Assembly: GCA_024516035.1 (NCBI GenBank)
Contig: CM044964.1
Span: forward strand, 7,810,236-7,874,235
DNA: 64,000 nt
From: Bactericera cockerelli
Taxonomy: Eukaryota; Arthropoda; Insecta; Hemiptera; Triozidae
Direction of reading: 5' to 3'
The translations under genes were made by a program, and so were the position numbers. The notes under the pieces are model-generated. The model was not told the DNA's origin and did no database searches. It was given only the letters and a program-made list of their open reading frames with translations. This document shows positions 1 to 64,000 of the stretch, in pieces; positions within the stretch are counted from its first letter, which is position 1; each line of letters starts with the position of its first letter.

Positions 1-840
1 TAAATTCTGAAAAGACCTGACGACATTCCTGCCCCATTTTGGCTGGTTTGAGTAGGGACAAATCGAAGGGGGTGGGGAGAGAAAGGAAAAAATGTTTGAA
101 TAACACAACCGACCGTGTCTCGTGGTTGTCATTTAGATTTTACTTTACTTTCGATTATATTTTTTATTATTATTTTTTTTCTTCATTATTTATTTATTTA
201 ATCTTCACAATACTTCATCAACAATATCTTACATAATTCATATTTTAACAACCCTTTCAGCGTAATGCTGGTGTGGGTTGTTTTGAATCACAATTTAGAA
301 AAGTAAAGAACATAAAAAAAGAAAAGAAATTAGGTAGAAAAATGAAAGAGAAAAATAAAAATAAAAATAAGAGGAAAAACATAACAAAAGGTAAAAAAAA
401 TACGAGGAAATATTGAGAAGAATTTTCATAAGAATGATGGAAAATATTACTATTGTTCTTGGGTTCTTGGGGTTAAAGATTATATACCTACCGTCTCCTC
501 GTCCGACCGTCTTGAAAGGGTTAAGCGAAAGTTGCATATTCATACAATACATATTTATTTTTTGCAACGCATCTCCCCCCCCCCTCCCCTTCACCCTCTC
601 ATGTTTGGTTATGCGAATTTTTATGCAATTTTTCTCTCCATCTCCACAATACCCTCTGATAATTGTCATAATCATAATTATCTCTCTCTCTCCCTCCCTC
701 CATCTATCCTTCTCATTATCAACAATGGATGAGCTTATTATCTTTTTATTGCAAAAAAGGGGCTTTCGCCATTGTACTTTTATACCTCCCCACTTAAAAA
801 GAGAGATACATATATCCACTTCTCTTATCATTAGTAGAAA
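1..840. other. AT-rich stretch, no gene seen
   Basis: Low-complexity AT-rich DNA with a C-run near 577-594. Short open frames exist on both strands but are compositionally biased and show no recognisable protein. I see nothing else. Confidence 0.5.
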
Positions 841-857
841 TTACAATAATTAGTGTG

Positions 858-1002
858 TGTGTGTGAGAGAGAGAGAAAAGGGAAAGAGAAGGAGCGAGAG
901 AGGAAGGGACAGAGAAAAAGAGAGAGAGAGAGTAAAGGAGGCTGAAATAGAGATAAATATATTGGGAAGAAAGAGAAAAAGCGATAGAGGAAAATTGTAA
1001 AG

Positions 1003-1049
<47 letters not shown>

Positions 1050-1165
1050 AAGGAGGCTGAAATAGAGATAAATATATTGGGAAGAGAGAGAAAAAGCGAT
1101 AGAGGAAAATTGTAAAGAGAGGAAAAGAGATACAGAAAGAGAGAAAGAGAAAGAGACTCGAAACA
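858..1165. repeat. (GA)n tract with an internal 115-bp-period duplication
   Basis: Purine-only GA microsatellite. A segment of about 80 bp beginning AGTAAAGGAGGCTGAAATAG at 931 recurs almost unchanged at 1046, with a pure (GA)n run between. Long ORFs over it are composition artefacts. Confidence 0.85.
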
Positions 1166-1449
1166 ATATACGAATATGCCTCACTGTGTAGAGTAGGGTT
1201 AGGATAATTATTAAATCTGGCAAGATGTCGTCAAGACGAAATTTTGGGCTCCAAAGTTGCCCCTCGAGGTAAAACACCTTTCTCTGAAGGTATAGCTGGA
1301 AACAAATAAGATCCTTCTGCCTATTTCGGGTTGACGAGTTTTTCAATAATGGGCTAGACTGCCAGGACTGTTGCATGGACTCATAAGGGTTGGGTGGAAG
1401 AAAGGGTTGGGTGTAAGAGATTGCACAGTCTTTTTTTGTCAAAAAAGAC

Positions 1450-1870
1450 AAAAAATATTAGAAATTTCTCGGAAGTAATAAGGACTACGACTTGGCGGTA
1501 CAGAATTTTTTGTGGAATCTAGAATGTGGAAAAAACAGTATTCTACCATATAAAATAAATTTGAAGAAAATCGGTTCAGTCGTTTTGGAGATGAAAGTAA
1601 TTTTGTATAAATGCTCAAAAGTGGTACGTGTTTACAAAGTGAAACAATCACGAGGAAGTATTGTGTCCATAATTGGCAGTTTTTTTTTTTATTATTATTT
1701 CTGGACGTTTCAAATCTTGAGCAACTATGGTTTAAATAAATCTCAGAAACTACCGAACGGATTTCAACGAAATTTATGTACTATTGGATACGTATTGCAG
1801 ATGGTCCCATTTTAAATTCATCAACTTCGCACTAGCGGTTTTTGGTGATTGATACGATGCGCCTCGTCAC
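1450..1870 (+). mobile_element. Repeat M, copy 1 (blocks X then Y)
   Basis: Two blocks recur at 4.8-5.4 kb in the opposite order. Block X (about 1483-1675) includes CACGTGTTTACAA-like sequence and ends GGAAGTATTGTGTCC. Block Y (about 1701-1870) includes AAATCTCAGAAACTA and GCAGATGGTCCCATTTTAAA. The wording of block Y (act of 'tested residues' such as GAACGGATTT) resembles non-autonomous DNA transposons common in insects, but the class is unknown. Confidence 0.5.
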
Positions 1871-1924
1871 TACCTTGTTAATAGATATTACATTAAACGA
1901 ATGTATGAATTGATTTATTTACTC

Positions 1925-2050
1925 TAAGGTGGTGGAGTCGTAACTTGGAGGTCGGTGGTTCAAGTCTAGGTTTCAGCGTAGATTTAGTGAAGCGAGTTTG
2001 AGTAGTTGTGATAACACGAAAATGATTAACACAACTATGATAACTATTTC
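1925..2050 (+). mobile_element. SINE H, 5'-truncated copy
   Basis: Contains GGAGGTCGGTGGTTCAAGTC (B-box region) followed by the H body (TTTAGTGAAGCGAGTTTGAG) and tail (GATTAACACAA, ATGATAACTATTT). The A-box half is degraded. Confidence 0.7.
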
Positions 2051-2096
2051 TTATCACCATCATCAAATTTATATAAATATCATCTACTTCTTATTC

Positions 2097-2101
2097 TCCT
2101 C

Positions 2102-2186
<85 letters not shown>

Positions 2187-2390
2187 TCATTATTCTCTTT
2201 TACTTCATTTTTCCTTTCTCCTTATTCTACTGTTTTGTTTAAATCATCATCTTTCTCCTTCTCCTCCATCTTTTTCTTCTCTTCCTTCTCCTCCTCCTCC
2301 TCCTTCTCCTTCACCTTCTCCTCCTCCTCCTCTTCCTCCTTCTACTCCTCCTCCTCTTCCTTCTCCTCCCAATCTTTCCTCTTCGTTACG
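2097..2390. repeat. (CT)n then (TCC)n/(TTC)n tract
   Basis: About 80 bp of near-perfect CT followed by pyrimidine-rich TCC/TTC triplets. The strand asymmetry is complete, and the serine- and leucine-rich ORFs here are artefacts. Confidence 0.9.
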
Positions 2391-2633
2391 CAATTGCATA
2401 CGAAAAACATTACTGTGGTGGTTGTACGGAGTGGTGCTTCCTCCGCCAAACAGTTGAATGCTCATAGCGGGAGCTTTGTGTAGCTGATGGTATAATGGGA
2501 CTACTTGTCTTGCGCCGACAGTCTAACTAAAGCACTACTTATACTCATACTTATGGTACATACATTGGTGGTAGTTGGGTAAGTGAGTGAGTCTGGTGGT
2601 TCAGACAGCGGAGACATATGTGCAGACATAACG

Positions 2634-2793
2634 GTGAAGAGAATGCCGTGGGCATTAGCAGAAGAGAATTCCGTTGGCATTAGCAGCGCCCTTGATCAAG
2701 TTTTGTTTTATTTCGATTTCTATGTAAATATTCTATGTATGTACCTACTTTAATGTAAATAAAACTTGATCCAACATGTTTAATAATTATGAT
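2634..2793 (+). mobile_element. LINE 3'-end fragment (same family as the LINE at 40-43 kb)
   Basis: Contains GTTGGCATTAGCAGCGCCC, then TTGATCAAGTTTTGTTTT and AATAAAACTTGATCC, ending in an AATAATT-type tail. The same order appears on the minus strand at 40190-40320 and 11818-11940. The GAATGCCGTGGGCATTAGCA motif is duplicated at the 5' side, which suggests a short local duplication or slipped template. Confidence 0.75.
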
Positions 2794-3047
2794 AACGGTG
2801 GTGGACCATCTCTTCCTCAAAGGTCGAGCTCGCTGTACTAAATAATCTACCCTGGAAGAGTCACCTCCAGGTTGCAAGTTCGTCGCTGCTGAGATATCAA
2901 TATATGATAGGTATGATGGAGAAGGATAAAAAGATGATATATATAACCCATACTCCCCGCTTGCCATTTCGAAGGTCATGGGTTTGGTCACTCGAGTCGA
3001 CACAAAATGCGTATTCTAAATTTGCTTACAGACATTACAGTTATCTG
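2794..3047. other. No recognisable feature
   Basis: Unique-looking sequence between a LINE tail and a SINE. I see no coding signature or repeat partner in the window. Confidence 0.4.
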
Positions 3048-3223
3048 TGAGGGATACCTTCCGGTGCGCTCGTGTTAACCCATCACCTGAATGGGAAGTA
3101 TTGTGTCACTTCTCGTCCATCAGAGGGGAGGCATACTACGGGACGGTTATTTTACAATAGAGACCGCAAGCCTCTACAGTAGCTCCTGTTTCATGCCTAC
3201 GAAATACGAAAGGCTGTGAAACA
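3048..3223 (+). mobile_element. SINE F body, copy 1
   Basis: Begins GATACCTTCCGGTGCGCTCG and ends with the family 3' region (CTCCTGTTTCATGCCTACGA, GGCTGTGAAACAC). It lacks the tRNA-like head seen in the full copy at 36727. A C SINE starts directly at its 3' end. Confidence 0.75.
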
Positions 3224-3432
3224 CTGGTAGTCAAGTGGTTAACGCGCTAGGTTGGAAATCCAGGTAGCTTAGGGATCCGTTGGTTCGAATCCCACCCAAT
3301 GCACGAATTTTTCTTCATTAATTTGAGTTTGTGACCACTTAATAATAAGGCTCTGAGGGTTAGGTGGTAGAAAATGCTTTGAGCATTAACCTCGCCTAGT
3401 GGTTACTTTCCACTAAAGAGAATTATTATTTT
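3221..3432 (+). mobile_element. SINE C, full-length copy
   Basis: tRNA-like head with CACTGGTAGTCAAGTGGTTA (A box) and GTTGGTTCGAATCCCACCCA (B box), whose ends GCACTGG/CCAGTGC can pair as an acceptor stem. The body has TAATAATAAGGCTCTGAGGG, then the AATGCTTTGAGCATT hairpin, AACCTCGCC and a TTATTATT tail. Confidence 0.85.
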
Positions 3433-3679
3433 TATTATAATAAACACTCATCTTTTTATAAAAATTGGTGCTGAAAAAAAAAGCAAGCACTGTGCAGTCC
3501 CCGGTTCGCGTCTCTCGCTCCCCCTAGTCTTCCCTACTTATCATTCAATATTTTTTGTGTTTACAAAATTTGCGTTTTATAAGAGAAGGGTTAGGATAGG
3601 TTAGGGCTTTTTTTGCACACAGGAGCTGGGGGAGCGTATAGTTTTTTTTTCGTCGTCGTCGGTGTGAATGAACTGTGAA

Positions 3680-4145
3680 GTGTGTGCGTAAGAGAGGGGG
3701 GGAGCAGAAGGGGAGGAAGGGGAGAGGGTAGAGGAGGGGAAGGGGAGGTGGAATGGGGGGAAGAAGGGAGGCATTGCACCCCGATAGAGGAGAAGATTTT
3801 CGAGGATGAAGGAGAGAGAGAGAGAGAGGAGAGAGAGGAGAGAGGAGAGAGAGGAGAGAGAGAGAGAGCATAGAGAGGGGAGAGAGAGAGAAGAGAGAGA
3901 GGGAGAGCTCTTCGAACGTAAAGAGGAGTAGAGAAGTTAGGGGGGAGGGATTGCAATAATGGTAAAGGAGGAAATTTGCGAGAGTGAGAGAGAGAGAGAG
4001 AGACAGGAGGAGAGGGGGGGGGTTGGGGGGGTGTAGAGAAGTGAAAGAAGGAGAAGAGGAATTGGGGAAGAGGACAGAGAAGGAGGGGGAAGTTTTTAGG
4101 AATGGAGGAGAAGGTATAGGAGGGGAAAAAAGAGAAGGGGGGGGT
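3680..4145. repeat. Long purine-strand GGA/GA tract
   Basis: More than 400 bp of almost uninterrupted purines on the plus strand (GAGAGA, GGGGA and GGAGG words). The proline/serine-rich minus-strand ORFs come from this composition. Confidence 0.85.
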
Positions 4146-4605
4146 GAAAATCAAAAAGTAGGGGATATGTCTACATGGAGTTTGGTTTGGGCCTTTAATT
4201 TCTGCCTGAGTGTGACTTGGAGAGGGAGAGAACGATTTGAAGATAAACAGTCAAGACAAGATATGGGGGGGGTGGTTAGCGAAGATATTGTTGTTGTGGA
4301 TAATATTGCTAAGGTTGTTAGCGAAGAAATTGTTTTTGTTGAAGAAGATAAGAAGAGAGACCAAAAAGTGCATTTATTTTTCGCATAACAAAACGGAAGA
4401 CGTATAGCTGCTAAACTTTCAAAGGGATGCACCCTAACTTCTTTTTGAAGGCGAATGGTTTCCAAGAGCCCTCCAAATACTTGCATCAGATTGCAGGGGA
4501 GAAATTAGGGCTTTCGAAATAATATAATTATGTACTTTTTGGTATTGGAATACTTGTTTGTTAGTTGTTTGTAAGGAAGAAAGAAAAAAAGAAGAAAGAA
4601 AGTTG
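4146..4605. other. No recognisable gene; imperfect internal repeat
   Basis: Around 4277-4350 the words GTTAGCGAAGATATTGTTGT and GTTAGCGAAGAAATTGTTTT form an imperfect direct repeat. Open frames on both strands cross this stretch, but none resembles a known protein. Confidence 0.35.
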
Positions 4606-4775
4606 TTTGTAAGGGATACCTTCCGGTGCGCTCGTGTTGACCCAGCACCTAAATGGGAAGTATTGTGTCACTTCTCGTCCATCGGAGGGGATACTACGGG
4701 ATGGGCAGGCTACAACACAGATCACAAGCGTCTACAGTAGCTCCTGTTTCATAGCTACGAAATAAAAACAGCTCT
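4606..4775 (+). mobile_element. SINE F body, copy 2
   Basis: Runs from GATACCTTCCGGTGCGCTCG to GTTTCATAGCTACGAAATAA. Compared with other copies it has lost about six bases in the GAGGGGAGGCATACTACGG region. Confidence 0.75.
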
Positions 4776-4799
4776 TTGTCACTGTCACTTAAATATTAC

Positions 4800-5425
4800 T
4801 TCAGATAATTTTCTAATATTAGAAATCAGAAGTATTTTGTTCGTTTTTGTTGGAAAATTATTTATTTGCTCTGATTTCAATTTTTTTATATTTCTGAACG
4901 TTTCATGACCTCATGAGGAACTGTGTTATTGTGTCTGTCTGTCGGGTGAAAACATTCCTTGTTACAAGCAAATCTCAGAAACTATACTGAACGGATTTTG
5001 GCGAATTTTGTATACTTATGGGAGACATTCTGTAGATGGTCCATTTTAAATTCATCATCTTCACACTAGCGGTTTCTGGTGATACAGACGCTTATATAAC
5101 TCGTGAACGGTGCACCCGTTTATGGTGAAATTTGTATGTATATCCGTATTAGCATTTTACAAAGATGCATTCATATTTTTTATTTTTCAAATAAATTTTA
5201 GTTGAGCTCAGATAAAATCCGAAATTTTGGACAAAAGACTAGTACATATTTTTTTGTAGAGACTAGAATGTACGAAAAATGGTATTCCACCTTATAAAAT
5301 AAATTCAAATAAAATCCGTTAAGTTTCGGAGATACAAGTGATTTATTATAAAATTTCAAAATTGCCACGTGTTTACAATGTGAACCAATCAAGGGGAAGT
5401 ATTGTGTTCATATTTGGGCTTGTTT
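4800..5425 (+). mobile_element. Repeat M, copy 2 (blocks Y then X)
   Basis: Block Y (about 4880-5130) and block X (about 5190-5420) match copy 1 at 1450-1870 but in swapped order. The copy starts near the palindrome TTCTAATATTAGAA, a word also found at 6308 and 23128, so it may be a terminus of this family. Confidence 0.5.
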
Positions 5426-5629
5426 TTTTTGCTATCATAAAGTTAACTTCAGTAACCATATAAACAACTGGAGTTTTCAACAAGACTTTACCAAATTGTC
5501 TCGAGACTTCATCCCTCGTGAGGAAAAATACAATACTTTCTATAGCTTATAGTTTATAGAAAGTAAAAAATAGATTTTTCGATTTTCAGAGAAAATAAGG
5601 GTACCCAGTAAATTGAGGAGGCACTCTGT

Positions 5630-5762
5630 GCCGTTAGGAAGGGCAACCAACCGTAAAATATGTCATCCACCCTACCAACCTCAACTATATGAGGTTGAAC
5701 AATACCTACCCCAATAGCAACTTAAGCTAATTTGGGATAAAGGCAAGGGTGATAATAAATGG
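5630..5762 (+). mobile_element. Repeat G (LINE-tail-like), copy 1
   Basis: GGAAGGGCAACCAACCGTAA, then AACCTCAACTATATGAGGTT and GGGATAAAGGCAAGGG match the G copy at 38015. The AAGGGCATCC..CCGTAAA wording is typical of 3' ends of some RTE-like LINEs. That assignment is from memory of the motif only. Confidence 0.5.
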
Positions 5763-5994
5763 GACTTGAAGCCACCGAGATTGTGATTTAATATCACAAA
5801 GAAACACATTTATTTACCGTCATCCAAAGATCTTGAGACCCGTCGGCACATACATGTTACACCTTCGGACCCGTCGGCACTGATCTAGACAAACATGTTA
5901 CAGCTTCGGCACTGATCCCAGATCTACATGTTCCTCTCGATATCAAGATTTGAAGAATGGACAACGAAAAATGGGAATAAAATCAGTCTGGCCA

Positions 5995-6042
5995 TAGAAA
6001 GAAAGAGAGAGAGAGAGAAAAGAGAGAGAGAGGGAGAGAGCA

Positions 6043-6074
<32 letters not shown>

Positions 6075-6076
6075 GT
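5995..6076. repeat. (GA)n microsatellite
   Basis: About 80 bp of GA repeats with few interruptions. Confidence 0.9.
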
Positions 6077-6461
6077 TTAAAACCTTCAAACCAGTTTCAG
6101 CAACATTAAAAATTTCAGACAATGGCCTGTGCAAATTTTATGCACAAATCTTTCCGTAGCTCTTCCCAGGATGGGAGAGAGGATATGCAAATTTTCGTAC
6201 TGCTCAAAACTATTGCAAAATCGAGCGATATTTCGCCTGGTGGCATGAAAAAAAGATGACGGCTGCGAGAGGTCATCACAAAACTTGTAAAAAATACTTC
6301 CGATTTCTAATATTAGAAATTTCTCGGAAGCAAATAATAATGTGTTAGAAAACAAAGTCCCCAGTCAGGAGTCTCGACATGGGTAAAAAATCTTTTAAAA
6401 AATCAAGATTATTTTTAAAGGTAATTGTGCCCAATGTGCCCATTTACATGGAAACGGTAAA
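6077..6461. other. No recognisable feature apart from a short palindrome
   Basis: Near 6305 the palindrome TTCTAATATTAGAAATTTCT matches the ends of repeat M. I see no gene. Confidence 0.4.
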
Positions 6462-6536
6462 ATTTGGTCCCGATCGCTGTTCGAACCCACAACCTTCGGA
6501 TTATTAGTCAGAGTTGTTTAACATACCTGCCAAGAA
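6462..6536 (-). mobile_element. tRNA-like SINE head, isolated
   Basis: Minus-strand reading gives GACTAATAATCCGAAGGTTG then TGGGTTCGAACAGCGATCGG, a B-box-like GGGTTCGAA. No known body follows. Confidence 0.4.
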
Positions 6537-6563
6537 AGTCAACGCCAAATCTCGTGGAATTAT

Positions 6564-6715
6564 ATATTAATAATACTCTTTGGTGGAAGGTAACCCCCAG
6601 GCGAGGTTAAAAATATTTTCTACCACCTAACCCTCAGAGTCTTATTATTATATGGTCACAATCTCAACAGAATGAAAAAAAAATCCATGCATCGGGTGGT
6701 ACTTGAACCAACATA
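6564..6715 (-). mobile_element. SINE C, head-truncated copy
   Basis: Reads as the complement of C: TTAATACTCTTTGGTGGAAG, then GGCGAGGTTA and CTACCACCTAACCCTCAGAG, up to the half-degraded B box. Confidence 0.75.
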
Positions 6716-7450
6716 GAAGAGTATAGAAAAATACAAGAAAATAATTACAATACAAGACATACAATATATATAACACCCACATTTAACAACAATTATGGCG
6801 AAAGACTAACCAAACATCAAATTCCAAAAATGTTGAACAATATTCCAACAAATTTAAGAAATATTCCAAATGAAAATAAAATGAAGCAAGAATTAAAGCA
6901 ATACCTTATTAATACAAATAATGAAATATAATTGGCAAAAATAGAAATAAAAAATAAGAAGAAACAATGAAAATAAAATAAAATAATTATAAAAAAGAAC
7001 TGATGTGATGGAAAATTACTTACATCTCCCGAAAAGTACAACAGTACTTCATGGAGATGTAATGGGAATGCAAATGTACATGAAAACAAATAAAGATTTT
7101 TATTATTATTATTATAACGGATCCCTACGATACATGGACTACCAAACGCCTTCATCACTTGACCACCAATGAGATCTCCCCGCTCCCTCTTTCAAATCTG
7201 TCAGAGGAAGCAATGAACAACTAAAAACCGACCAAGGAAAAGAAGATATAAATGAATTATATATTTTTTTGCTAAAAAAAATTAAGAAGTTGTTAGTTGG
7301 TGTCTTAGGTCCGGACTTTGGCTTGGCCTTGAGAAGGCGGGTTCAAAGTTCTGGCTCACAGGGAGAGATGGTTTTTTTCGATCCAAACTTGGTGTACATG
7401 ACCTCTCCAATATTATACGGGTGGTGGTGTTGGTTTGTTTATTTTATTTT
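6716..7450. other. AT-rich stretch with a probable LINE-type tail
   Basis: Mostly plain AT-rich sequence. At about 7022-7117 a hairpin (CATCTCC with GGAGATG), an AAATAAAG signal and a TTATTATTATT tail suggest the 3' end of a retroposon on the plus strand. Confidence 0.35.
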
Positions 7451-7453
7451 TTT

Positions 7454-7570
7454 AATTTCATATAATGTTAATGTTGGATGGAGTTGGTAAGTTAATTAGG
7501 GTGTTATAAATGGGTCTTAATTTATAACACCCTAATTAACTCCATCCAACATAAACATTATATGAAATTT
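7454..7570. repeat. Near-perfect 50-bp-arm hairpin (fold-back)
   Basis: The left arm (7454-7511) and the inverted right arm (7520-7570) are identical over about 50 positions, apart from one substitution and a 6-bp extra GGTAAG in the left arm. The loop is only about eight bases. Such identity implies a recent inverted duplication. Confidence 0.85.
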
Positions 7571-7607
7571 TGGGATAGATATATTTGCTTATTTTTGTTA
7601 AGTTTAA

Positions 7608-7712
7608 CCGACCTCAGTAGCTTGATCCATACGGCAGCGGACTTGTAACCTGGAGGTCGGTGGATACCTGGATATCACGATAGTGATTAACACAAATATG
7701 ATAACTATTTTT
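7608..7712 (+). mobile_element. SINE H copy with internal deletion
   Basis: Head GACCTCAGTAGCTTGATCCA through CTGGAGGTCGGTGG, then directly the tail ATCACGATAGTGATTAACAC. The body between them is deleted. Confidence 0.75.
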
Positions 7713-7716
7713 TATT

Positions 7717-7870
7717 TTAAAGATGAGTTTTTCACAGCCTTTTTTTTATCTCGTAGCCATGAAACAAAAGCTACTGCAGACACTTGTGGTCTGTGTTGTA
7801 CTGTTGTAGCATATCCATTCCGTAGTATGCCTCTCCTCTGATGGGCGAGAACTCACACAGTGCTTCCCTT
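7717..7870 (-). mobile_element. SINE F body, antisense copy
   Basis: AAAGATGAGTTTTTCACAGC, CGTAGCCATGAAACA and AGTATGCCTCTCCTCTGATG read as the reverse complement of F. Its 5' part is replaced by the A-body fragment that follows. Confidence 0.75.
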
Positions 7871-7876
7871 TTATAA

Positions 7877-7955
7877 CAGGTTTGTGAGTTTCCAGCCAAT
7901 GGAGGGTAAAACTATCGTCGTGATATGACCATGCAGTTGAAAGATACGTTAAAGC
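7877..7955 (+). mobile_element. SINE A 3' fragment
   Basis: AGGTTTGTGAGTTTCCAGCC, then CGTCGTGATATGACCATGCA and GTTGAAAGATACGTTAAA match the 3' part of family A. This gives an antisense-F/sense-A junction. Confidence 0.75.
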
Positions 7956-7984
7956 CAAAAATTAAATAAAAATAATAAACCATA

Positions 7985-8156
7985 TATTGCCATAGGCAAT
8001 AACCCCGCCCTTTAGTTAGGACATTATTATGTATGTATGTATTTATTATTTTTTCTTTGTTTTTTTCTTCTATTATATAGTAGGTATTTTAATTTGTAGA
8101 TAATTATTTGTGTTCTATATAATATGTCCTATTAATAAAGTGTAAATAAATAAATA
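7985..8156 (+). mobile_element. Element E (LINE-tail-like), copy 1
   Basis: Starts ATTGCCATAGGCAATAACCC (a hairpin), then CGCCCTTTAGTTAGGACAT, a T-rich middle and ATGTCCTATTAATAAAGTGT with an (AAAT)n tail. Non-coding; its structure is that of a LINE 3' UTR or a SINE using that tail. Confidence 0.75.
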
Positions 8157-8164
8157 AGATTATG

Positions 8165-8222
8165 AAATATGCCCGAATTATGAAACAGGATTTGGAACTG
8201 TTTCATAATACGGCCTTAAGCA
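8165..8222. mobile_element. MITE Q-like remnant
   Basis: GAATTATGAAACAGGATT and its inverse CTGTTTCATAATACGGCC lie only a few bases apart, so this is a near-terminal remnant of the Q family (see 31008). Confidence 0.5.
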
Positions 8223-8404
8223 TCTTTTAAAATTCGGCCCTCAGGCACGTTGCCCCAGCGTGATTTTCACTCGACATTGCAGACAACTTTCTGACTGGCC
8301 CATCCTGTATGTTCGTCTGATGCACCAAACATAAAGTTTCCTATCATGTTCAAACCTCTGGCTGTTGAACCTATTATAAAAAATTTGAGCTTATTTTTCA
8401 TTTT

Positions 8405-8772
8405 TTATGCTTTTTCTGTATCTCTCTCTCTCTTCTTCTCTGTCTCTCATTCTCTCTATCTCTATCCTTCTTCTATCTTCTATACATGCTCCCAGATCTT
8501 TTCTCTCTCTCTTTCACTTCTTCTCTCATTCTCTCTATCTCTATCCTTCTTCTGTCTTCTATACATACTCCCAGATCTTCTCTCTGTCTCTCTTTAACTC
8601 TTTATATTTCTAAATTTATCACTAATATGTACTTCCAATTGCTCTTCTTATTCTTAATCTATCTCTCTTTCTCTCTATCTATTTATATCTTTCGTTCTCT
8701 TTCTCTTTTTCATTAGCTCTCCTTCTCTCTCTTACTCTCTCTCTTTCTCTCTCTCTCTCTCTCAATCCTCCT

Positions 8773-8804
<32 letters not shown>

Positions 8805-9015
8805 CATTCGCTCTCCTTCTCTCTCTCTATCTCTCTCTTTCCTCTCTCTTTTTCTCTTTGTCTTCTCTTCTCTCTCTCTCTCTCTCTTTTTCTCTATCTC
8901 TCTCCCATCTTTCTCTCTCTCTTTCCCATTCGCTCTCCTTTTTTCTTCTCTCTCTCTTTCATTCGCTCTCCTTTTTTTTCTTCCTTCTCTCTCTCTTTCT
9001 CTCTCTCTCTGAACC
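8405..9015. repeat. (CT)n-rich tract, about 600 bp
   Basis: Pyrimidine-rich plus strand with an internal direct duplication: TCTCTATCCTTCTTCTATCT at about 8459 recurs at about 8535. The overlapping serine/leucine ORFs are artefacts. Confidence 0.9.
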
Positions 9016-9180
9016 AGTGGAAGACCTCCTAATCTCCCGTCTGTATATTTTCAGTGAGTAAGGTAGTGCTATTTTTTTATCCATCGCTCCAGTAATTTGT
9101 GTATCGGTCAATCTCTCGCCCGACCTTATGGGAGATTTCAGTTACTTCCGACTTCATACCTAGGACTTATAGTTATCCAT

Positions 9181-9290
9181 CCGACGTCAGTAGCTTGATC
9201 GATAAGGCGGCGGACTTGTAACCTGGAGGTCAGTGGTTCAACTCCTGTTTTACTGAAAACCCGCAACCAGTCAGGTAATAAAAACTACTT
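9181..9290 (+). mobile_element. Chimeric SINE: H head joined to D tail
   Basis: The head GTAGCTTGATCGATAAGGCG and CCTGGAGGTCAGTGGTTCAA is family H. The sequence that follows, TACTGAAAACCCGCAACCAG then TCAGGTAATAAAA, is the D-family tail (compare 51138-51172). Confidence 0.65.
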
Positions 9291-9312
9291 CCAAGTTTAA
9301 ATAACATACAAA

Positions 9313-9445
9313 GAACTGGTAGACACCGTGGCACAGTGGAGTAGAGTTCTTCCAAGTGCGATGCCCTGGTTCGAACCTCGGCAGCGTAGAAATTTCCTGC
9401 TTTCTACTGGGATATTTTTATTATTGCTTTTTTGGTAGTTTTACT
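9313..9445 (+). mobile_element. tRNA-headed SINE P, single copy
   Basis: A-box-like CGTGGCACAGTGGAGTAGAG and B-box-like CTGGTTCGAACCTCGGCAG are spaced as in a tRNA. The body GAAATTTCCTGCTTTCTACT has no second copy in the window. Confidence 0.5.
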
Positions 9446-9933
9446 AATCCACCGCCAAACTCAGGGCCAAACTAGTTTTTGAAAATGTATTAAATTTAGA
9501 TTTTTTTCGAAAAATATTAAATTTGGAAAGCGAAAATTTGGAGCGAAAATTTGGAGAATCCTTGAAATATTTCTTAACATATGAAAAAAAAGTAGAATTA
9601 GCGGATGTGGTCATTCATAGTCATAGTGATCCATCTATCGATCTACACTTGTCACATCCGAATCCGATACATAGTCCGATAGGCAATACATGGTAGACAT
9701 TATGTCTGAGTGACTCACTTCCTCACACACTCATATACAGTGTGGTTCTATTTTTAAGGTTCTGCAAATCTGCACTTATCTATATACTATACAAACGTAC
9801 ATCATACATACTCGTATTATGTACAATTATATACATGCATATCTAAATTCAGGTGTTAACGCAGTATACATATACAAACATATAATTTATGTAAATTACT
9901 TATCATACGTAAAGTGCGATCATAAACAGAAGT
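9446..9933. other. No recognisable feature
   Basis: AT-rich sequence with TATA/CATA-rich words near 9770-9900. No repeat partner or coding signal seen. Confidence 0.4.
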
Positions 9934-10020
9934 CCTCAGCAGCTTGCTCGATAAGGCGGCGAGCGGTGGACTTGTAATCTGGAGGTCGGTGGATCGAGTC
10001 CCGTAAGTTCAGCAAAAACA
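9934..10020 (+). mobile_element. SINE H head copy
   Basis: CAGCAGCTTGCTCGATAAGG with an 8-bp local expansion (GCGGCGAGCGGTGG), then CTGGAGGTCGGTGGATCGAG. The tail is absent. Confidence 0.65.
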
Positions 10021-10373
10021 GGAATATGAATCATATATACGTAGGTATAATACTTCTGACGATACCTAATATTTATTTATTTTTTCAACATCCTTTTTAT
10101 TAATATTTAATACACTCATTCCTCATAAAATTAAAATAATAATTAAACATATAAACATGAGGCGACCTTGCTCCATCTTCGTAGGGTAAGCTCCCTATGA
10201 GCCTCCTTGCTCCTCTTATTCTCAACCCAACTGCTCTTATTTTTGACATACCTAATATACGTACTCTGGAATTCTGGATATAAGAGAACAATTTCCATGT
10301 TCAATAAACCTGGATTTAGGAAAGTAAAATGCCGGTCCCTTCAGTTCTCATCAGTTGTTTGATATCAGAAGTA
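10021..10373. other. No recognisable feature
   Basis: AT-rich. Short open frames with no recognisable product. Confidence 0.4.
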
Positions 10374-10575
10374 GCCAACGTGCAAGGCGCGTTGAATGCG
10401 CCGCATCTCGTATAGAATCACCGAAGTTAAGCAGCGTCCAGCAAGGTGAAGGCTTCGTGATGCTGACATTCCGGCCCAACCCAGGCTGGGTGAGGTCAAT
10501 GTGAGTAGCAGGTTTGTGAGTTCCGTGCGAATAGAAGGTAACACCTCCGTCATGATATAATATGAAAAGGGGCAC
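10374..10575 (+). mobile_element. SINE A (5S-headed), full-length copy
   Basis: The head has the 5S rRNA internal promoter A block (AGAATCACCGAAGTTAAGCA) and is followed by the A body CCCAACCCAGGCTGGGTGAG and CGTCATGATATAATATG. The 5S C block is missing. Two small ORFs on the minus strand are shadows of this repeat. Confidence 0.85.
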
Positions 10576-10748
10576 ATTCTAACTGGATGGGTGACACAAT
10601 TTTATCTCTCACTTTTTTACTTTTCTGTGCGGTGTGTGTGTGTGTGTCTGATAGGCTGGTGAAGCGGCGGGTGTAAGCCGCTAGTATTAAAATAATCATA
10701 ATGAGACCTGTCTTGTGCTAACAATTTATAACTATATGAATATAACTG

Positions 10749-10960
10749 GTGCACTGGTAGTCAAGTGTTTAACGCGCTAGTCTGGTAATCCGTTGGTATC
10801 CGCTGGTTCGAATCCTACTCAGTGCATGAATTTTTTCTCATTAATTTGAGTATATGATCACACGATAATAAGACTCTGAGGGTTAGGTGGTAGGAAATAC
10901 TTTGAGCACGAACCGCGTCTGGCGGTTACCTTCCACTAAAGAGTATTATCATTTTATAAT
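10749..10960 (+). mobile_element. SINE C, full-length copy
   Basis: GTGCACTGGTAGTCAAGTGT head, B box CTGGTTCGAATCCTACTCAG, body GACTCTGAGGGTTAGGTGGT, ending ACTAAAGAGTATTATCATTT. The hairpin AATACTTTGAGCACGAACCG is partly degraded. Confidence 0.85.
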
Positions 10961-11629
10961 ATTATATATGATTAACAAGTTTATAGGTAATTACAAACAC
11001 CTACTGATGAAAAAACAATGGTTGGGAGATTAAAATCTGATTAAATCTGCCTACTTGAATTTATCTTATATTCAATCTGGTGGCTGCCTCTAGTTATCTT
11101 AAGTATAGGTATAAATCTGGCTGAATTTAACGCTATTCTATTTAATCACTAGTTGAAATGGAATGTAATTTAACGCCTAAAATAAAGACAATATTTTTTT
11201 TTATAGTATATTAATCTGGCTAAATTTAACGCAAATCTGTTTAGCTCATTTTTACGTACATGTAATTTTGCAACTCAAATCTCTAATCTCAATCTGATTT
11301 TGATTCATAATTGAACGTAAGTCTTATTCTCATTGCCTCATTCAAGTCTTATTCTCATTATCTTATCCAACTCTTCTCATTATCTCATCCTCTGAATTGA
11401 ACATGAAGATTTCAGAGGCAATCTCAGAGTTGAAATCAAAGTTAAACGGCATTGCATCTATCGCTACCGGAATTAAACACTAATTTGAAGATAACTTATG
11501 AATTATGTATGGTTTCATATTTTTTTATCTAAAGTATTTCAAATAGAATAACCAGGGTAGGTTTTATTACATTTTAGGTACCTAGTTGTTTCCTAAGATA
11601 ATTAAGAATTAGATGATTAGATTAAAACC
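10961..11629. other. AT-rich DNA with a short dispersed word
   Basis: The word AATCTGGCTGAATTTAACGC near 11112 recurs as AATCTGGCTAAATTTAACGC near 11214, and related AATCTG words occur nearby. It may be a decayed tandem repeat. Confidence 0.4.
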
Positions 11630-11712
11630 ATCCTCCATGGCGAAACGGTTGTGACTACTACCCGTATTCTAGAGATCCTGAGTTGGATTCCCGGTCGGAG
11701 TTATTATTATTA
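11630..11712 (+). mobile_element. SINE D head
   Basis: CTCCATGGCGAAACGGTTGT (A box), TAGAGATCCTGAGTTGGATT and CCCGGTCGGAG match the D head. It is cut off by TTATTATTATT and a C SINE. Confidence 0.65.
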
Positions 11713-11968
11713 TTATGTGGTCAAAAACTCAAATTAATGAGGAAACATTCGTGCACTGGGTGGGATTTGAACCAACAGATCCCTGTGCTACCTGGATTAC
11801 CAGACTAGCACGTTTATTATTAAACATTTTGGATCAAGTTTTATTTACAAATAACATAGAATATATACATACATAGAAATTAAAATTAACAAAACAAAAC
11901 TTGATCAAGGGCGGTGCTAATGCCAACGGCATTCTCTTCCACGTTAACCACTTGACTACCAGTGCACA
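11702..11968 (-). mobile_element. SINE C interrupted by a LINE 3' fragment
   Basis: Antisense C runs from GTGGTCAAAAACTCAAATTA to GATTACCAGACTAGCACGTT, then resumes after the insert as ACGTTAACCACTTGACTACC to AGTGCAC. The insert is at 11818-11940 and ACGTT is repeated at both junctions. Confidence 0.8.
11818..11942 (-). mobile_element. LINE 3' fragment inside SINE C
   Basis: Reads on the minus strand as GAATGCCGTTGGCATTAGCA, CCGCCCTTGATCAAGTTTTG and AATAAAACTTGATCC with an AATAAT tail, like the LINE at 40.2 kb. The flanking ACGTT is a plausible target-site duplication, which shows retrotransposition of this 5'-truncated tail. Confidence 0.8.
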
Positions 11969-12175
11969 TATCAACAATGATTTTATTCAGTGTTTAAGCA
12001 TACCTCTGAGAATCACTGAATTAATTGGGTAATAAAAATAAAGAGGATGTTAATGCAGACATAATGTGCTATTATTGTTTTGTTTGTGAATCTATTTTCA
12101 TGCTACCAAGTTTTTGAGGTGAAGCCAAAAAATGTAAATTTACGAGTCATGACTGCTATGGTGAAGGAAGAGGTT

Positions 12176-12535
12176 ATTCTTCAATTATTCCGGATATAGA
12201 CGAGGAGTAGACACTAGTACTCTTCGTACATGGAGTAGACCAGTAGTCTGTTATTCTTCAATTATTCCGGATAGACAAGGTGTAGACACTAGTACTCTTC
12301 GTACATGGAGTAGAACAATAGTCTGAATGGGGGATTATAAACAAAGAGTAGACCAGTAGTCTGGCTGGGGGACTACAAACAAAGAGGAGACCAGTAGCCT
12401 GGCTGGGATATTTAAAACAAGGAGTAGACCAGTAGTCTGGCAAAGGGACTATAAACAAGAAGTAGAACTTTAGTCTGGCTGGGGGACTGTATAAAAGGAG
12501 TAGACCAGTAGTCTTGCTGGGGGACTATAATTCCG
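12176..12535. repeat. Minisatellite, unit about 36-39 bp
   Basis: Tandem units of the form GGAGTAGACCAGTAGTCTGG plus CTGGGGGACTATAAACAA, about six copies, preceded by a longer duplicated unit (CTTCAATTATTCCGGAT and GACACTAGTACTCTTCGTAC twice). Single units occur elsewhere at 12740, 21010-21085 and 32449-32525. Confidence 0.85.
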
Positions 12536-12536
12536 C

Positions 12537-12720
12537 CACTGGCCGCTGGTCACATCGAAGCAGCTACTCATTTTCTCTCAATAGGTATGAGTAGACCCCA
12601 AACATCCAAGTATAGAGGAGAAAAAATGCTCCCCCTCTTTGGATCGAACCCAGGCCACCATGCGTGCAAGCCTAGTGCGCTAACTCACTCGGCCACAGTG
12701 ACTACAAAAATATGTCGAGT
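12537..12720 (-). mobile_element. SINE K, antisense copy 1
   Basis: Minus-strand head: CACTGTGGCCGAGTGAGTTA (A-box region), then CATGGTGGCCTGGGTTCGAT (B box), and a 3' region with TACCTATTGAGAGAAAATGA. Looks like a tRNA-Ser/Leu-type head. Confidence 0.75.
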
Positions 12721-12739
12721 ATTTCTTGAAATATAAAAA

Positions 12740-12955
12740 AAGGAGCAGAAGAGTAGTCTGACTGGGGGACTATCATTTCGCCACTGGTCGCTGGTCACAT
12801 CGAAGAAGCTACTCATTTTCTCTCAATAGGTATGAGTAGACCCCAAACATCCAAGTATAGAGGAGAAAAAATCCTCCCCCTCTTTGGATCGAAGCCAGGT
12901 CACCATGCGTGCAATCAATGCCTAGCGCGATAACTCACTCGGCCACGGTGAATAC
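12740..12955 (-). mobile_element. SINE K, antisense copy 2 with one minisatellite unit
   Basis: Nearly identical to 12500-12720, including the adjacent minisatellite unit (GTCTGACTGGGGGACTAT). The two K copies therefore arose by tandem duplication of about 243 bp and not by two insertions. Confidence 0.8.
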
Positions 12956-14312
12956 TCCATTCTAAATTTAAGACAAGAGAAAACTAAAAAAAAAAATAGA
13001 ATATACTGAGCTGTAAAACTTCAGAATCCATATTTATGGACCTACCTCAACCACCAAAACATTGACGCGAAGTACCTAAAGCTGAATTCAAAACTCGTTC
13101 AGACAAGTTTTTCAGTAACCGGTAGGTCTGATGAGTCGGGTCCTACCGCAATATTGACAATGTTGAGAATGGCTCCGGTTCCATTGAGTAGTTTGGGAGT
13201 ATTGTTACTCATTTCATTTAGTACACTAGGAGTTGTTTGGGAGTGGTTCCATCAGGTGTAGTATTTCGGGAGTAGGTATTTTTTGTGGTTCCTCCAACTT
13301 GTTTTAGACCGTTGGATCTTGAATTCAGTTCTTGAAGGTTCGTCTGCAGTTTAAGAACAGCGTTTTTTGATTCTTCAATCAAGTTAATTAGATTGCGATT
13401 AGTTGATTGGTTCTTTTTTTTTTCTCTTTTTTTTTTCAAAGTATGGTCTGTTCATTTTTGTTGAAATTTCAATTTTTCTAATGATCACATCTTTATTTTA
13501 TTTATTTGTAATGTGGGTGTTTTTTTTAATACTGATATTTTTTTCTAATTCAACTCATACTATTTCCTTAAATAATTATAAATAAGTAGGTTATATTTGT
13601 AAATATAAATTTATCAAATAATTTGTTTGTTGAAGATGTTTTATTTTAAATTTTAAACCATAAAACACATAAAAATCTCTTGTATTTCTCAGCCAATGTC
13701 CCCATGGTTTTGAATAGGAACCCTTTGAATAAATATTCTTCTTGTTTGATGTTCAAATATTTCTCATGTTTTCTCTAGGTCGCTCAGTTTGTTGCATAAC
13801 CTTAGTTAATTAATTATCATTCTTGTTTGTATTAATCACTTTCGTGATGTCAAATTTTTACTTCAAAGGGAAACTATTTCCGATATTCTAAATATATTAT
13901 TTATCAGTTATCAATATGATACTTATCCATTAGTAAAAAATATTATTTATCAGCCGAGATAAATGTCTAAAAAATGCTAGTGTTCGTTCCAGGCTATTCT
14001 ATTGTATCAAAATAAAGAGTCAATACGGCAATGCCTCATTAAATTTTTAATGTAGTCCCGTTACGAAGTACGGGCAAAGAGCTGGTCATCAATAGTGTTA
14101 TCATAATTATGTATCAGTAATCATTACTATCAGCCGAGTTAAATGTCCACAAGATGTTATTCTTCTTTTCAGGCTATTCTATTGTAGTGTGTCAAAATAG
14201 TCAGTCATAACGTCCTGAACAGATCGCGATGGTTTTGCACTCTCAACTAGTGTCGACGGACGGTGGAAATTTTTTTCTCATCTACTACAAATTTAATGGA
14301 GAAGAAGAAAAA
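12956..14312. other. AT-rich stretch, one unrecognised coding-like segment
   Basis: Between 13218 and 13439 the minus strand has a 73-codon frame with polar, coiled-coil-like composition (LINLIEESKNAVLKLQTNLQ) that stops and can be followed in other frames to about 13030. It might be a decayed retroelement gag or ORF1. I do not recognise it. The remainder is featureless AT-rich DNA. Confidence 0.3.
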
Positions 14313-14360
14313 ATGTGATATCACCATTATTAGTAACACGAATATGATAACTTTAGCTAG
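14313..14360 (+). mobile_element. SINE H tail fragment
   Basis: TGTGATATCACCATTATTAG then AACACGAATATGATAACTTT matches the H 3' end. Confidence 0.5.
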
Positions 14361-14699
14361 TGTCCACTTAAATTAATCTAATCCTGTTTATAATTAGGTT
14401 TAGTGAATCTAAGCAGATCCTTAGATTCTATCATCTGACCGATAGGTATTCTAAAATAAGATTTTCCGCCCCGAAGGCTGGCCACAGTTCCGTTAGGCCA
14501 CAGAAATAATATACAGCTACAACGCCCGGTATAGATAATGACCTCTACAGTTGTTATCTAAGTGATAGTTAAGGGATGTTGTCCACTAAGATGAACTTAT
14601 CCTGTTTCACAATTCGGCCCATATTCTTCTCTCAGATACTTTATTTTTCCTTACTCTCTACTTTTTGTTTAAAACATCATCATCACTTTTGTTATTATC
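14361..14699. other. Possible decayed MITE Q
   Basis: AATCCTGTTTATAATTAGG (near 14380) and ATCCTGTTTCACAATTCGGC (near 14600) resemble Q-family terminal words. Otherwise unassigned. Confidence 0.3.
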
Positions 14700-14707
14700 A
14701 TCTACAT
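14700..14707. repeat. 8-bp target-site duplication, left copy
   Basis: ATCTACAT immediately precedes the hAT terminus CAGTGGTTCCCAAC. The same octamer follows the other terminus at 17899-17906. Confidence 0.95.
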
Positions 14708-14966
14708 CAGTGGTTCCCAACTCAACTTCCACTGCGACCCACTTTTTTAAATTTCTGAGACCCGCGACCCACCAAATGTGTATTCACCCCTTCCTCTTTC
14801 GTAGTTGCTTTTTTCAATCTTTCTTGATCTAAAATTCTAAAAGGTATTAGTTTTGAGAAAAAAACAACAAATTATTAATCATTTTATTAAGAGGCAAACA
14901 ATAAAAATTTATTAATTGTTAAACATTCAATTAATTAACAAAATTAGGAAAAAAGGAAAAAAAAGT

Positions 14967-15042
14967 GGGCTGGTGGCTCAGAGGTAGCACTCCTGACTTT
15001 GAACCCCGAGGTTGCGGGTTTGATTCCCGACCTTGGCGGATT
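14967..15042 (+). mobile_element. tRNA-like SINE head nested in the hAT element
   Basis: GGGCTGGTGGCTCAGAGGTA (A box) and TTGCGGGTTTGATTCCCGAC (B box) are spaced as in a tRNA. It is followed by an A/T-rich stretch that could be its tail. Confidence 0.6.
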
Positions 15043-15100
15043 TTTCTCAAGAAGAATAATGAGTTATTAAAAAAGTAAATAACGTAAAATAATTTAAAAA

Positions 15101-15375
15101 AGTGTAGTCACTATGGCAGAGCGAGTTAGCGCGCTGGGCATTGCACACATGGTGATCTGGGTTCGATTCCCAGCGGGGGGGATTTCTGCTCTGTACTTGG
15201 ATGTTCGGTGTCCACTCATACCTCGTGAGGAAAAATGAGTAGCTGCTTTAATGTGAAGCAGCGAACAGTGGCAGAATCTTAGGCAAAAAAATAACACAGG
15301 ATATTGTAAGTTGAAGTGGTAAAGTCCTGTGATTCTGCGCTACCCACTAAAATTGTGACATAATAACACAAAGAA
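15101..15375 (+). mobile_element. SINE K, full-length copy nested in the hAT element
   Basis: Head GTGTAGTCACTATGGCAGAG, B box CTGGGTTCGATTCCCAGCGG, body TCCACTCATACCTCGTGAGG and AAAAATGAGTAGCTGCTTTA. The 3' part CGCTACCCACTAAAATTGTG matches 44765-44785. Confidence 0.8.
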
Positions 15376-15419
15376 AAAGCAATATTATTTATTATTATTA
15401 ATTAGGCTGGTGGAGTCTT

Positions 15420-16463
15420 TCAATGGGACACATTTGGCCGACTGGCCTTCACAAGCTCATTGATTTGAGGTTGTATATATTTACTCAATGATACACGCAT
15501 ATCACTGGTGGCGTCCAGTCGGTTCCTTTGCTTAGATTTCAGGGTAAGTAAAGAGGAGAAACCTTGTTCACACATATAGGTTGTCGAAAATAGTACTAAA
15601 ATTCGGAGGGCAAGATTTCTAATTCTTGAATATCCACAAGCTTTGATACACCAAAATTCTTCTAGGTTGGTAGATTCATAGCAGTCCTTCAGAGAACTAT
15701 CATTTTGAAGTTCAATAAGTTCTTCTTGGAGATTGCTTTGTATATCTTTGCACGATATTGAAAATGGATTTCGAACGAGCCGTTTTACTGCGTCTGTGTC
15801 ATTTATGGTATACTCAGGAAAATACCGCTTGAATTCGTCTTTCAAATTCTCTAAATGTGTTGAGATGCTTTCGATGAGTGGTCCATTTGAGTATTCTGGG
15901 TCTTGATTCCGCCTTTCAATCATCAGTCTTTCCAAGTTCTTGAATGCAGAATAAATTCCATCTTCAATATTTGAAGACCACAGATCAAGTTTGCATATGA
16001 ATGCTTGAATTTTATCTTCAAAATTGAAAATATTTCCTGAACCACTGAGGTTCATGTTTCCAGATCCCTGAAGCTGTAAATTCAGTTTATTCAAGTGTTC
16101 AAAGATGTCTGCAATATATGCGAGTTTCAATTCAAAATCAGCATTTGAAATTTGGTCATGCATATCAGTCATGTCTTTTTCCAATAGAAATGCCTCAACT
16201 TCTTTTCTCAGTTGAAACAATCTGGCAAGCATATTGCCTTTAGAAAGCCATCGCGTCTCAGTATGATAAAGCAGGATATCATGTTCAGCATCCATGTCTT
16301 TGCACAGTTCTTTAAAGAGCCGAGTGTTGAGGGAACTGTTTTTTATGAAGTTCACTAATTTGATGGCCAATGTCATGACACTACCAAGTTCCGATGGCAA
16401 AGTTTTAGAAGCTAACGCTTGACGATGTATTATACAGTGTGTCGTTATTGTGTCAGAGTTCAT
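15420..16463 (-). pseudogene. hAT transposase, C-terminal part
   Basis: A 347-codon frame covering the distal RNase H-like fold and the C-terminal dimerisation region of a hAT transposase (ZBED5/SCAND3-like in general look). Visible family signatures are THCIIHRQAL at residues 8-17, ETRWLSKGN at 69-77, and the C-terminal block FSTTYMCEQGFSSLLTLKSK with a likely catalytic glutamate at residue 299. The apparent start methionine is probably not real: it lies in an A8 run where this frame joins the upstream frame 16453-16812 by a one-base shift. Acts in the nucleus by cut-and-paste of its own termini. Broken here, so probably inactive unless the shift is a sequencing error in the homopolymer. Confidence 0.9.
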
Positions 16464-16812
16464 TTTTTTTCACCAAAGCTGCCAAACCTGAACGCGAACC
16501 CATCATTGCTGGAGCACCGTCTGTGCAAAATCCTGCAAGCTTTTCCCATTCCAGTCCATGTTTTACAAAATAATCACTAATTGCGTCCATTACGTCTTTC
16601 CCTTTTGATGTAGTTGTCAGAGGTTTCAACATGAGCATTTCTTCTATTATCTTATTATCATTAGACAAAAATCTCACAAATACCAAAAGCTGGCAAAAAT
16701 TAGCAATGTCCGTGCTTTCATCGCATTGAAGAGCAAAGTAAGGAGATTTTTTTACCTGGTATACCAGCTGGTCTTCAATGTTAATTGCCATTTTGTCGAT
16801 ACGATCTTTCAC
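16453..16812 (-). pseudogene. hAT transposase, central catalytic part
   Basis: A frame of about 119 codons. It carries the first catalytic aspartate in CDESTD (residues 30-35) and the second in FCTDGAPAMMG (D98), spaced as in hAT transposases. It is out of frame with both neighbours: ORF upstream at 16832-17257 and ORF downstream at 15420-16463. A 15-bp direct duplication (ACGGTGTTATTTGAT, about 16811-16840) lies at the upstream break. Fifteen bases keep phase, so another indel must cause the shift. Confidence 0.9.
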
Positions 16813-16831
16813 GGTGTTATTTGATACGGTG

Positions 16832-17257
16832 TTATTTGTCCTGCATTTTTAATGACGAATCTTTTCCCAAAATCTCCTCCGTGGCTTTCACCAAACAGGG
16901 CTTGATCAATTTTTCTCCGATAGTATGAGGTTTCTTTGCTTTTGCAATGAGAAGGGATAACTCAAATGAAGTTTTCATAACTTTCTCGGACGTTTCAAAA
17001 CGGGCTCCACTGGTACCAAGCTTCATTTTCTTAAAATTCTCCTTCTTACCTCGAAAGAATTCTGGGGGCTTACTGCTATATTGGGGATGCACGGTTTTCA
17101 GGTGACGTTCAAGTTTATTTGGCCGAAGAGCTTCATTGCTGAGAACGACACTACAAATCACACACTGTGGACGCACTTCATTTTGAACTTCAAATTCAAT
17201 AAACCCATACTTGATGTAACTTTGATCATATTTTCGTTTGGGAGCCATTATATTCAA
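16832..17257 (-). pseudogene. hAT transposase, N-terminal BED-type zinc finger
   Basis: A 141-codon frame starting at the only good methionine cluster (MNIMAPKRKY; the fourth residue is an alternative start). C32, C35, H52 and H57 form a BED-type finger that binds element termini. A lysine-rich stretch follows. It ends at a stop shortly after LKMQDK, at the duplicated region described for the next frame. The region from 17258 to the right terminus is the element's 5' untranslated and subterminal sequence. Confidence 0.9.
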
Positions 17258-17898
17258 TTTTAATAACGTTTTCCGTAAAAATTCAGAATTACCACTTATT
17301 AATAAAAAGCATTCGTAATAATACAGAATTGTAAACCAAAATGTTAATTATAAATGAGAACTCTCGAAAAAACTCTGTAAAAATTCAAATACGTAAAATA
17401 CCTAGTACTACTTCATAGTGAAGGAAATCGCGTTACAAATGTTGCAATACTAATTACTCTTCTTCTTTTGCTCTGTCTTATCCCGCAATACTAATTACTA
17501 ATCGTCAATAAAGTCAAACTGATCTGAAATAATAGAAGGCGTGCGAGGAGCAATAGACTGGGAGTAGGGGTAGCGGCTAACGGTAGAGAAAACCCTTCCC
17601 CTTCCACTTTCTTGTCATAGCAAGGTGTATGGCACGTGTCTGATGCTGTGCACTGCTGATTCATATTATAATAATTAACCCCTCGAAAGTCTAAGGGTAC
17701 ATTTTGTACACATTTTTTTTTCTTCAATAAAGAGCGCCATTGGATTTTTATTTAACATTTTTACGAATAAGAAAACTTTTAAATTTTTTCTACCTAAGAA
17801 CTAAGACCATGCGAAGACCCATGAAACCTTCTGGCGACCCACTTGAAACCTTGTCGCGACCCACCAGTGGGTCGCGACCCACCAGTTGGGAACCACTG

Positions 17899-17906
17899 AT
17901 CTACAT
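17899..17906. repeat. 8-bp target-site duplication, right copy
   Basis: ATCTACAT directly after CCACTG, identical to 14700-14707. Confidence 0.95.
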
Positions 17907-17967
17907 AGTTCTTATTCTTCTCTCTTTCTTATTATTTCTCAATTAATTTTTCCTTTCTCCTTATTAT

Positions 17968-18148
17968 AAGGGTTAGGTGGAAGAGATTGCCATAGGCAAT
18001 AACCCCGCCCTTTAGTTAGGACATATGTTTTTTTTTCTTGTTTATATTATTAATACTGTCAATTTTATATTTAATTTTTACCATTGTTTGTCTGTATATA
18101 TATTATGTTCTGCTAATAAAGAGTTTCTAAATAAATAAATAAATAAAA
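17968..18148 (+). mobile_element. Element E, copy 2
   Basis: Starts AGGGTTAGGTGGAAGAG then ATTGCCATAGGCAATAACCC and CGCCCTTTAGTTAGGACAT, ending in an (AAAT)n tail at 18130-18148. This copy shows the extra 5' segment AGGGTTAGGTGGAAGAG, also seen at 34277 and, inverted, at 55262. Confidence 0.8.
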
Positions 18149-18149
18149 T

Positions 18150-18415
18150 TTATACTTTTTGTTCAAAATCATCACCAGTCTTAGTGATTTTGTTACTTAT
18201 TTCTAGACCCACCACTGGCATTTGATGTGCCCATCTTCGCCCGATGATGCGCAGCTGGTCCAGGCAGGTTCCATTGTTCTCGGGCGACTCATGACCCCGG
18301 CAGAGCCCTGGCAGAACCAATGAATTGAAACCATGCGGAGACACGCAGGCGAAGAAGTGGCTGCTCTGGGTGGCATGGAACAGGGAACAGCGATAGGTCC
18401 TGAATATGTGAATTC
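18150..18415 (-). other. GC-richer island with an unrecognised open frame
   Basis: About 18200-18410 is clearly richer in G and C than its surroundings. The minus strand is open over at least 64 codons and the frame continues upstream of the first methionine (a stretch includes CRGHESPENNGTCLDQLRII). I do not recognise it; it could be a host exon or an old retroelement piece. Confidence 0.3.
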
Positions 18416-18417
18416 TT

Positions 18418-18615
18418 TGAAAAAGTTATCATATTGGTGTTAATTACGATGTCATATCAACAGAGAATAGCGAAACTGAAATGCGTCTTTTTTTTTTTAA
18501 TTATCATATTTGTTATTAATTACGATGTGATATCAACAGGGCACAGCGCTGCTGTAATGGTTTTTTTTTTATATAAAGTTATTATGCTTGTGTTAATTAC
18601 GATGTGATATCAATA
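18418..18615 (-). repeat. Three SINE H tails in tandem
   Basis: AAGTTATCATATTGGTGTTA, TTATCATATTTGTTATTAAT and AAGTTATTATGCTTGTGTTA each lead into ACGATGT(C/G)ATATCAA, three times at a spacing of about 75-80 bp. Each is the antisense H 3' end without its head. Confidence 0.65.
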
Positions 18616-18811
18616 TAAGGGCAGAATGGAGGAAATTGCCTTAGGCAATAATTCCGCCCTTTAGTTAGGACAAATTGTGTAATTTATAGATTTTATGTAC
18701 GTTGTTTAATTATCTATTTTTCTTGTTTATATTGTTCTCGATGTTGTATTTTAATTTTGATCATTACTTGTTTGTACATATTATTACAACGTATTAATAA
18801 ATAATAATATC
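18616..18811 (+). mobile_element. Element E, copy 3
   Basis: GGAGGAAATTGCCTTAGGCA, ATAATTCCGCCCTTTAGTTA and GGACAA, T-rich middle, ending CGTATTAATAAATAATAATA. Confidence 0.75.
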
Positions 18812-18850
18812 TCTTCCCATCTGATGTTTGGTCTTCTTCAGATGGGAAGA
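18812..18850. repeat. Perfect 13-bp-stem hairpin
   Basis: TCTTCCCATCTGA and TCAGATGGGAAGA are exact inverted copies separated by 13 bases, at the boundary between element E and a LINE coding remnant. Confidence 0.8.
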
Positions 18851-18911
18851 CGCAATAGTAAAATCAATAGGACCAAAATGGACAAGGAAGGCCCAAGATA
18901 GAGAGAGATAG
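18840..18911 (+). pseudogene. LINE reverse-transcriptase C-terminal remnant (RTE-like)
   Basis: Twenty-three codons read RWEDAIVKSIGPKWTRKAQD then RER and stop. RW-(D/E)-D-I and W-x-R-x-AQDR are hallmarks of the C-terminal tail of RTE-like LINE proteins in animals. This is recalled knowledge. Only the final piece is present, so the protein is non-functional. Confidence 0.65.
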
Positions 18912-18979
18912 AGGAAGCATTGAGACCTGCAGCATTGGTGAGAAATTGACAACGTTTGAAATCACGGGTATATCAAGGT

Positions 18980-19053
18980 ATCAATATCACAATTACTCAA
19001 ACTCGTTCATTGAATCTTTGCAGAACCTTTATTGATCAAACCAATGAGGTCGG
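18980..19053 (-). mobile_element. Degenerate SINE H
   Basis: ATATCACAATTACTCAAACT through CAATGAGGTCGG is an antisense H body and head end with its B-box part deleted. Confidence 0.45.
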
Positions 19054-19800
19054 TTAAAAATGTGTAATTTCATTGTGAGTGTGTGCTTTAGCAAGAGACT
19101 CTTCACAATATTACTTCATTTTTCTTGAAATATGCCCGTTACTGTGGCCGTAACTCTGCTCAGGAAAACTAATTCAGTCGTGTGAACAGCACACCACTTT
19201 CTATTAGAATATTGAAGAAGTCTAATCAGAAAAGGTCAAATTATTTTTCCGAATTTTACGGGTTAGAATCTCCGCCGAGACAAAAAATGGTCATAGAAAT
19301 GACATGGCTGTAAGATTCCCTACTACGAAGTTATGTCATATTATGTCAATCAAGATCTAAGTACATACAAACCACCCTGTATTTCACGTGTTAACTTTGA
19401 AGTCATAGACAATAGGCAACGATTGCATCGAAACGGCATAACGTGCATAATTTAAGAATATTGTGCATAATATAAGCAGTGCATATTGTGCATAGTTTCA
19501 GCAATTCAGGTATTCATGCTGAGTGCCGAGGATAATTAACGATTTTTGATGCTTTCAAAATAAAATATGAAATGACGTTCTCTTTACTATTATTACAATT
19601 CATCTTTTGGTTTACTTTCAAGACTATCATCATACTATGATACCAGTGAAACCACCTAAAGAGGACTAAATCTTCCTTAGATACCACCTTGCTCATTGGA
19701 TGACAAGATCATTGTTTCAATTTAGGCAAATAGCTAAACTAGTTCAAACCCGACAATTGTTTTAAATGTAAAAAATGTGTTCACATTTGCCGTCTATTTT
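19054..19800. other. No recognisable feature
   Basis: AT-rich, with a local repeat of the word TGTGCATAAT near 19441-19495. No gene seen. Confidence 0.4.
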
Positions 19801-19801
19801 T

Positions 19802-20028
19802 TGGCACTGGTGGTCAAGTGGTCAAGGCGCTGGTAATCCAGGTAGTGTAGTTATCCGTTGATTTAAATCCCACCCAGTGCATGAAATTTTCTTCATTAGT
19901 TTCAGTTTGTAACCACATAATAACAAGATCCTAATGGTTACGAGACGAGGTAGAAAATGCTTTGAGCATTAACCTCGCCTGGTGGTCACCTTCCACTAAA
20001 GAGTGTTATTATTATTATTATTATTATA
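19802..20028 (+). mobile_element. SINE C, full-length copy
   Basis: GGCACTGGTGGTCAAGTGGT head, CCCACCCAGTGCATGAA, hairpin AATGCTTTGAGCATTAACCT then CGCCTGGTGGTCACC, and a (TTA)n tail. Confidence 0.85.
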
Positions 20029-20411
20029 ATTTTGTCTGCCCCAAAGAGGAAAGAATTGTTGTTTCGGCCAAAAAGGAAGAAGAACAAGATATTCGCAAGG
20101 AATTGACAATGAGCCTTGCTTCCGTTTCCATGTGTTCGTAAATAATAATTATTGTTATTATTTATAGAATTCGTATTTATTATTAAGGAGTCCGGTGGTG
20201 ATGCGTTTCGCCAATTTAAAACAAGGTGAACTTCCAACAGTTACTTTATTTATTTATTTATTTGAACAATATACGGGCATATTTACCCTGTACCAACTAA
20301 TTTTACAGATCATTAACCTAACTAATCGTAATAAAAAACAAAATATAAAACTAATTACCTGATGGGCTCAAGTAATGGTTCATTTTTTCTCTTCAAATCA
20401 ACAAGATAATT
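20029..20411. other. Unassigned, with an antisense LINE-type tail
   Basis: At about 20240-20290 CTTTATTTATTTATTTATTT followed by GAACAATATACGGGCATATT looks like the 3' end of a retroposon on the minus strand. The rest is unassigned. Confidence 0.35.
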
Positions 20412-20619
20412 ATAATAATATCGTCTTATTTATACTGCTCGATTAGGACTATAGTATAGTCCCTGTATTCCAACAGTAAGCCCATGACGTAATATTACTA
20501 GGTAACAATCCAAAATGGGAGGAAAACTTGTCATGTCCCTACTGGGTTTCGAACCCATGACCTCTGAAATCTCTGGATTCACAGAGTGCCGCCTTTACCA
20601 CCGAGCTACCGGGACAGAC
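20412..20619 (-). mobile_element. SINE B, full-length copy
   Basis: On the minus strand the head is TCCCGGTAGCTCGGTGGTAA and ATGGGTTCGAAACCCAGTAG; the body contains CCAAAATGGGAGGAAAACTT (complement orientation) and ends in a TAATAAT tail. Confidence 0.85.
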
Positions 20620-20704
20620 TTATAATAACATTTATGAGTAAAATTTTCCTCCGTCTGAACAGCATTCTGGATGCTGTAGTGAAACAAGGATTTTTTTAAA
20701 AAAG

Positions 20705-21172
20705 ATGAGTGTTTCAAAGCTTTTTTTATTTCGTAGCCATGAAACAGGAGCTACTTACTGTAGACGCTTGTGGTCTGTTTTGTAGCCTGCCCGTCCCGTA
20801 GTATGCCTCCCCTCTGGTGGGCGAGAAGTGACACAATACTTCCCAATTAGGTGCCGCGCCGGGTCAACACGAGCGCACCGGAAAGTATCCATCATTAGGG
20901 TGGCGTCATCGTGAACAATGGTAGCCAGACAGTGGAGGAATGACTCAGCACTTCTACCACTGTCTTTACAAGGAGGCTAATAATTGACAAGGGCCCCCAG
21001 AACCAAGCCAATGCTGGTCTACTCCCTGTTTATAGTCTCCCAGCCAGACTGCTGGTCTACTCCCTGTTTACAGTCCCCCAGCCAGGTATTAAGAATACAA
21101 TTTTTTATCGGCACGGGGGATCGAACCCTAAACCTTCCGCATGCCAAGCGAGTGCTTAACCACTGATTTTCT
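20705..21172 (-). mobile_element. SINE F, long variant containing minisatellite units
   Basis: The F body is at 20705-20895. The tRNA-like head (AGTGCTTAACCACTGA, GCATGCCAAGCGAG in complement) is at about 21095-21172. Between them lie about 200 bp including two units CTGGTCTACTCCCTGTTTA of the 12.2-kb minisatellite. In the copy at 36727 head and body are separated by only about 30 bp, so this variant gained the units. Confidence 0.7.
21010..21088. repeat. Two units of the 36-39 bp minisatellite inside SINE F
   Basis: GCTGGTCTACTCCCTGTTTA occurs twice, followed by TAGTCTCCCAGCCAG and CAGTCCCCCAGCCAG. This is the reverse complement of the units at 12340-12500. Confidence 0.8.
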
Positions 21173-21212
21173 GAGGAAATGCACACAGATGGATTGTATC
21201 AAGATGATGGAT

Positions 21213-21417
21213 GCCCACATCCATGGTGCGTTGCATGCACCGGTTCTCGTAGGATCACCGAAGTTAAACAACGTCCAGCAAGGTGAAGACTTTGTGAAGC
21301 TGGCATTCCGGCTAAACCCAGGCCGGGTGAGGTTAATGTGTGAAGCAGGTTTGAGAGTTTCCTGCGAATGGAGCATAACAGCTTCGTCGTAATATGACCC
21401 ACATTAAAAAAAAAAAA
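21213..21417 (+). mobile_element. SINE A, full-length copy
   Basis: GCCCACATCCATGGTGCGTT, 5S block GGATCACCGAAGTTAAACAA, then TGGCATTCCGGCTAAACCCA and a body ending in an A-tail. No 5S C block. Confidence 0.85.
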
Positions 21418-21871
21418 TCCATGTCTTCCTGTACATTGTATTGAATTGACTTGTGTGCATAACCATGTGTCGGAAAACAATAAATCAACTTTTAGTTGTT
21501 ACTGAAAGTCTTGGCGTTGATCATTTCATCCAGAAAAGATGTTTTCGGGGCGAGATTATTATTATTCTTATTTTTGTATTTTTAATCACATGCATCCGGC
21601 TTATTAAAAAAACGATGCAATATGCACCCCCTAATTATTCGAATATTGTATTACCAGTTTCAACTGAAGTGCATATGTCTGCAGTTGTTATTGTCGGATG
21701 CATAAAAAAAAAATGCAAATTCAATTTCAATGTTCACAAAGATGTGCAAATTGAGCCTGAGTTCAAAAGATGTGGAAGAAAAGGATGTAAAGAAACTAAT
21801 AAGTGACTTTCTTTCTCCTATCTTTTTTGTTCTTGTTAAAATAATAATTAACGTACAGTGCATTCATTTAC
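21418..21871. other. No recognisable feature
   Basis: Open frames on both strands (a plus-strand one has a run ending KRCGRKGCKETNK) do not resemble known proteins. Confidence 0.35.
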
Positions 21872-22080
21872 GCCAGCCTCCGTGGCGTAACGGTTGTGAC
21901 TACTGTCCGTAGTCCGGAGATCATGAGTTCAATTCCCGGTTGACTTTTCACACAGAAAACTCGGTTCCCTCCGGACACAGGTGAGGCTCACCCAGCCGGG
22001 GTTGGACCGGAATGCCAGCATCACGAGGTCTTTTGCTTTACTGCACGTTGCTTTACTTCGGTGATCCTAGGAACCTATAG
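21872..22080 (+). mobile_element. SINE D head fused to antisense SINE A piece
   Basis: The D head (CCTCCGTGGCGTAACGGTTG, GAGATCATGAGTTCAATTCC) leads into D sequence TTTTCACACAGAAAACTCGG. From about 21985 it reads CTCACCCAGCCGGGGTTGGA and ends TTTACTTCGGTGATCCTAGG, which is antisense A. Confidence 0.65.
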
Positions 22081-22367
22081 AGTTGAAAACGGTGAAAATA
22101 TCACATCCACTAAAAACATGATTTTTTCTCTCCCATTTGTTGTTTTATTCTTCAATTTTTACAAATGGTTTTTGTTTTACTATCATTATTTTTCCAAAAT
22201 CATTTACACTTCTGGATGTTTTTTGATTTTTTCTCTCCTCATTTTGCTTAAAAAAAAAGAAGATTTCCAAAAAGACAAATATTGAAAAAAGATATGTTTT
22301 TTTTATACCATTAAAACCAAATTGCAAGCGATCTCAACTGTCGATATTGGTTTTTTTTTTTGAATTT
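22081..22367. other. No recognisable feature
   Basis: AT-rich with T-runs. Nothing recognised. Confidence 0.4.
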
Positions 22368-22605
22368 GGGTTAAACGTCGCTTTCAACTGTATGGTCATA
22401 TCACGTTGGTCATATCACGACGAGGGTGTTACCCTCCATTCACAGGAAATTCACAATCCTGCTACCCATATTAACCTCACCCAGGCTGGGTCGGGTTGGA
22501 ATGCCAGCATCGACAAAAATCTTCACCTGGACTTTGCTTAACTTCGGTGATCCTACGAGAACCGGTGCATTCAACGCGCTACCGTCACTAGTGTCGATGT
22601 CGGCA
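22368..22605 (-). mobile_element. SINE A, full-length antisense copy
   Basis: TTAAACGTCGCTTTCAACTG through CTTAACTTCGGTGATCCTAC and CACTAGTGTCGATGTCGGC. A short local duplication (GGTCATATCACG twice) sits near its 3' end. Confidence 0.85.
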
Positions 22606-22925
22606 TTTAATGCATGTCTAGTCTAATACTAGTATAACTTAGGGCTATGACAATCTTGATTATTTTCGTTGATGTTGCTGTGAATATTAGCAATGTTGCT
22701 GAATATTAACAAGTTATGTTCCGGTATACTAGAACGTGTTGGATAGATTCGAGTGATGCCCCTACGGTGTTTTTTGGTTTTTAATAATAAGTGGCGATTG
22801 TACAAAGGGGTCTGGCGTTCGATTCCACGATATGCTTATAATAATATCGCCTTATTTATTCAGCAAATATTTAGTAGTTTGAGTAATATCACTTCCTGAT
22901 TAATAAAGTTACCATTAAACATGAT
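22606..22925. other. Unassigned, with a possible B-SINE tail
   Basis: TTATAATAATATCGCCTTATT near 22835 matches the antisense tail of B without its head. Confidence 0.35.
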
Positions 22926-22927
22926 AT

Positions 22928-22966
<39 letters not shown>

Positions 22967-23070
22967 TCAAGTCCATGAAGTGTGCTCTAGGTCACAATAG
23001 ATGTAATTAGGTCGCAGTGTTAATTGTAAGCTCTTCACTGAAACCCCTGCAACCAGGTCAGATAATAAAA
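22926..23070 (+). mobile_element. Poly-T run followed by SINE D tail
   Basis: A T run of about 36 bp at 22928-22963. Then GGTCACAATAGATGTAATTA and CAACCAGGTCAGATAATAAA match the D 3' tail (51090-51172). Confidence 0.65.
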
Positions 23071-23850
23071 TGCACAAGTTGCCATATGTTCTCCGGCCAA
23101 AATCGAATATTTTACTTCGGGTAAATTTCTAATATTAGAAATCGGAAATATTGTGTTCGTTTTTGTAAAAAAATAAAAAAAAAAATTTTGGTTTCCCTAA
23201 TTCCGTTTTTTGGTTTCCCTAAAAAACTTCCCTAGTACGACACTGTTTATCCGCCACTAGATTCAGAGGTACTCAACACCCAATTCTGGTCCGCCATGAG
23301 TTCCTACTCAGCAGAAACATAACTTATTCTAATTCTCTTAGAAACATAACTTATTATAATTCTCATTACACCTGGTCAGAAGATTCCCGACCGGTTAAGG
23401 CTAACCGCGGGTCTTTTCGGGTGGCTACTCGGACGGTCAATAGTAATAAATAAAGGTAATTATGAAAAAAAAAAAAAATGAAATAAGTTTAATGAATAAA
23501 ACATTGAGGAGAAGATGATTTGAACTTTCTTCTGTGTCTTAAATCTTAAAAAATGATGATTTCAATAATTATGATAGTAAAATCGAAGAAGCAGTTATTG
23601 GTGCCAATTTATTGGCACCGGTTTACAATTTGGTTGAAAGTTACATGCTGGGCAAAGCAACGGTCGTTTGCATAAATTTCAGGCGACATATTTTAAAAAA
23701 CTTACTGTTAAGGTTTTTTGCGAAATAGTTTTAGATGTCCTCAGAGGTAAAAGTTAATTACTCGAAGGTGAATATTTATGTTGTTCTATGATACTATATT
23801 CTATAGATAGTATAGATGGAGACCTTATTTCGAACGGTAGGTGAAGTTCT
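23071..23850. other. Unassigned AT-rich DNA with two small signals
   Basis: The palindrome TTTCTAATATTAGAAATCGG near 23127 matches repeat M ends. A small hairpin GGTGCCAATTTATTGGCACC lies near 23600. No gene. Confidence 0.4.
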
Positions 23851-24230
23851 GGGGCCTATTACATAAAGCACTTTACCCTTCATACTTGGTGAGTTCCCAC
23901 TGCAAGATTCAAATTCTGTTCCATAAAAAACTTTACGAATTGATTTTTAAAGTAATTTGTCAAGTGAACACATTTTCTTCCATTTTCACTAGTACTTATT
24001 ATTTATGTGAATGAATTAGAGAAAACTAAAAGACAAAAGAAAAAAAATTAAGTTTATATATATTTTTTTTTAATTTCATTTGTTTACACTTTAAAAATGG
24101 ACGTTTGAGTGGCAGTTCAAAGGTATATCGTAAATTGACTCGTAAAGCTTTATGAAACGGAAATACTTTACACTTTAGCTTTTCGTAATTTGTCAAGTAT
24201 GAAGTGCATAGTATTTTATGAAACGAGCCC
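23851..24230. mobile_element. MITE with about 40-bp inverted termini
   Basis: The left end GGGGCCTATTACATAAAGCA then CTTCATACTTG, and the inverted right end GGGGCTCGTTTCATAAAATA then CTTCATACTTG, are clear inverted copies. The interior is AT-rich and non-coding. Superfamily not determined. Confidence 0.7.
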
Positions 24231-24351
24231 CTAACCTAATTAATTGAACAAGTCGGACATTTATATCTCCATATAATATTCTAGTGTAATATTATTATTA
24301 GAAAATATTTATTTATTTTAAAAAATCAAGGGGAATAGCCCATGTTTATTT

Positions 24352-24474
24352 ATTCGAAGATTCGAGTTTGTGACCACATAAAAATAAGACTCTGCCGGTT
24401 AAGTAGTAGGTAATGCTTTGAGCATTAATCTCACCTGGTGGTTTCCTTCAACTAAAGAGTAGATATTATTATTG
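24352..24474 (+). mobile_element. SINE C, 5'-truncated
   Basis: GAGTTTGTGACCACATAAAA through AATGCTTTGAGCATTAATCT and ACTAAAGAGTAGATATTATT. Confidence 0.75.
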
Positions 24475-24694
24475 GTATGTAGGTGATTTTTCTGTAGGAA
24501 GTACATTGATGGATGGATTTCAGTAAACAAACAGAAAAGTGAGAAACTTTGGACTTTTGATTTAAGAACCTCAAACCAGCAATGTTTACAATATGATTAA
24601 GTCTCTTAAAAAAAAAAAAAAAAAAAATCGGACTAAGGACCCTAGATTTATTGAGCCTTCAAACCAAACTTCTTAATCTATTTTCGTGGCAATA
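24475..24694. other. Unassigned, with a small repeated word and an A-run
   Basis: An A run at about 24609-24627. GCCTTCAAACCAAACTTCTT then AATCTATTTTCGTGG recurs near 25672-25712. Confidence 0.4.
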
Positions 24695-24962
24695 AAAATC
24701 AATGAGCACGTTGAATGACCTCTGAAGTTAAGCAGCGCCGAACAATATGAGACCGTTCTGATTTCGGATCCATCTATACCTCTATTGTATTCTATACTAA
24801 TCACGACAATCCAAGTTCAGCTACCTACTTCAGACCCAACTTAGGCTGGGATAACTTGAGTAGTTGAATTATTTGCCCAGCGGTTGTCGTGATCTTCCGT
24901 CGTGATATAACCTTTATGTTGAAAGCCATGTTAAACCCCCCCCCCCCCCAAAAAAAAAAAAC
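24695..24962 (+). mobile_element. SINE A, degenerate copy
   Basis: GAGCACGTTGAATGACC, GAAGTTAAGCAGCGCC and CAACTTAGGCTGGGATAACT keep the A order, with insertions. It ends in a C14 run and an A tail. Confidence 0.6.
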
Positions 24963-25440
24963 AAATACACTTGAACCTGGAATCAAGAAAAAAGAGATAT
25001 AAAAGAGAGCTAGATATAAGAGAACGATTTCTAGGTCAACTTACTTTATAAGAAAAAGGCGTGGCCGTGTGAAAATGTATTGGGGGTGCTGCCACATAAA
25101 CTGGACTAAAATAGGATTCATAGAGTAGCTCCCTTAATACAAACAATTTTTTTGCTTACTATGTCAATCATAATCATTAATCATTATGTATTAATATTAT
25201 TCTAGAAATTTGTAGTAATATTCATTTTGTACAAGCTAGGACTTGAGAAAATGTCTTTTTCTTTTGTGTCTGGGGTTGCTGCAGTTCCGCAGCTCCTTAG
25301 TACCGGCCACGCCTGATAGGAAAAGAACCTCTTTAGAAAAGAGAAAAATAATCTGTTCCCTTGGGTTCTCTTCTACCCAGATCCGACTATATACTTAATT
25401 ATTTATAAATAAAAAAATATTCCCTAATGATAACAGTACC
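24963..25440. other. No recognisable feature
   Basis: AT-rich DNA; nothing recognised. Confidence 0.4.
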
Positions 25441-25610
25441 TAACCTCTTCGCACCCAATGCCCTCGTAAGAGGACATTTATTTTATAGTCCTAAGTGCCC
25501 AAGCTTAAATTTTATACTACCAAGTAGTATAAAATGTTTGTCCTCGGGTGAGGACACCGGTCACTTAGTACTACAAAACAAAAAATGGTGCTGGGCGCGA
25601 AGAGGCTAAC
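25441..25610. mobile_element. Short MITE, inverted ends TAACCTCTTCGCACCCA
   Basis: The left end TAACCTCTTCGCACCCA and right end TGGGCGCGAAGAGGCTAAC are inverted copies. Inside, GAGGACATTTATTTTATAGT and TTGTCCTCGGGTGAGGACAC form further partial palindromes, and TTTTATACTACCAAGTAGTA sits near the centre. Resembles piggyBac-type MITEs by appearance only. Confidence 0.65.
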
Positions 25611-25850
25611 GGTAAAGCTTTGTCCTATCCCAACAAGAAAATTCGAAGCAAGGACCACTGATTCAGCGAACCTTCAAACCAAACTTCTCAATCTATTCTT
25701 GCGGTTTGGTGAACATGAAATTGAACTTCTCCTGTGCTGGGAACCGGAGGATCCTTACGGCTTTCTGTTGCCAGATATACTGGATGGAGATGGCGGAATG
25801 TATTTTTTTATTATTATTAAAAAATTTTTTTTTATTTTTTAATGTATTAA

Positions 25851-25998
25851 AAAAGTTATCAAATTTGTGTTAATCACCCACGTGACGCCACAACTACTCA
25901 AACCCGCTTTACCAAATCCACGCTGAAACCGTGACTTGAACCACCGACCTCCAGGTTACAAGTTTATCGCCTAATCGTTCAAGCTACTGACGTCGGTA
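25851..25998 (-). mobile_element. SINE H, full-length antisense copy
   Basis: AAAGTTATCAAATTTGTGTT (tail) to ACTTGAACCACCGACCTCCA (B box) and CAAGCTACTGACGTCGG (A box). Confidence 0.85.
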
Positions 25999-26094
25999 AC
26001 TGGTGGAATGTGTTCTGGATTAGTGGATCAAAATAAATATAATTTGAGGATAATTTACCTTTTTTTCCCTCGCATTGTTTTTTTTTAAAACTTT

Positions 26095-26292
26095 TTCAGC
26101 GTCGCGTTGAATTCATCAGTTCTCGTTCTATCACAGAAGTTAGGCAACGTCCAACGAGGTTAGGACTTAAATGGGTGACCAATACAAAGTCTTCAGTTGT
26201 GATGCTGGCTATTCGCAGCCCCAATAAGGCTGGATAAGGTTAATTTTGAGTAGCTGGGTTGTGAGTTTCCAGCGAATGGATAGTAAAACCGT
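26095..26292 (+). mobile_element. SINE A, subfamily with 5S C block
   Basis: The 5S part continues past the A block: GAGGTTAGGACTTAAATGGG then TGACCAATAC is the C-block region of 5S rRNA. The usual A body follows (AATAAGGCTGGATAAGGTTA, GTGAGTTTCCAGCGAATGGA). Confidence 0.75.
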
Positions 26293-26500
26293 GCATTGGA
26301 AGTACTCGTAATTAAGACCCTAGTCTGGGAATCTAGGTAGCGTAGGGATCCTTTGGTTCAAATCCCACCCAGTGCATGCATTTTTCTTTTTTAATTTGAG
26401 GTTGGAACCACATAATAATAAGGCTCTGAGGGTTAGGTGGTAGAAAGTACTTTGAGCATTAATTTCGCCTGGTGGTTAACTTCCAATAAAGAGTATTATG
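26293..26500 (+). mobile_element. SINE C abutting SINE A and element E
   Basis: TCTAGGTAGCGTAGGGATCC, CAAATCCCACCCAGTGCATG and GTAGAAAGTACTTTGAGCAT. The 5' head is partly lost and the 3' end runs directly into element E. Confidence 0.75.
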
Positions 26501-26670
26501 GCCAAAGACAATAACCCCGCCCCGTAGTTAGGACTATCGTTTCTATATATTCTTCCATTCTTTTTCATTTTTATTGTATATATTGTATCCATTTTTTTCA
26601 TTGTTAAAATAACATAATGTGTCTATTTATATCTACATAAGTAAGTGTTTAATAATAATAATAATAACAA
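26500..26670 (+). mobile_element. Element E, copy 4
   Basis: GGCCAAAGACAATAACCCCG then CCCCGTAGTTAGGACTATCG, T-rich middle, ending in an (AAT)n tail. Confidence 0.7.
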
Positions 26671-26964
26671 TATTATAAAACCTCTTTCGGAATATGACAG
26701 TGTCGCTTAAAACGACGTTAAGGTTAAAAAAAGTGCAAAGCTCACACACCACCCTGTCAATCAGCAATTCGCAGGTTCGTTTCTGCACGATTGGCTCTGA
26801 ATCCTGTCCGACTCTCATGATTTCAATAATCCTATATTTTCTCCTTTATTGTTTCTCATTGAACCACCATTATTACCATTACTGCTCTTCCGCATTGCGT
26901 CAAATTTATGATTATTGTTCCCTGTTATGGCTGCGCGCGCATGGTGCATTTTTCTTGTTGTTGT
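26671..26964. other. Unassigned
   Basis: A plus-strand frame of 90 codons crosses it but ends in low-complexity sequence. Not recognised. Confidence 0.35.
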
Positions 26965-27131
26965 AAAAGATGAGTGTTTCACAGCCTTTTTTATTTCGTA
27001 GACATGAAACAGCAGCTACTGTAGACTCTTGTGGTCTGTGTTGCAGCCTGTCCCTCCTGAGTATGCCTCCCCTCTGATGGGCGATAAGTGACACAATACT
27101 TTCCATTTAGGCGCTGGTTCAACACGATTTG
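26965..27131 (-). mobile_element. SINE F body, antisense copy
   Basis: AAAGATGAGTGTTTCACAGC to GTGACACAATACTTTCCATT and CTGGTTCAACACGA. Confidence 0.8.
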
Positions 27132-27190
27132 GTGAGTACATCTTTTTGATCGGTTGTAGGGTTGTTTGTGACCAATGCCAATTTTTTTTG

Positions 27191-27423
27191 AGGTTTAACT
27201 TCACTTTCAACTGCATGGTCACATCGGGACGGGGGTATCCTAGAAATTCATAAACCAGCTACTCAAATTAACCTCACCCAGCCTGAGTGTGGCCGAGAAT
27301 AGCCAGAATCCAGGATGGTTCGAATTTGAACGGTCACACATCCAAGTCATTGCCTTGCTGGACGTTGCTTAACTTCAGTGGCTGAATGAGAACTGGTGTA
27401 TTCAACGTGCCATCGACGCTAGC
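27191..27423 (-). mobile_element. SINE A with 5S C block, antisense copy
   Basis: Runs from AGGTTTAACTTCACTTTCAA to CCATCGACGCTAGC. The part GTCACACATCCAAGTCATTG is the complement of a 5S C-block-like sequence, and GACGTTGCTTAACTTCAGTG is the A block. Confidence 0.8.
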
Positions 27424-27433
27424 TCATCATTTA

Positions 27434-27541
27434 AGATGAGTGTTTAATCAGTCTAACATGAAACAAAACAAAATTTCGACTCTTCAACACAAACTAACCA
27501 TTGCTTGTGGTCTATGTGCTATCTTGCCCATCTCGTAGTAT
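27434..27541 (-). mobile_element. Degenerate SINE F
   Basis: AAGATGAGTGTTTAATCAGT, ATGAAACAAAACAAA and GCTTGTGGTCTATGTGCTAT keep the F order with many changes. Confidence 0.55.
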
Positions 27542-27948
27542 AATAATACTCTGTTTTTAAATTTTAAATTAATTAACGGGAACTATCCATTTTTCACAAT
27601 TTCCCTATCTTATTCTAATAGAAAATAAACCACCTTGGGTCTAGTAAAATAAAACAGTATCTAAAATAAGGTTAAAAAAAGACCTAAAGGTTGGCTCCAC
27701 GCATCGGTCTCACGGATGGAAACTAGGTCCTGAAGTTTGATTTTTAGTGATGTAGGTAACCACCAGGCGAGGTTCCTGCTCACTAGTATGCCTTCTCTCC
27801 GATGGGCGAGAAGGTCAAAACATCTCAAAAAGAACCCAATATTCAAGAGAATGGAATGGTTATTTGCATGATATTATTTGCCAATTTGACACGATCTAGT
27901 CAGTAATCTAGTTGAATCGATAAAATTATTCATAACCTCATTCATTGT

Positions 27949-27949
<1 letters not shown>
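27542..27949. other. Mixed short repeat fragments
   Basis: GTAACCACCAGGCGAGGTTC near 27750 is a bit of antisense C, and AGTATGCCTTCTCTCCGATG near 27786 is antisense F. The rest is unassigned. Confidence 0.45.
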
Positions 27950-27982
<33 letters not shown>

Positions 27983-28250
27983 ACTCTTTCTCTCTCTTTC
28001 TCTTTCACTCTTTCTCTCTCTGTCTTTCTCTCTCTCTCTTTTTCTTTCTCTCTCTTTCTCTATCTCTCTTTTTCTGTTTCTTTCTCTCTCTCCCTCTCTT
28101 TTTCTTTCTCTCTCTTTCACTCTCTCTCTCTCTCTTTCTTTCTCTTACACTCTTTCTCTCTCTCTCTCTCTCTTTCTTTTTCACTATCTCTCTCTCTCTC
28201 TTTCTCTCTGTCTCTTTTCTCTTTCTGTTTCTTTCTCTTTCTCTTTCTCT

Positions 28251-28282
<32 letters not shown>

Positions 28283-28325
28283 ATCCTTCTCTTTTTGTTT
28301 TTTTTTCTCTCTCTCTCTCCCAACA
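27950..28325. repeat. (CT)n-rich tract, about 370 bp
   Basis: CT/TTC repeats on the plus strand. The arginine/glutamate ORFs on the minus strand are artefacts. Confidence 0.9.
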
Positions 28326-28596
28326 GGAATCAAGAATAAAATGGTCCTAATGCAGATTCGCCATGCAGCCCGCATATTGTTATCGTCCGATCTCTATCAA
28401 ACCTTATCAATCCTCAAATCGTTATCAGAAACTCAAATCGGCCTGTGTGCACTCTGGGCCCGGCAGGCATTTAGGTGTTAAAGTTAGAATATATTTACCT
28501 GGTGAATTATCAACTATCATTGAAGTTGTAAAAGTTCTACTATTTTGGTACAAAAGGTGCAATAAATTCTATTATGGACCAACTTAATATCAAAAA
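28326..28596. other. Unassigned
   Basis: A 74-codon plus-strand frame begins here (MQPAYCYRPISIKPYQSSNR) without recognisable homology. Confidence 0.3.
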
Positions 28597-28821
28597 GCCA
28601 GCGTCGATGGCGCGTTGAATGCACCGGTTCTCGTTGGATCACCGAAGTTAAGCAACGTCCAGCGAGGTGAAGACTTCGTGATGCTGGCATTCCGGCCCAA
28701 CCCAGGCTGGGTGAGGTTAATGTGGGTAGCAGGTTTGTGAGTTTCCTGCGAATGGAGGGTAACACCCCCGTCGTGATATGACCATGCAGTTGAAAGCGAC
28801 GTTAAAATAATAAAAAAAAAA
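28597..28821 (+). mobile_element. SINE A, best full-length copy (reference)
   Basis: GCCAGCGTCGATGGCGCGTT, then the 5S promoter block ATCACCGAAGTTAAGCAACG, then CCAGCGAGGTGAAGACTTCG, the shared body TTCCGGCCCAACCCAGGCTG, and CATGCAGTTGAAAGCGACGT with an A-rich tail. The 5S resemblance covers about the first 70 bases (ACCGGTTCTCGTNGGATCAC). The C block of 5S is replaced. Confidence 0.9.
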
Positions 28822-29464
28822 TATATCAAAAAACTAAATGGCCCTAAACGAGTCATAACTTTTACCTGTTTCTTAGCCTATTTCAACGTTGCTTAACATG
28901 TTTTCATGTCATTATTGTCAAAAGTGTTTCAGAGGAGGTGCAGAAAGGTCCCATACTCGGATTTTCTCTTATATCTCAAGAACGCTACGTTTTTGTGAAA
29001 TCTTTGTACGGAGTACACTAAATTATTGAAGCAATTATAATGAAAAATTCCGAACTGTTTTTGAGATGTACACTTCAATAAATGCAACTGTTTTTCAAAA
29101 AAAGTCACTGTCCTTTAAGACAACCTAAGGGGCTTCAAAAAAGACTTTTTAAATTTATTTTTATTGTTTATGGCGTTTTGCCTATACAATAAGGGGGATA
29201 GCTAATAGGGGGATAGCTAGTACGTCTTAAGCTCTACTAATGTTCAGAATAAGTCGCATTACATCGCACTCAGTTCAAAATACCGCCATGTTATGTAATC
29301 CAACCCCATCTTATTAAAATGCATTACCTACCTATCTGTCTGGGTTTCCATTACATGGCTTAAATATTTCGCTGAAAAGAAATTTCACTGTCACATTAAA
29401 ATATTTATTCTTTAAAATAAGTATTATTGTATGTGGAATGTACGGTATTATTAACCGAAAAATA
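28822..29464. other. No recognisable feature
   Basis: AT-rich. A short direct repeat GGGGGATAGCTA is present near 29202-29222. Confidence 0.4.
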
Positions 29465-29790
29465 CATTTTCGTGTTATGAAAAATCACCGCCAAGTCTTC
29501 TGATAAATTAAGATCTGAAATTATTGTGTTTGGACATGCTCTTTTAAATAATTTTCTTGATCAATGGTTAGATTGGTTAGTGGTTGAGGCGCTAATTGTC
29601 TGGTAATCCAGGTAACGTAGGGATCCGTTGATTTGAATCCCACCCAGTGCACGAATTTTTCCTCCTTAATTTGAGTTTATGACCACATAATAATAAGACT
29701 CTGAGGGTTAGGTGGTAGAAAATGCTGATGTGAGCACTAACCTCGCCTGATGGTTACCTTCCAGTAAAGGTTACATAATAACACAAATAA
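29465..29790 (+). mobile_element. Repeat segment carrying SINE C, inverted partner at 47918-48222
   Basis: CGTGTTATGAAAAATCACCG, CAAGTCTTCTGATAAATTAA and GTGTTTGGACATGCTCTTTT precede a C SINE (29565-29775: GGTAATCCAGGTAACGTAGG to CTCGCCTGATGGTTACC). The whole block, flank plus SINE, recurs inverted near 48 kb. Confidence 0.75.
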
Positions 29791-30340
29791 TTAGCTCTTT
29801 ATCTGTTTTTAATTTTTATTTTGACTTGGCGTAATAGAGCGCTGCTTTTCTCTAAGATAATATTAGCTGCATATCTTCTTCATGAAGACATGGGGTATCT
29901 GTTACATGGGGCGTATGAGGATTAATATAATAATTAGACGAAATGGATTAGCCTTGGAAAATTATTTATTTATTAAAATATTACTATTATAATTTTAGCT
30001 TATTATTGTTACCATTCTGAGGAACATTTTTTTGAAGCTTCTGATGTAATATAAGGAGATATTTGAATCTATCTTTATTTATTTATAAATTTACATAACA
30101 AAAGTTTCAGTTTCAAGTTGTGCAAAGTAATGTTACTCGTACAATGGCAAAATATAGAAACTTTAAACCTTACATAACAAGTATTTACCAAGATAAAATT
30201 TCCTTACATAAAGTTAAGGAATTAGCAAACTGGATGTGGCGTGTCGGAAGGATATTTTTGAATGTGACAGAATTTTCGAATGTAACTCGTGAATCTCCAA
30301 TAAAGCGCGCGGAAAAACAAAGAAAAAAGAATAAATTTGC
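29791..30340. other. Unassigned; probable antisense retroposon tail
   Basis: CTTTATTTATTTATAAATTT at about 30069 reads on the minus strand as an AAATAAATAAAG 3' end. A plus-strand 95-codon frame from 30120 (MAKYRNFKPYITSIYQDKIS) is unrecognised and may be chance. Confidence 0.3.
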
Positions 30341-30545
30341 CGGTTCTCGTAGGACCATAGAAATTCATCAGATACCCATGCACATTGACCCCACCCAGGC
30401 TGGGTAGGACCGGAAATGCCAGCTTCACATGTACGGAGGGAACACAATTTTCTGTGTATAAAGTCTGCTCCAACTGGGAATCGAACTGTGGATTTGTGGA
30501 CTGCGTGCAGTGGTCACAAACGTTACGCCATGGAGGCTGGCATTG
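30341..30545 (-). mobile_element. SINE D antisense, joined to a sense SINE A scrap
   Basis: Begins with a sense 5S-like scrap CCGGTTCTCGTAGGACC, then antisense D: ACCCCACCCAGGCTGGGTAG, CTGTGTATAAAGTCTGCTCC and CAAACGTTACGCCATGGAGG. Confidence 0.7.
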
Positions 30546-30667
30546 TTTACGTGTAAAATAGGTACTATTTACTGTTAGAGGTACCTTACAAATCAGGGAA
30601 ACACACAAAAGATTCCTCTGACAGTTGATGGGAAATCCAAATAATGCAATTTCCACACACTAGTTGC

Positions 30668-30797
30668 TAATGTATGTATATCTCCTAAGGTATGTATATC
30701 ACACAATGTATGTATATCACATAATGTATGTATATCACACAATGTATGTATATCACACAATGCATGTATGCATATTTGTATAATGCATGTATATCTG
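30668..30797. repeat. 18-bp tandem repeat, about five units
   Basis: Unit GTATGTATATCACACAAT, repeated at 18-bp spacing with small changes, then a shorter GCATGTAT variant. The DIHTLC peptide frame on the minus strand is an artefact of the 18-bp period. Confidence 0.85.
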
Positions 30798-31007
30798 CAC
30801 ACAAAATAAAGTACGTAAATCATTCGAGCCTTCAGCATGAGGAGTGTGTGTGTGTTTGTGTGTGAAAAATGTGAAAAACTCAACTCCAAACCGAGTATGA
30901 TACACAAATAGGTAGAACCTAATATTATATTCCTGATGTATGCGAATTCCTGAATATAATGCGAATTCATATGTGGCTATCAGTGGCGAAACCTGCAATA
31001 GACTCAG

Positions 31008-31187
31008 GACCGAATTATGAAACAGGATTAAGTATCTAGGATTTGTTAATCCAAGCCACTATCACTTAACAGCTGATATAAATATTAAATGTGCTGTGAT
31101 TGGTTGAATTTCGAACAAGATGGAGTGCTAAGAGATAGTTTAGGTTTAGTTTAGGTATTAGTATATAATTTTGTTTCATAATTCAGG
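31008..31187. mobile_element. MITE Q, complete
   Basis: GGACCGAATTATGAAACAGG at the left and GTTTCATAATTCAGGCC at the right are inverted. The interior TGTGCTGTGATTGGTTGAAT is shared in part with the copy at 50566. Confidence 0.65.
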
Positions 31188-31379
31188 CCGAAGTATATTA
31201 TTTATTCATAAAAAAAAAAAAAAAAATAGAGGCCATTTCAATGTAAATTTTAATAAATTAAAGTTTTTGCAATAAAAATTGCAATATTAATCACATTGAC
31301 CATTAATTTAATCATGCATGTTATCAAAAATAACGAAGATCTGCTACAATTACTATCAAAACTATCTTATTCCCATTTA

Positions 31380-31566
31380 TTATTATTATTAATAATAAAG
31401 GTACTTGTGCCACGGAACCGCTTTCGCATTACTTCAGGGCACTCTAGCCTCACATTCATGCCATTCCGGAAACGGAAAAACTCGGTCAGAATTTTCATCT
31501 CTGGTCGGGATTCGAACCCGCAAACTCCGGGTGAGTAACCAATTCTCTGAACCACGGAAGTCGGCA
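31380..31566 (-). mobile_element. SINE N, antisense copy 1
   Basis: On the minus strand CTTCCGTGGTTCAGAGAATT (A-box position) and TTGCGGGTTCGAATCCCGAC (B box). The 3' part holds CTAGAGTGCCCTGAAGTAAT. The second copy is at 58083. Confidence 0.7.
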
Positions 31567-31793
31567 AGATACACATCCGCCACTGGTCCAAATCTGTTAT
31601 GCACCCATCAAGACAAGGTAACGCATAGAAAATTAAATCGAAAAATTGGAAAATGAAAAATTGGAAATGAAAAAAACCGTCAAATATCTGACAGACATAC
31701 ATCACACACCCTAACATAAGCATTGAATTAGGAACGCGTCCAACAGAATGGAGATGCAACGGGTGTTGTGCTACTCATCTCTAGACCTTCCTC

Positions 31794-32130
31794 AATTTCT
31801 ATTATGTTGAGTATGGTTTTCAGTTCTTCAACAATATCCATATCTTCAGTAATATCAGCATATTTTAGTTATTTCTGACATGCATACAATGTTTTATTTG
31901 TGTATGAACGATATTGTTACTCGGCTTCTTAATTTTCAAGCATGATATTCCTTGATTCACAATTTCCATCGTATTGAGAATGTTTTTCATTTCTTCAACA
32001 ATATTAATATTTTTTATTAGCAACATATTTAGTTATTTCTGAAAACATGAAAGGATATTTTATTCGTAGTAAGTTCCTTAGTTTTCAAGCTGTCTGCTCC
32101 AATGTCCTACATATTGAGGACCTGCGATGT
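31794..32130. repeat. Tandem duplication, period about 167 bp
   Basis: AATTTCTATTATGTTGAGTA (31794) and AATTTCCATCGTATTGAGAA (31961) begin diverged copies. Both contain AGTTATTTCTGA. A third, more decayed copy may follow to about 32200. Confidence 0.7.
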
Positions 32131-32359
32131 GCAACCTATAATAATTCAACAGTTTTGATATTTTTTTACCAGCATTCGAAATAGCATTTTAGTTTTTTTT
32201 TTCTGTCAGGCGCTTTAACTCTGTGATTTCCAGGTCGTTTGCGCCGATTCCTCTATAAAGTTATCATATTAATGTGTACAGGTTTAATCTTTAATAGCAC
32301 AAGAGTGAATCGACGCTCTCGAACATTTTAGTTTTTTCAGACATCTTATAAAGAAGTCT

Positions 32360-32388
32360 CCAGCCAACTTTATTTCAAAGTTGGCTGG
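32360..32388. repeat. Perfect 12-bp hairpin
   Basis: CCAGCCAACTTT and AAAGTTGGCTGG separated by five bases. Confidence 0.8.
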
Positions 32389-32448
32389 TCCTGAACCACA
32401 TATTTCTATTTGCCATGAAACTCTTAGGAAACTGCAAGCCTGTAAGGG

Positions 32449-32528
32449 TTGGCTAGTCTGTTCTCTGTTTATAGTCCTCTAGCGAGACACTGGTCTTCTC
32501 CCCCTTTAGCGTTCCCCAGCCGGACTAT
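32449..32528. repeat. Dispersed units of the 12.2-kb minisatellite
   Basis: GCTAGTCTGTTCTCTGTTTA then TAGTCCTCTAGCGAG, and CTGGTCTTCTCCCCCTTTAG then CCCCAGCC, are reverse-complement relatives of the unit. Another half unit, CTGGCTAGTCTGTTCTCTGT, lies at about 33159. Confidence 0.6.
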
Positions 32529-33189
32529 TTACTTTAATGTCAAAATACAGAGTGTGATATTTTTTTGGCTCTCATATTTAATAACACCTCATGCTTTGGA
32601 TGTTCCGCTCATATCTTACGAGGAAAATTTTAAGTGAAATTCAAACCAGGTAAATATTAAGAATTATATTCAACGGTATTAATTCTAACATTATTAATTT
32701 ATATAAAAAAAAAACTAGTACCCAACAATTAAATTCAAGCTAAGTATTTATTTTATATTAAAAAACTAACTGACTAAAAACTATTATGAATGGTTGGTTT
32801 CCTTCGTTTGTTTAACTTCTCATTAAATCATAGCTTGGTGTTTTTAATGAATCAAAGTGGTATTCATTTCTCGCGAAAAAAAAATATTAGACATGATTAA
32901 AAAAATAATCCAAAGAATAGGCATGATAATAATCTAGTACCAACACTGCTAACAAAATAATTATTTTAATAATAATACTTAATATCAATAATTATAGCAA
33001 GAAAAGTGGTTATTATTAAACTGAATCTTCATATATGAGGAATCTTTGTAGTTAGGGCTCTCTGTAGGAATCCGTCAAAAGAAGCTACGCTTATTTTTAT
33101 AATAATAATAACTCTTTATTGACAAGAATAATATTGACAAAGGGCTTGATTATTGCCTGGCTAGTCTGTTCTCTGTTTAACCAACTATA
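32529..33189. other. AT-rich; minor SINE K scrap
   Basis: GATGTTCCGCTCATATCTTA then CGAGGAAAA near 32599 resembles the K body. The rest is unassigned. Confidence 0.4.
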
Positions 33190-33225
33190 AACGCTGAAAC
33201 CGGGACTTGAACCACCGACCTCCAG

Positions 33226-33394
33226 TATGAGTCAGTATAGAGAGAAAAGTGAGAAGTTGTACTTGATGTATATGAATATCAGAACATACCTGGACAGCTG
33301 TTTCGAGCTAATTTGCTCTCATCAGCAGGTAATAGTTCTGAATATCCATGTCATCAACTAACCTCTCTATTTCAATCAGTATAAACAGAAAAGT
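33226..33394 (-). mobile_element. 169-bp insert with hammerhead ribozyme (retrozyme-like or Penelope-derived)
   Basis: Inserted inside an H SINE. A 19-bp direct repeat, CAGTATAGAGAGAAAAGTG (33233) and CAGTATAAACAGAAAAGTG (33377), lies 144 bp apart, so the insert is one unit plus the start of a second, as expected from a concatemeric or circular RNA template. No open frame. Hammerhead type I motifs are known from Penelope-like elements and animal retrozyme-like small RNAs, and the insert could derive from either. Confidence 0.7.
33274..33347 (-). ncRNA. Type I hammerhead self-cleaving ribozyme
   Basis: The minus strand contains the full catalytic core in order. CUGAUGA is followed by stem II GAGC/GCUC with loop AAAUUA, then GAA, then ACAGCUGU (stem III, two pairs with an AGCU loop, self-complementary), then the cleavage triplet GUC. 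Stem I forms from ACCUG with CAGGU, an internal loop, and CAGAAC with GUUCUG, then about six further pairs with one bulged U. All invariant core bases are present. Predicted cleavage lies between plus-strand positions 33292 and 33293. The very short palindromic stem III is typical of hammerheads that act as dimers. Activity is inferred, not shown. Confidence 0.9.
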
Positions 33395-33493
33395 GTTACA
33401 AGTCCGCCGCCTTATGGATCCAGCTACTGAGGTCGGTGTTTTTTTTTTTTCAAGAAATACACCTGCATATTTTGAATACAAATTTTAAAGATC

Positions 33494-33536
33494 ACGAATA
33501 GCTCAGTGGTCAAGCACTCGCTTGCTGCGCCTTTTG
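33494..33536 (+). mobile_element. SINE F head scrap
   Basis: CACGAATAGCTCAGTGGTCA then AGCACTCGCTTGC matches the tRNA-like head of F at 36727. No body follows. Confidence 0.65.
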
Positions 33537-34276
33537 ACGGAGACTTTAGGGCAGATTTCAAATGGAAATGAAGTCGTCGAAATGGACATAAATTTCAGCA
33601 GCAACACTTCTTCTAGTGAATAAATTTCAGCAAAACATTTCCACAGAACATGCTGATGGACGTTGAACTTCGGAGAACTGAAAGCTGGATGAACGGAACC
33701 GACAAACACAACTTTGAATTCGAAAAAAAAAAACATTAAAATAAAACAAGCGTAGAAAAATTCATGAACAAGACAAGAACGAAAAAGAAGTAGAAAAACA
33801 AAAAAACATGAGTTCAGAATTACATTGAATGAACTAGATTCTTGAAAAACTATAAAAAATAGAAGAAAAAAACATGAGTTTAGAAAAACATTGAAATAAA
33901 AAACCACGTAACTTCTTCTGTAAGAAATTGAGTACAGTTAAATTTGAGGACAGGTACAGTTAAAAAGAAGTTCTGTTTTTAAATCATAGATTTTTTCAAT
34001 GATAGTAAATGGGTTGATTCGGATAAATGAATAATAAAACACTATTTACCGCACGTATACAAAACATATAATACAAGTGTACAAGTACCTCAGCAAATAA
34101 GCTGAATTGGAACAAGTTGTTCTGATATATGTATGTATTAATTTTGATGTATGTAATATTTCTGTTCCAAATAAAGGTTTATTTATTTATAGTTTATACA
34201 AAACATATACCTTATTACTTGAAATTAAATAGAAGTTCTGTTTTTAAATCATTTCTCAATGATGGTCTGATACAGA
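33537..34276. other. AT-rich, retroposon-like tail near 34128-34190
   Basis: GTTCCAAATAAAGGTTTATT near 34156 looks like a retroposon 3' end on the plus strand. A phenylalanine-rich minus-strand frame at 33503-33907 is composition-driven. No gene recognised. Confidence 0.35.
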
Positions 34277-34422
34277 GAGTTGGGTGGAAGAGATTGCCAA
34301 AGGAAAATAACCCCGCCCTTTAGTTAGGACATTTTTTTTCTTCTATTATATTGTATTTTAATTTGTAGGTATTTGTGTTGTATATAATATGTCCTATTAA
34401 TAAAGTGTAAATAAATAAATTC
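34277..34422 (+). mobile_element. Element E, copy 5
   Basis: GAGTTGGGTGGAAGAGATTG then AATAACCCCGCCCTTTAGTT, ending TATGTCCTATTAATAAAGTG and (AAAT)n. Confidence 0.8.
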
Positions 34423-34904
34423 TCTGTTGGTAGATTCTTGTATGAATGGAATAATTACTTTCATTTGGTCCTAATTTGGGACACACGACGCCTCCACTAA
34501 AAAACCAAAGCTCACGATAAACCATATTCTGGTAGGTCCAGCATCTTCTGAGCCATGCTGGTCACGGGTCATTACTGCCAGGCTCTTGGGACCGGTCCTC
34601 CATTGGGCGAAATAATAATCCCCCCCCCCCCCCTCTCAACCAAACCAATGCACTTTCCGCATGCAAGTCCGATGCACTTTCGTGCATAAAAAATTAAGAC
34701 AAGAACCTACATCGCGCTGTCGGGTGTATTATTTTTTTGTAGTTTCTGAAAATAAAAATTGTACTAGCTCCGAGAACCGGTTTCAATTTTGTAGCTAAGT
34801 TTGATTATAGCATCATGGAAAAAGGAATCCGTCTTCTTAAATCCCCGCCAGTCGAGGCGATCTGAATGTCGATTCATCATAATTTTTATCTGCTGGTTAC
34901 ATTT
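34423..34904. other. No recognisable feature except a C-run
   Basis: A C13 run at 34620-34632. The rest is unassigned. Confidence 0.4.
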
Positions 34905-34995
34905 TTACTTTCCTTATTCTACCTAGAATAAGGAAGGTATTGTATTCGTCGAAAATTTGACCTACACAGTTTTTCACATTTCTGGACGAATCATA
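34905..34995. mobile_element. Repeat R terminal region, copy 1
   Basis: TTTTTACTTTCCTTATTCTA then CCTAGAATAAGGAAGGTATT, followed by TTTCACATTTCTGGACG. The ends TTTACTTTCCTTAT and ATAAGGA are inverted. A similar block is at 50748. Confidence 0.5.
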
Positions 34996-35007
34996 GACGA
35001 ATCTGGA

Positions 35008-35124
35008 CAACCCAGGCTGGGTGAGGTTAATGTGGGTAGCAGGTCTGTGAGTTTCCAGCGAATGGAGGGTAACACCCCCGTCGTGATATATGACCATGCA
35101 GTTGAAAGCGACGTTCAACCCAAA
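35008..35124 (+). mobile_element. SINE A, 5'-truncated
   Basis: Starts inside the body at CAACCCAGGCTGGGTGAGGT and ends CAGTTGAAAGCGACGTTCAA. The 5S head is absent. Confidence 0.8.
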
Positions 35125-35138
35125 TTACCATTAGTTTC

Positions 35139-35440
35139 GGACACTGGTAGTCAAGTGGTTATCAATCCAGATAGCGATCAATTGGTTCGAATCCCACCCG
35201 GTGCATGCATTTTTCATCAATAATTATATTTGAGTTTGTCACCACATAATAATAAGATTCTGAATGTTAGGTGGGAGAATATGCTTTGAGTATTAACCTC
35301 GCCTGGTGGTTACCCTCCACTTCTTCTTCTTATTTTACTCTGTCTTATCCCACTTGAGCAGGGACGACGTTGTTCAACCTCATGGTTGAGGTTTGGTACA
35401 TTTTTTTTTGTGGTTAACTTCCACTAAAGAGTGAAATATA
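35139..35440 (+). mobile_element. SINE C interrupted by repeat G
   Basis: C runs from GACACTGGTAGTCAAGTGGT to TGGTGGTTACCCTCCACTT, and the segment GTGGTTAACTTCCACTAAAG resumes at 35410 after an 85-bp insert. The 16-bp word GTGGTTACCCTCCACT is thus present on both sides. Confidence 0.7.
35325..35409 (-). mobile_element. Repeat G, copy inside SINE C
   Basis: TTATTTTACTCTGTCTTATC, CCACTTGAGCAGGGACGACG and TTGTTCAACCTCATGGTTGA are the reverse complement of 38046-38115, followed by a T-rich segment. Confidence 0.7.
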
Positions 35441-35899
35441 TTTTTAAAACCTCGTGATAACTTCATTTATTTTCTAACAAGTTCTGAAAGAGACGAGGAG
35501 ACATTCAATGACTATTAATTTTCAAGATATAAACTCTTCCGAAGAGTTAACGCATCCACGAACAAGAAATACATTTAACAGAGCGGCCATACTTTATAGG
35601 TACTTTTTAACAAAGATCATTAATCTAAAACGAATGTCAAATGCAAGAAATTCAATTTTATTTAATAAACTAAAGAAATTGATAAAAAGGAATGAAAATC
35701 AATCATGAGGCCTGTCAATTAGCACCAAGCTAAAGACCGCGGTTCGAAACTTGTTAGTGTCACTAAGTTCCTGAACCGATAAAAAATATGACGGGGATTG
35801 TTTATAAGGTACTTTGTGGGGTTTATTTAGTGGCTCTTGTTTGTAAAACGACACAGTGTTTCCATTAATTTGTATTTTCAAACAAATTCTTCCATTTCT
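35441..35899. other. Unassigned
   Basis: A 66-codon plus-strand frame at 35508 (MTINFQDINSSEELTHPRTR) has plausible composition but no recognised relative. Confidence 0.3.
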
Positions 35900-36142
35900 T
35901 CCGCACTTTTTCTTTCTCTCTTTCTTTTTTTCTCGCTCTCTCTCTCTCTCCTTTTCTCTCTCTCTCTCTCTCTCTATCCCTTTCTCTATCTCTCTTTTTC
36001 TCTCATTCGCTCTCTCTCTCTGTCTCTCTCTTTTTCTCTCTCTCTATCTCTCTTTTCTATCTCTCTCTCTTTTTCGCTCTCTCTGTCTCTTTTTCTCTCT
36101 CTGTTTCTCTCTCTCTCTCTCTATCTCTCTCGGTCCTCTTTT
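35900..36142. repeat. (CT)n tract
   Basis: About 240 bp of CT/TTC repeats. Confidence 0.9.
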
Positions 36143-36329
36143 CACAAGAAAGATTCTTTGTCATAATTAGGTAATAAATTGAAACCAGCACAAGACATGT
36201 TGTCCATTAGTTTTATGTCACTTTTGTGTCATATTTGTAAGAATTATTTATTTAAAAATAGATAAAGGTTGCGCTAACGTTAATCACAGCGTTCCTCTTT
36301 GTTGACTTTGTCACTGACCTCTGCGGTTC

Positions 36330-36395
36330 AATTTTCAGAGTAGCAGACTCGTAACCAGGAGGTCAGTGGTTCAAGTCTCGAGGCGCATGGAAATT
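36330..36395 (+). mobile_element. SINE H head remnant
   Basis: GTAGCAGACTCGTAACCAGG then AGGTCAGTGGTTCAAGTCTC; A box degraded. Confidence 0.5.
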
Positions 36396-36460
36396 TTTTA
36401 GCAAGGTTTCCGTCTACGTTTTTGTGAAAACCTAATTTCAATATTTACTTTCTTTAATTA

Positions 36461-36655
36461 GGGTTTAACGTCGCTTTCAACTACATGGTCATATCACGAC
36501 GGGGGTGTTACCCTCCATTCGCAGGACGCATTCTCAAACCTTTTCTCAAATTACCCTCACCTAGCGTGGATGAGGCCGGAATTTTCGCCTCACTGAACGT
36601 TGCTTAACTTCGGTGATCCTACCAGAACCGGTGCATTCCACGCGCCTTCGACGCT
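36461..36655 (-). mobile_element. SINE A, antisense full copy
   Basis: GGGTTTAACGTCGCTTTCAA to CTTAACTTCGGTGATCCTAC and ACGCGCCTTCGACGCT. Confidence 0.85.
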
Positions 36656-36726
36656 TATAGTTATTTTTAATGGCACAGATTACTGATTTCATTCTAATCA
36701 TTTAGTTCCGCAAGATGTACTAAGCG

Positions 36727-37035
36727 CACGAATAGCTCAGTGGTTAAGCACTCGCTTGCCATGCGGAAGGTCCCGGGTTCGAACCCCGCCCCGAGAAAAA
36801 TTTGTATTCAAAACTTGGTTACATTTGTTTGTACCTTCCGGTGCGCTCATGTTGACCCAGCACCTAAATGGGAGTAATGTGTCACTTCTCGCCCTTCAGA
36901 GGGGAGGCATACTACGGGATGGGCAGGCTACAACACAGACCACAAGCGTCTACAGTAGCTCCTGTTTCATGGCTGCGAAATAAAAAAAGCTGTGAAACAC
37001 TCATCTCTCTAAAAAAAAAAAAAAAAAAAAATGCT
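36727..37035 (+). mobile_element. SINE F, complete copy with tRNA-like head
   Basis: Head GCACGAATAGCTCAGTGGTT (A box), CTCGCTTGCCATGCGG, CCCGGGTTCGAACCCCGCCC (B box). A spacer of about 30 bp leads to the body TACCTTCCGGTGCGCTCATG and GACCACAAGCGTCTACAGTA, ending AACACTCATCTCTC and an A-tail of about 20. This copy defines F as a tRNA-derived SINE. Confidence 0.85.
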
Positions 37036-37218
37036 GCAAACGAGTTACGGCCCGAGGCATGGCCCTATATTTTTTTTCCCTAACTCTACTCCACACAATG
37101 AGGCATTGCCGGACATCGTTTCGAGCCGGAACTCGGCACCCCGACCCCGTATCTAGGTAATACCTTGGTCTTTTTTCAATTTTGATATTTATATAATAAT
37201 AATTTGTCTTCATTTTTG

Positions 37219-37434
37219 TCTGTCCCGGTAGCTCAGTGGTAAAGGCAGCACTCTGTGAATCCAGATATTCCAGAGGTCGTGGGTTCGAAACCCAGCCGGG
37301 ACATGACAAGTTATCCTCCCATTTGGGATTTTTACCACATAATAATATGTCTTGGGCTTACTGCTGGAATAATGGGACTCTAATACTCCTAAACGGGCAG
37401 TTTAAATAAGGCGATATTATTATTATTATTTTAA
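37219..37434 (+). mobile_element. SINE B, complete copy
   Basis: TGTCCCGGTAGCTCAGTGGT (A box) and GTGGGTTCGAAACCCAGCCG (B box). The GTCCCGG/CCGGGAC ends form a seven-pair acceptor stem. Body CAAGTTATCCTCCCATTTGG and TGTCTTGGGCTTACTGCTGG, ending in (ATT)n. Confidence 0.88.
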
Positions 37435-37767
37435 AAGCCCCCTAACACAGCGATTGTGCCACCTGCACCAAAGAGGTTCACTTCTGCGTCGCTCAATTCC
37501 AAAAAGAAATGAGTGGAAAAAATTGAATCCAAATCGTGATCCTAGCGTACGGTTGAAAAAAAAGAGCGTACTGTTATAGCTGAACCTTCCCAATATTCTT
37601 CTTGTAGTGAGAAATTAGAGCTCAAATTACATTGGTTTCGTTGTATCCTAGAAATGCAGTTACTTCTCTCTCAAGTTATGCACTCAAATTGCATCTCTCA
37701 ATTTGTTTCCTGAAATTGCATTCGCATCGAGCAGACCTGTTGTTGTACTTTGGTTGTGTTCTGCTTT
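37435..37767. other. No recognisable feature
   Basis: Unassigned; nothing seen. Confidence 0.4.
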
Positions 37768-38010
37768 GCCTGCCTCCGTGCTGACGTAACGGTTGTGACT
37801 ACTGCCCGTAGTCCAGATATCCTGAGTTCGATCCCCGGTCGGAGCAGATTTTTCGCACAGAAAATTTTGTTCCCTCCGTACATGGGAGGCTGGCATTTCC
37901 GGTCCAACCCAGGCTGGGTGAGGTTAATGTGGGTAGCTAGTGCGATTCCTAGCGAATGGAGGGTGAAACCCCCCGTCCTAAGTCAGCACGTTAAATCAAA
38001 TGGAATCGTT
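37768..38010 (+). mobile_element. SINE D, near-complete copy
   Basis: Head CCTCCGTGCTGACGTAACGG and TTCGATCCCCGGTCGGAGCA. D-specific segment TTTTTCGCACAGAAAATTTT then CCCTCCGTACATGGGAGGCT. Shared A/D body GGTCCAACCCAGGCTGGGTG and AATGGAGGGTGAAACC, ending CACGTTAAATCAAATGGAAT. Confidence 0.85.
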
Positions 38011-38011
38011 G

Positions 38012-38135
38012 GCGTTAGAAAGGGCATCCAGCCGTAAAAAATGTGCCAAAACCAATCAACCTCAACCATGAGGTTGAACAACGTCGACCCTGCTCAAGCG
38101 GGATAAGACAGAGTAAAAGAAGAAAAAGGTTGTCT
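38012..38135 (+). mobile_element. Repeat G, copy 2
   Basis: GAAAGGGCATCCAGCCGTAA, CAACCTCAACCATGAGGTTG then AAGCGGGATAAGACAGAGTA and an A/G tail. It follows SINE D directly. Confidence 0.65.
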
Positions 38136-38174
38136 TCTGCAGTGTTATTGTTTTGTAGTTATTCATCTTGTTTA

Positions 38175-38306
38175 AGTTATCGTATTTGTGTTAATCGCTT
38201 TCGTCAATGTCACAACTACTCCTAGCTTTACTAAATCTACGCTGAAACCGGGACTTGAACCATCGATCTCCCGGCTACAAGTACGATCAAGCTACTGAAG
38301 TTGGTT
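38175..38306 (-). mobile_element. SINE H, antisense copy
   Basis: AAGTTATCGTATTTGTGTTA, ACGCTGAAACCGGGACTTGA, and GATCAAGCTACTGAAGTTGG. Confidence 0.8.
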
Positions 38307-38349
38307 ATTGTTTTTATAGTTGTATCAGTTTTTTAGTTGTATCAGTCAC

Positions 38350-38496
38350 AAAGTTATCATATTTGCGTCAATCACAATCGCGATATCACTACAACTCAAA
38401 ATCGCTTTACTAAATATTTGCTTAACTTGGGACTTGAACCACCGACCTTCAAATTACAAGTCCGCCGCCTTATCGATCAAGCTAGTGAGGTCGGTT
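38350..38496 (-). mobile_element. SINE H, antisense copy, near full length
   Basis: AAAGTTATCATATTTGCGTC, GGGACTTGAACCACCGACCT, and CTTATCGATCAAGCTAGTGA then GGTCGG. Confidence 0.85.
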
Positions 38497-38501
38497 TGTA
38501 G

Positions 38502-38634
38502 TAAGCCTGAGACGTATATTATTTTGTGGTCAAAATCACAAATGGGAGGATAAATTGTCATGTCCCGGCTGGGTTTCGAACCAGAGACTTCTGGATTCAC
38601 AGAGTGTTTACCACTGAGGTACCAGGATAGGGTA
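38502..38634 (-). mobile_element. SINE B, antisense, tail-less
   Basis: TGGGAGGATAAATTGTCATG, CCCGGCTGGGTTTCGAACCA and TTTACCACTGAGGTACCAGG. Confidence 0.8.
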
Positions 38635-38655
38635 AGCAGATAAGCACCAAGAACA

Positions 38656-38747
38656 ATGCATACGACGGGATAGGCAGGCTACAACACAGACCACAAGCGT
38701 CTACAGTAGCTCCTGTTTCATGGCTACTGTGAAACACTCACCTTTAT
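38656..38747 (+). mobile_element. SINE F 3' fragment
   Basis: GACGGGATAGGCAGGCTACA, GACCACAAGCGTCTACAGTA then GTGAAACACTCACC. Confidence 0.75.
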
Positions 38748-39521
38748 ATCATTAATCCCGATGAACGGAATTAACTTGTTTTTCATTGTGCAATTTGTGC
38801 ATTGTGCAAAGTGCATCAACATTTTAAAGCGCATTCGTTTTTCAGGTAAAAAAACATATATTTTATATATGGTATAAATATATTTATATTTTATTTTAAA
38901 AAATTATATATTTTTTTTTACATTTTATAAATACTGTTTTATATTTTTGTCATGACGTTGTGAACATACTTTATGTATCAAATGCACAATAAGACAATCT
39001 TACTTATCTTACTTAGGTACTTATATAATTTTTATAAAATTTCATTCACACAAACGTAGTTAAACTTCATTCGTCATGAATTGAGCTTCATTAAAATTTC
39101 AATTCAATTTCAACCTGTGACGAAATAGCCACGGAATTAACGCTTTTATGGTGAAGCATCTCAATTTTCACATTTCAATTTTTGCTACTGTAATTTTCGC
39201 ATTTCCGGCCGTGTTTTTCTGCCTGGTCAATCTTCAACTTCAAGATGTGAGTTCAAATATACAGAGAGTAATGGGACTTTTATATTTCTTAAATATAATA
39301 GAGAGCAAAAAAAAAAAATATAAGTCTCATCATACAGTGTGGTAATGCTGCAAGTATAAAGCAGCATTACCAACAGAAGAAAAAATGGATGCCATTTACT
39401 ACCTTATAACTATTTACTCTTTACTACCTTAACTATTTACTAAATAATAAAAAAAATTACTGGAGTATAGAGAGCACAATTTCTTTGGGTGAACCTGCTG
39501 AGCACAGTCAATTTTTTTGGG
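38748..39521. other. AT-rich; hairpin at 39340-39372
   Basis: GGTAATGCTGC and GCAGCATTACC form a perfect 11-12 bp stem with a nine-base loop. Otherwise unassigned. Confidence 0.45.
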
Positions 39522-39690
39522 GGGTTTAATATCGCTTTCAACTGCATGGTCAAATCATAACGGGGGTGTTATGCGTCAAATCATGCGAATAGAGGGTGTT
39601 ACCCTCTATTCGCAGGAAACTCACAAACCTGCTACCCATAATAATCTCACCTAGCATGAGTCGGGCCGGAATGCCAGCATCGCATGATTT
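39522..39690 (-). mobile_element. SINE A, antisense, 5'-truncated with internal rearrangement
   Basis: GGTTTAATATCGCTTTCAAC then GGGGGTGTTATGCGTCAAAT, where CATGCGAATAGAGGGTGTTA and CCCTCTATTCGCAGGAAACT form a local inverted repeat. It ends in GGAATGCCAGCATCGCATGA. Confidence 0.75.
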
Positions 39691-39777
39691 TCATAATTCA
39701 CAATCGTGATCCTGTTTCATCATTCGGCAACTAAAGTCTTCTACAGTCAACCCTGATCAGACTTCAGATACATTGAT

Positions 39778-39875
39778 CAGTGGCGTAGATAGACCTCCAT
39801 TTCGGGGGGGGGGGGGGGGGGGGTTCAGAAATCTCGCTTAACGTCCCCAAAATCCACCCCTAGCTACACCTCTGA
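39778..39875. mobile_element. MITE L-like element with G21 run
   Basis: TCAGTGGCGTAGATAGACCT, then about 21 G, then TTCAGAAATCTCGCTTAACG and CCCCTAGCTACACCTCTGA. The ends resemble the L element at 58749. Confidence 0.6.
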
Positions 39876-40189
39876 CACTGATTAACTGTTATTTACGACT
39901 TGAGCTTAATAGTGCAGGAGTAACTCCGGTGTCACACCGTATTATAAACCTCCGTCATTACCAACCAACTCATTCATAGAACCGGTGTGATAGCTGTATA
40001 ACTTACCGGTAAATTGGAAGTTCATAGTTCATTACCACTGGAGAGTTAGAAGTTCATTCCATTTTCTAATTTCATCAGGAACCAAGCCTCGAGTTGGTAA
40101 TTTCAGGAATTATGTTTGTAATTTTTTTGAAAGCGACGTTTAACCCAAATTAAAAAAATAAATGTAATTTCAGGAAGATCTCAGAATTT
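39876..40189. other. Unassigned; A 3' scrap at 40131-40155
   Basis: AAAGCGACGTTTAACCCAAA near 40131 is the tail of family A. The remainder is unassigned. Confidence 0.4.
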
Positions 40190-40212
40190 ATTATTATTAT
40201 TATTATTAAACA

Positions 40213-40287
40213 AGTTAGATCAAGTTTTATTTACAAAATAATGACATACAATATATACTAAAATTAACAAAACAAAACTTGATCAAG
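40213..40287 (-). promoter_or_regulatory. LINE 3' UTR inverted repeat
   Basis: CTTGATCAAGTTTTGTTTT and, about 50 bases on, AAATAAAACTTGATC form a stem around GATCAAGTTTT/AAAACTTGATC. It is conserved in all three 3' ends in this window, so it is a candidate reverse-transcriptase recognition structure. Confidence 0.6.
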
Positions 40288-40503
40288 GGCGGTGCTAATG
40301 CCAACGGCATTCTCTTCCGCACCACCCTTGATAAAAAAAAAGATAAAAGAGAGAAAAAAAAGAAGAAGAAAATAAACTATATACATAAAACAAGAAAAAT
40401 AAAATAAAATATGGGTTAATGGGATGGGGGGGGGGGGGGGGGGGGGGAGAAAAAAAAAAAAAAGGAGGGCTACACAATTATACAATACAACATATATACA
40501 GTA

Positions 40504-42273
40504 TCACTGATCCAATGCAAAAATGTATTCCTTTGATTTCATCTTAAATAACATACGACTTTCCAAGACTCTGAGTTCCTCTGGAAGCTGATTCCACAAT
40601 CTGGCAGCATTTACAGTGAAACTTTTACTCATGAAGTCTGTGTGATGAAGTGGAATGTTGAGGAGGTGTTGTGAACGTGTATTGTGTGAATGAAAACTTT
40701 GCAGAGGTTGAAATGTGGAGTGTAAGTATGAAGGTGTTGTTTCTTCGTTCATGATTTTCCACAAAAGACATAATGTCTGATGCTCCAGTCTTCTCGTAAT
40801 AGTCAACCACGTCAGCGATCTTCTTAGGTTAGAAACATGGTCATATTTTCTTAACCCGAAGATATAACGAATGCAAGCATTTTGGTAAGTCTGAAGTTTA
40901 TTCATGTTAAATCCATTCATATTGCTAAAAACTATTCCTCCGTACTCTATAGTTGGGAATATGAGAGACGTGCTTAAAAGTTTTTTTGTCTTTAGAGGTA
41001 AAAACTTTTTCATGCGATTTAAAGAATGGAATTTTCTGAAGACTCTTTTCCCAACATTAATAACTTGTGAATTCCATGAAAGATTCGAATCAAAGAGAAG
41101 GCCCAAGTTTTTAACTGTGTCAGAAAAAGGAATAGTAGTGGAGTTGAATCTGATGGGATGGGCTGTGATTCTTGATAACCTATCTAGAAGGGGAGATGAT
41201 CCTATTATGATACATTGAAATTTTTTAGGATTTGGTAAAATACCATGAGTCATAGTCCAATGATGTAATTGTTGAAGGTCATTGTTCAACATTTGAATTG
41301 CATTATTGATATTATCAACCGAAGAATGGATATATAGCTGTAAGTCATCAGCATACAAATGAAAAGAACAGTGTCTGAATATTTTTCCAATGTCATTTAT
41401 AAACATTGAAAATAAAATCGGACCTAGTATGCTGCCTTGAGGAACACCTGTTGTTGTAAACAGAATTTTAGAAAAAGCATCACCATTGAAGACATATTGC
41501 TGGCGATTTCTCAGATATGTAGAAAACCATTGGAGAACAGAAGTCGAGAAGTTGAAATATTTTTTTAGCTTGATAAGAAGAATTTCAAAATCAACCGAAT
41601 CAAAAGCTTTACTAAAGTCTGAAAGTAGTAGTACGGTAACTTGAGTTTTATCCATACTCTGACGTATGTCATCAGTTACTTTTATCAGAGCAGTAGTTGT
41701 GCTTTGACCCGGCCGAAATCCAGATTGATAGGGATTGAAGAGATTATTAAAATTACAATAATTGATGATTTGAAAATGTACGACCTTCTCAAGGACTTTG
41801 GAAAATACAGGTAAAAGTGAAATGGGACGAAAATCGTTCAATCCCTTAGGTTTAGATATCTTGGGCAGAGGAACAATGCGACCAATTTTCCATTGTTGTG
41901 GAAATACGCCTGTTGATAGTGAGGAATTAATAATATGCGTCAAAGGAGAAACAATGGAATCTAAAATCAGCTTGAGGAAACGGATGGATAAACCATCAGT
42001 ACCAGTTGCATTGGATCTAATAGTTAAAAACGCCTGTCTCACATCTGCACAAGAAACATCTTGGAAGTAAAACTCAGGATGTGTTGGATTAGGTTGAGCA
42101 AGTATGCTATCGATAATATTTAGCTTATGTGTTGGGTCTAAACTCACAGGTGGTGTTACAAATTGTTTATTAAGATCATCTAAGCTGAATTGAGGGTCAA
42201 TACGTTTAGTTGAATCATTCACATTTATACCAAGACTCCTTAAAAAACTGCCAAAGTGATTTTTCATTTTCAC
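40504..42273 (-). pseudogene. LINE reverse transcriptase and C-terminal domain
   Basis: A 589-codon frame. Key motifs: NDFRPISLLPVFSKVLEKVV (residues 146-165), DFSKAFDSVD (219-228, first catalytic aspartate), GVPQGSILGPILF (276-288), and YADD (307-310). The distal part carries the LINE C-terminal pattern RRLEHQTLCLLWKIMNEE, HNTRSQHLL and ARLWNQLPEELR, widely seen in jockey, CR1 and related clades. The apparent start at 42273 is within the protein: the endonuclease frame (42215-43000) overlaps it by 59 bp, and a one-base shift in a six-base T run (minus strand) splits them. Otherwise intact to its stop. Confidence 0.93.
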
Positions 42274-43000
42274 AGGATGCTATACCCTGAGATATATAAA
42301 TTTCTTTAGCATCACGAACAGATAGGTTACATAAATTTCTAAGATGTTTATATTTTGCATGTTGAAGCTCCGATTTAGTTTTTCGAAATTTGTTGTAGGC
42401 TCGATCTCTTCGTTTCATAAGATTTAAAATTTCAGGGGTAAGCCATGGAGTAGGAGGATATTTCACTTTGGCGTTTTTTAAAGGAGCATGTTTATCAAGA
42501 AGCCCTGTAGTAATATTGGTGAATAATTCAACTTGAGCATTTGAATCACTCAATTCAGTTACGAGACTCCATTCAGCGCTTTCAGCATCACTAATCAGAT
42601 TGTCAAGGTCCATATTACGGAAATCCCTGAACCTAATTTTTCTCAAAGAATATTTAATATTACCAAGTTGATAAGCCATGAAAATTAAATCATGGTGAGA
42701 AAAACCAGGTGCAGAAATCTGCTCATAATATTGGACTTTATTAGGTGATTTTACAATTGTGAGATCTAACAAGCTGTCATAATTGTCTAAGTGAAATGTT
42801 GGTTTTGAAGGTAAAATGGACAAACTGACTGACTTCATTAGATTTTTAAATCTTTTTGAATGCAGATTAGCAACATTGAGATCACAATTAAAATCACCCA
42901 TAACAATAACATCTTCATAGTGAGGCAAGAAAGTACCCAATAAAGTTTCAAGATCCTCAGAATAAACAATAGTAGGCGGCCTATAAACTACACCCAACAA
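42215..43000 (-). pseudogene. LINE apurinic-type endonuclease, C-terminal portion, and linker
   Basis: A 261-codon frame. GVVYRPPT starts it. VIVMGDFNCD (residues 31-40) is the conserved GDFN block with catalytic asparagine, and FSHHDLI (100-106) is the conserved SDH-type end of the endonuclease fold. The N-terminal half with the first catalytic residues is missing because the element is 5'-truncated. The frame ends at LWQFFKES, at the homopolymer shift described above. The linker has a basic stretch (MKRRDRAYNKFRKTKSE). Confidence 0.92.
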
Positions 43001-43035
43001 AATCTTTTTATGACAAATTTATTCAGTTTTTATTT

Positions 43036-43085
43036 AGTCACTTAAGTTAAGCAACAACCAGCGAGGCTCGGTACTGGATGTTAAA
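43036..43085 (+). mobile_element. SINE A head-only fragment
   Basis: CACTTAAGTTAAGCAACAAC, CAGCGAGGCTCGGTACTGGA; only the 5S-like part. Confidence 0.6.
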
Positions 43086-43117
43086 TAATTCAAATTTATA
43101 AATAATGTGTTTTTTAT

Positions 43118-43322
43118 AGGTTAACGTCGCTTTCAACTGCATGGTTATAATTATGACGGAGGATTCAGTCTCCATTGGTTGTAAATTGGAAATACATCAC
43201 AGAAACCATGTACTCCAATCATCTAATCACCCTCACGCAGCCTGAGTGGGACCGGGAATAGCCAGCATTACGAGGGTTCTAATTTTCAGGGTCACCCATT
43301 TCATTTGTCCCACTGACCTATT
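43118..43322 (-). mobile_element. SINE A, antisense, C-block type
   Basis: TTAACGTCGCTTTCAACTGC to GGGTCACCCATTTCATTTGT. The end region GGGTCACCC fits a 5S C-block complement. The far head is missing. Confidence 0.75.
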
Positions 43323-43974
43323 TATGAAAAGCAATTGGTAAGTATTAATAATCAATACACACACACGGTGTTTTAATCAAACACACGACCTGATCCATAA
43401 AAAAATAATGCTGGATTAAAATAATTGGGACTGACAAATACTGAGGCAATCATTGAGATCGCTCAAAAGTCGGTGATAATATCAACTACTCAAATCATAA
43501 ACAAATGTCTCAATATTAATTGAACGATGGCTTCATATGAACATATTGTTATTTAAACCTATGTTTATTGGTAATTACCTCAATCTTCCTTTTCACATAA
43601 TATTATAACGAATCGAGAATCATGACTGAGTCAAGCCGATTTCAGTACCATAAGTTAATTGCTGGCCGCTCAATCTAGGCGGACTCCAACAGCAATGTTG
43701 TCAGATGGTTTTAAAATAAACTAGAAGACTTCTGTGCTCGTGTTGCACAGATTTTTGAACCAATCAGTAGTAACTATTTGGATGTTTATTTCAAACTCGT
43801 CACCGATTACAACACTAGGCCAAACAGTCAGTCGCTTTGAACTCGTTTAGCAGAGATTAGGGTCTTAATTTTTACTTTAACCCGGGATCAGTACGGTTTG
43901 GTTTCGTAACGTATCCAGTACACGTAAAGTACTATACGGTTGTGAGATTGCGGGTTAATGTATGTATTCTGTAA
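43323..43974. other. No recognisable feature
   Basis: Unassigned; contains ordinary AT-rich sequence. Confidence 0.4.
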
Positions 43975-44440
43975 GATTATTAAGGAGCGCGGTAGCGCTC
44001 CGACCCGCCAAGTCAATCGAAATAGTTCGCGCGCTACCAAGAGTATACTATACGCGACAGCATAAGTAGCACATTTCGTGTAGTTGTAGGAGAAAAAGTA
44101 CAAGTGATGGAGGAAATTGAACTACATATACAGATTGGGGCACGATAATAGACAAGCTTTTAAAAAAGAAACATCGAAATCGTTTGAGTTAAGTTGGTCA
44201 AAAACACACTGTAAAAACGTCATTTTTTTTCAAAAAATTCTGCTTCTTCTTTGACGTTGACCGCTCTACAGCCAAAACTACTGGACCGATTTTCATGAAC
44301 GATGGCTCATTTTTTTTCTTCTGGGTGGTAGGTGTGCCTTTTTATGGTTTCATCATCCCAAAAGCTACCATTTGGCCGTTAATTAGGAAAAGGATCATTT
44401 TCAGAGCTCAGAATAACATTGCAGTATAGATATTTAATCT
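43975..44440 (+). mobile_element. Repeat J, copy 1
   Basis: Begins with a hairpin GGAGCGCGGTAGCGCTCC. Then GTAGTTGTAGGAGAAAAAGT, ACAGATTGGGGCACGATAAT and GACCGCTCTACAGCCAAAAC then TACTGGACCGATTTTCATGA match copy 2 at 45845. Non-coding; Helitron-like hairpin wording, class unproven. Confidence 0.6.
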
Positions 44441-44529
44441 AGTTTATTATGTATATACCTATTCATTCACAAACCTTTCAATCCACATGTCCCGATGTGA
44501 AATTGTATAAAGATATACTAACCCATAAA

Positions 44530-44800
44530 TAGTCGCCGGTGCTGAGTGAGTTAGCGCGCTAAGCTTACCACGCATGGTGGCCTGTATTCGATCCCCAGCT
44601 GGGCAGGAATTTTTCTGCACTTTACTTGGGTGTTTGGGGTCCACTCATACCTCGTGAGGAAAAATGAGTAGTTACTGAATAAGTAACGACCAGTGACGGC
44701 ATTACCAGAGTTAAAATAAATTAATGTAATAGAATTTGAAAAGTAAAGGAGGCTCTTAGTAATGCTGCACTACCCACAAAATTTGTGCTTGACCAGAAAT
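44530..44800 (+). mobile_element. SINE K, complete copy
   Basis: GAGTGAGTTAGCGCGCTAAG, CCTGTATTCGATCCCCAGCT, TCCACTCATACCTCGTGAGG then AAAAATGAGTAGTTACTGAA, ending CACTACCCACAAAATTTGTG. Confidence 0.8.
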
Positions 44801-45216
44801 AATTTCATACATACACATAGCTATAATAAACCTGTAATGCCCAAGGAGTGAAAAAGACAAGATTTTTTTTTCTTCTAAAATGTTGGTTAGGTATATTAGG
44901 TTCAAAAATGTAAAAAAAATCTCTAGTACCCAATGTTACATAATGTATGTGTAACATGAATGTCATAAATATTTGGGGACCTTTTTAAGTGGGAAATGTA
45001 GAAGTTTCATAGAAAACTTTGTAAAAGCCCCTACACTACCTAATACCTATTCCTAATTAGGAATGTTAGGTACATAGGAAGTGAAAGGCTTTTTCCTCCC
45101 TATCCAATTCTCTAGTAGGTAAATATTTCTTTCACTGGCCGCTAAAAATATTATTATACAAAGTAAAATAAATTGAAGCTTTTATATGTTGCAAACACCA
45201 CGGCAGTATGTCAACA
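44801..45216. other. No recognisable feature
   Basis: AT-rich; a small palindromic word CCTAATTAGG near 45052. Nothing else. Confidence 0.4.
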
Positions 45217-45302
45217 GTCCAGTTAGCTCAGTGGTCAAGGCGGCACTGAGTAGAGCTAGAGATGCTAGAGGTCCGCGGGTTCGAGCTGAGACATGTGATT
45301 TT
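45217..45302 (+). mobile_element. SINE B head, split from its body
   Basis: AGTCCAGTTAGCTCAGTGGT and GTCCGCGGGTTCGAGCTGAG. The body continues only at 45531 after about 230 bp. Confidence 0.65.
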
Positions 45303-45530
45303 TTTTTATTTTAACAAAATACTCTTTACTTGTTTTAGTTTTACATAATTTACATTAAATTTAGTGAGTTTATGAGGTACTATTAACCTTTTTGTTGTGG
45401 GTTGTGTTGTACCTCATTTATAATATAAAATAAAAATTAACAGTTAAAAAAAATATATTTATACATTTATTACTCAACACAATAAGCTTCGTTCTCAGTA
45501 TTCTTTCACAGAAATTAATTGTAAAAATAC

Positions 45531-45626
45531 ATAGTTATCCTCCCATTTGGGATTTTTACCTCATAATAATACATCTTGGGCATACTGCTGGAATAATGGG
45601 ACTTAAAAGTCTTTATTATTATATCT
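45531..45626 (+). mobile_element. SINE B body, second half of the split copy
   Basis: AGTTATCCTCCCATTTGGGA and ATCTTGGGCATACTGCTGGA, ending in TTATTATTAT. The head is at 45217. Confidence 0.65.
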
Positions 45627-45844
45627 GACATAAATTAAGGAAATATGTTCAGGGTGTACCCACTATTTGAACCAGTTGAGGGGCCCATCTGGATAAAATG
45701 AATGGCACCACACAGCATCCTTGTAAAAATCTGTGACACAGTGCCAATTTATGAAACGGGATTAATTTTAGAATAACCCGGACTATCTCTCTAATCGTTC
45801 TTCGACTTGAGGGAGGGTCTCGCTTGTTATCTTACCTTCTTTTA

Positions 45845-46300
45845 AACATAATTAACCGAACACAGTGAGAACGAACTCACTAAGTGAGGTTATACGCCAG
45901 AGCAAAATTAGCACAATTCTTGTAGTTGTAGGAAAAAAAGTACAAGTGATGAAGGAACTCGGACTATAAATAAATATAGATTGGGGCACGATAAAGATAA
46001 GCTTTGAAAAAAGAACCATCAAAATCGTTTGAGTTAAGTTGGAGAAAACCAAACTTTAAAAACGTCATTTTTTTCATCATTTTCTGATTCTTCTTTCACG
46101 TTGACCGCTCTACAGCCAAAACTACTTGACCGATTTTCACAAACGATGGCAAATTTTTTTCTCGTGAGTGGTAGGTGTGCTTTTTTATTGTTCTATTATC
46201 CTAAAAGGGACATTTGGCCCTTAATTGGGAAAAGGATCATTTTCAGAGCTCAGAAAAAAGTTGGTGTATAGATATTAGTATCTAGTATATTATCACTCTC
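45845..46300 (+). mobile_element. Repeat J, copy 2
   Basis: Starts TTAACCGAACACAGTGAG, then the shared J words GATTGGGGCACGATAAAGAT and CCGCTCTACAGCCAAAACTA. The terminal word AACCGAACACAGTGAG recurs inverted at 62690. Confidence 0.6.
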
Positions 46301-46535
46301 CCAGATGAGTCAAAAGTCGCATATCTACTTTTTAGGTGAAAGAATAATTTGGAGAAGGATACTGTGCTTAGGTATGAATATCAAACTAAAATCTTTATCT
46401 TCACATTCAAACTGTTTCATTAATCAACACTTGTTCCTTTAAAGTCATTATTTAATATGTTAAATAGTTTTATATTGAAACAACATGTATCATTCACCCC
46501 ACACCTATACAGGGCCACTACAAAAAGTTATAAGA

Positions 46536-47524
46536 TCCCCCAAAAAATATCACTTCGTGACATAAAAAAGTCCCGCCAAGTCGTTCCCCAAAAATATTTC
46601 AGTTCCCAAATTCATCCCTCCCTCCCTTCCCAAAAAATATATTAGTTATTTGTGACCTCCCCCAAAATTTTTATTGAAATCAATTTATGGCCCCGCCTTT
46701 TATTCATTCACCTAAGTGCAACAGTGTACTTATTAATAGCCTCCCCTCTCTCTTTCTTCTAATGTCCTCTTTCTTTTGTTCCTTATTGCATGTTGGAATG
46801 TTTCCTTTACAAACTCAGAACTTAAGTCTTATTTCCTTGCTCCTTTCACCGACTTGGGCTCTTGGCGGAGTACCACCAAGCAGGTCCGTTCTTAGCCAAA
46901 GGAACTGATGTCTTGGTTTTTTTCTAAGATTATATATAAATGTAGACATATGTAAACATGTGTTCCTTGGAAATGAGCTGGAATCGTGACTCGTTCTGAT
47001 GGTCCAATTCTCGTTGGTGGCAGATATTTTGCGACTTAGATACAGATAATGCATCCTTGGGTCGCGGTCGGCTAGACTTCTCATTTCCTGTTCTCCATAA
47101 GAACCATTATGTTAAATTATCTCTTTTTAATTCTTTTAAAATAGCACTCTCTATTAGATTTAAAAAAAAATTATTCCCAGTTAGTGGTACTCCGCCAAGA
47201 GCCCAAGTCGGTGAAAGGAGCAAGGAAATAAGACTTAAGTTCTGAGTTTGTAAAGGAAACATTCCAACATGCAATAAGGAACAAAAGAAAGAGGACATTA
47301 GAAGAAAGAGAGAGGGGAGGCTATTAATAAGTACACTGTTGCACTTAGGTGAATGAATAAAAGGCGGGGCCATAAATTGATTTCAATAAAAATTTTGGGG
47401 GAGGTCACAAATAACTAATATATTTTTTGGGAAGGGAGGGAGGGATGAATTTGGGAACTGAAATATTTTTGGGGAACGACTTGGCGGGACTTTTTTATGT
47501 CACGAAGTGATATTTTTTGGGGGA
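46536..47524. mobile_element. Fold-back element with 341-bp inverted arms
   Basis: The left arm 46536-46876 and the inverted right arm 47184-47524 match essentially base for base (termini TCCCCCAAAAAATATCACTT). The interior of 307 bp is unrelated to the arms. No transposase frame; the identical peptide on opposite strands (about 62 residues) is only the arm read twice. No convincing target-site duplication beyond TTAT-rich flanks. The near-identity implies recent insertion or gene conversion. Confidence 0.92.
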
Positions 47525-47917
47525 TTATTTATAGATTTCAGACCTTATAGGTAGTTAAGATTATTTTCCATTATTTATTGCAAACTCCATTTTTGTAAAA
47601 TTATTTTTATGCAAATAAAAATTCTATTCTATCCTGTATATTTTGAGTATACACAATTACATACACTGTATATTTGTAGACTTTGCAATGTGAGAGGGGA
47701 AGAAAAGATGAGAAAAAAAACTTTTGAAAAAATGATGTTTTTTTCTTTCAACTAATATCAAGAGAAATCGATAGATTGCATTAGTTGTTCTGGAGCTCGG
47801 GTATGTTATGTTAAACAAAAAAAGTGCAGTTTGCAATGAAAGTATAATAGTTAATCAGTAATAATCCGAGTGTTCTGGGTTCGATTTCTGGGTGAAGTAG
47901 AAAATTTTCTACTGAAA
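47525..47917. other. Unassigned, with a LINE-type tail near 47625
   Basis: GCAAATAAAAATTCTATTCT at about 47610 looks like a retroposon 3' end with a (TTCTA)n tail. Confidence 0.4.
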
Positions 47918-48222
47918 TAATAATAATAACACTCTTGAGTGGAAGGTAACCACCAGGCGAAGTTAATGCTCAAAACATTTTCTACCACCTAACCCACAGA
48001 GTCTTATTAATATGTGGTCACAAACTCAAATTAATGAGGAAAAATTCATGCACTAGGTGAATTCAAACCGACGGATCCCTACGCTACTTGGATTACCAGA
48101 CAATTAGCACCTTAACCACTAATCATTGGTCAAGAAAGTGATTTGAAAGAGGATGTCCAAACACAATTTCAGATCCTAATTCATCAGAAGATTTGGCGGT
48201 GATTTTTCATAACACGAAAATT
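47918..48222 (-). mobile_element. Repeat segment with SINE C, inverted partner of 29465-29790
   Basis: GGTAACCACCAGGCGAAGTT and CTACTTGGATTACCAGACAA are antisense C. Beyond the head, GGATGTCCAAACACAATTTC, CATCAGAAGATTTGGCGGTG and TTTTTCATAACACGAAAA match the flank at 29465. Confidence 0.75.
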
Positions 48223-48264
48223 AATGAGGAAAAATTCCTGCACTGGGTGGGATTCGAACCAACT
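48223..48264 (-). mobile_element. Second SINE C fragment
   Basis: TTAATGAGGAAAAATTCCTG then GGTGGGATTCGAACCAA, antisense B-box region only. Confidence 0.55.
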
Positions 48265-48388
48265 TTGTACTTTGGATGTCCAGAGTCCACTCGTATCTCA
48301 ACTCTCAAGGACGGGCTAGACCTAGACCCTGGTCCTACACATATAGACCTACATATAGACGATCTTGGTTCGAATCCCAGTAGAAACC

Positions 48389-48530
48389 GACCTTAGTAGC
48401 TTGCTCGATAAGGCGGAGTACTGACAATCGGAGGTCGGTGGTTCAAGTCCCAAGTTCTGCAAAATTTTAGAGAGTTTGAGTAGTTGTGATATCACGATTG
48501 TGATTAACACAAATATAAATAACTTATTGT
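48389..48530 (+). mobile_element. SINE H, near-complete copy
   Basis: ACCTTAGTAGCTTGCTCGAT, GGTCGGTGGTTCAAGTCCCA, GTTTGAGTAGTTGTGATATC then ACACAAATATAAATAACTTA. Confidence 0.85.
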
Positions 48531-48777
48531 GATGAACAAAGTATGAAATATAAAAATCTTGATAGAATACAGTTATTTATGTAAGTATAATTAATAGTAC
48601 TTACCACTCCTATAATTATTATTGTTTTTTTTTTTTTGCTTCATAATAATAAAGACAAAATAAAATTTTATTTTAGAAACAATTATTTATAAATAATCGC
48701 AGAGGAGTATTATCTACCAGAAGGCCAACGAACATGGAACATAGATTGTTTGGTCTGATAAAGACCATTTATCAACT

Positions 48778-48880
48778 GAAGAGAGAGAGAGTCATAGACA
48801 GAGAGAGAGAAAGAAAGAGGGAAGAGAGAGAGAGTGAGAAAGAGATAGTGAGAGAGAGTGAGAGATAGAGGGAGAAATGT
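48778..48880. repeat. (GA)n-rich tract
   Basis: GA repeats with A and T interruptions. A second small GA block is at 49088-49140. Confidence 0.85.
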
Positions 48881-49189
48881 CAAAGTTATAGGAAATAATA
48901 ATAATAATAATGAAAAGTAAATATGATTACTTAAGTGTGGGCTTTAGAAAAAATCATCTTTCCAGTAGCTAGTTAAGCTACGGTTACGGGGCCGACTTGC
49001 CTACTGGTAGCGGGTATCAAGGCTGTTAGTCTATTATTGTCAAGATTCCAAGGCATGGCCGTAACATTTTCACAGTGGTTTCATTATCTCAAGAGAGAGA
49101 GAGAGAGAAAGAGAAAATGAGAGAAAGAGAGAGAGTGGAAAAGAGTTTAAATCCCAGAGAACCCCAGAATAATTGGTTGAACTATAATG

Positions 49190-49392
49190 TCTGTCTCGGT
49201 ACCTCAGTGGTCAAGGCGTCTGACTGGCAATCCATAGGTGGCGGGTTCGAAACCCAGCCGAGACGTGACAAGTTATCCTTCCATATGGGATTTTGGCCAT
49301 ATAATATCTAATACGTCTTGGGCTTACTGCTGGAATAATGTGACTTAATAGATCGATTAGATCAGTATAAATGAGGCGATAATAATATAGTG
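49190..49392 (+). mobile_element. SINE B, complete copy
   Basis: TGTCTCGGTACCTCAGTGGT and GGCGGGTTCGAAACCCAGCC, body GTCTTGGGCTTACTGCTGGA and GATAATAATATA end. Confidence 0.85.
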
Positions 49393-49768
49393 GACCAGAA
49401 AAAAATCGACTAGAAATGTTAAATGAACATGACTGACAGAATTCAAAATACCTGCAGTCTTTTGGTATTTACATCAACTTTAATTAATTTATTAACCTGT
49501 AAGTTGAAATTTCATTAATGCCGGCAAACCCCCACCCTCTCTCTCTCTCTCCCTTCCTTCTTTCTCTGTCTCTGTCTAATTATTATCGGCTTAATTGAAC
49601 CGATAAAATATCTTCTCTCATAAGTATCGATAATTAATGAGCCACAAGAATCGGTTATTATATTCTAATAGAATGTGATAGGACAGGCGTACCATACTTT
49701 GGCCAAGGTGTGGTGTGATGTTTCAGCATATTTTGAAGACAATTTTTTGAGAAATTGTCATTATACAT
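49393..49768. other. No recognisable feature
   Basis: Unassigned. Confidence 0.4.
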
Positions 49769-49850
49769 TTCGGGGGGGGGGGGGGGGGGGTTGAGGAGAT
49801 TTCGGGGGGGTTTTAATGGGGGTTTAGAAATCTTGCCAAACATATGCCAC
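49769..49850. mobile_element. L-like G-run element fragment
   Basis: A G18-20 run, TTGAGGAGATTTCG, another G-run, then GGTTTAGAAATCTTGCCAAA. It matches the interior of L at 58776-58850 without its terminal CAGTGGCGTA. Confidence 0.55.
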
Positions 49851-50225
49851 TGAAATAACAGTCGTTTCTGTCTAATCTTGGGTGACTCATACCTACACCG
49901 ATCAAGCAATTTGAAACTCTTGCAGACAGCAGTGCTGCTCCATGGAAAATTAGTAGTACAACTTGTCCATTATTATTCAACCATTGGTCGCTTACGTCTA
50001 AAATAGGCCAAAATCGACTGATATTGGCTATATCCCTGTCCAATCTTGGGTACCTCAACCCTACACTGATCAGGCAGTTAGCGCGGTCGTCAAACATTGT
50101 CAAATCGTTGGAGACAACATTGCCGATCAATGGAATGACAGTCATTTCTTGCAGTCAAGGTTGCCATAAAATGTAATCTATGACGATTCAATGGCAGTCA
50201 GTCAATCAGGTAGGTATGTACCAGG
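49851..50225. other. Unassigned; internal imperfect duplication
   Basis: TAATCTTGGGTGACTCATAC near 49874 and CAATCTTGGGTACCTCAACC near 50041 start diverged halves. Confidence 0.4.
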
Positions 50226-50231
50226 ATCGAT

Positions 50232-50324
50232 CTTAGAGGGGAGAGAGTGTGAGAGAGAAAAAAGTGAGTGAGAAAGAGAGAGGAAGAGAGAGAGAGAAGG
50301 GGAGGTAGAGAGGGAGAAAGACAA

Positions 50325-50355
<31 letters not shown>

Positions 50356-50462
50356 AAGAGAGAGGGAGAGAGAGAGAGAGAGAAGGAGAGAGTGAGAGAG
50401 AGAAAGAGAGGGAGAGAGAGAGAGGGAGAGAGAAAGAGAGAGATAGAGAGAGAGAGAGAAAT
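50232..50462. repeat. (GA)n-rich tract
   Basis: About 230 bp of GA/GGA repeats. Glutamate/arginine frames are artefacts. Confidence 0.9.
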
Positions 50463-50565
50463 AGTTTGTTTTAATTATGTTAAGTTTAGTATGATTACAT
50501 AATTTTTGGTTCAACTAAAACTTGTGCGTAATTTTGGTAGTAGCACAGGATTAATAAGTTCCATA

Positions 50566-50725
50566 GGCCGAATTATATTAAAACAGGATTTAAGTTAGGA
50601 CAAGCCAAGTAGGCTATGGTGTCCCTAAATCAGGCTAAAGTGTCCTTTGATTGGTTGAAACTCCGACTTGAGTGCGTATCTGGCTCATCCTAAATCCTAA
50701 CTTTAATCCTGTTTCATAATTTGGC
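50566..50725. mobile_element. MITE Q, second copy
   Basis: GGCCGAATTATATTAAAACA and, inverted at the right, CCTGTTTCATAATTTGGCC. The interior TCCTTTGATTGGTTGAAACT resembles 31096-31115. Confidence 0.65.
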
Positions 50726-50747
50726 CATAAAAGCATTCAATCAATTT

Positions 50748-50830
50748 TTACTTTCCTTATCCTATAATAAGGATAGTGTTGCATTCGTTGAACATTTGAA
50801 TGACATAGTTTTAACATTTCTAGACGGATA
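50748..50830. mobile_element. Repeat R terminal region, copy 2
   Basis: TTTTTACTTTCCTTATCCTA then TAATAAGGATAGTGTTGCAT, with ACATTTCTAGACGGATAACA, similar to 34905-34995. Confidence 0.5.
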
Positions 50831-50856
50831 ACAGCTTCAAAATACCAAAAAAATAC

Positions 50857-51172
50857 CGTCTACTGCCCGTAGTCCAGTGATCCCGAGTTTGATCCCCGGT
50901 TGGGACAGACTTTTCAAAGGAAATTATATTCCCTCCAAACACGGGAGGCTGGCATTTCCGGGCCTTCCCAGGCTGGATGAGGTTAATGTGGGTAGCTTGT
51001 ACAATTCCCTGCGAATGGAAAGTAAAACCCCCGTCCTGACTATCCATCTCAATCAGGAGTATCAGGACGTTAAAACCAAATAGAATCAACTGGTCACAAT
51101 AGATCTAATTAAATCGTATAGTGTTAATTGTAAGGGTTTCACTGAAAACCCTGCAACCAGGTCAGATAATAA
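50857..51172 (+). mobile_element. SINE D, near-complete with tail
   Basis: ACTGCCCGTAGTCCAGTGAT, TTGATCCCCGGTTGGGACAG, CGGGAGGCTGGCATTTCCGG and CAGGCTGGATGAGGTTAATG. Tail GGTCACAATAGATCTAATTA then CTGCAACCAGGTCAGATAAT. This copy links the D head, shared body and D tail. Confidence 0.85.
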
Positions 51173-51229
51173 TCTTAATATATAAAACTAGCGGGTTACA
51201 CCGCCGCTTCCGCCATCAAACCACAAACG

Positions 51230-51556
51230 CAACACACACACACCCACACACACATCACACACACCCACACACACACACACACCCCACACTCCACACACCC
51301 ATCACACACACCACACACACACACACCACACATCACACACACCAACACATCACACACACCCACACATCACACACACCCAACACCCACAATCACACACCAC
51401 CCCACACACACACACACCACACACATCCACACACACCACACACACAACACACACACCACACACACACACACACCACACACACACACCACACACACACACC
51501 ACACACACACACACACACACAACACCACACAACACACACCACACACACACCACACA

Positions 51557-51592
<36 letters not shown>
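51230..51592. repeat. (CA)n microsatellite, about 360 bp
   Basis: CACACA with CCA interruptions. Histidine/threonine frames and cysteine/valine frames on both strands are artefacts. Confidence 0.95.
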
Positions 51593-51595
<3 letters not shown>

Positions 51596-52000
51596 TCATT
51601 TAGGTTTGAAAAAAAAACCTGAATATTTTTTGTCGCCCATCTATTTTCTGGTCTTCCCCGGCGTAGCTCAAGAAAGGCTCATCAGAATTTCGCGATCAAT
51701 ATGTCAAATGAAAGCCTAAACCCTTGCCTAAACTTTCTCGCTCTGAGTTGATAGGTCGTCACTTCAAATTTCGAGAAAAAATGTCATTTAGGTCAAAAAA
51801 CGTGAATATTTTACATGTTACCCATCCATTTTTTTACCTTAACCGGCGTAGCTCAAGAACGGCTCATCAGAAATTCGCGATCGATATGTCAATTGAAAGC
51901 TCGAACCCTTGGCCTAAAACTTTCTCGCTTTGAGTTGATAGGTCGTCGCGACAAATTTCGAGAAAAAATGTCATTTATGTCAAAAAACGTGAATTTTTTT
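51593..52000 (+). repeat. Tandem units of about 190 bp in the unclassified element
   Basis: AAAAGTCATTTAGG, CGGCGTAGCTCAAGAAAGGC and TTGATAGGTCGTCACTTC recur about 190 bp later with small changes. A partial third unit follows at about 51960. Confidence 0.75.
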
Positions 52001-52205
52001 TGCGTCACCCATCCATTTTTATCCTTGCTCATTGTAGCTTAACCTCGGGAGATATAATCTAGCCTAGAAGAATTTCCTGATCCAAAGGGACCTATGTGCA
52101 AAATTTTAGGTTTCTCGGTCAAACGGTGTGGATTTGTATAAAGAACATACATACATACATACACACATACACACATACAGACAGCTTTCTTTTATAGATA
52201 TAGAT

Positions 52206-52430
52206 AATGTTAAAGACACTCACTGACCACTGACTGATCATCGCTCTACAGCCCAAACCGTAAGTCCTAGGAAGCTGAAATTTGGTAGGTAGCTTTGTCT
52301 TATTGTCTAGATGTGCAATAAGACGGGATTTTTCGAAATTCCCACTACAACACCTGCCATTGGCGAAAAAGGATTTTTTGCTTTCACGGCCATGCCTCGG
52401 CCCGCAAAGCGGGCGACAGCCCGCTTGTAA
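52206..52430 (+). mobile_element. J-like terminal piece with GC hairpin
   Basis: ATCGCTCTACAGCCCAAACC resembles the J wording. It ends with GCCCGCAAAGCGGGC, a hairpin, then GACAGCCCGCTTGTAA, as in Helitron 3' ends. The terminal CTRR is not clear. Confidence 0.4.
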
Positions 52431-52761
52431 ATACTTCTATAATAAATTAACGAACAGTAGCTACATTACCAGACAAAAAAAGTAATGTTAGCCGCGAATT
52501 ATCAACGGCCCTCATACGCACTCTTAGCAGTCGTTAAGGATTTAATTACCTACTCAATAAAGTCATGAAATTAAACTGTCTTTAACTTGTGTCTCATGAC
52601 ATTTCACTGAGACTGAAAGTCTTCGGGCATATCCTCAAACAGGAAAGGTTGTTTGTCGTTTCAAAATAGAGATGCCAAAGGTCATTTTACGTGAGTCATT
52701 GGAAAAGTACCTAGAGCTCTTGAGTGGATCGAATTCAGTAGAGAACTTTTATTTGAAATTT
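52431..52761. other. No recognisable feature
   Basis: Unassigned. Confidence 0.4.
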
Positions 52762-52962
52762 ATAATAATAATAATATCGCCTTAATACTGCCCGATTAGG
52801 ACTATTAAGTCCCACTATTCTAGCAGTGAGCCCAAGACGTATTATTATGTGTTCCAAATGGAAGGATAACTTGTCATGTCCCGGCTGGGTTTCGAAACCG
52901 CCACCTCTGGAATCTCTGGATTCACAGAGTGCCGCCTTAACCACTGAGCTACCGGGACAGAC
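52762..52962 (-). mobile_element. SINE B, complete antisense copy
   Basis: AATAATATCGCCTTAATACT, CAAGACGTATTATTATGTGT, CCACTGAGCTACCGGGACAG (A box complement). Confidence 0.88.
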
Positions 52963-53072
52963 TATTGTATACGAATATGGTAGAGAACTTAACTTAGATA
53001 TTATCGATAATTTATTAGAAATAAATTACCGATAAAAAGGCAACATGGATCTTTAGTATGTTTATTTTATTA

Positions 53073-53281
53073 TTAACGTCGCTTTCCACTACATGGTCAT
53101 ATCACGACGGGGGTGTTACCTTCCATTCGTAGGAAACTCACAAACCTGCTACCCGCATTAACCTCATCCAGACTGGATTGGACCAGAATGCCAGCATCAC
53201 AAAGTCTTCACCTCGCTGGACGTTGCTTAACTTCGGTGATCCTACGAGAACCGGTGCATTCAACGCACCATCGATGCTAGC
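53073..53281 (-). mobile_element. SINE A, complete antisense copy
   Basis: TTAACGTCGCTTTCCACTAC to CTTAACTTCGGTGATCCTAC and CCATCGATGCTAGC. Confidence 0.88.
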
Positions 53282-53330
53282 GAGTTGTAGTTTTTTTTTG
53301 TAGGTAAAGCGACGTCCGTATTGTTGCTCT

Positions 53331-53669
53331 GATATTATTATCTGACCTGTGTCCTGGTTGCAGGGTTTTCATTGAAATCCCAACAATTAATACTGAGACC
53401 TAATTAGATCTATTGTGATCAGTTGATACTAATTTGTTTCAACGTTCTGATTTGAGATAGACAGTCGGGGGTTTTGCCCACCTTTGGATGGGAATCGTAG
53501 CAGCTACCCACATTAACGTCACCCAGCCTGGTTAGGGCTGGAAACCAGCCTCACGTGTTTGGAGGGAGCAGAATTTTCGGTTCGAAAAGTCCACCCCAAC
53601 CGGGAATCGAACTGTTTATCTGTGGAATACGGACAGTATAGTCATAACCGTTACGCCACTTAGGTTGGC
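53331..53669 (-). mobile_element. SINE D, complete antisense copy
   Basis: Tail GATATTATTATCTGACCTGT and GACCTAATTAGATCTATTGT, D/A body AACGTCACCCAGCCTGGTTA, and head CAACCGGGAATCGAACTGTT then CCGTTACGCCACTTAGGTTG. The best full D here, about 340 bp. Confidence 0.85.
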
Positions 53670-53826
53670 ATGACATTTTACATTCTACAAACTTAATGTA
53701 CGCAACACGTGAGGCATAAATTTTGACAATAAACTAAGAATATGCTAGAGACCAACCACAATATTTCAATTAGAATTTTTCACAAATTTTTAAATAGAAA
53801 GTCATGTGATGTTCGCACAAGTTTAT

Positions 53827-54002
53827 AATAGCTTAGGGATCCGTTGGTTCGAATCCCACCCAGTGCATGAATTTTTTCTCATTAGTTTGAGTTTATGACC
53901 ACATCATAATAAGACCCAGAAGGTTATAGGTGGTAGAAATTGCTTTGAGTATTAACATCGCCTGGTGGTTACCTTCATCCAAAGAGTGTTCTTATTATTA
54001 TT
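53827..54002 (+). mobile_element. SINE C, 5'-truncated
   Basis: GCTTAGGGATCCGTTGGTTC, CCCACCCAGTGCATGAATTT, AAGAGTGTTCTTATTATT. The start is inside the head. Confidence 0.8.
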
Positions 54003-54376
54003 TTACTAGGTGAGTACTTGAGTAGGTAATCATTTATACATTTACTTTTTTATTTATAGATGATCTTGGACAAGAAAGAACACATATCTTCCGGATACAT
54101 AAAAAAAGGACTTTTACTAAGTTATGTAAATCGTAACTTTACATAGAGTATAAAACTAAGTAGATATTGCTCTATGTAATAAGTAATCTTCTTATAAACT
54201 CTCCAGTTTTTTATGGTGTCCTACAATACTTGGATTCGGTAGTGGCCAATAGAAAAAGCAATTGCGTAATTTTCTTCGTGTTCACAAAAGAAAATTTATA
54301 AGAATAGGTAGTTTTTCTCTTATGAACTAGTTTGAGTTCCACAAGACATTCTCCACATATCACACCGACCTCTTAA
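54003..54376. other. No recognisable feature
   Basis: AT-rich; nothing seen. Confidence 0.4.
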
Positions 54377-54570
54377 ATCTATAGTGACTAGATGATTCTT
54401 TTTATTGTTCTAACGTCCTGATTTGAGACAATCAAGACGGTGGTTTTACCCTCCATTTGCTGGGAATCATTTGTCTGAAGTGCCAGACTCAAGAGATCGC
54501 CCCAACCGGGAGTCGAACTCAGGCTCTCTGGACTACGGGCAGTAGTCACAACCATTTACACCACGGTAAC
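54377..54570 (-). mobile_element. SINE D, antisense, internal deletion
   Basis: ATCTATAGTGACTAGATGAT, CGTCCTGATTTGAGACAATC, TTTTACCCTCCATTTGCTGG, and head CCGGGAGTCGAACTCAGGCT then ACAACCATTTACACCACGGT. The central ACCCAGCCTGG part of the shared body is missing. Confidence 0.75.
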
Positions 54571-54678
54571 GCGTTATACATTGGGGTGCAGTAGATCAAA
54601 ATAATGGGTGCAGCACATAGGAATCTCTTTATTTTATAAAGACCCCTAGAGGAAATGTATAATGTACAGTGTACGAGT

Positions 54679-54889
54679 AATAATAATAATATCGCCTTAT
54701 TTATACTGCCCGATTAGGACTACTAAAGTCCCATTGTTCCAGCAGTAAGCCCAAGACATGTTATTATGTGGTAAAAATCCCAATTGGGAGGATAAAATGT
54801 CATGTCCCAGCTGGGTTTCGAACCCACGACCTCGGGAGTCTTTGGATTCACAGAGTGCCGCCTTTACCACTGAGCTAGCGGGACAGACT
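54679..54889 (-). mobile_element. SINE B, complete antisense copy
   Basis: TAATAATAATAATATCGCCT to GTTTCGAACCCACGACCTCG and CTGAGCTAGCGGGACAGACT. Confidence 0.88.
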
Positions 54890-55016
54890 GTACACCACGC
54901 AGGCTGGGGAGGAAAGGGTTAGGACACAGAGAAGCAGAGATCTCTGTGTGGTTTTGGTGGGTGTATAATTGTTCTCCTTTGAGACCAGTGGCGTAAACCC
55001 GGTGGTCGATAGATGA

Positions 55017-55290
55017 TAAAGGGATTCCTACCCGACTGGATTACCAGACCAGCGCTTTAACCACTTGACTATTTATTAATTATTTATTTATTTACACTTT
55101 ATTAGGTAATAGGACATAGGTATTATATTATACAATACAAATAATTACAGATGAAAATATAATATACAATAAAATAGAAGAAAAAATAAAGAAAAAATAA
55201 ATAAATATATACATAATATATGTCCTAACTAAAGAGCGGGGTTATTGGCTTAGGCAATCTCTTCCACCCAACCCTTTCTGACTATCAGTG
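55017..55290 (-). mobile_element. SINE C head split by element E
   Basis: Antisense C head CTGGATTACCAGACCAGCGC then CCACTTGACTA stops at 55071. After element E the word TGACTATCAGTGCACG completes the head at 55279. TGACTA is present at both junctions (55066-55071 and 55279-55284). Confidence 0.8.
55072..55278 (-). mobile_element. Element E, complete copy with target-site duplication
   Basis: Minus strand: GAAAGGGTTGGGTGGAAGAG, ATTGCCTAAGCCAATAACCC, CGCTCTTTAGTTAGGACATA and an (AAAT)n tail. The flanking TGACTA duplicates show it is a mobile unit of its own with its start at GGGTTGGGTGG. Confidence 0.82.
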
Positions 55291-55822
55291 CACGAAAGTA
55301 AATTATCATAATTAGAATAACATATCACTTGAGACTTATTTGCATATGCTCGCGGTTCTAAAAGCTCAAAAGCAGTCAGGCCAACAGGCCATTCGCAGAT
55401 AGCCTCACACATCATGAAGATTCACCGCACCGAAGTCCATAACTTCGTGACCGAACCACTAACATGCCCGCATGCAAGGGAACGTCGGAACCCAATGGGG
55501 CATTTGACATTTCATACTTGAAATTGAATGCCAATAAAATTTCTGCACATTTTATGGACCAAGAAAGAAGAAGAGAGAAAAAAAAAAAAAAAAAAGAAGA
55601 AGATCATTGCATGAATAATATTTAAATGCAGGAATTCTGCATGACATTGCGAACAATATCTGCAAATATGAATGCCAAACAATAATAGAGGAAGAAGAAG
55701 AAGAAGATGGTTTGCTGAAATGGCACGTTTGTGTGAAGAGTAGGGGTGGTGCCACATTATGATGTGACCCGTTCGAATTGGTGATCAGAGGTGCGTGTGG
55801 ATGCTGTGAAAGGACCACACCG
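55291..55822. other. Unassigned, A-run near 55576
   Basis: A run of A/AG at 55560-55602. No gene. Confidence 0.4.
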
Positions 55823-56130
55823 TATAATAATAATATCGCCTTATCTATACTGCCCAATTAGAACAATTAAGTCCCATAATATCCCATAAAATATATAAGA
55901 CCTCTTTGACTGCTGGAGTAAAGGGACTTTTCAGTCTTACCTCGACAGTATAAACAAGGTATATTCTATTCTATTCTTCCAGCAGTACGCCCAAGACATA
56001 CGTATAATTATGTGGTAAAAATCGTAAACTGGAGGATAACTTGTCATGTCCCGACTGGGTTTCGAACACGCGACCTCTGGAACCTCTGGATTCAAAGAGT
56101 GCCGCCTTTACCACTGAGCTACTGGGACAT
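55823..56130 (-). mobile_element. SINE B copy containing an inverted B-like piece
   Basis: The outer copy is antisense B (ATAATATCGCCTTATCTATA at the left, GGGTTTCGAACACGCGACCT at the right). In the middle, at about 55890-55970, GACCTCTTTGACTGCTGGAG and GACAGTATAAACAAGGTATA, then TTCTATTCTATTC, read as a sense B-like tail with a different (TTCTA) end. Confidence 0.7.
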
Positions 56131-56306
56131 GTTATGAGAAAGTCGAAGTAACGATTCTGATGAGGAACGCCAAGGCGGATTTGAAAGTCGAAAGAAAGGC
56201 TTTTTTGGTATAGCGTTATTGTTGGTGTTGTAGCGACATAGGCAGGTAAGTTCTGCCCTCTATCCTCCTCCATGTCAATCAGTGCCAGAAAAGACTTTTC
56301 TTAGAA

Positions 56307-56690
56307 GCTTTAGCTTAAGAAAAATACCTTTGAATACCTCGTATGTTATCCTGTTATTAAATAAATAAATGAATTAAATGTATATATATTTTATTTATTT
56401 TTTCCTTCTTTTATATTAATTTTTAATTATTTGTGTTGTAGGTATATAATATGTCCTATTAATAAATAAATATATAAATAAATATGTCCTATTATTAATA
56501 AAGCTAAATAAAGCTTTAGCTTAGGAAAAATACCTTTGTAGGTATATGTTATCCTGTTATTAAAAAATAAATAAACGAATTAAATGTATATATTTATTTA
56601 TTTTTTCCCTCTATTATATTGCAATTTAATTTGTAATTATTTGTGTTGTATATAATATGTCCTATAAATAAATAAATAAATAAATAAAAA
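56307..56690 (+). repeat. Tandem duplication (period about 205 bp) of an element E 3' half
   Basis: AAGCTTTAGCTTAAGAAAAA at 56307 and AAGCTTTAGCTTAGGAAAAA at 56512 begin similar copies, each including TTATTTATTTTTTCC and AATATGTCCTAT(A/T)AATAAAT. Both lack the E head. Confidence 0.75.
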
Positions 56691-56950
56691 CCAAGGTCGG
56701 AGTTGAGCCGCCTCGAAAGTCGCCACTGAAAGTCCCGTGCCTCCTCGACATCTACAATTATTTATTCTGCTATTTAATTGGCTAAAAATAAATAACATGA
56801 AAACTAACAGAGAAAAATCTATTTGATTGTTTTATTTGATAATTATGTTTTATTGGTGTGGCTTAAAGATGTTGCACTCAATTGTCAGGAGGTTAGAGGT
56901 AGTCTTTAGGTGAGCTTTACTCAAAGTCACATGCTGCGAACAACTCAGAA
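56691..56950. other. No recognisable feature
   Basis: Unassigned. Confidence 0.4.
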
Positions 56951-57134
56951 CCTTTTTTTTTAAGCTTTATTAGGTAGAACAAAAAATATATACAGCAGAA
57001 TACAATGAAGTATAAAGAAAAACAAAAAGATTAAACAAATATACAAGAAAGAAAGAAGAAAAAAAAAAAAGAGAAATGTCCTACCTAAAGGGCGGGGTTA
57101 TTGCCTGTGGCAATCTCTTCCACCCAACCCTTTA
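56951..57134 (-). mobile_element. Element E, antisense copy
   Basis: TTTTTTTTAAGCTTTATTAG, then AAATGTCCTACCTAAAGGGC, GGGGTTATTGCCTGTGGCAA and TCTCTTCCACCCAACCCTTT. Confidence 0.8.
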
Positions 57135-57156
57135 CAAAAGATTTATTTAGCTTGAT

Positions 57157-57366
57157 TTTAATGTCGCTTCCTCCTGCATGATCATATCACTACGGGAGTG
57201 TTACCCTCTATTCACAGTAAACTCACAAACCTGCTACCCACATTATCCTCACCCAGCCTGGGTTGGGCTAGAATGCCAGGATTACGAAGTCTGCACCTCG
57301 CTGGTCGTTGCTTAACTTCGGTGATCCTACTAGAACAGGTGCATTTAAGGCGCCATCAACGCTGGC
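57157..57366 (-). mobile_element. SINE A, complete antisense copy
   Basis: TTTAATGTCGCTTCCTCCTG to TTAACTTCGGTGATCCTACT and GCCATCAACGCTGGC. Confidence 0.87.
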
Positions 57367-57473
57367 TGGTCCTTTGCTTATTTGTCTTGAAAATAGCACC
57401 CTGAAACAGAAGACAAAAAAAATATAATAAATAAAAATTTAAACAAATTTTGGTTAACTTCTTCTTCTTCTTG

Positions 57474-57656
57474 TCTGGTAATCCAGGTAGCGTAGGAATC
57501 CGTTGGTTCGAATCCAACCCAGTGCATGAATTTTTCCTAATTAATTGGAGTTTGTGACCACATAATAATAAGACTCTGAGGGTTAGATGGTTGAAAATGC
57601 TGTAGTAACCCCGCCTGGTAGTTACCCTCCACTTAAGAGTGTTATTATTATTATTC
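57474..57656 (+). mobile_element. SINE C, head-truncated
   Basis: CTGGTAATCCAGGTAGCGTA, TTGGTTCGAATCCAACCCAG, then AATGCTGTAGTAACCCCGCC (hairpin partly deleted) and (TTA)n. Confidence 0.8.
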
Positions 57657-57661
57657 TCTTC

Positions 57662-57795
57662 TTTTTCTTGTCTTAACATCTGTTTTACATGTAGGTCATT
57701 TGAGGTGGAATATCTACGTCTCCTCTAATCGCTGGAAACTCACAAACCAGCTATTCACATTAACTTCACCCAGCCTGGGTTGGGCCGGGAATAGA
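57662..57795 (-). mobile_element. SINE A body, antisense fragment
   Basis: GGAAACTCACAAACCAGCTA and AACTTCACCCAGCCTGGGTT, ending in GATAAATAAATAAA. Confidence 0.65.
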
Positions 57796-58082
57796 TAAAT
57801 AAATAAAAGACCATGTATCGGGCCGTTACTCGGATGCACTGGTCGGTGGTAGTTTTATCAGAAGGGTTTGTCAATGACCTTTGCCACTCGGGATTCTCAG
57901 AAAGTTAAGCGGAGAGCAATATTACATAATATTGGGAGAAAAAAAATTAGCTTGACTTTTTATGCTTGATACTCGGCCTTGATACTACACTCGGCCATTT
58001 ATGGTTGAAAATCTACGCTTGACACTTTACGCTTTAAAAATTCCATTACTTTCCTTTCTATAGGATAAGGAAAGTGAAGTAG

Positions 58083-58250
58083 AAGGTAATTTTGCCCCAA
58101 AACTGCTTTCGCATTCAGGCCATTTTACCTTTCCACACATGCCATTCTGGAATCTGAAAAATACCGGTTAAAATTTTCCACTCCGGCCGAGATTCGAAGC
58201 CTCCGGGTCAGTAACCAACACTCCTAACCACTAAGTCACGAAGGTCGGCG
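58083..58250 (-). mobile_element. SINE N, antisense copy 2
   Basis: GCCCCAAAACTGCTTTCGCA and GGCCGAGATTCGAAGCCTCC then ACTCCTAACCACTAAGTCAC, matching the copy at 31380. Confidence 0.7.
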
Positions 58251-58748
58251 CTTCAAGCTTGACACTTCACACCAGACGGTTTACGCTTGATATCTGGACT
58301 CTGCAGCTCTCCGTGGCTCTATTGGGAATCGCTGCAGTAAAAAAAAGAAGAAAAAAAAACATAAAAAAGGAAGTGCAAATGTGAACAAACATGAAATAAA
58401 AGTGACCAAGCCCACGGCCCGTCCGCTCAGCACTCACAAGAGCTATGGCGGAGTGTTGTAAGTTCAAATTATATTTCACAACTTTTAAACTTTCAGAAAA
58501 AGATGCCCACACATGCGAACTAGGCGCGATACAGGCTGAGTCAAAAGTTGTTTGCAATTTGACAGTACTCGTTGTATGTTCTAAGCGATAAGTTCTAAAG
58601 TTCAACCCATCGAAAGTGGGATACGAGTATACAGACTGTGAAAAATTATAGATCCAAAATTGTTAGACCCATCTGAATTAAAGAGGCTAGACTAACTCTT
58701 CATAGGAATACATAATATTAATATGTACATTATTTAGCGCGATACATG
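58251..58748. other. No recognisable gene
   Basis: A 112-codon minus-strand frame (MNFRTYRLEHTTSTVKLQTT) has no recognised relative. Confidence 0.35.
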
Positions 58749-58941
58749 CAGTGGCGTAGATAGACCAAAATTTGGGGGGGGGGGGGGGGTTGAGGGGATT
58801 TCGGTAGGGGGGGGGGGGTTTGAGGGGGGTTCAGAAATCTCGCCTAACGTATAATCCATCTTTGCTTGGGTTTCTTGGAAATTTCGGGTGAATGGGGGGA
58901 AGGGTTCTGTCCTCAAACCCCCCCCCCTGGCTACGCCACTG
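58749..58941. mobile_element. MITE L, complete, G-rich
   Basis: Ends CAGTGGCGTAG and CTACGCCACTG are inverted. The interior has two G-runs, AGAAATCTCGCCTAACGT and an opposed C-run. The flanks GATACATG and GATAAAAA resemble a diverged 8-bp duplication, so it may be a non-autonomous hAT. Confidence 0.65.
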
Positions 58942-59404
58942 GATAAAAACTTTGTCAAAAATTGAGGTGAAATTTTCCAGAGTTAAAACATTGAAAGCGA
59001 ACGAATGTCCAATTTTTAATGTCAACCGCCAATCATACCCATGTCCCAAAAACCATCTTCACAGAACCCTACCAGTGAAGTGGACTCACTGATGACTTGC
59101 CTAAGAAGTATCAACCTCCTTCACCTAATGTAGACCTTGAGAGGGCCGGCATGAACAAAAAAAATTGGTGAAAGTGGCGAATTGAAGAAAAAGGTGATAA
59201 ACACTTTCCAAAAAGTTGTTTAATAATCCATGTTGAAATATTTCGGCAAATCTGATAGACCAGTTAGGGTCTCAGTTATAAAATATCCGAAAGACAGTCG
59301 TGGTGTATACAACTATAAAGTTGAAAAGCACCACTTTAATATAATAGAATATAGATAGGTAGATAAAATATGCGTTAAGGGTTATTTTTTTAAACCTTGG
59401 TGAA
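58942..59404. other. No recognisable feature
   Basis: Unassigned. Confidence 0.4.
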
Positions 59405-59647
59405 GCCAGCATCAATGACACGTTCAATACTCCAGTTCACGCTCTATCACCGAAATCAAACACCGTCCAGCAAGGTTAGGACTTGTATGGGTGACCACGG
59501 AAATTCGAACTCTCATGATGATGGTTAAATGTCCGATCTTACTCGGACTGAGGGTGAGGTTAAATTCGATTAGCTGGTTTGTGAGTTTCTAATCGGGTGA
59601 ATCCCCCATCGTGGTGAAATAACGATGCAGTTAAAAGCTGTGTTACC
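59405..59647 (+). mobile_element. SINE A, C-block subfamily, long copy
   Basis: GCCAGCATCAATGACACGTT, ATCACCGAAATCAAACACCG, then GGTTAGGACTTGTATGGGTG and ACCACGGAAATTCGAACTCT. The body continues GGTGAGGTTAAATTCGATTA and CGATGCAGTTAAAAGCTGTG. Confidence 0.85.
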
Positions 59648-59843
59648 CTCCGCCCCCCCCCCTCTCTCTCTCCCCAAAAAAACACAGATGAGTTATGAAT
59701 TTGGAAAACACCGAGTGCTTGGTTTCCAGAAAATGTCCCAATACTTCAGAAACATCCTTCAGAATTTCAGTCACAGGCAGATGACTATAATCTATAATGT
59801 GTCCTAACAAAGATCTTATTGTTCTCTTGGTCTCTATCACTCA

Positions 59844-59847
<4 letters not shown>

Positions 59848-59890
<43 letters not shown>

Positions 59891-59945
59891 CTCTCCCTCC
59901 CTCTCTCTCTCTCTTTTTCTTTCTTTCTCTCCCTCTTCTTTTCTA
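59848..59945. repeat. (CT)n tract
   Basis: About 95 bp of CT/TTC repeats. Confidence 0.9.
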
Positions 59946-60127
59946 TAAATGTTTTTACGATTTTAAATCGAATGAGGAACACTATTTTTGCTACCTTTGG
60001 TCTAAACTAGACAATACCTTTTTGAAATTTGCTCCACTTGTATATACACGCCATAATATAAATTATTAGTTAAGTTCAGTATAGAAAAAATTGTAAATGT
60101 TATATAGGTACACTTATCAATGAAGCA

Positions 60128-60152
60128 AAAAAAAAAAAAAAAAAAAAAAATT
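60128..60152. repeat. Poly-A run
   Basis: About 25 consecutive A, without a recognised element upstream. Confidence 0.85.
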
Positions 60153-60199
60153 GGAAGTTAGAAAATACAGAACCTCGTACATTTAATTTAACTCAACTC

Positions 60200-61015
60200 A
60201 ACTCAACGTCACATTGACAGATCCCTCAGCCTTGACCTTGACTCTGGTACTGACCTACTCATCTATACTGGACCAATCCAAGATGCAATACTCAAGAGTA
60301 GCATTGACTGCACTCCAATATGCCAAGGTAGTATTGACTGCACTGCATGATACATCAGTGGAATTGACTGACTTGAATATGCAAAGGTAGTATTGACTGC
60401 ACTGCAACATACATCAGTGGCATTGACTGCACTGCAATATGCAATGGTAGTATTGACTGCACTTCAATATGCAATGGTAGTATTGACTACACTTCAATAT
60501 GCAATGGTAGTATTGACTGCACTGCAACATACATCAGTGGCATTGACTGCACTGCAATGTGCAGTGGTAGTATTGACTGCACTGCATGATACATCAGTGG
60601 CATTGACTGACTTCTATATGCAATGGTAGTATTGACTGCACTGCAATATGCAATGGTAGTATTGACTGCACTGCAACATACATCAGTGGCATTCACTGCA
60701 CTTCAATATGTAATGGTAGTATTGACTAAACTGCAACACACATCAGTGGCATTGACTGCACTTCAATATGCAATGGTAGCATTGACTCCAGTACCGCACT
60801 TCAACATCCTTAACATTGACCTTGGCTCTGGTAGTGACCTACTCATCTACATGAGATAGTGACTGCAGTACTGCACTGCAAGATGCAACAGTAGCATTGA
60901 CTGCACTTCAACATCCTTGGCATTGACCTTGGCTCTGGTAGTGACCTACTCATCTACTTGAGATAGTGACTGCAGTACTGCACTGCAAGATGCAACCAAA
61001 TAGTATTGAATGAAC
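60200..61015. repeat. 30-bp minisatellite with higher-order 107-bp unit
   Basis: Two 30-bp variants interleave: ATTGACTGCACTGCAATATG-(CAATGGTAGT) and ATTGACTGCACTGCAACATA-(CATCAGTGGC), about 15 copies. After 60790 a longer unit starting CTTCAACATCC (60799, again at 60906) repeats at 107 bp. Since 30 is divisible by three, frames on both strands stay open; this is not evidence of a gene. Confidence 0.9.
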
Positions 61016-61063
61016 TACCCAGATGAAGCCATTGCTGATGCAAACTACTAGAAACTACGACTA

Positions 61064-61142
61064 GCCATCGTCGATGGCGCTTTGAATGCATCGGTTCTCG
61101 TAGGATCACCGAAGTTAAGCAACGTTCAGCAATGTGAAGAAT
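61064..61142 (+). mobile_element. SINE A head-only fragment
   Basis: GCCATCGTCGATGGCGCTTT, GGATCACCGAAGTTAAGCAA, CGTTCAGCAATGTGAAG, then unrelated sequence. Confidence 0.8.
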
Positions 61143-61266
61143 AGTATATCGATGAAATCAGCGAAAAGCCATGCCTCGACCTAACGAAACGATTTTCCTT
61201 CCCCGTACCGAAACACGAGTTAACAACTAGTTAATATTAAACTGATTCTAATCATGCAAAGATGGT

Positions 61267-61460
61267 GGCAATATCGTCTTCTTTCAATTGCCCGAATAGT
61301 TCTCATGAGAATTATTCCAGCAGTAAGCCCAAGACATATTATTTTGTGGTCCAAACCCTTGCATGTCAAGGATTAGTTGTCATGTGCTGGCTGGGTTTCG
61401 AACCCGCGACCTCTGGATAACCAGACGCCATGACCTTTAAACTACCGAGAAATGACAGTG
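61267..61460 (-). mobile_element. SINE B, antisense copy
   Basis: GCAATATCGTCTTCTTTCAA, CAGCAGTAAGCCCAAGACAT, GGCTGGGTTTCGAACCCGCG, and a degraded A box. Confidence 0.8.
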
Positions 61461-61926
61461 TGGTTAGCATGCTTACTTTACGTACAAAGCTTCTGTATTT
61501 TGTAGACTGTGAATTATTGTGCAATTAAAAATTGAATTTCCACACATCAGAGCAAGATATACAGTCATAAACCTGCATTTTCTAGGTTTTACATGAAATA
61601 GGTAGTACATTTCCCAGTAGATCGTACAACTTGAACAACACAACAACATACTTTTAAGAGTATAACAACAACATACTTTTACAAGTATAACAACAACACA
61701 ACAGTTCACAAGACACATAAATAACGACTAGATGCAGTTACTACTTCCCCATCACTTAGCTATTTGTCCTCAAGGTTAAATATGTTGGCGATTTCGCCAC
61801 TCTGATCCTAATGATTCAATTTATTAGCAAAAAAGAAAAAAAAAAAGATAGAAAAATAATCTGAAAATATTGACCAATCACTTCCTCGCGAACTTCTGAG
61901 GTGAGTAACAGTTATTTATCAAACCC
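61461..61926. other. Unassigned; 30-bp near-duplicate
   Basis: ACAACATACTTTTAAGAGTA and ACAACATACTTTTACAAGTA with TAACAACAAC form a small direct duplication near 61643-61690. No gene. Confidence 0.4.
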
Positions 61927-62068
61927 ACTTCAAGTAGCTTGATCGATAAGGCGGCGGACTTGTAACCTGGAGGTCGATGGTTCATGTTCCAAGTGAAACA
62001 AAAATTTAGTAAAGCTAGTTTCAGTAATTGGGACATCAAAATAACATTGTGACTAACACAGATATGAT
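61927..62068 (+). mobile_element. SINE H, near-complete
   Basis: AAGTAGCTTGATCGATAAGG, CTTGTAACCTGGAGGTCGAT, TTTAGTAAAGCTAGTTTCAG and GACTAACACAGATATGAT. Confidence 0.85.
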
Positions 62069-62289
62069 TCAATTCAATTCATTTCAATTATTTATTTACT
62101 GTACAAAAGTCAATAATAAAATAAAAATATATATATTATTAAGTTTAAATGATAAATATTAAAAAACTAAAATTAGAAAATACTAGTGGTTTTCTAAATT
62201 GTAAACCTCACACAGATTCAACTATCGCATTTTAAATGTTCAAACTAGCATGAGGACGCATCGAGACCTTTCATTCAAGACCCCACTCG

Positions 62290-62708
62290 ATAGGTTTTAA
62301 TTAAAAAATACCTATCAACCGGCCCTTTTTTTGGCCCTTTTTTTTATTTATTACCACAGTGCTGTACACTTAGCTTTCACGATCACCAAATTTTACTACT
62401 GAATTCAAATATATTTTCTTAACGACTTTACAAAATTTCAGGACCCTTGCTTTATTCAATAAAAATAGAAAAATCATTTTCAATTTTCACGAAAACGGCC
62501 CCCCCGTTTGGTCCCAAGTAGCCTAATTCGGCCCAAAAACTATATGTAAAATTATAGAACCCCAATAAACATGTATACAAAATTTAATCAATTTTGAAGA
62601 ATCTGTTCGAGAGTTATCGCGGAACAGACAGACAGACACACAGACAAACGAAAGCCAAATCGTCCAGTATGCAAGTTAAAACTGAACCTCACTGTGTTCG
62701 GTTAACAA
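62290..62708 (-). mobile_element. Repeat J-like, antisense end
   Basis: Right end CTCACTGTGTTCGGTTAA is the inverse of the J copy 2 start at 45851. GAGAGTTATCGCGGAACAGA then CAGACAGACACACAGACA is typical of arthropod DNA-transposon ends. Confidence 0.5.
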
Positions 62709-62874
62709 CTAAAAGGAAAACTGAGTAACTCAGATAAAAGCGATTTTACAAGTTAATTGAATTAAAATTGTAAACATGGACCTACCTGAAAGAAAAAAAA
62801 TGAAATTGTAAATTTGTCTCTCTCTCAAAAAAAAGAAAAAGGTCGTTGATCATAAGTAAATAAACATTAATGAA

Positions 62875-63008
62875 ACCTGTATCAGATGCACTTTCAATAC
62901 ATCAGTTCTCGTTCCATCACTGAAGTTAAGCAACGGCCATCGAGGCTAGGACTTGCATGGTTAACCATTCAAATTCGAACCCTCGTGATGCTGTCAATTT
63001 GAGGCCTC
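62875..63008 (+). mobile_element. SINE A, C-block type, truncated
   Basis: CTGTATCAGATGCACTTTCA, ATCACTGAAGTTAAGCAACG, GGCTAGGACTTGCATGGTTA. It ends within the D/A junction. Confidence 0.75.
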
Positions 63009-63017
63009 AAGGGTTCG

Positions 63018-63112
63018 GTTTAAGACTCAGAGGGTTAGGTGGTAGGAAACGCTAAGAGCATTAACCACGTCTGATGGTTACTTTCCACTAAAGAGTATTA
63101 TTTTTATTATTC
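63018..63112 (+). mobile_element. SINE C, 5'-truncated
   Basis: AGACTCAGAGGGTTAGGTGG and AAACGCTAAGAGCATTAACC, ACTAAAGAGTATTATTTTTA. Confidence 0.75.
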
Positions 63113-63394
63113 ACAAACAATTTTTTTCTCGGTAGGACGATGTTTTTTCTTTTAACATCTTCCTACGAACTCGGAAGAAAATTGAAAAATATATACCTAG
63201 TAATATTATGACCTTTTGCCAATTTTTCTATTCCAAACGAGACATATTTTACACAGTGGTTAGAAGTTTTGCCAATTTTATACTTCTCGTCTTCTACCAC
63301 CAGAGGAGATGAAACTTGTTTAGGGGAACACATCATTCGTGCAGGCGGATGTTTTGGATCAAATTAATGTAGGTTTTTCTGAAACAATTTTATA

Positions 63395-63467
63395 GCCAGC
63401 TTCGATGACGCGTTGCGTGGACCGGTTCCCGTGAGATCACCGAAGTTAAGCAACGTCCAGCGAGTTT
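63395..63467 (+). mobile_element. SINE A head-only fragment
   Basis: GCCAGCTTCGATGACGCGTT, GAGATCACCGAAGTTAAGCA, ACGTCCAGCGAG, then unrelated sequence. Confidence 0.8.
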
Positions 63468-63863
63468 GGCCTTATAAAAATATGGTATACTTATAAAAAA
63501 AACATTTTTTTTATATGTATAATTTACAACAAAAAAACATTTCACAGAAACCAAATTCGGTTGCATAGTTGCATACTGCAGTCACTTTCCCATCGGTTGA
63601 CTGGTTGCAGTTTTGGTGCATATGAAAGGACAGGAGCTGATATTCCCATGACCTCCCTACACGTTCTCAGCAATGAAGCGTGCAATTATTTTTCGCAATA
63701 AGTGTTTCAGTAAAACTAATTAGAGGTCTTTGTTCTAAGACAAAATCAACTATATATGGAGTAATTACATGACTCTTGCTATGTAATCTATGTATTATAG
63801 AGTGACTTACTTTGGTAACCGTGAGTATATACCTAGTGTGTTTTGTTTGGACTACCTAACTTA
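63468..63863. other. No recognisable feature
   Basis: Unassigned. Confidence 0.4.
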
Positions 63864-64000
63864 TATAATAATAATATCGCTTTATTTATACTACCCGATT
63901 AGAACTATTAAGTCCTTTTATTCCAGCAGTAAGCCCAAGACGTATTATTAAGTGGTAAAAATCTCAAATGAGAGGGATACTTTTAATGTCCCGTCTGGGT
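63864..64000 (-). mobile_element. SINE B, antisense, cut by window end
   Basis: ATAATAATATCGCTTTATTT, GCAGTAAGCCCAAGACGTAT and TTAATGTCCCGTCTGGGT. The head lies beyond the window. Confidence 0.8.

Follow-up and report, generated by a model that had tools for sequence, protein, structure and literature searches.

The hammerhead ribozyme on the minus strand of the window (the whole stretch of 64,000 nucleotides from Bactericera cockerelli that was analysed) is probably the ribozyme of one copy of an animal non-LTR retrozyme, a 144-nt non-coding element mobilised via a borrowed reverse transcriptase. The assignment of the element to the retrozymes is itself highly likely. What is new is that its copies combine a uniform 3′ end with an ACTGA-type tail and variable 5′ ends, which, as read from the genomic copies, is the anatomy of LINE-type target-primed reverse transcription. 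The result places an abundant hammerhead family in psyllids. A search of the literature on hammerhead ribozymes in psyllids or Hemiptera gave no title or abstract start describing such an element.

The ribozyme motif

The initial annotation had described a type I hammerhead at 33274..33347 on the minus strand, with the core parts in order, an internal loop in stem I and a cleavage site at 33293/33292. The motif is delimited as follows:

33287..33331, minus strand: type I hammerhead core (Rfam extent; RF00163, 36.4 bits against a gathering score of 34)
33280..33340, minus strand: hammerhead with extended stem I and a 3-by-1 internal loop (pairing read from the sequence)
33292..33293, minus strand: predicted self-cleavage site, after GUC (33295-33293), at the hammerhead consensus position

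The comparison with the Rfam models by Infernal that had been suggested there puts RF00163 above its threshold, with an E-value of 1.8e-05 for the 64-kb window. All of the listed core parts are found, in order, on the minus strand. Stem I is formed by CAGAAC (33340-33335) and TACCTG (33331-33326) on its 5′ side and by CAGGTA (33292-33287) and GTTCTG (33285-33280) on its 3′ side; CTGATGA is located at 33325-33319, stem II consists of GAGC (33318-33315) and GCTC (33308-33305) with the loop AAATTA, GAA is at 33304-33302, and the 8-nt stem III palindrome ACAGCTGT occupies 33301-33294, with C17 at 33293. The motif type, its strand, the stem I internal loop and the position of the cleavage site all agree with both the covariance model and the conservation across the family described below. 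The hammerhead in the window is thus a genuine type I motif, the cleavage itself being predicted.

Two details of the first reading have to be modified. The palindrome in stem III is present, but a 4-bp stem without a loop is impossible within one strand, and in the monomer stem III should therefore be drawn as 2 bp closed by an AGCU tetraloop. Similarly, cleavage as a dimer had been proposed, and the 8-nt palindrome does allow a dimer, but the monomer with the 2-bp stem III and the tetraloop can also fold. Such a monomer form is called similar to invertebrate hammerheads in a passage of PMC7229834, which also credits most invertebrate retrozymes with efficient self-cleavage.

That the motif is a chance arrangement resembling a hammerhead and devoid of function is hardly conceivable, even though its Rfam score exceeds the cut-off by 2.4 bits and no more. 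A type I descriptor that we built matches once in the window and not at all in 60 first-order Markov simulations of 64 kb. The 26-nt ribozyme core CTGATGAGAGCAAATAAGCTCGAAAC, a query that represents the commoner loop variant and differs from the window's own, is matched exactly at 2,103 places of the 565-Mb assembly, compared to 0 for the reversed control. This repeat family is the strongest argument against a chance origin and refutes it, in line with the very low probability of a random arrangement that had been claimed from the window.

The insert and its target

As to the extent of the feature, the annotated interval holds the motif but is too small. It lies within a 169-bp insert containing a 144-nt unit, and what had been missed is the dispersed retroelement, inserted into a SINE, to which the hammerhead belongs:

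33226..33394, minus strand: whole retrozyme insert, 169 bp, ca 1.14 units of the 144-nt element and a short tail; absent from the uninterrupted SINEs of the window
33232..33251, minus strand: 3′ copy of a 20-nt terminal direct repeat (spacing 144), ending at the fixed 3′ end ...TATACTGA (33239-33232)
33376..33395, minus strand: 5′ copy of this repeat, at a spacing of 144 from the 3′ copy and 90% identical to it
33226..33231, minus strand: short 3′ tail CTCATA, compared with the tails of three other copies (L006-L008)
33395..33437, minus strand: 5′ half of a tRNA-derived SINE head (A box to anticodon loop), ca 42-44 nt matches in the window with 79-93% identity
33197..33225, minus strand: 3′ half of the tRNA-derived SINE head (B box GGTTCAAGTCC), from window places with adjacent halves

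The direct repeat at a spacing of 144 means that the insert consists of one 144-nt unit, ca 20 nt more and a 6-nt tail. The tail CTCATA may derive by decay from a CTGATA tail unit, running into the CTGG of the target. Over nearly its full length the insert is 94-97% identical to other genomic copies.

A BLAST comparison of the region with the window identified the two flanks as the halves of a tRNA-derived SINE head. Elsewhere in the window these halves adjoin each other (for example at 9181-9251, 25920-25997 and 61923-61990), and several uninterrupted copies read TTGTAACCTGGAGG. At the site studied the head is split after TTGTAAC, at the anticodon loop, by 33394 to 33226; in our reading the anticodon would be UGU. 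No target duplication was found at the window insert.

As the insert is flanked by a tRNA-like head, with the A-box half on one side and the B-box half on the other, a composite tRNA-SINE that carries the hammerhead as a part of its own has to be considered. The schistosome Sm-alpha repeats are an example of such a composite, and in 7 of the 40 loci, counting that of the window, the SINE A half is found within 500 bp of the element. However, SINE halves lie at the junctions of only one of the 40 fetched copies, which is again that of the window (L001), and the other SINE copies in the window are without insert, making this explanation very improbable. The hammerhead and the tRNA-SINE as one element were thus rejected; the insert and the SINE are separate families.

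Some other features of the window were also observed. Stretches resembling 5S rRNA are located at 28597-28689 (plus strand), 53189-53281 (minus) and 36559-36658 (minus), the third below the Rfam cut-off, and more such matches occur in three of the fetched loci (L058, L059, L005); they look like a 5S-derived SINE family. A weak DUF4371 match at 16453-16812 on the minus strand, below the DUF4371 cut-off, is perhaps a transposase remnant.

The family

A search of the organism's own genome with the insert listed 1,381 first-look candidates, and the 40 of these that were scored contain 55 matches. The 40 loci that were fetched had been selected for similarity to the window insert, as near-full-length matches, and since three of them (L002-L004) share flanks, as do two others (L029 and L031), they represent ca 37 independent insertions. 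Their best alignments to tandem units extend over 1.12 to 2.41 units per locus, with ca 1.9-2.4 units in four loci (L002, L018, L019, L040) and 1.1-1.6 in the other 36. Among the first ca 100 core places listed, four neighbour pairs are 141-144 nt apart. Tandem or multimeric short repeats with a type I hammerhead, a trait of animal non-LTR retrozymes, are thus present. The copy in L002 is about one unit longer than those in L003 and L004 at the shared site, which shows that units were gained or lost in place. Lengths just over one lap are in excess among the 40 copies, but the way these were selected confounds the count, and no claim is made from it.

The identity to the majority unit is at least 98% in 37 of the 40 loci and lowest, 96.3%, in the window copy. 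An arbitrary genome sample also holds older copies, the longest being 92% identical. From this spread, the family has both young and old members as judged by sequence identity, and the window holds one old genomic copy of the element.

It is important to note how the unit compares with the description of the class. Its size of 144 nt narrowly misses the reported range for animal retrozymes (150-450 bp), which is a descriptive range, and its GC content is 35%, below the 50% used to delimit retrozymes. Non-LTR retrozymes are to be without LTR, primer binding site and polypurine tract; the one terminal repeat seen here, of 20 nt, arises from an over-length copy. The exact core pattern had no match in viral contigs.

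The ribozyme is well conserved among 47 hammerhead instances, a set in which overlapping loci (L063, L064, L066, L067, L069) were dropped and duplicated sites kept. The core is intact in 46 of them, and the core together with all 18 pairs in 42. Loop II reads AAATAA in 43 of the 47, while the window copy has the rarer AAATTA. In an Rfam scan of 10 fetched loci only L002 scored above the cut-off and the other nine below, in our opinion because the majority carry AAATAA. When duplicated sites are dropped (41 copies), 17 substitutions are counted over 2,920 positions in the 61-nt hammerhead, compared to 53 over 4,983 elsewhere, a modest difference in a selected sample. For covariation in the hammerhead, the variation among the instances is too low.

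A coding role was also considered. In the majority 144-nt circle, one frame is free of stops and hence endless, with 48 codons. Shuffling gives such a frame in 2,914 of 20,000 circles. Across 44 copies there are 52 distinct changes, of which 3 are stop, 11 silent and 38 missense, where 2.1, 12.8 and 37.2 are expected; the frame of the window copy is interrupted, in our reading, by a stop in loop II. With shuffles that match and no coding constraint, the frame was rejected as coding, at low power.

The 3′ end, the tail and the target sites

With unit positions numbered from the cleavage site, the element ends between 60 and 64 in all 40 loci, window copy included (60 in one locus, 61 in 11, 62 in 13, 63 in five and 64 in 10). 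The fixed 3′ end of the element is ...TTTTCTGTTTATACTGA, and the ends, ca 62 nt past the cleavage site, read ...TGTTTATACTGA(TT) or a close variant. A further ACTG follows within 14 nt in 36 of the 40 loci, compared to 59 of 1,724 background places; it is missing in L019, L022 and L026 and slightly farther away in L032.

The similarity selection of the 40 loci biases their 5′ ends, but two less biased samples agree on the 3′ end. In 20 arbitrarily placed 10-kb stretches we found four fragments, of 197, 112, 49 and 39 nt, the two longest of which share a stretch. They end at 58, 64, 62 and 57, respectively, the 39-nt fragment having no clear tail. The other sample starts from the tail. The string (TACTGA)4 has 11 overlapping matches in the genome at seven distinct places (the reversed pattern, also a simple repeat, has 14 matches), and all seven places directly follow the 3′ end of the element. 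At two of them only ca 11-19 nt of the element are left (ca 11 nt in L071).

The target sites are less uniform. Candidate duplications of 6-8 nt are seen in eight of the 40 loci (six separate sites), some of them overlapping element bases; in animal non-LTR retrozymes such duplications, if present, are longer than 4 bp. At sites inside local repeats the insertion appears, in our reading, to have taken place without duplication (L028, L029, L036). Flank strings are longer in true than in mismatched pairs (mean 7.5 vs 5.3), but part of this excess comes from local repeats, and no firm duplication length is therefore claimed. In two loci that are apparent duplicates (L062 and L065), the unit is broken up by foreign sequence that includes a long run of T; this chimeric copy perhaps arose from a template switch.

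The 5′ ends and the cleavage junction

In contrast to the 3′ end, the 5′ ends vary among the 40 loci. Five of them (L005, L009, L019, L020, L039) start within −4 to +1 of the cleavage site, and L005 repeats a piece of 18 nt with its start likewise at the cleavage site. Genome-wide, the cleavage site has 23 exact 5′-junction matches, compared to 8 for a control position 10 nt further on and 27 for position 42, so a pile-up of 5′ ends at the cleavage site was rejected, there being no convincing excess.

The 23 matches can be sorted by their five upstream bases, which resemble a 1-nt deletion in five cases, a 3-nt insertion in seven, a mutated copy in one and none of these in the remaining 10. 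Out of the 10, the fetched loci L077, L080 and L082 are true starts, as is L078, while two others (with AACAG and GGTAT upstream) could be rearranged element. At most 10 of the 23 would thus be true starts at the cleavage site. Of the six of the 23 that were fetched, L078 and L082 span the element from the cleavage site to its fixed 3′ end, as does L077 apart from a small internal deletion, and L080 begins at the cleavage site and continues past one lap. Such starts fit self-cleaved templates, with an excess over the controls that is not established.

The remaining two fetched loci (L079 and L081) have three extra bases at the cleavage junction. Counting all matches, small insertions or the loss of one base exactly at this junction are found in 12 of the 23 (two fetched). 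They perhaps reflect end-to-end template jumps between self-cleaved RNAs; the control pattern is blind to single-base losses, and the variants may be inherited.

Predicted fold of the unit as a circle

The predicted circular fold is a rod, with −42.7 kcal/mol for the unit of L019 and −44.2 kcal/mol for that of the window, which is below mononucleotide shuffles by 5.6 and 6.7 SD, respectively. Forcing the hammerhead costs 6.0 kcal/mol (tertiary contacts not counted) and leaves the rod unchanged. In the family fold, the ribozyme occupies one end of the rod and the fixed 3′ end the other, within the predicted apical loop AUACUGAUUA. In the window copy, where the hairpin is mutated, a smaller loop is predicted at the apical position.

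Proposed mechanism of mobilisation

We infer that the RNA cleaves itself in the insect, forms circles and is copied from the apical loop by a LINE-type enzyme using target priming. The 144-nt element would be transcribed, and the transcript would cut itself at the hammerhead GUC site. The cut RNA would then be ligated to a rod-shaped circle, or persist as multimers. Next, a LINE-type enzyme would prime on nicked target DNA and copy from the apical loop opposite the ribozyme, and slippage on ACTGA would yield the tail. For LINE-type target-primed integration the balance is moderately favourable, while a circle and a linear multimer are about equally probable as the usual template. More tentatively, and with somewhat less than an even chance, we propose that in animal retrozymes target-primed reverse transcription always enters the circle at the apical loop and then makes one or more laps. 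If this is true, the entry loop is a recognition tag for the partner LINE, and the apical entry accounts for both the fixed 3′ end with its slipped ACTGA tails and the over-length copies.

A serious rival is a linear, SINE-like spread, in which tailed source transcripts are copied from the ACTGA tail by the LINE enzyme, the hammerhead trims and circles are not involved. A tailed linear template suffices for the fixed 3′ end and the tail, and the three of six fetched junction loci that span the element from cleavage site to 3′ end are what is expected of a self-cleaved linear 3′ fragment, as is the extra 18-nt piece of L005 starting at the cleavage site once more. On the other hand, many copies exceed one unit and cross the cleavage site in register, for which a tandem source or a circle is needed, and the rod fold together with the published circles of similar elements favours circles. 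We consider the linear spread rather unlikely. A different question is whether a LINE is involved at all. The marks of LINE-type target-primed copying are 5′ truncation, a tail of short repeats and a well-defined 3′ end, and the retrozyme copies display all three. This argues against mobilisation by a Penelope-like element, which we regard as improbable, although such elements do have type I hammerheads and occur in tandem, according to a passage of PMC7229834.

The partner enzyme

We have searched in two ways for the LINE-type partner that the proposed target-primed copying would require. A LINE sharing the tail was not found, all seven (TACTGA)4 places being the retrozyme element itself. The 3′ end with foreign DNA just upstream occurs at 27 places (reversed control 0), and this non-exhaustive search gave no partner LINE. 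Of the three places fetched first, two (L073 and L074) are the element and one (L072) is a complex short insert, of whose locus L076 is a duplication. Longer copies like that of L012 are also among the 27, because some of the 40 fetched loci start there.

The window contains a LINE of its own:

40504-43000 (minus strand) and 40187-40213: LINE that has ORFs for an endonuclease and a reverse transcriptase, its tail being (TAA)n

The reverse transcriptase ORF (40504-42273, minus strand) has 79% identity to an unnamed protein, 78% to one of the psyllid Cyamophila willieti and 50% to a Diaphorina citri protein, so that this one mobile gene points to a psyllid genome. The LINE ends in (TAA)n, without ACTGA repeats, and the tail of the tRNA-SINE is (TTA)n. 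With such a tail it is not an obvious partner of the retrozyme, but a possible one of the tRNA-SINE.

The mobilising enzyme and the priming of a small circle are put as open questions in passages of PMC7229834 and PMC7761336. In the former, Penelope-like elements are suspected for animal retrozymes, while the latter describes the animal repeats as being without a conserved motif that would help to deduce the partner. Priming and partner can be put to the test with the present family, which is abundant, includes young members and has a short unit (144 nt) whose copies carry a tail after a sharply defined 3′ end. These copies locate the putative entry point with an accuracy of a few bases, and the ...CUUUUCUGUUUAUACUGA loop region is what the partner would be expected to recognise.

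Comparison with known systems

tRNA-derived SINEs with LINE-type tails have a fixed 3′ end, a short-repeat tail and variable 5′ truncation, and are non-coding. The psyllid element is like them in its 3′ end and tail, its truncated 5′ ends and its lack of any need to code, but unlike them it has no visible tRNA-like head of its own and forms copies of more than one unit.

With plant LTR retrozymes the element shares the nature of a hammerhead-bearing, non-autonomous retroelement. The plant elements are described in parts of PMC7229834 and PMC7761336 as having type III hammerheads, LTRs of ca 350 bp, PBS and PPT, and 4-bp duplications, whereas the psyllid hammerhead is of type I and no LTR structure is seen. 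In Penelope-like elements and Terminons, as outlined in PMC7761336, a type I hammerhead likewise resides in a retroelement. There, however, minimal hammerheads are found in long elements, while the psyllid ribozyme is canonical, with an extended stem I, in a unit of 144 nt.

The closest likeness is to the animal non-LTR retrozymes. As presented by Cervera & de la Peña (2020, PMC7229834) and in a review (PMC7761336), these share with the psyllid element the type I hammerhead, a small, AT-rich, non-coding unit, tandem copies, a dispersed high copy number and a rod-like predicted RNA. Repeats with type I hammerheads occur in many phyla, insects being named as carriers (PMC7229834, in part). The repeats are given there as 150-450 bp and the RNAs as ca 170-400 nt, and the 144 nt of the psyllid unit fall below both. 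The psyllid element also differs in its defined 3′ end, its ACTGA-type tail and its 5′ truncation; in the two main texts the word microsatellite is absent, and truncation appears once, in connection with twister ribozymes. The element is very probably an animal non-LTR retrozyme, a new member of this group slightly below the published size.
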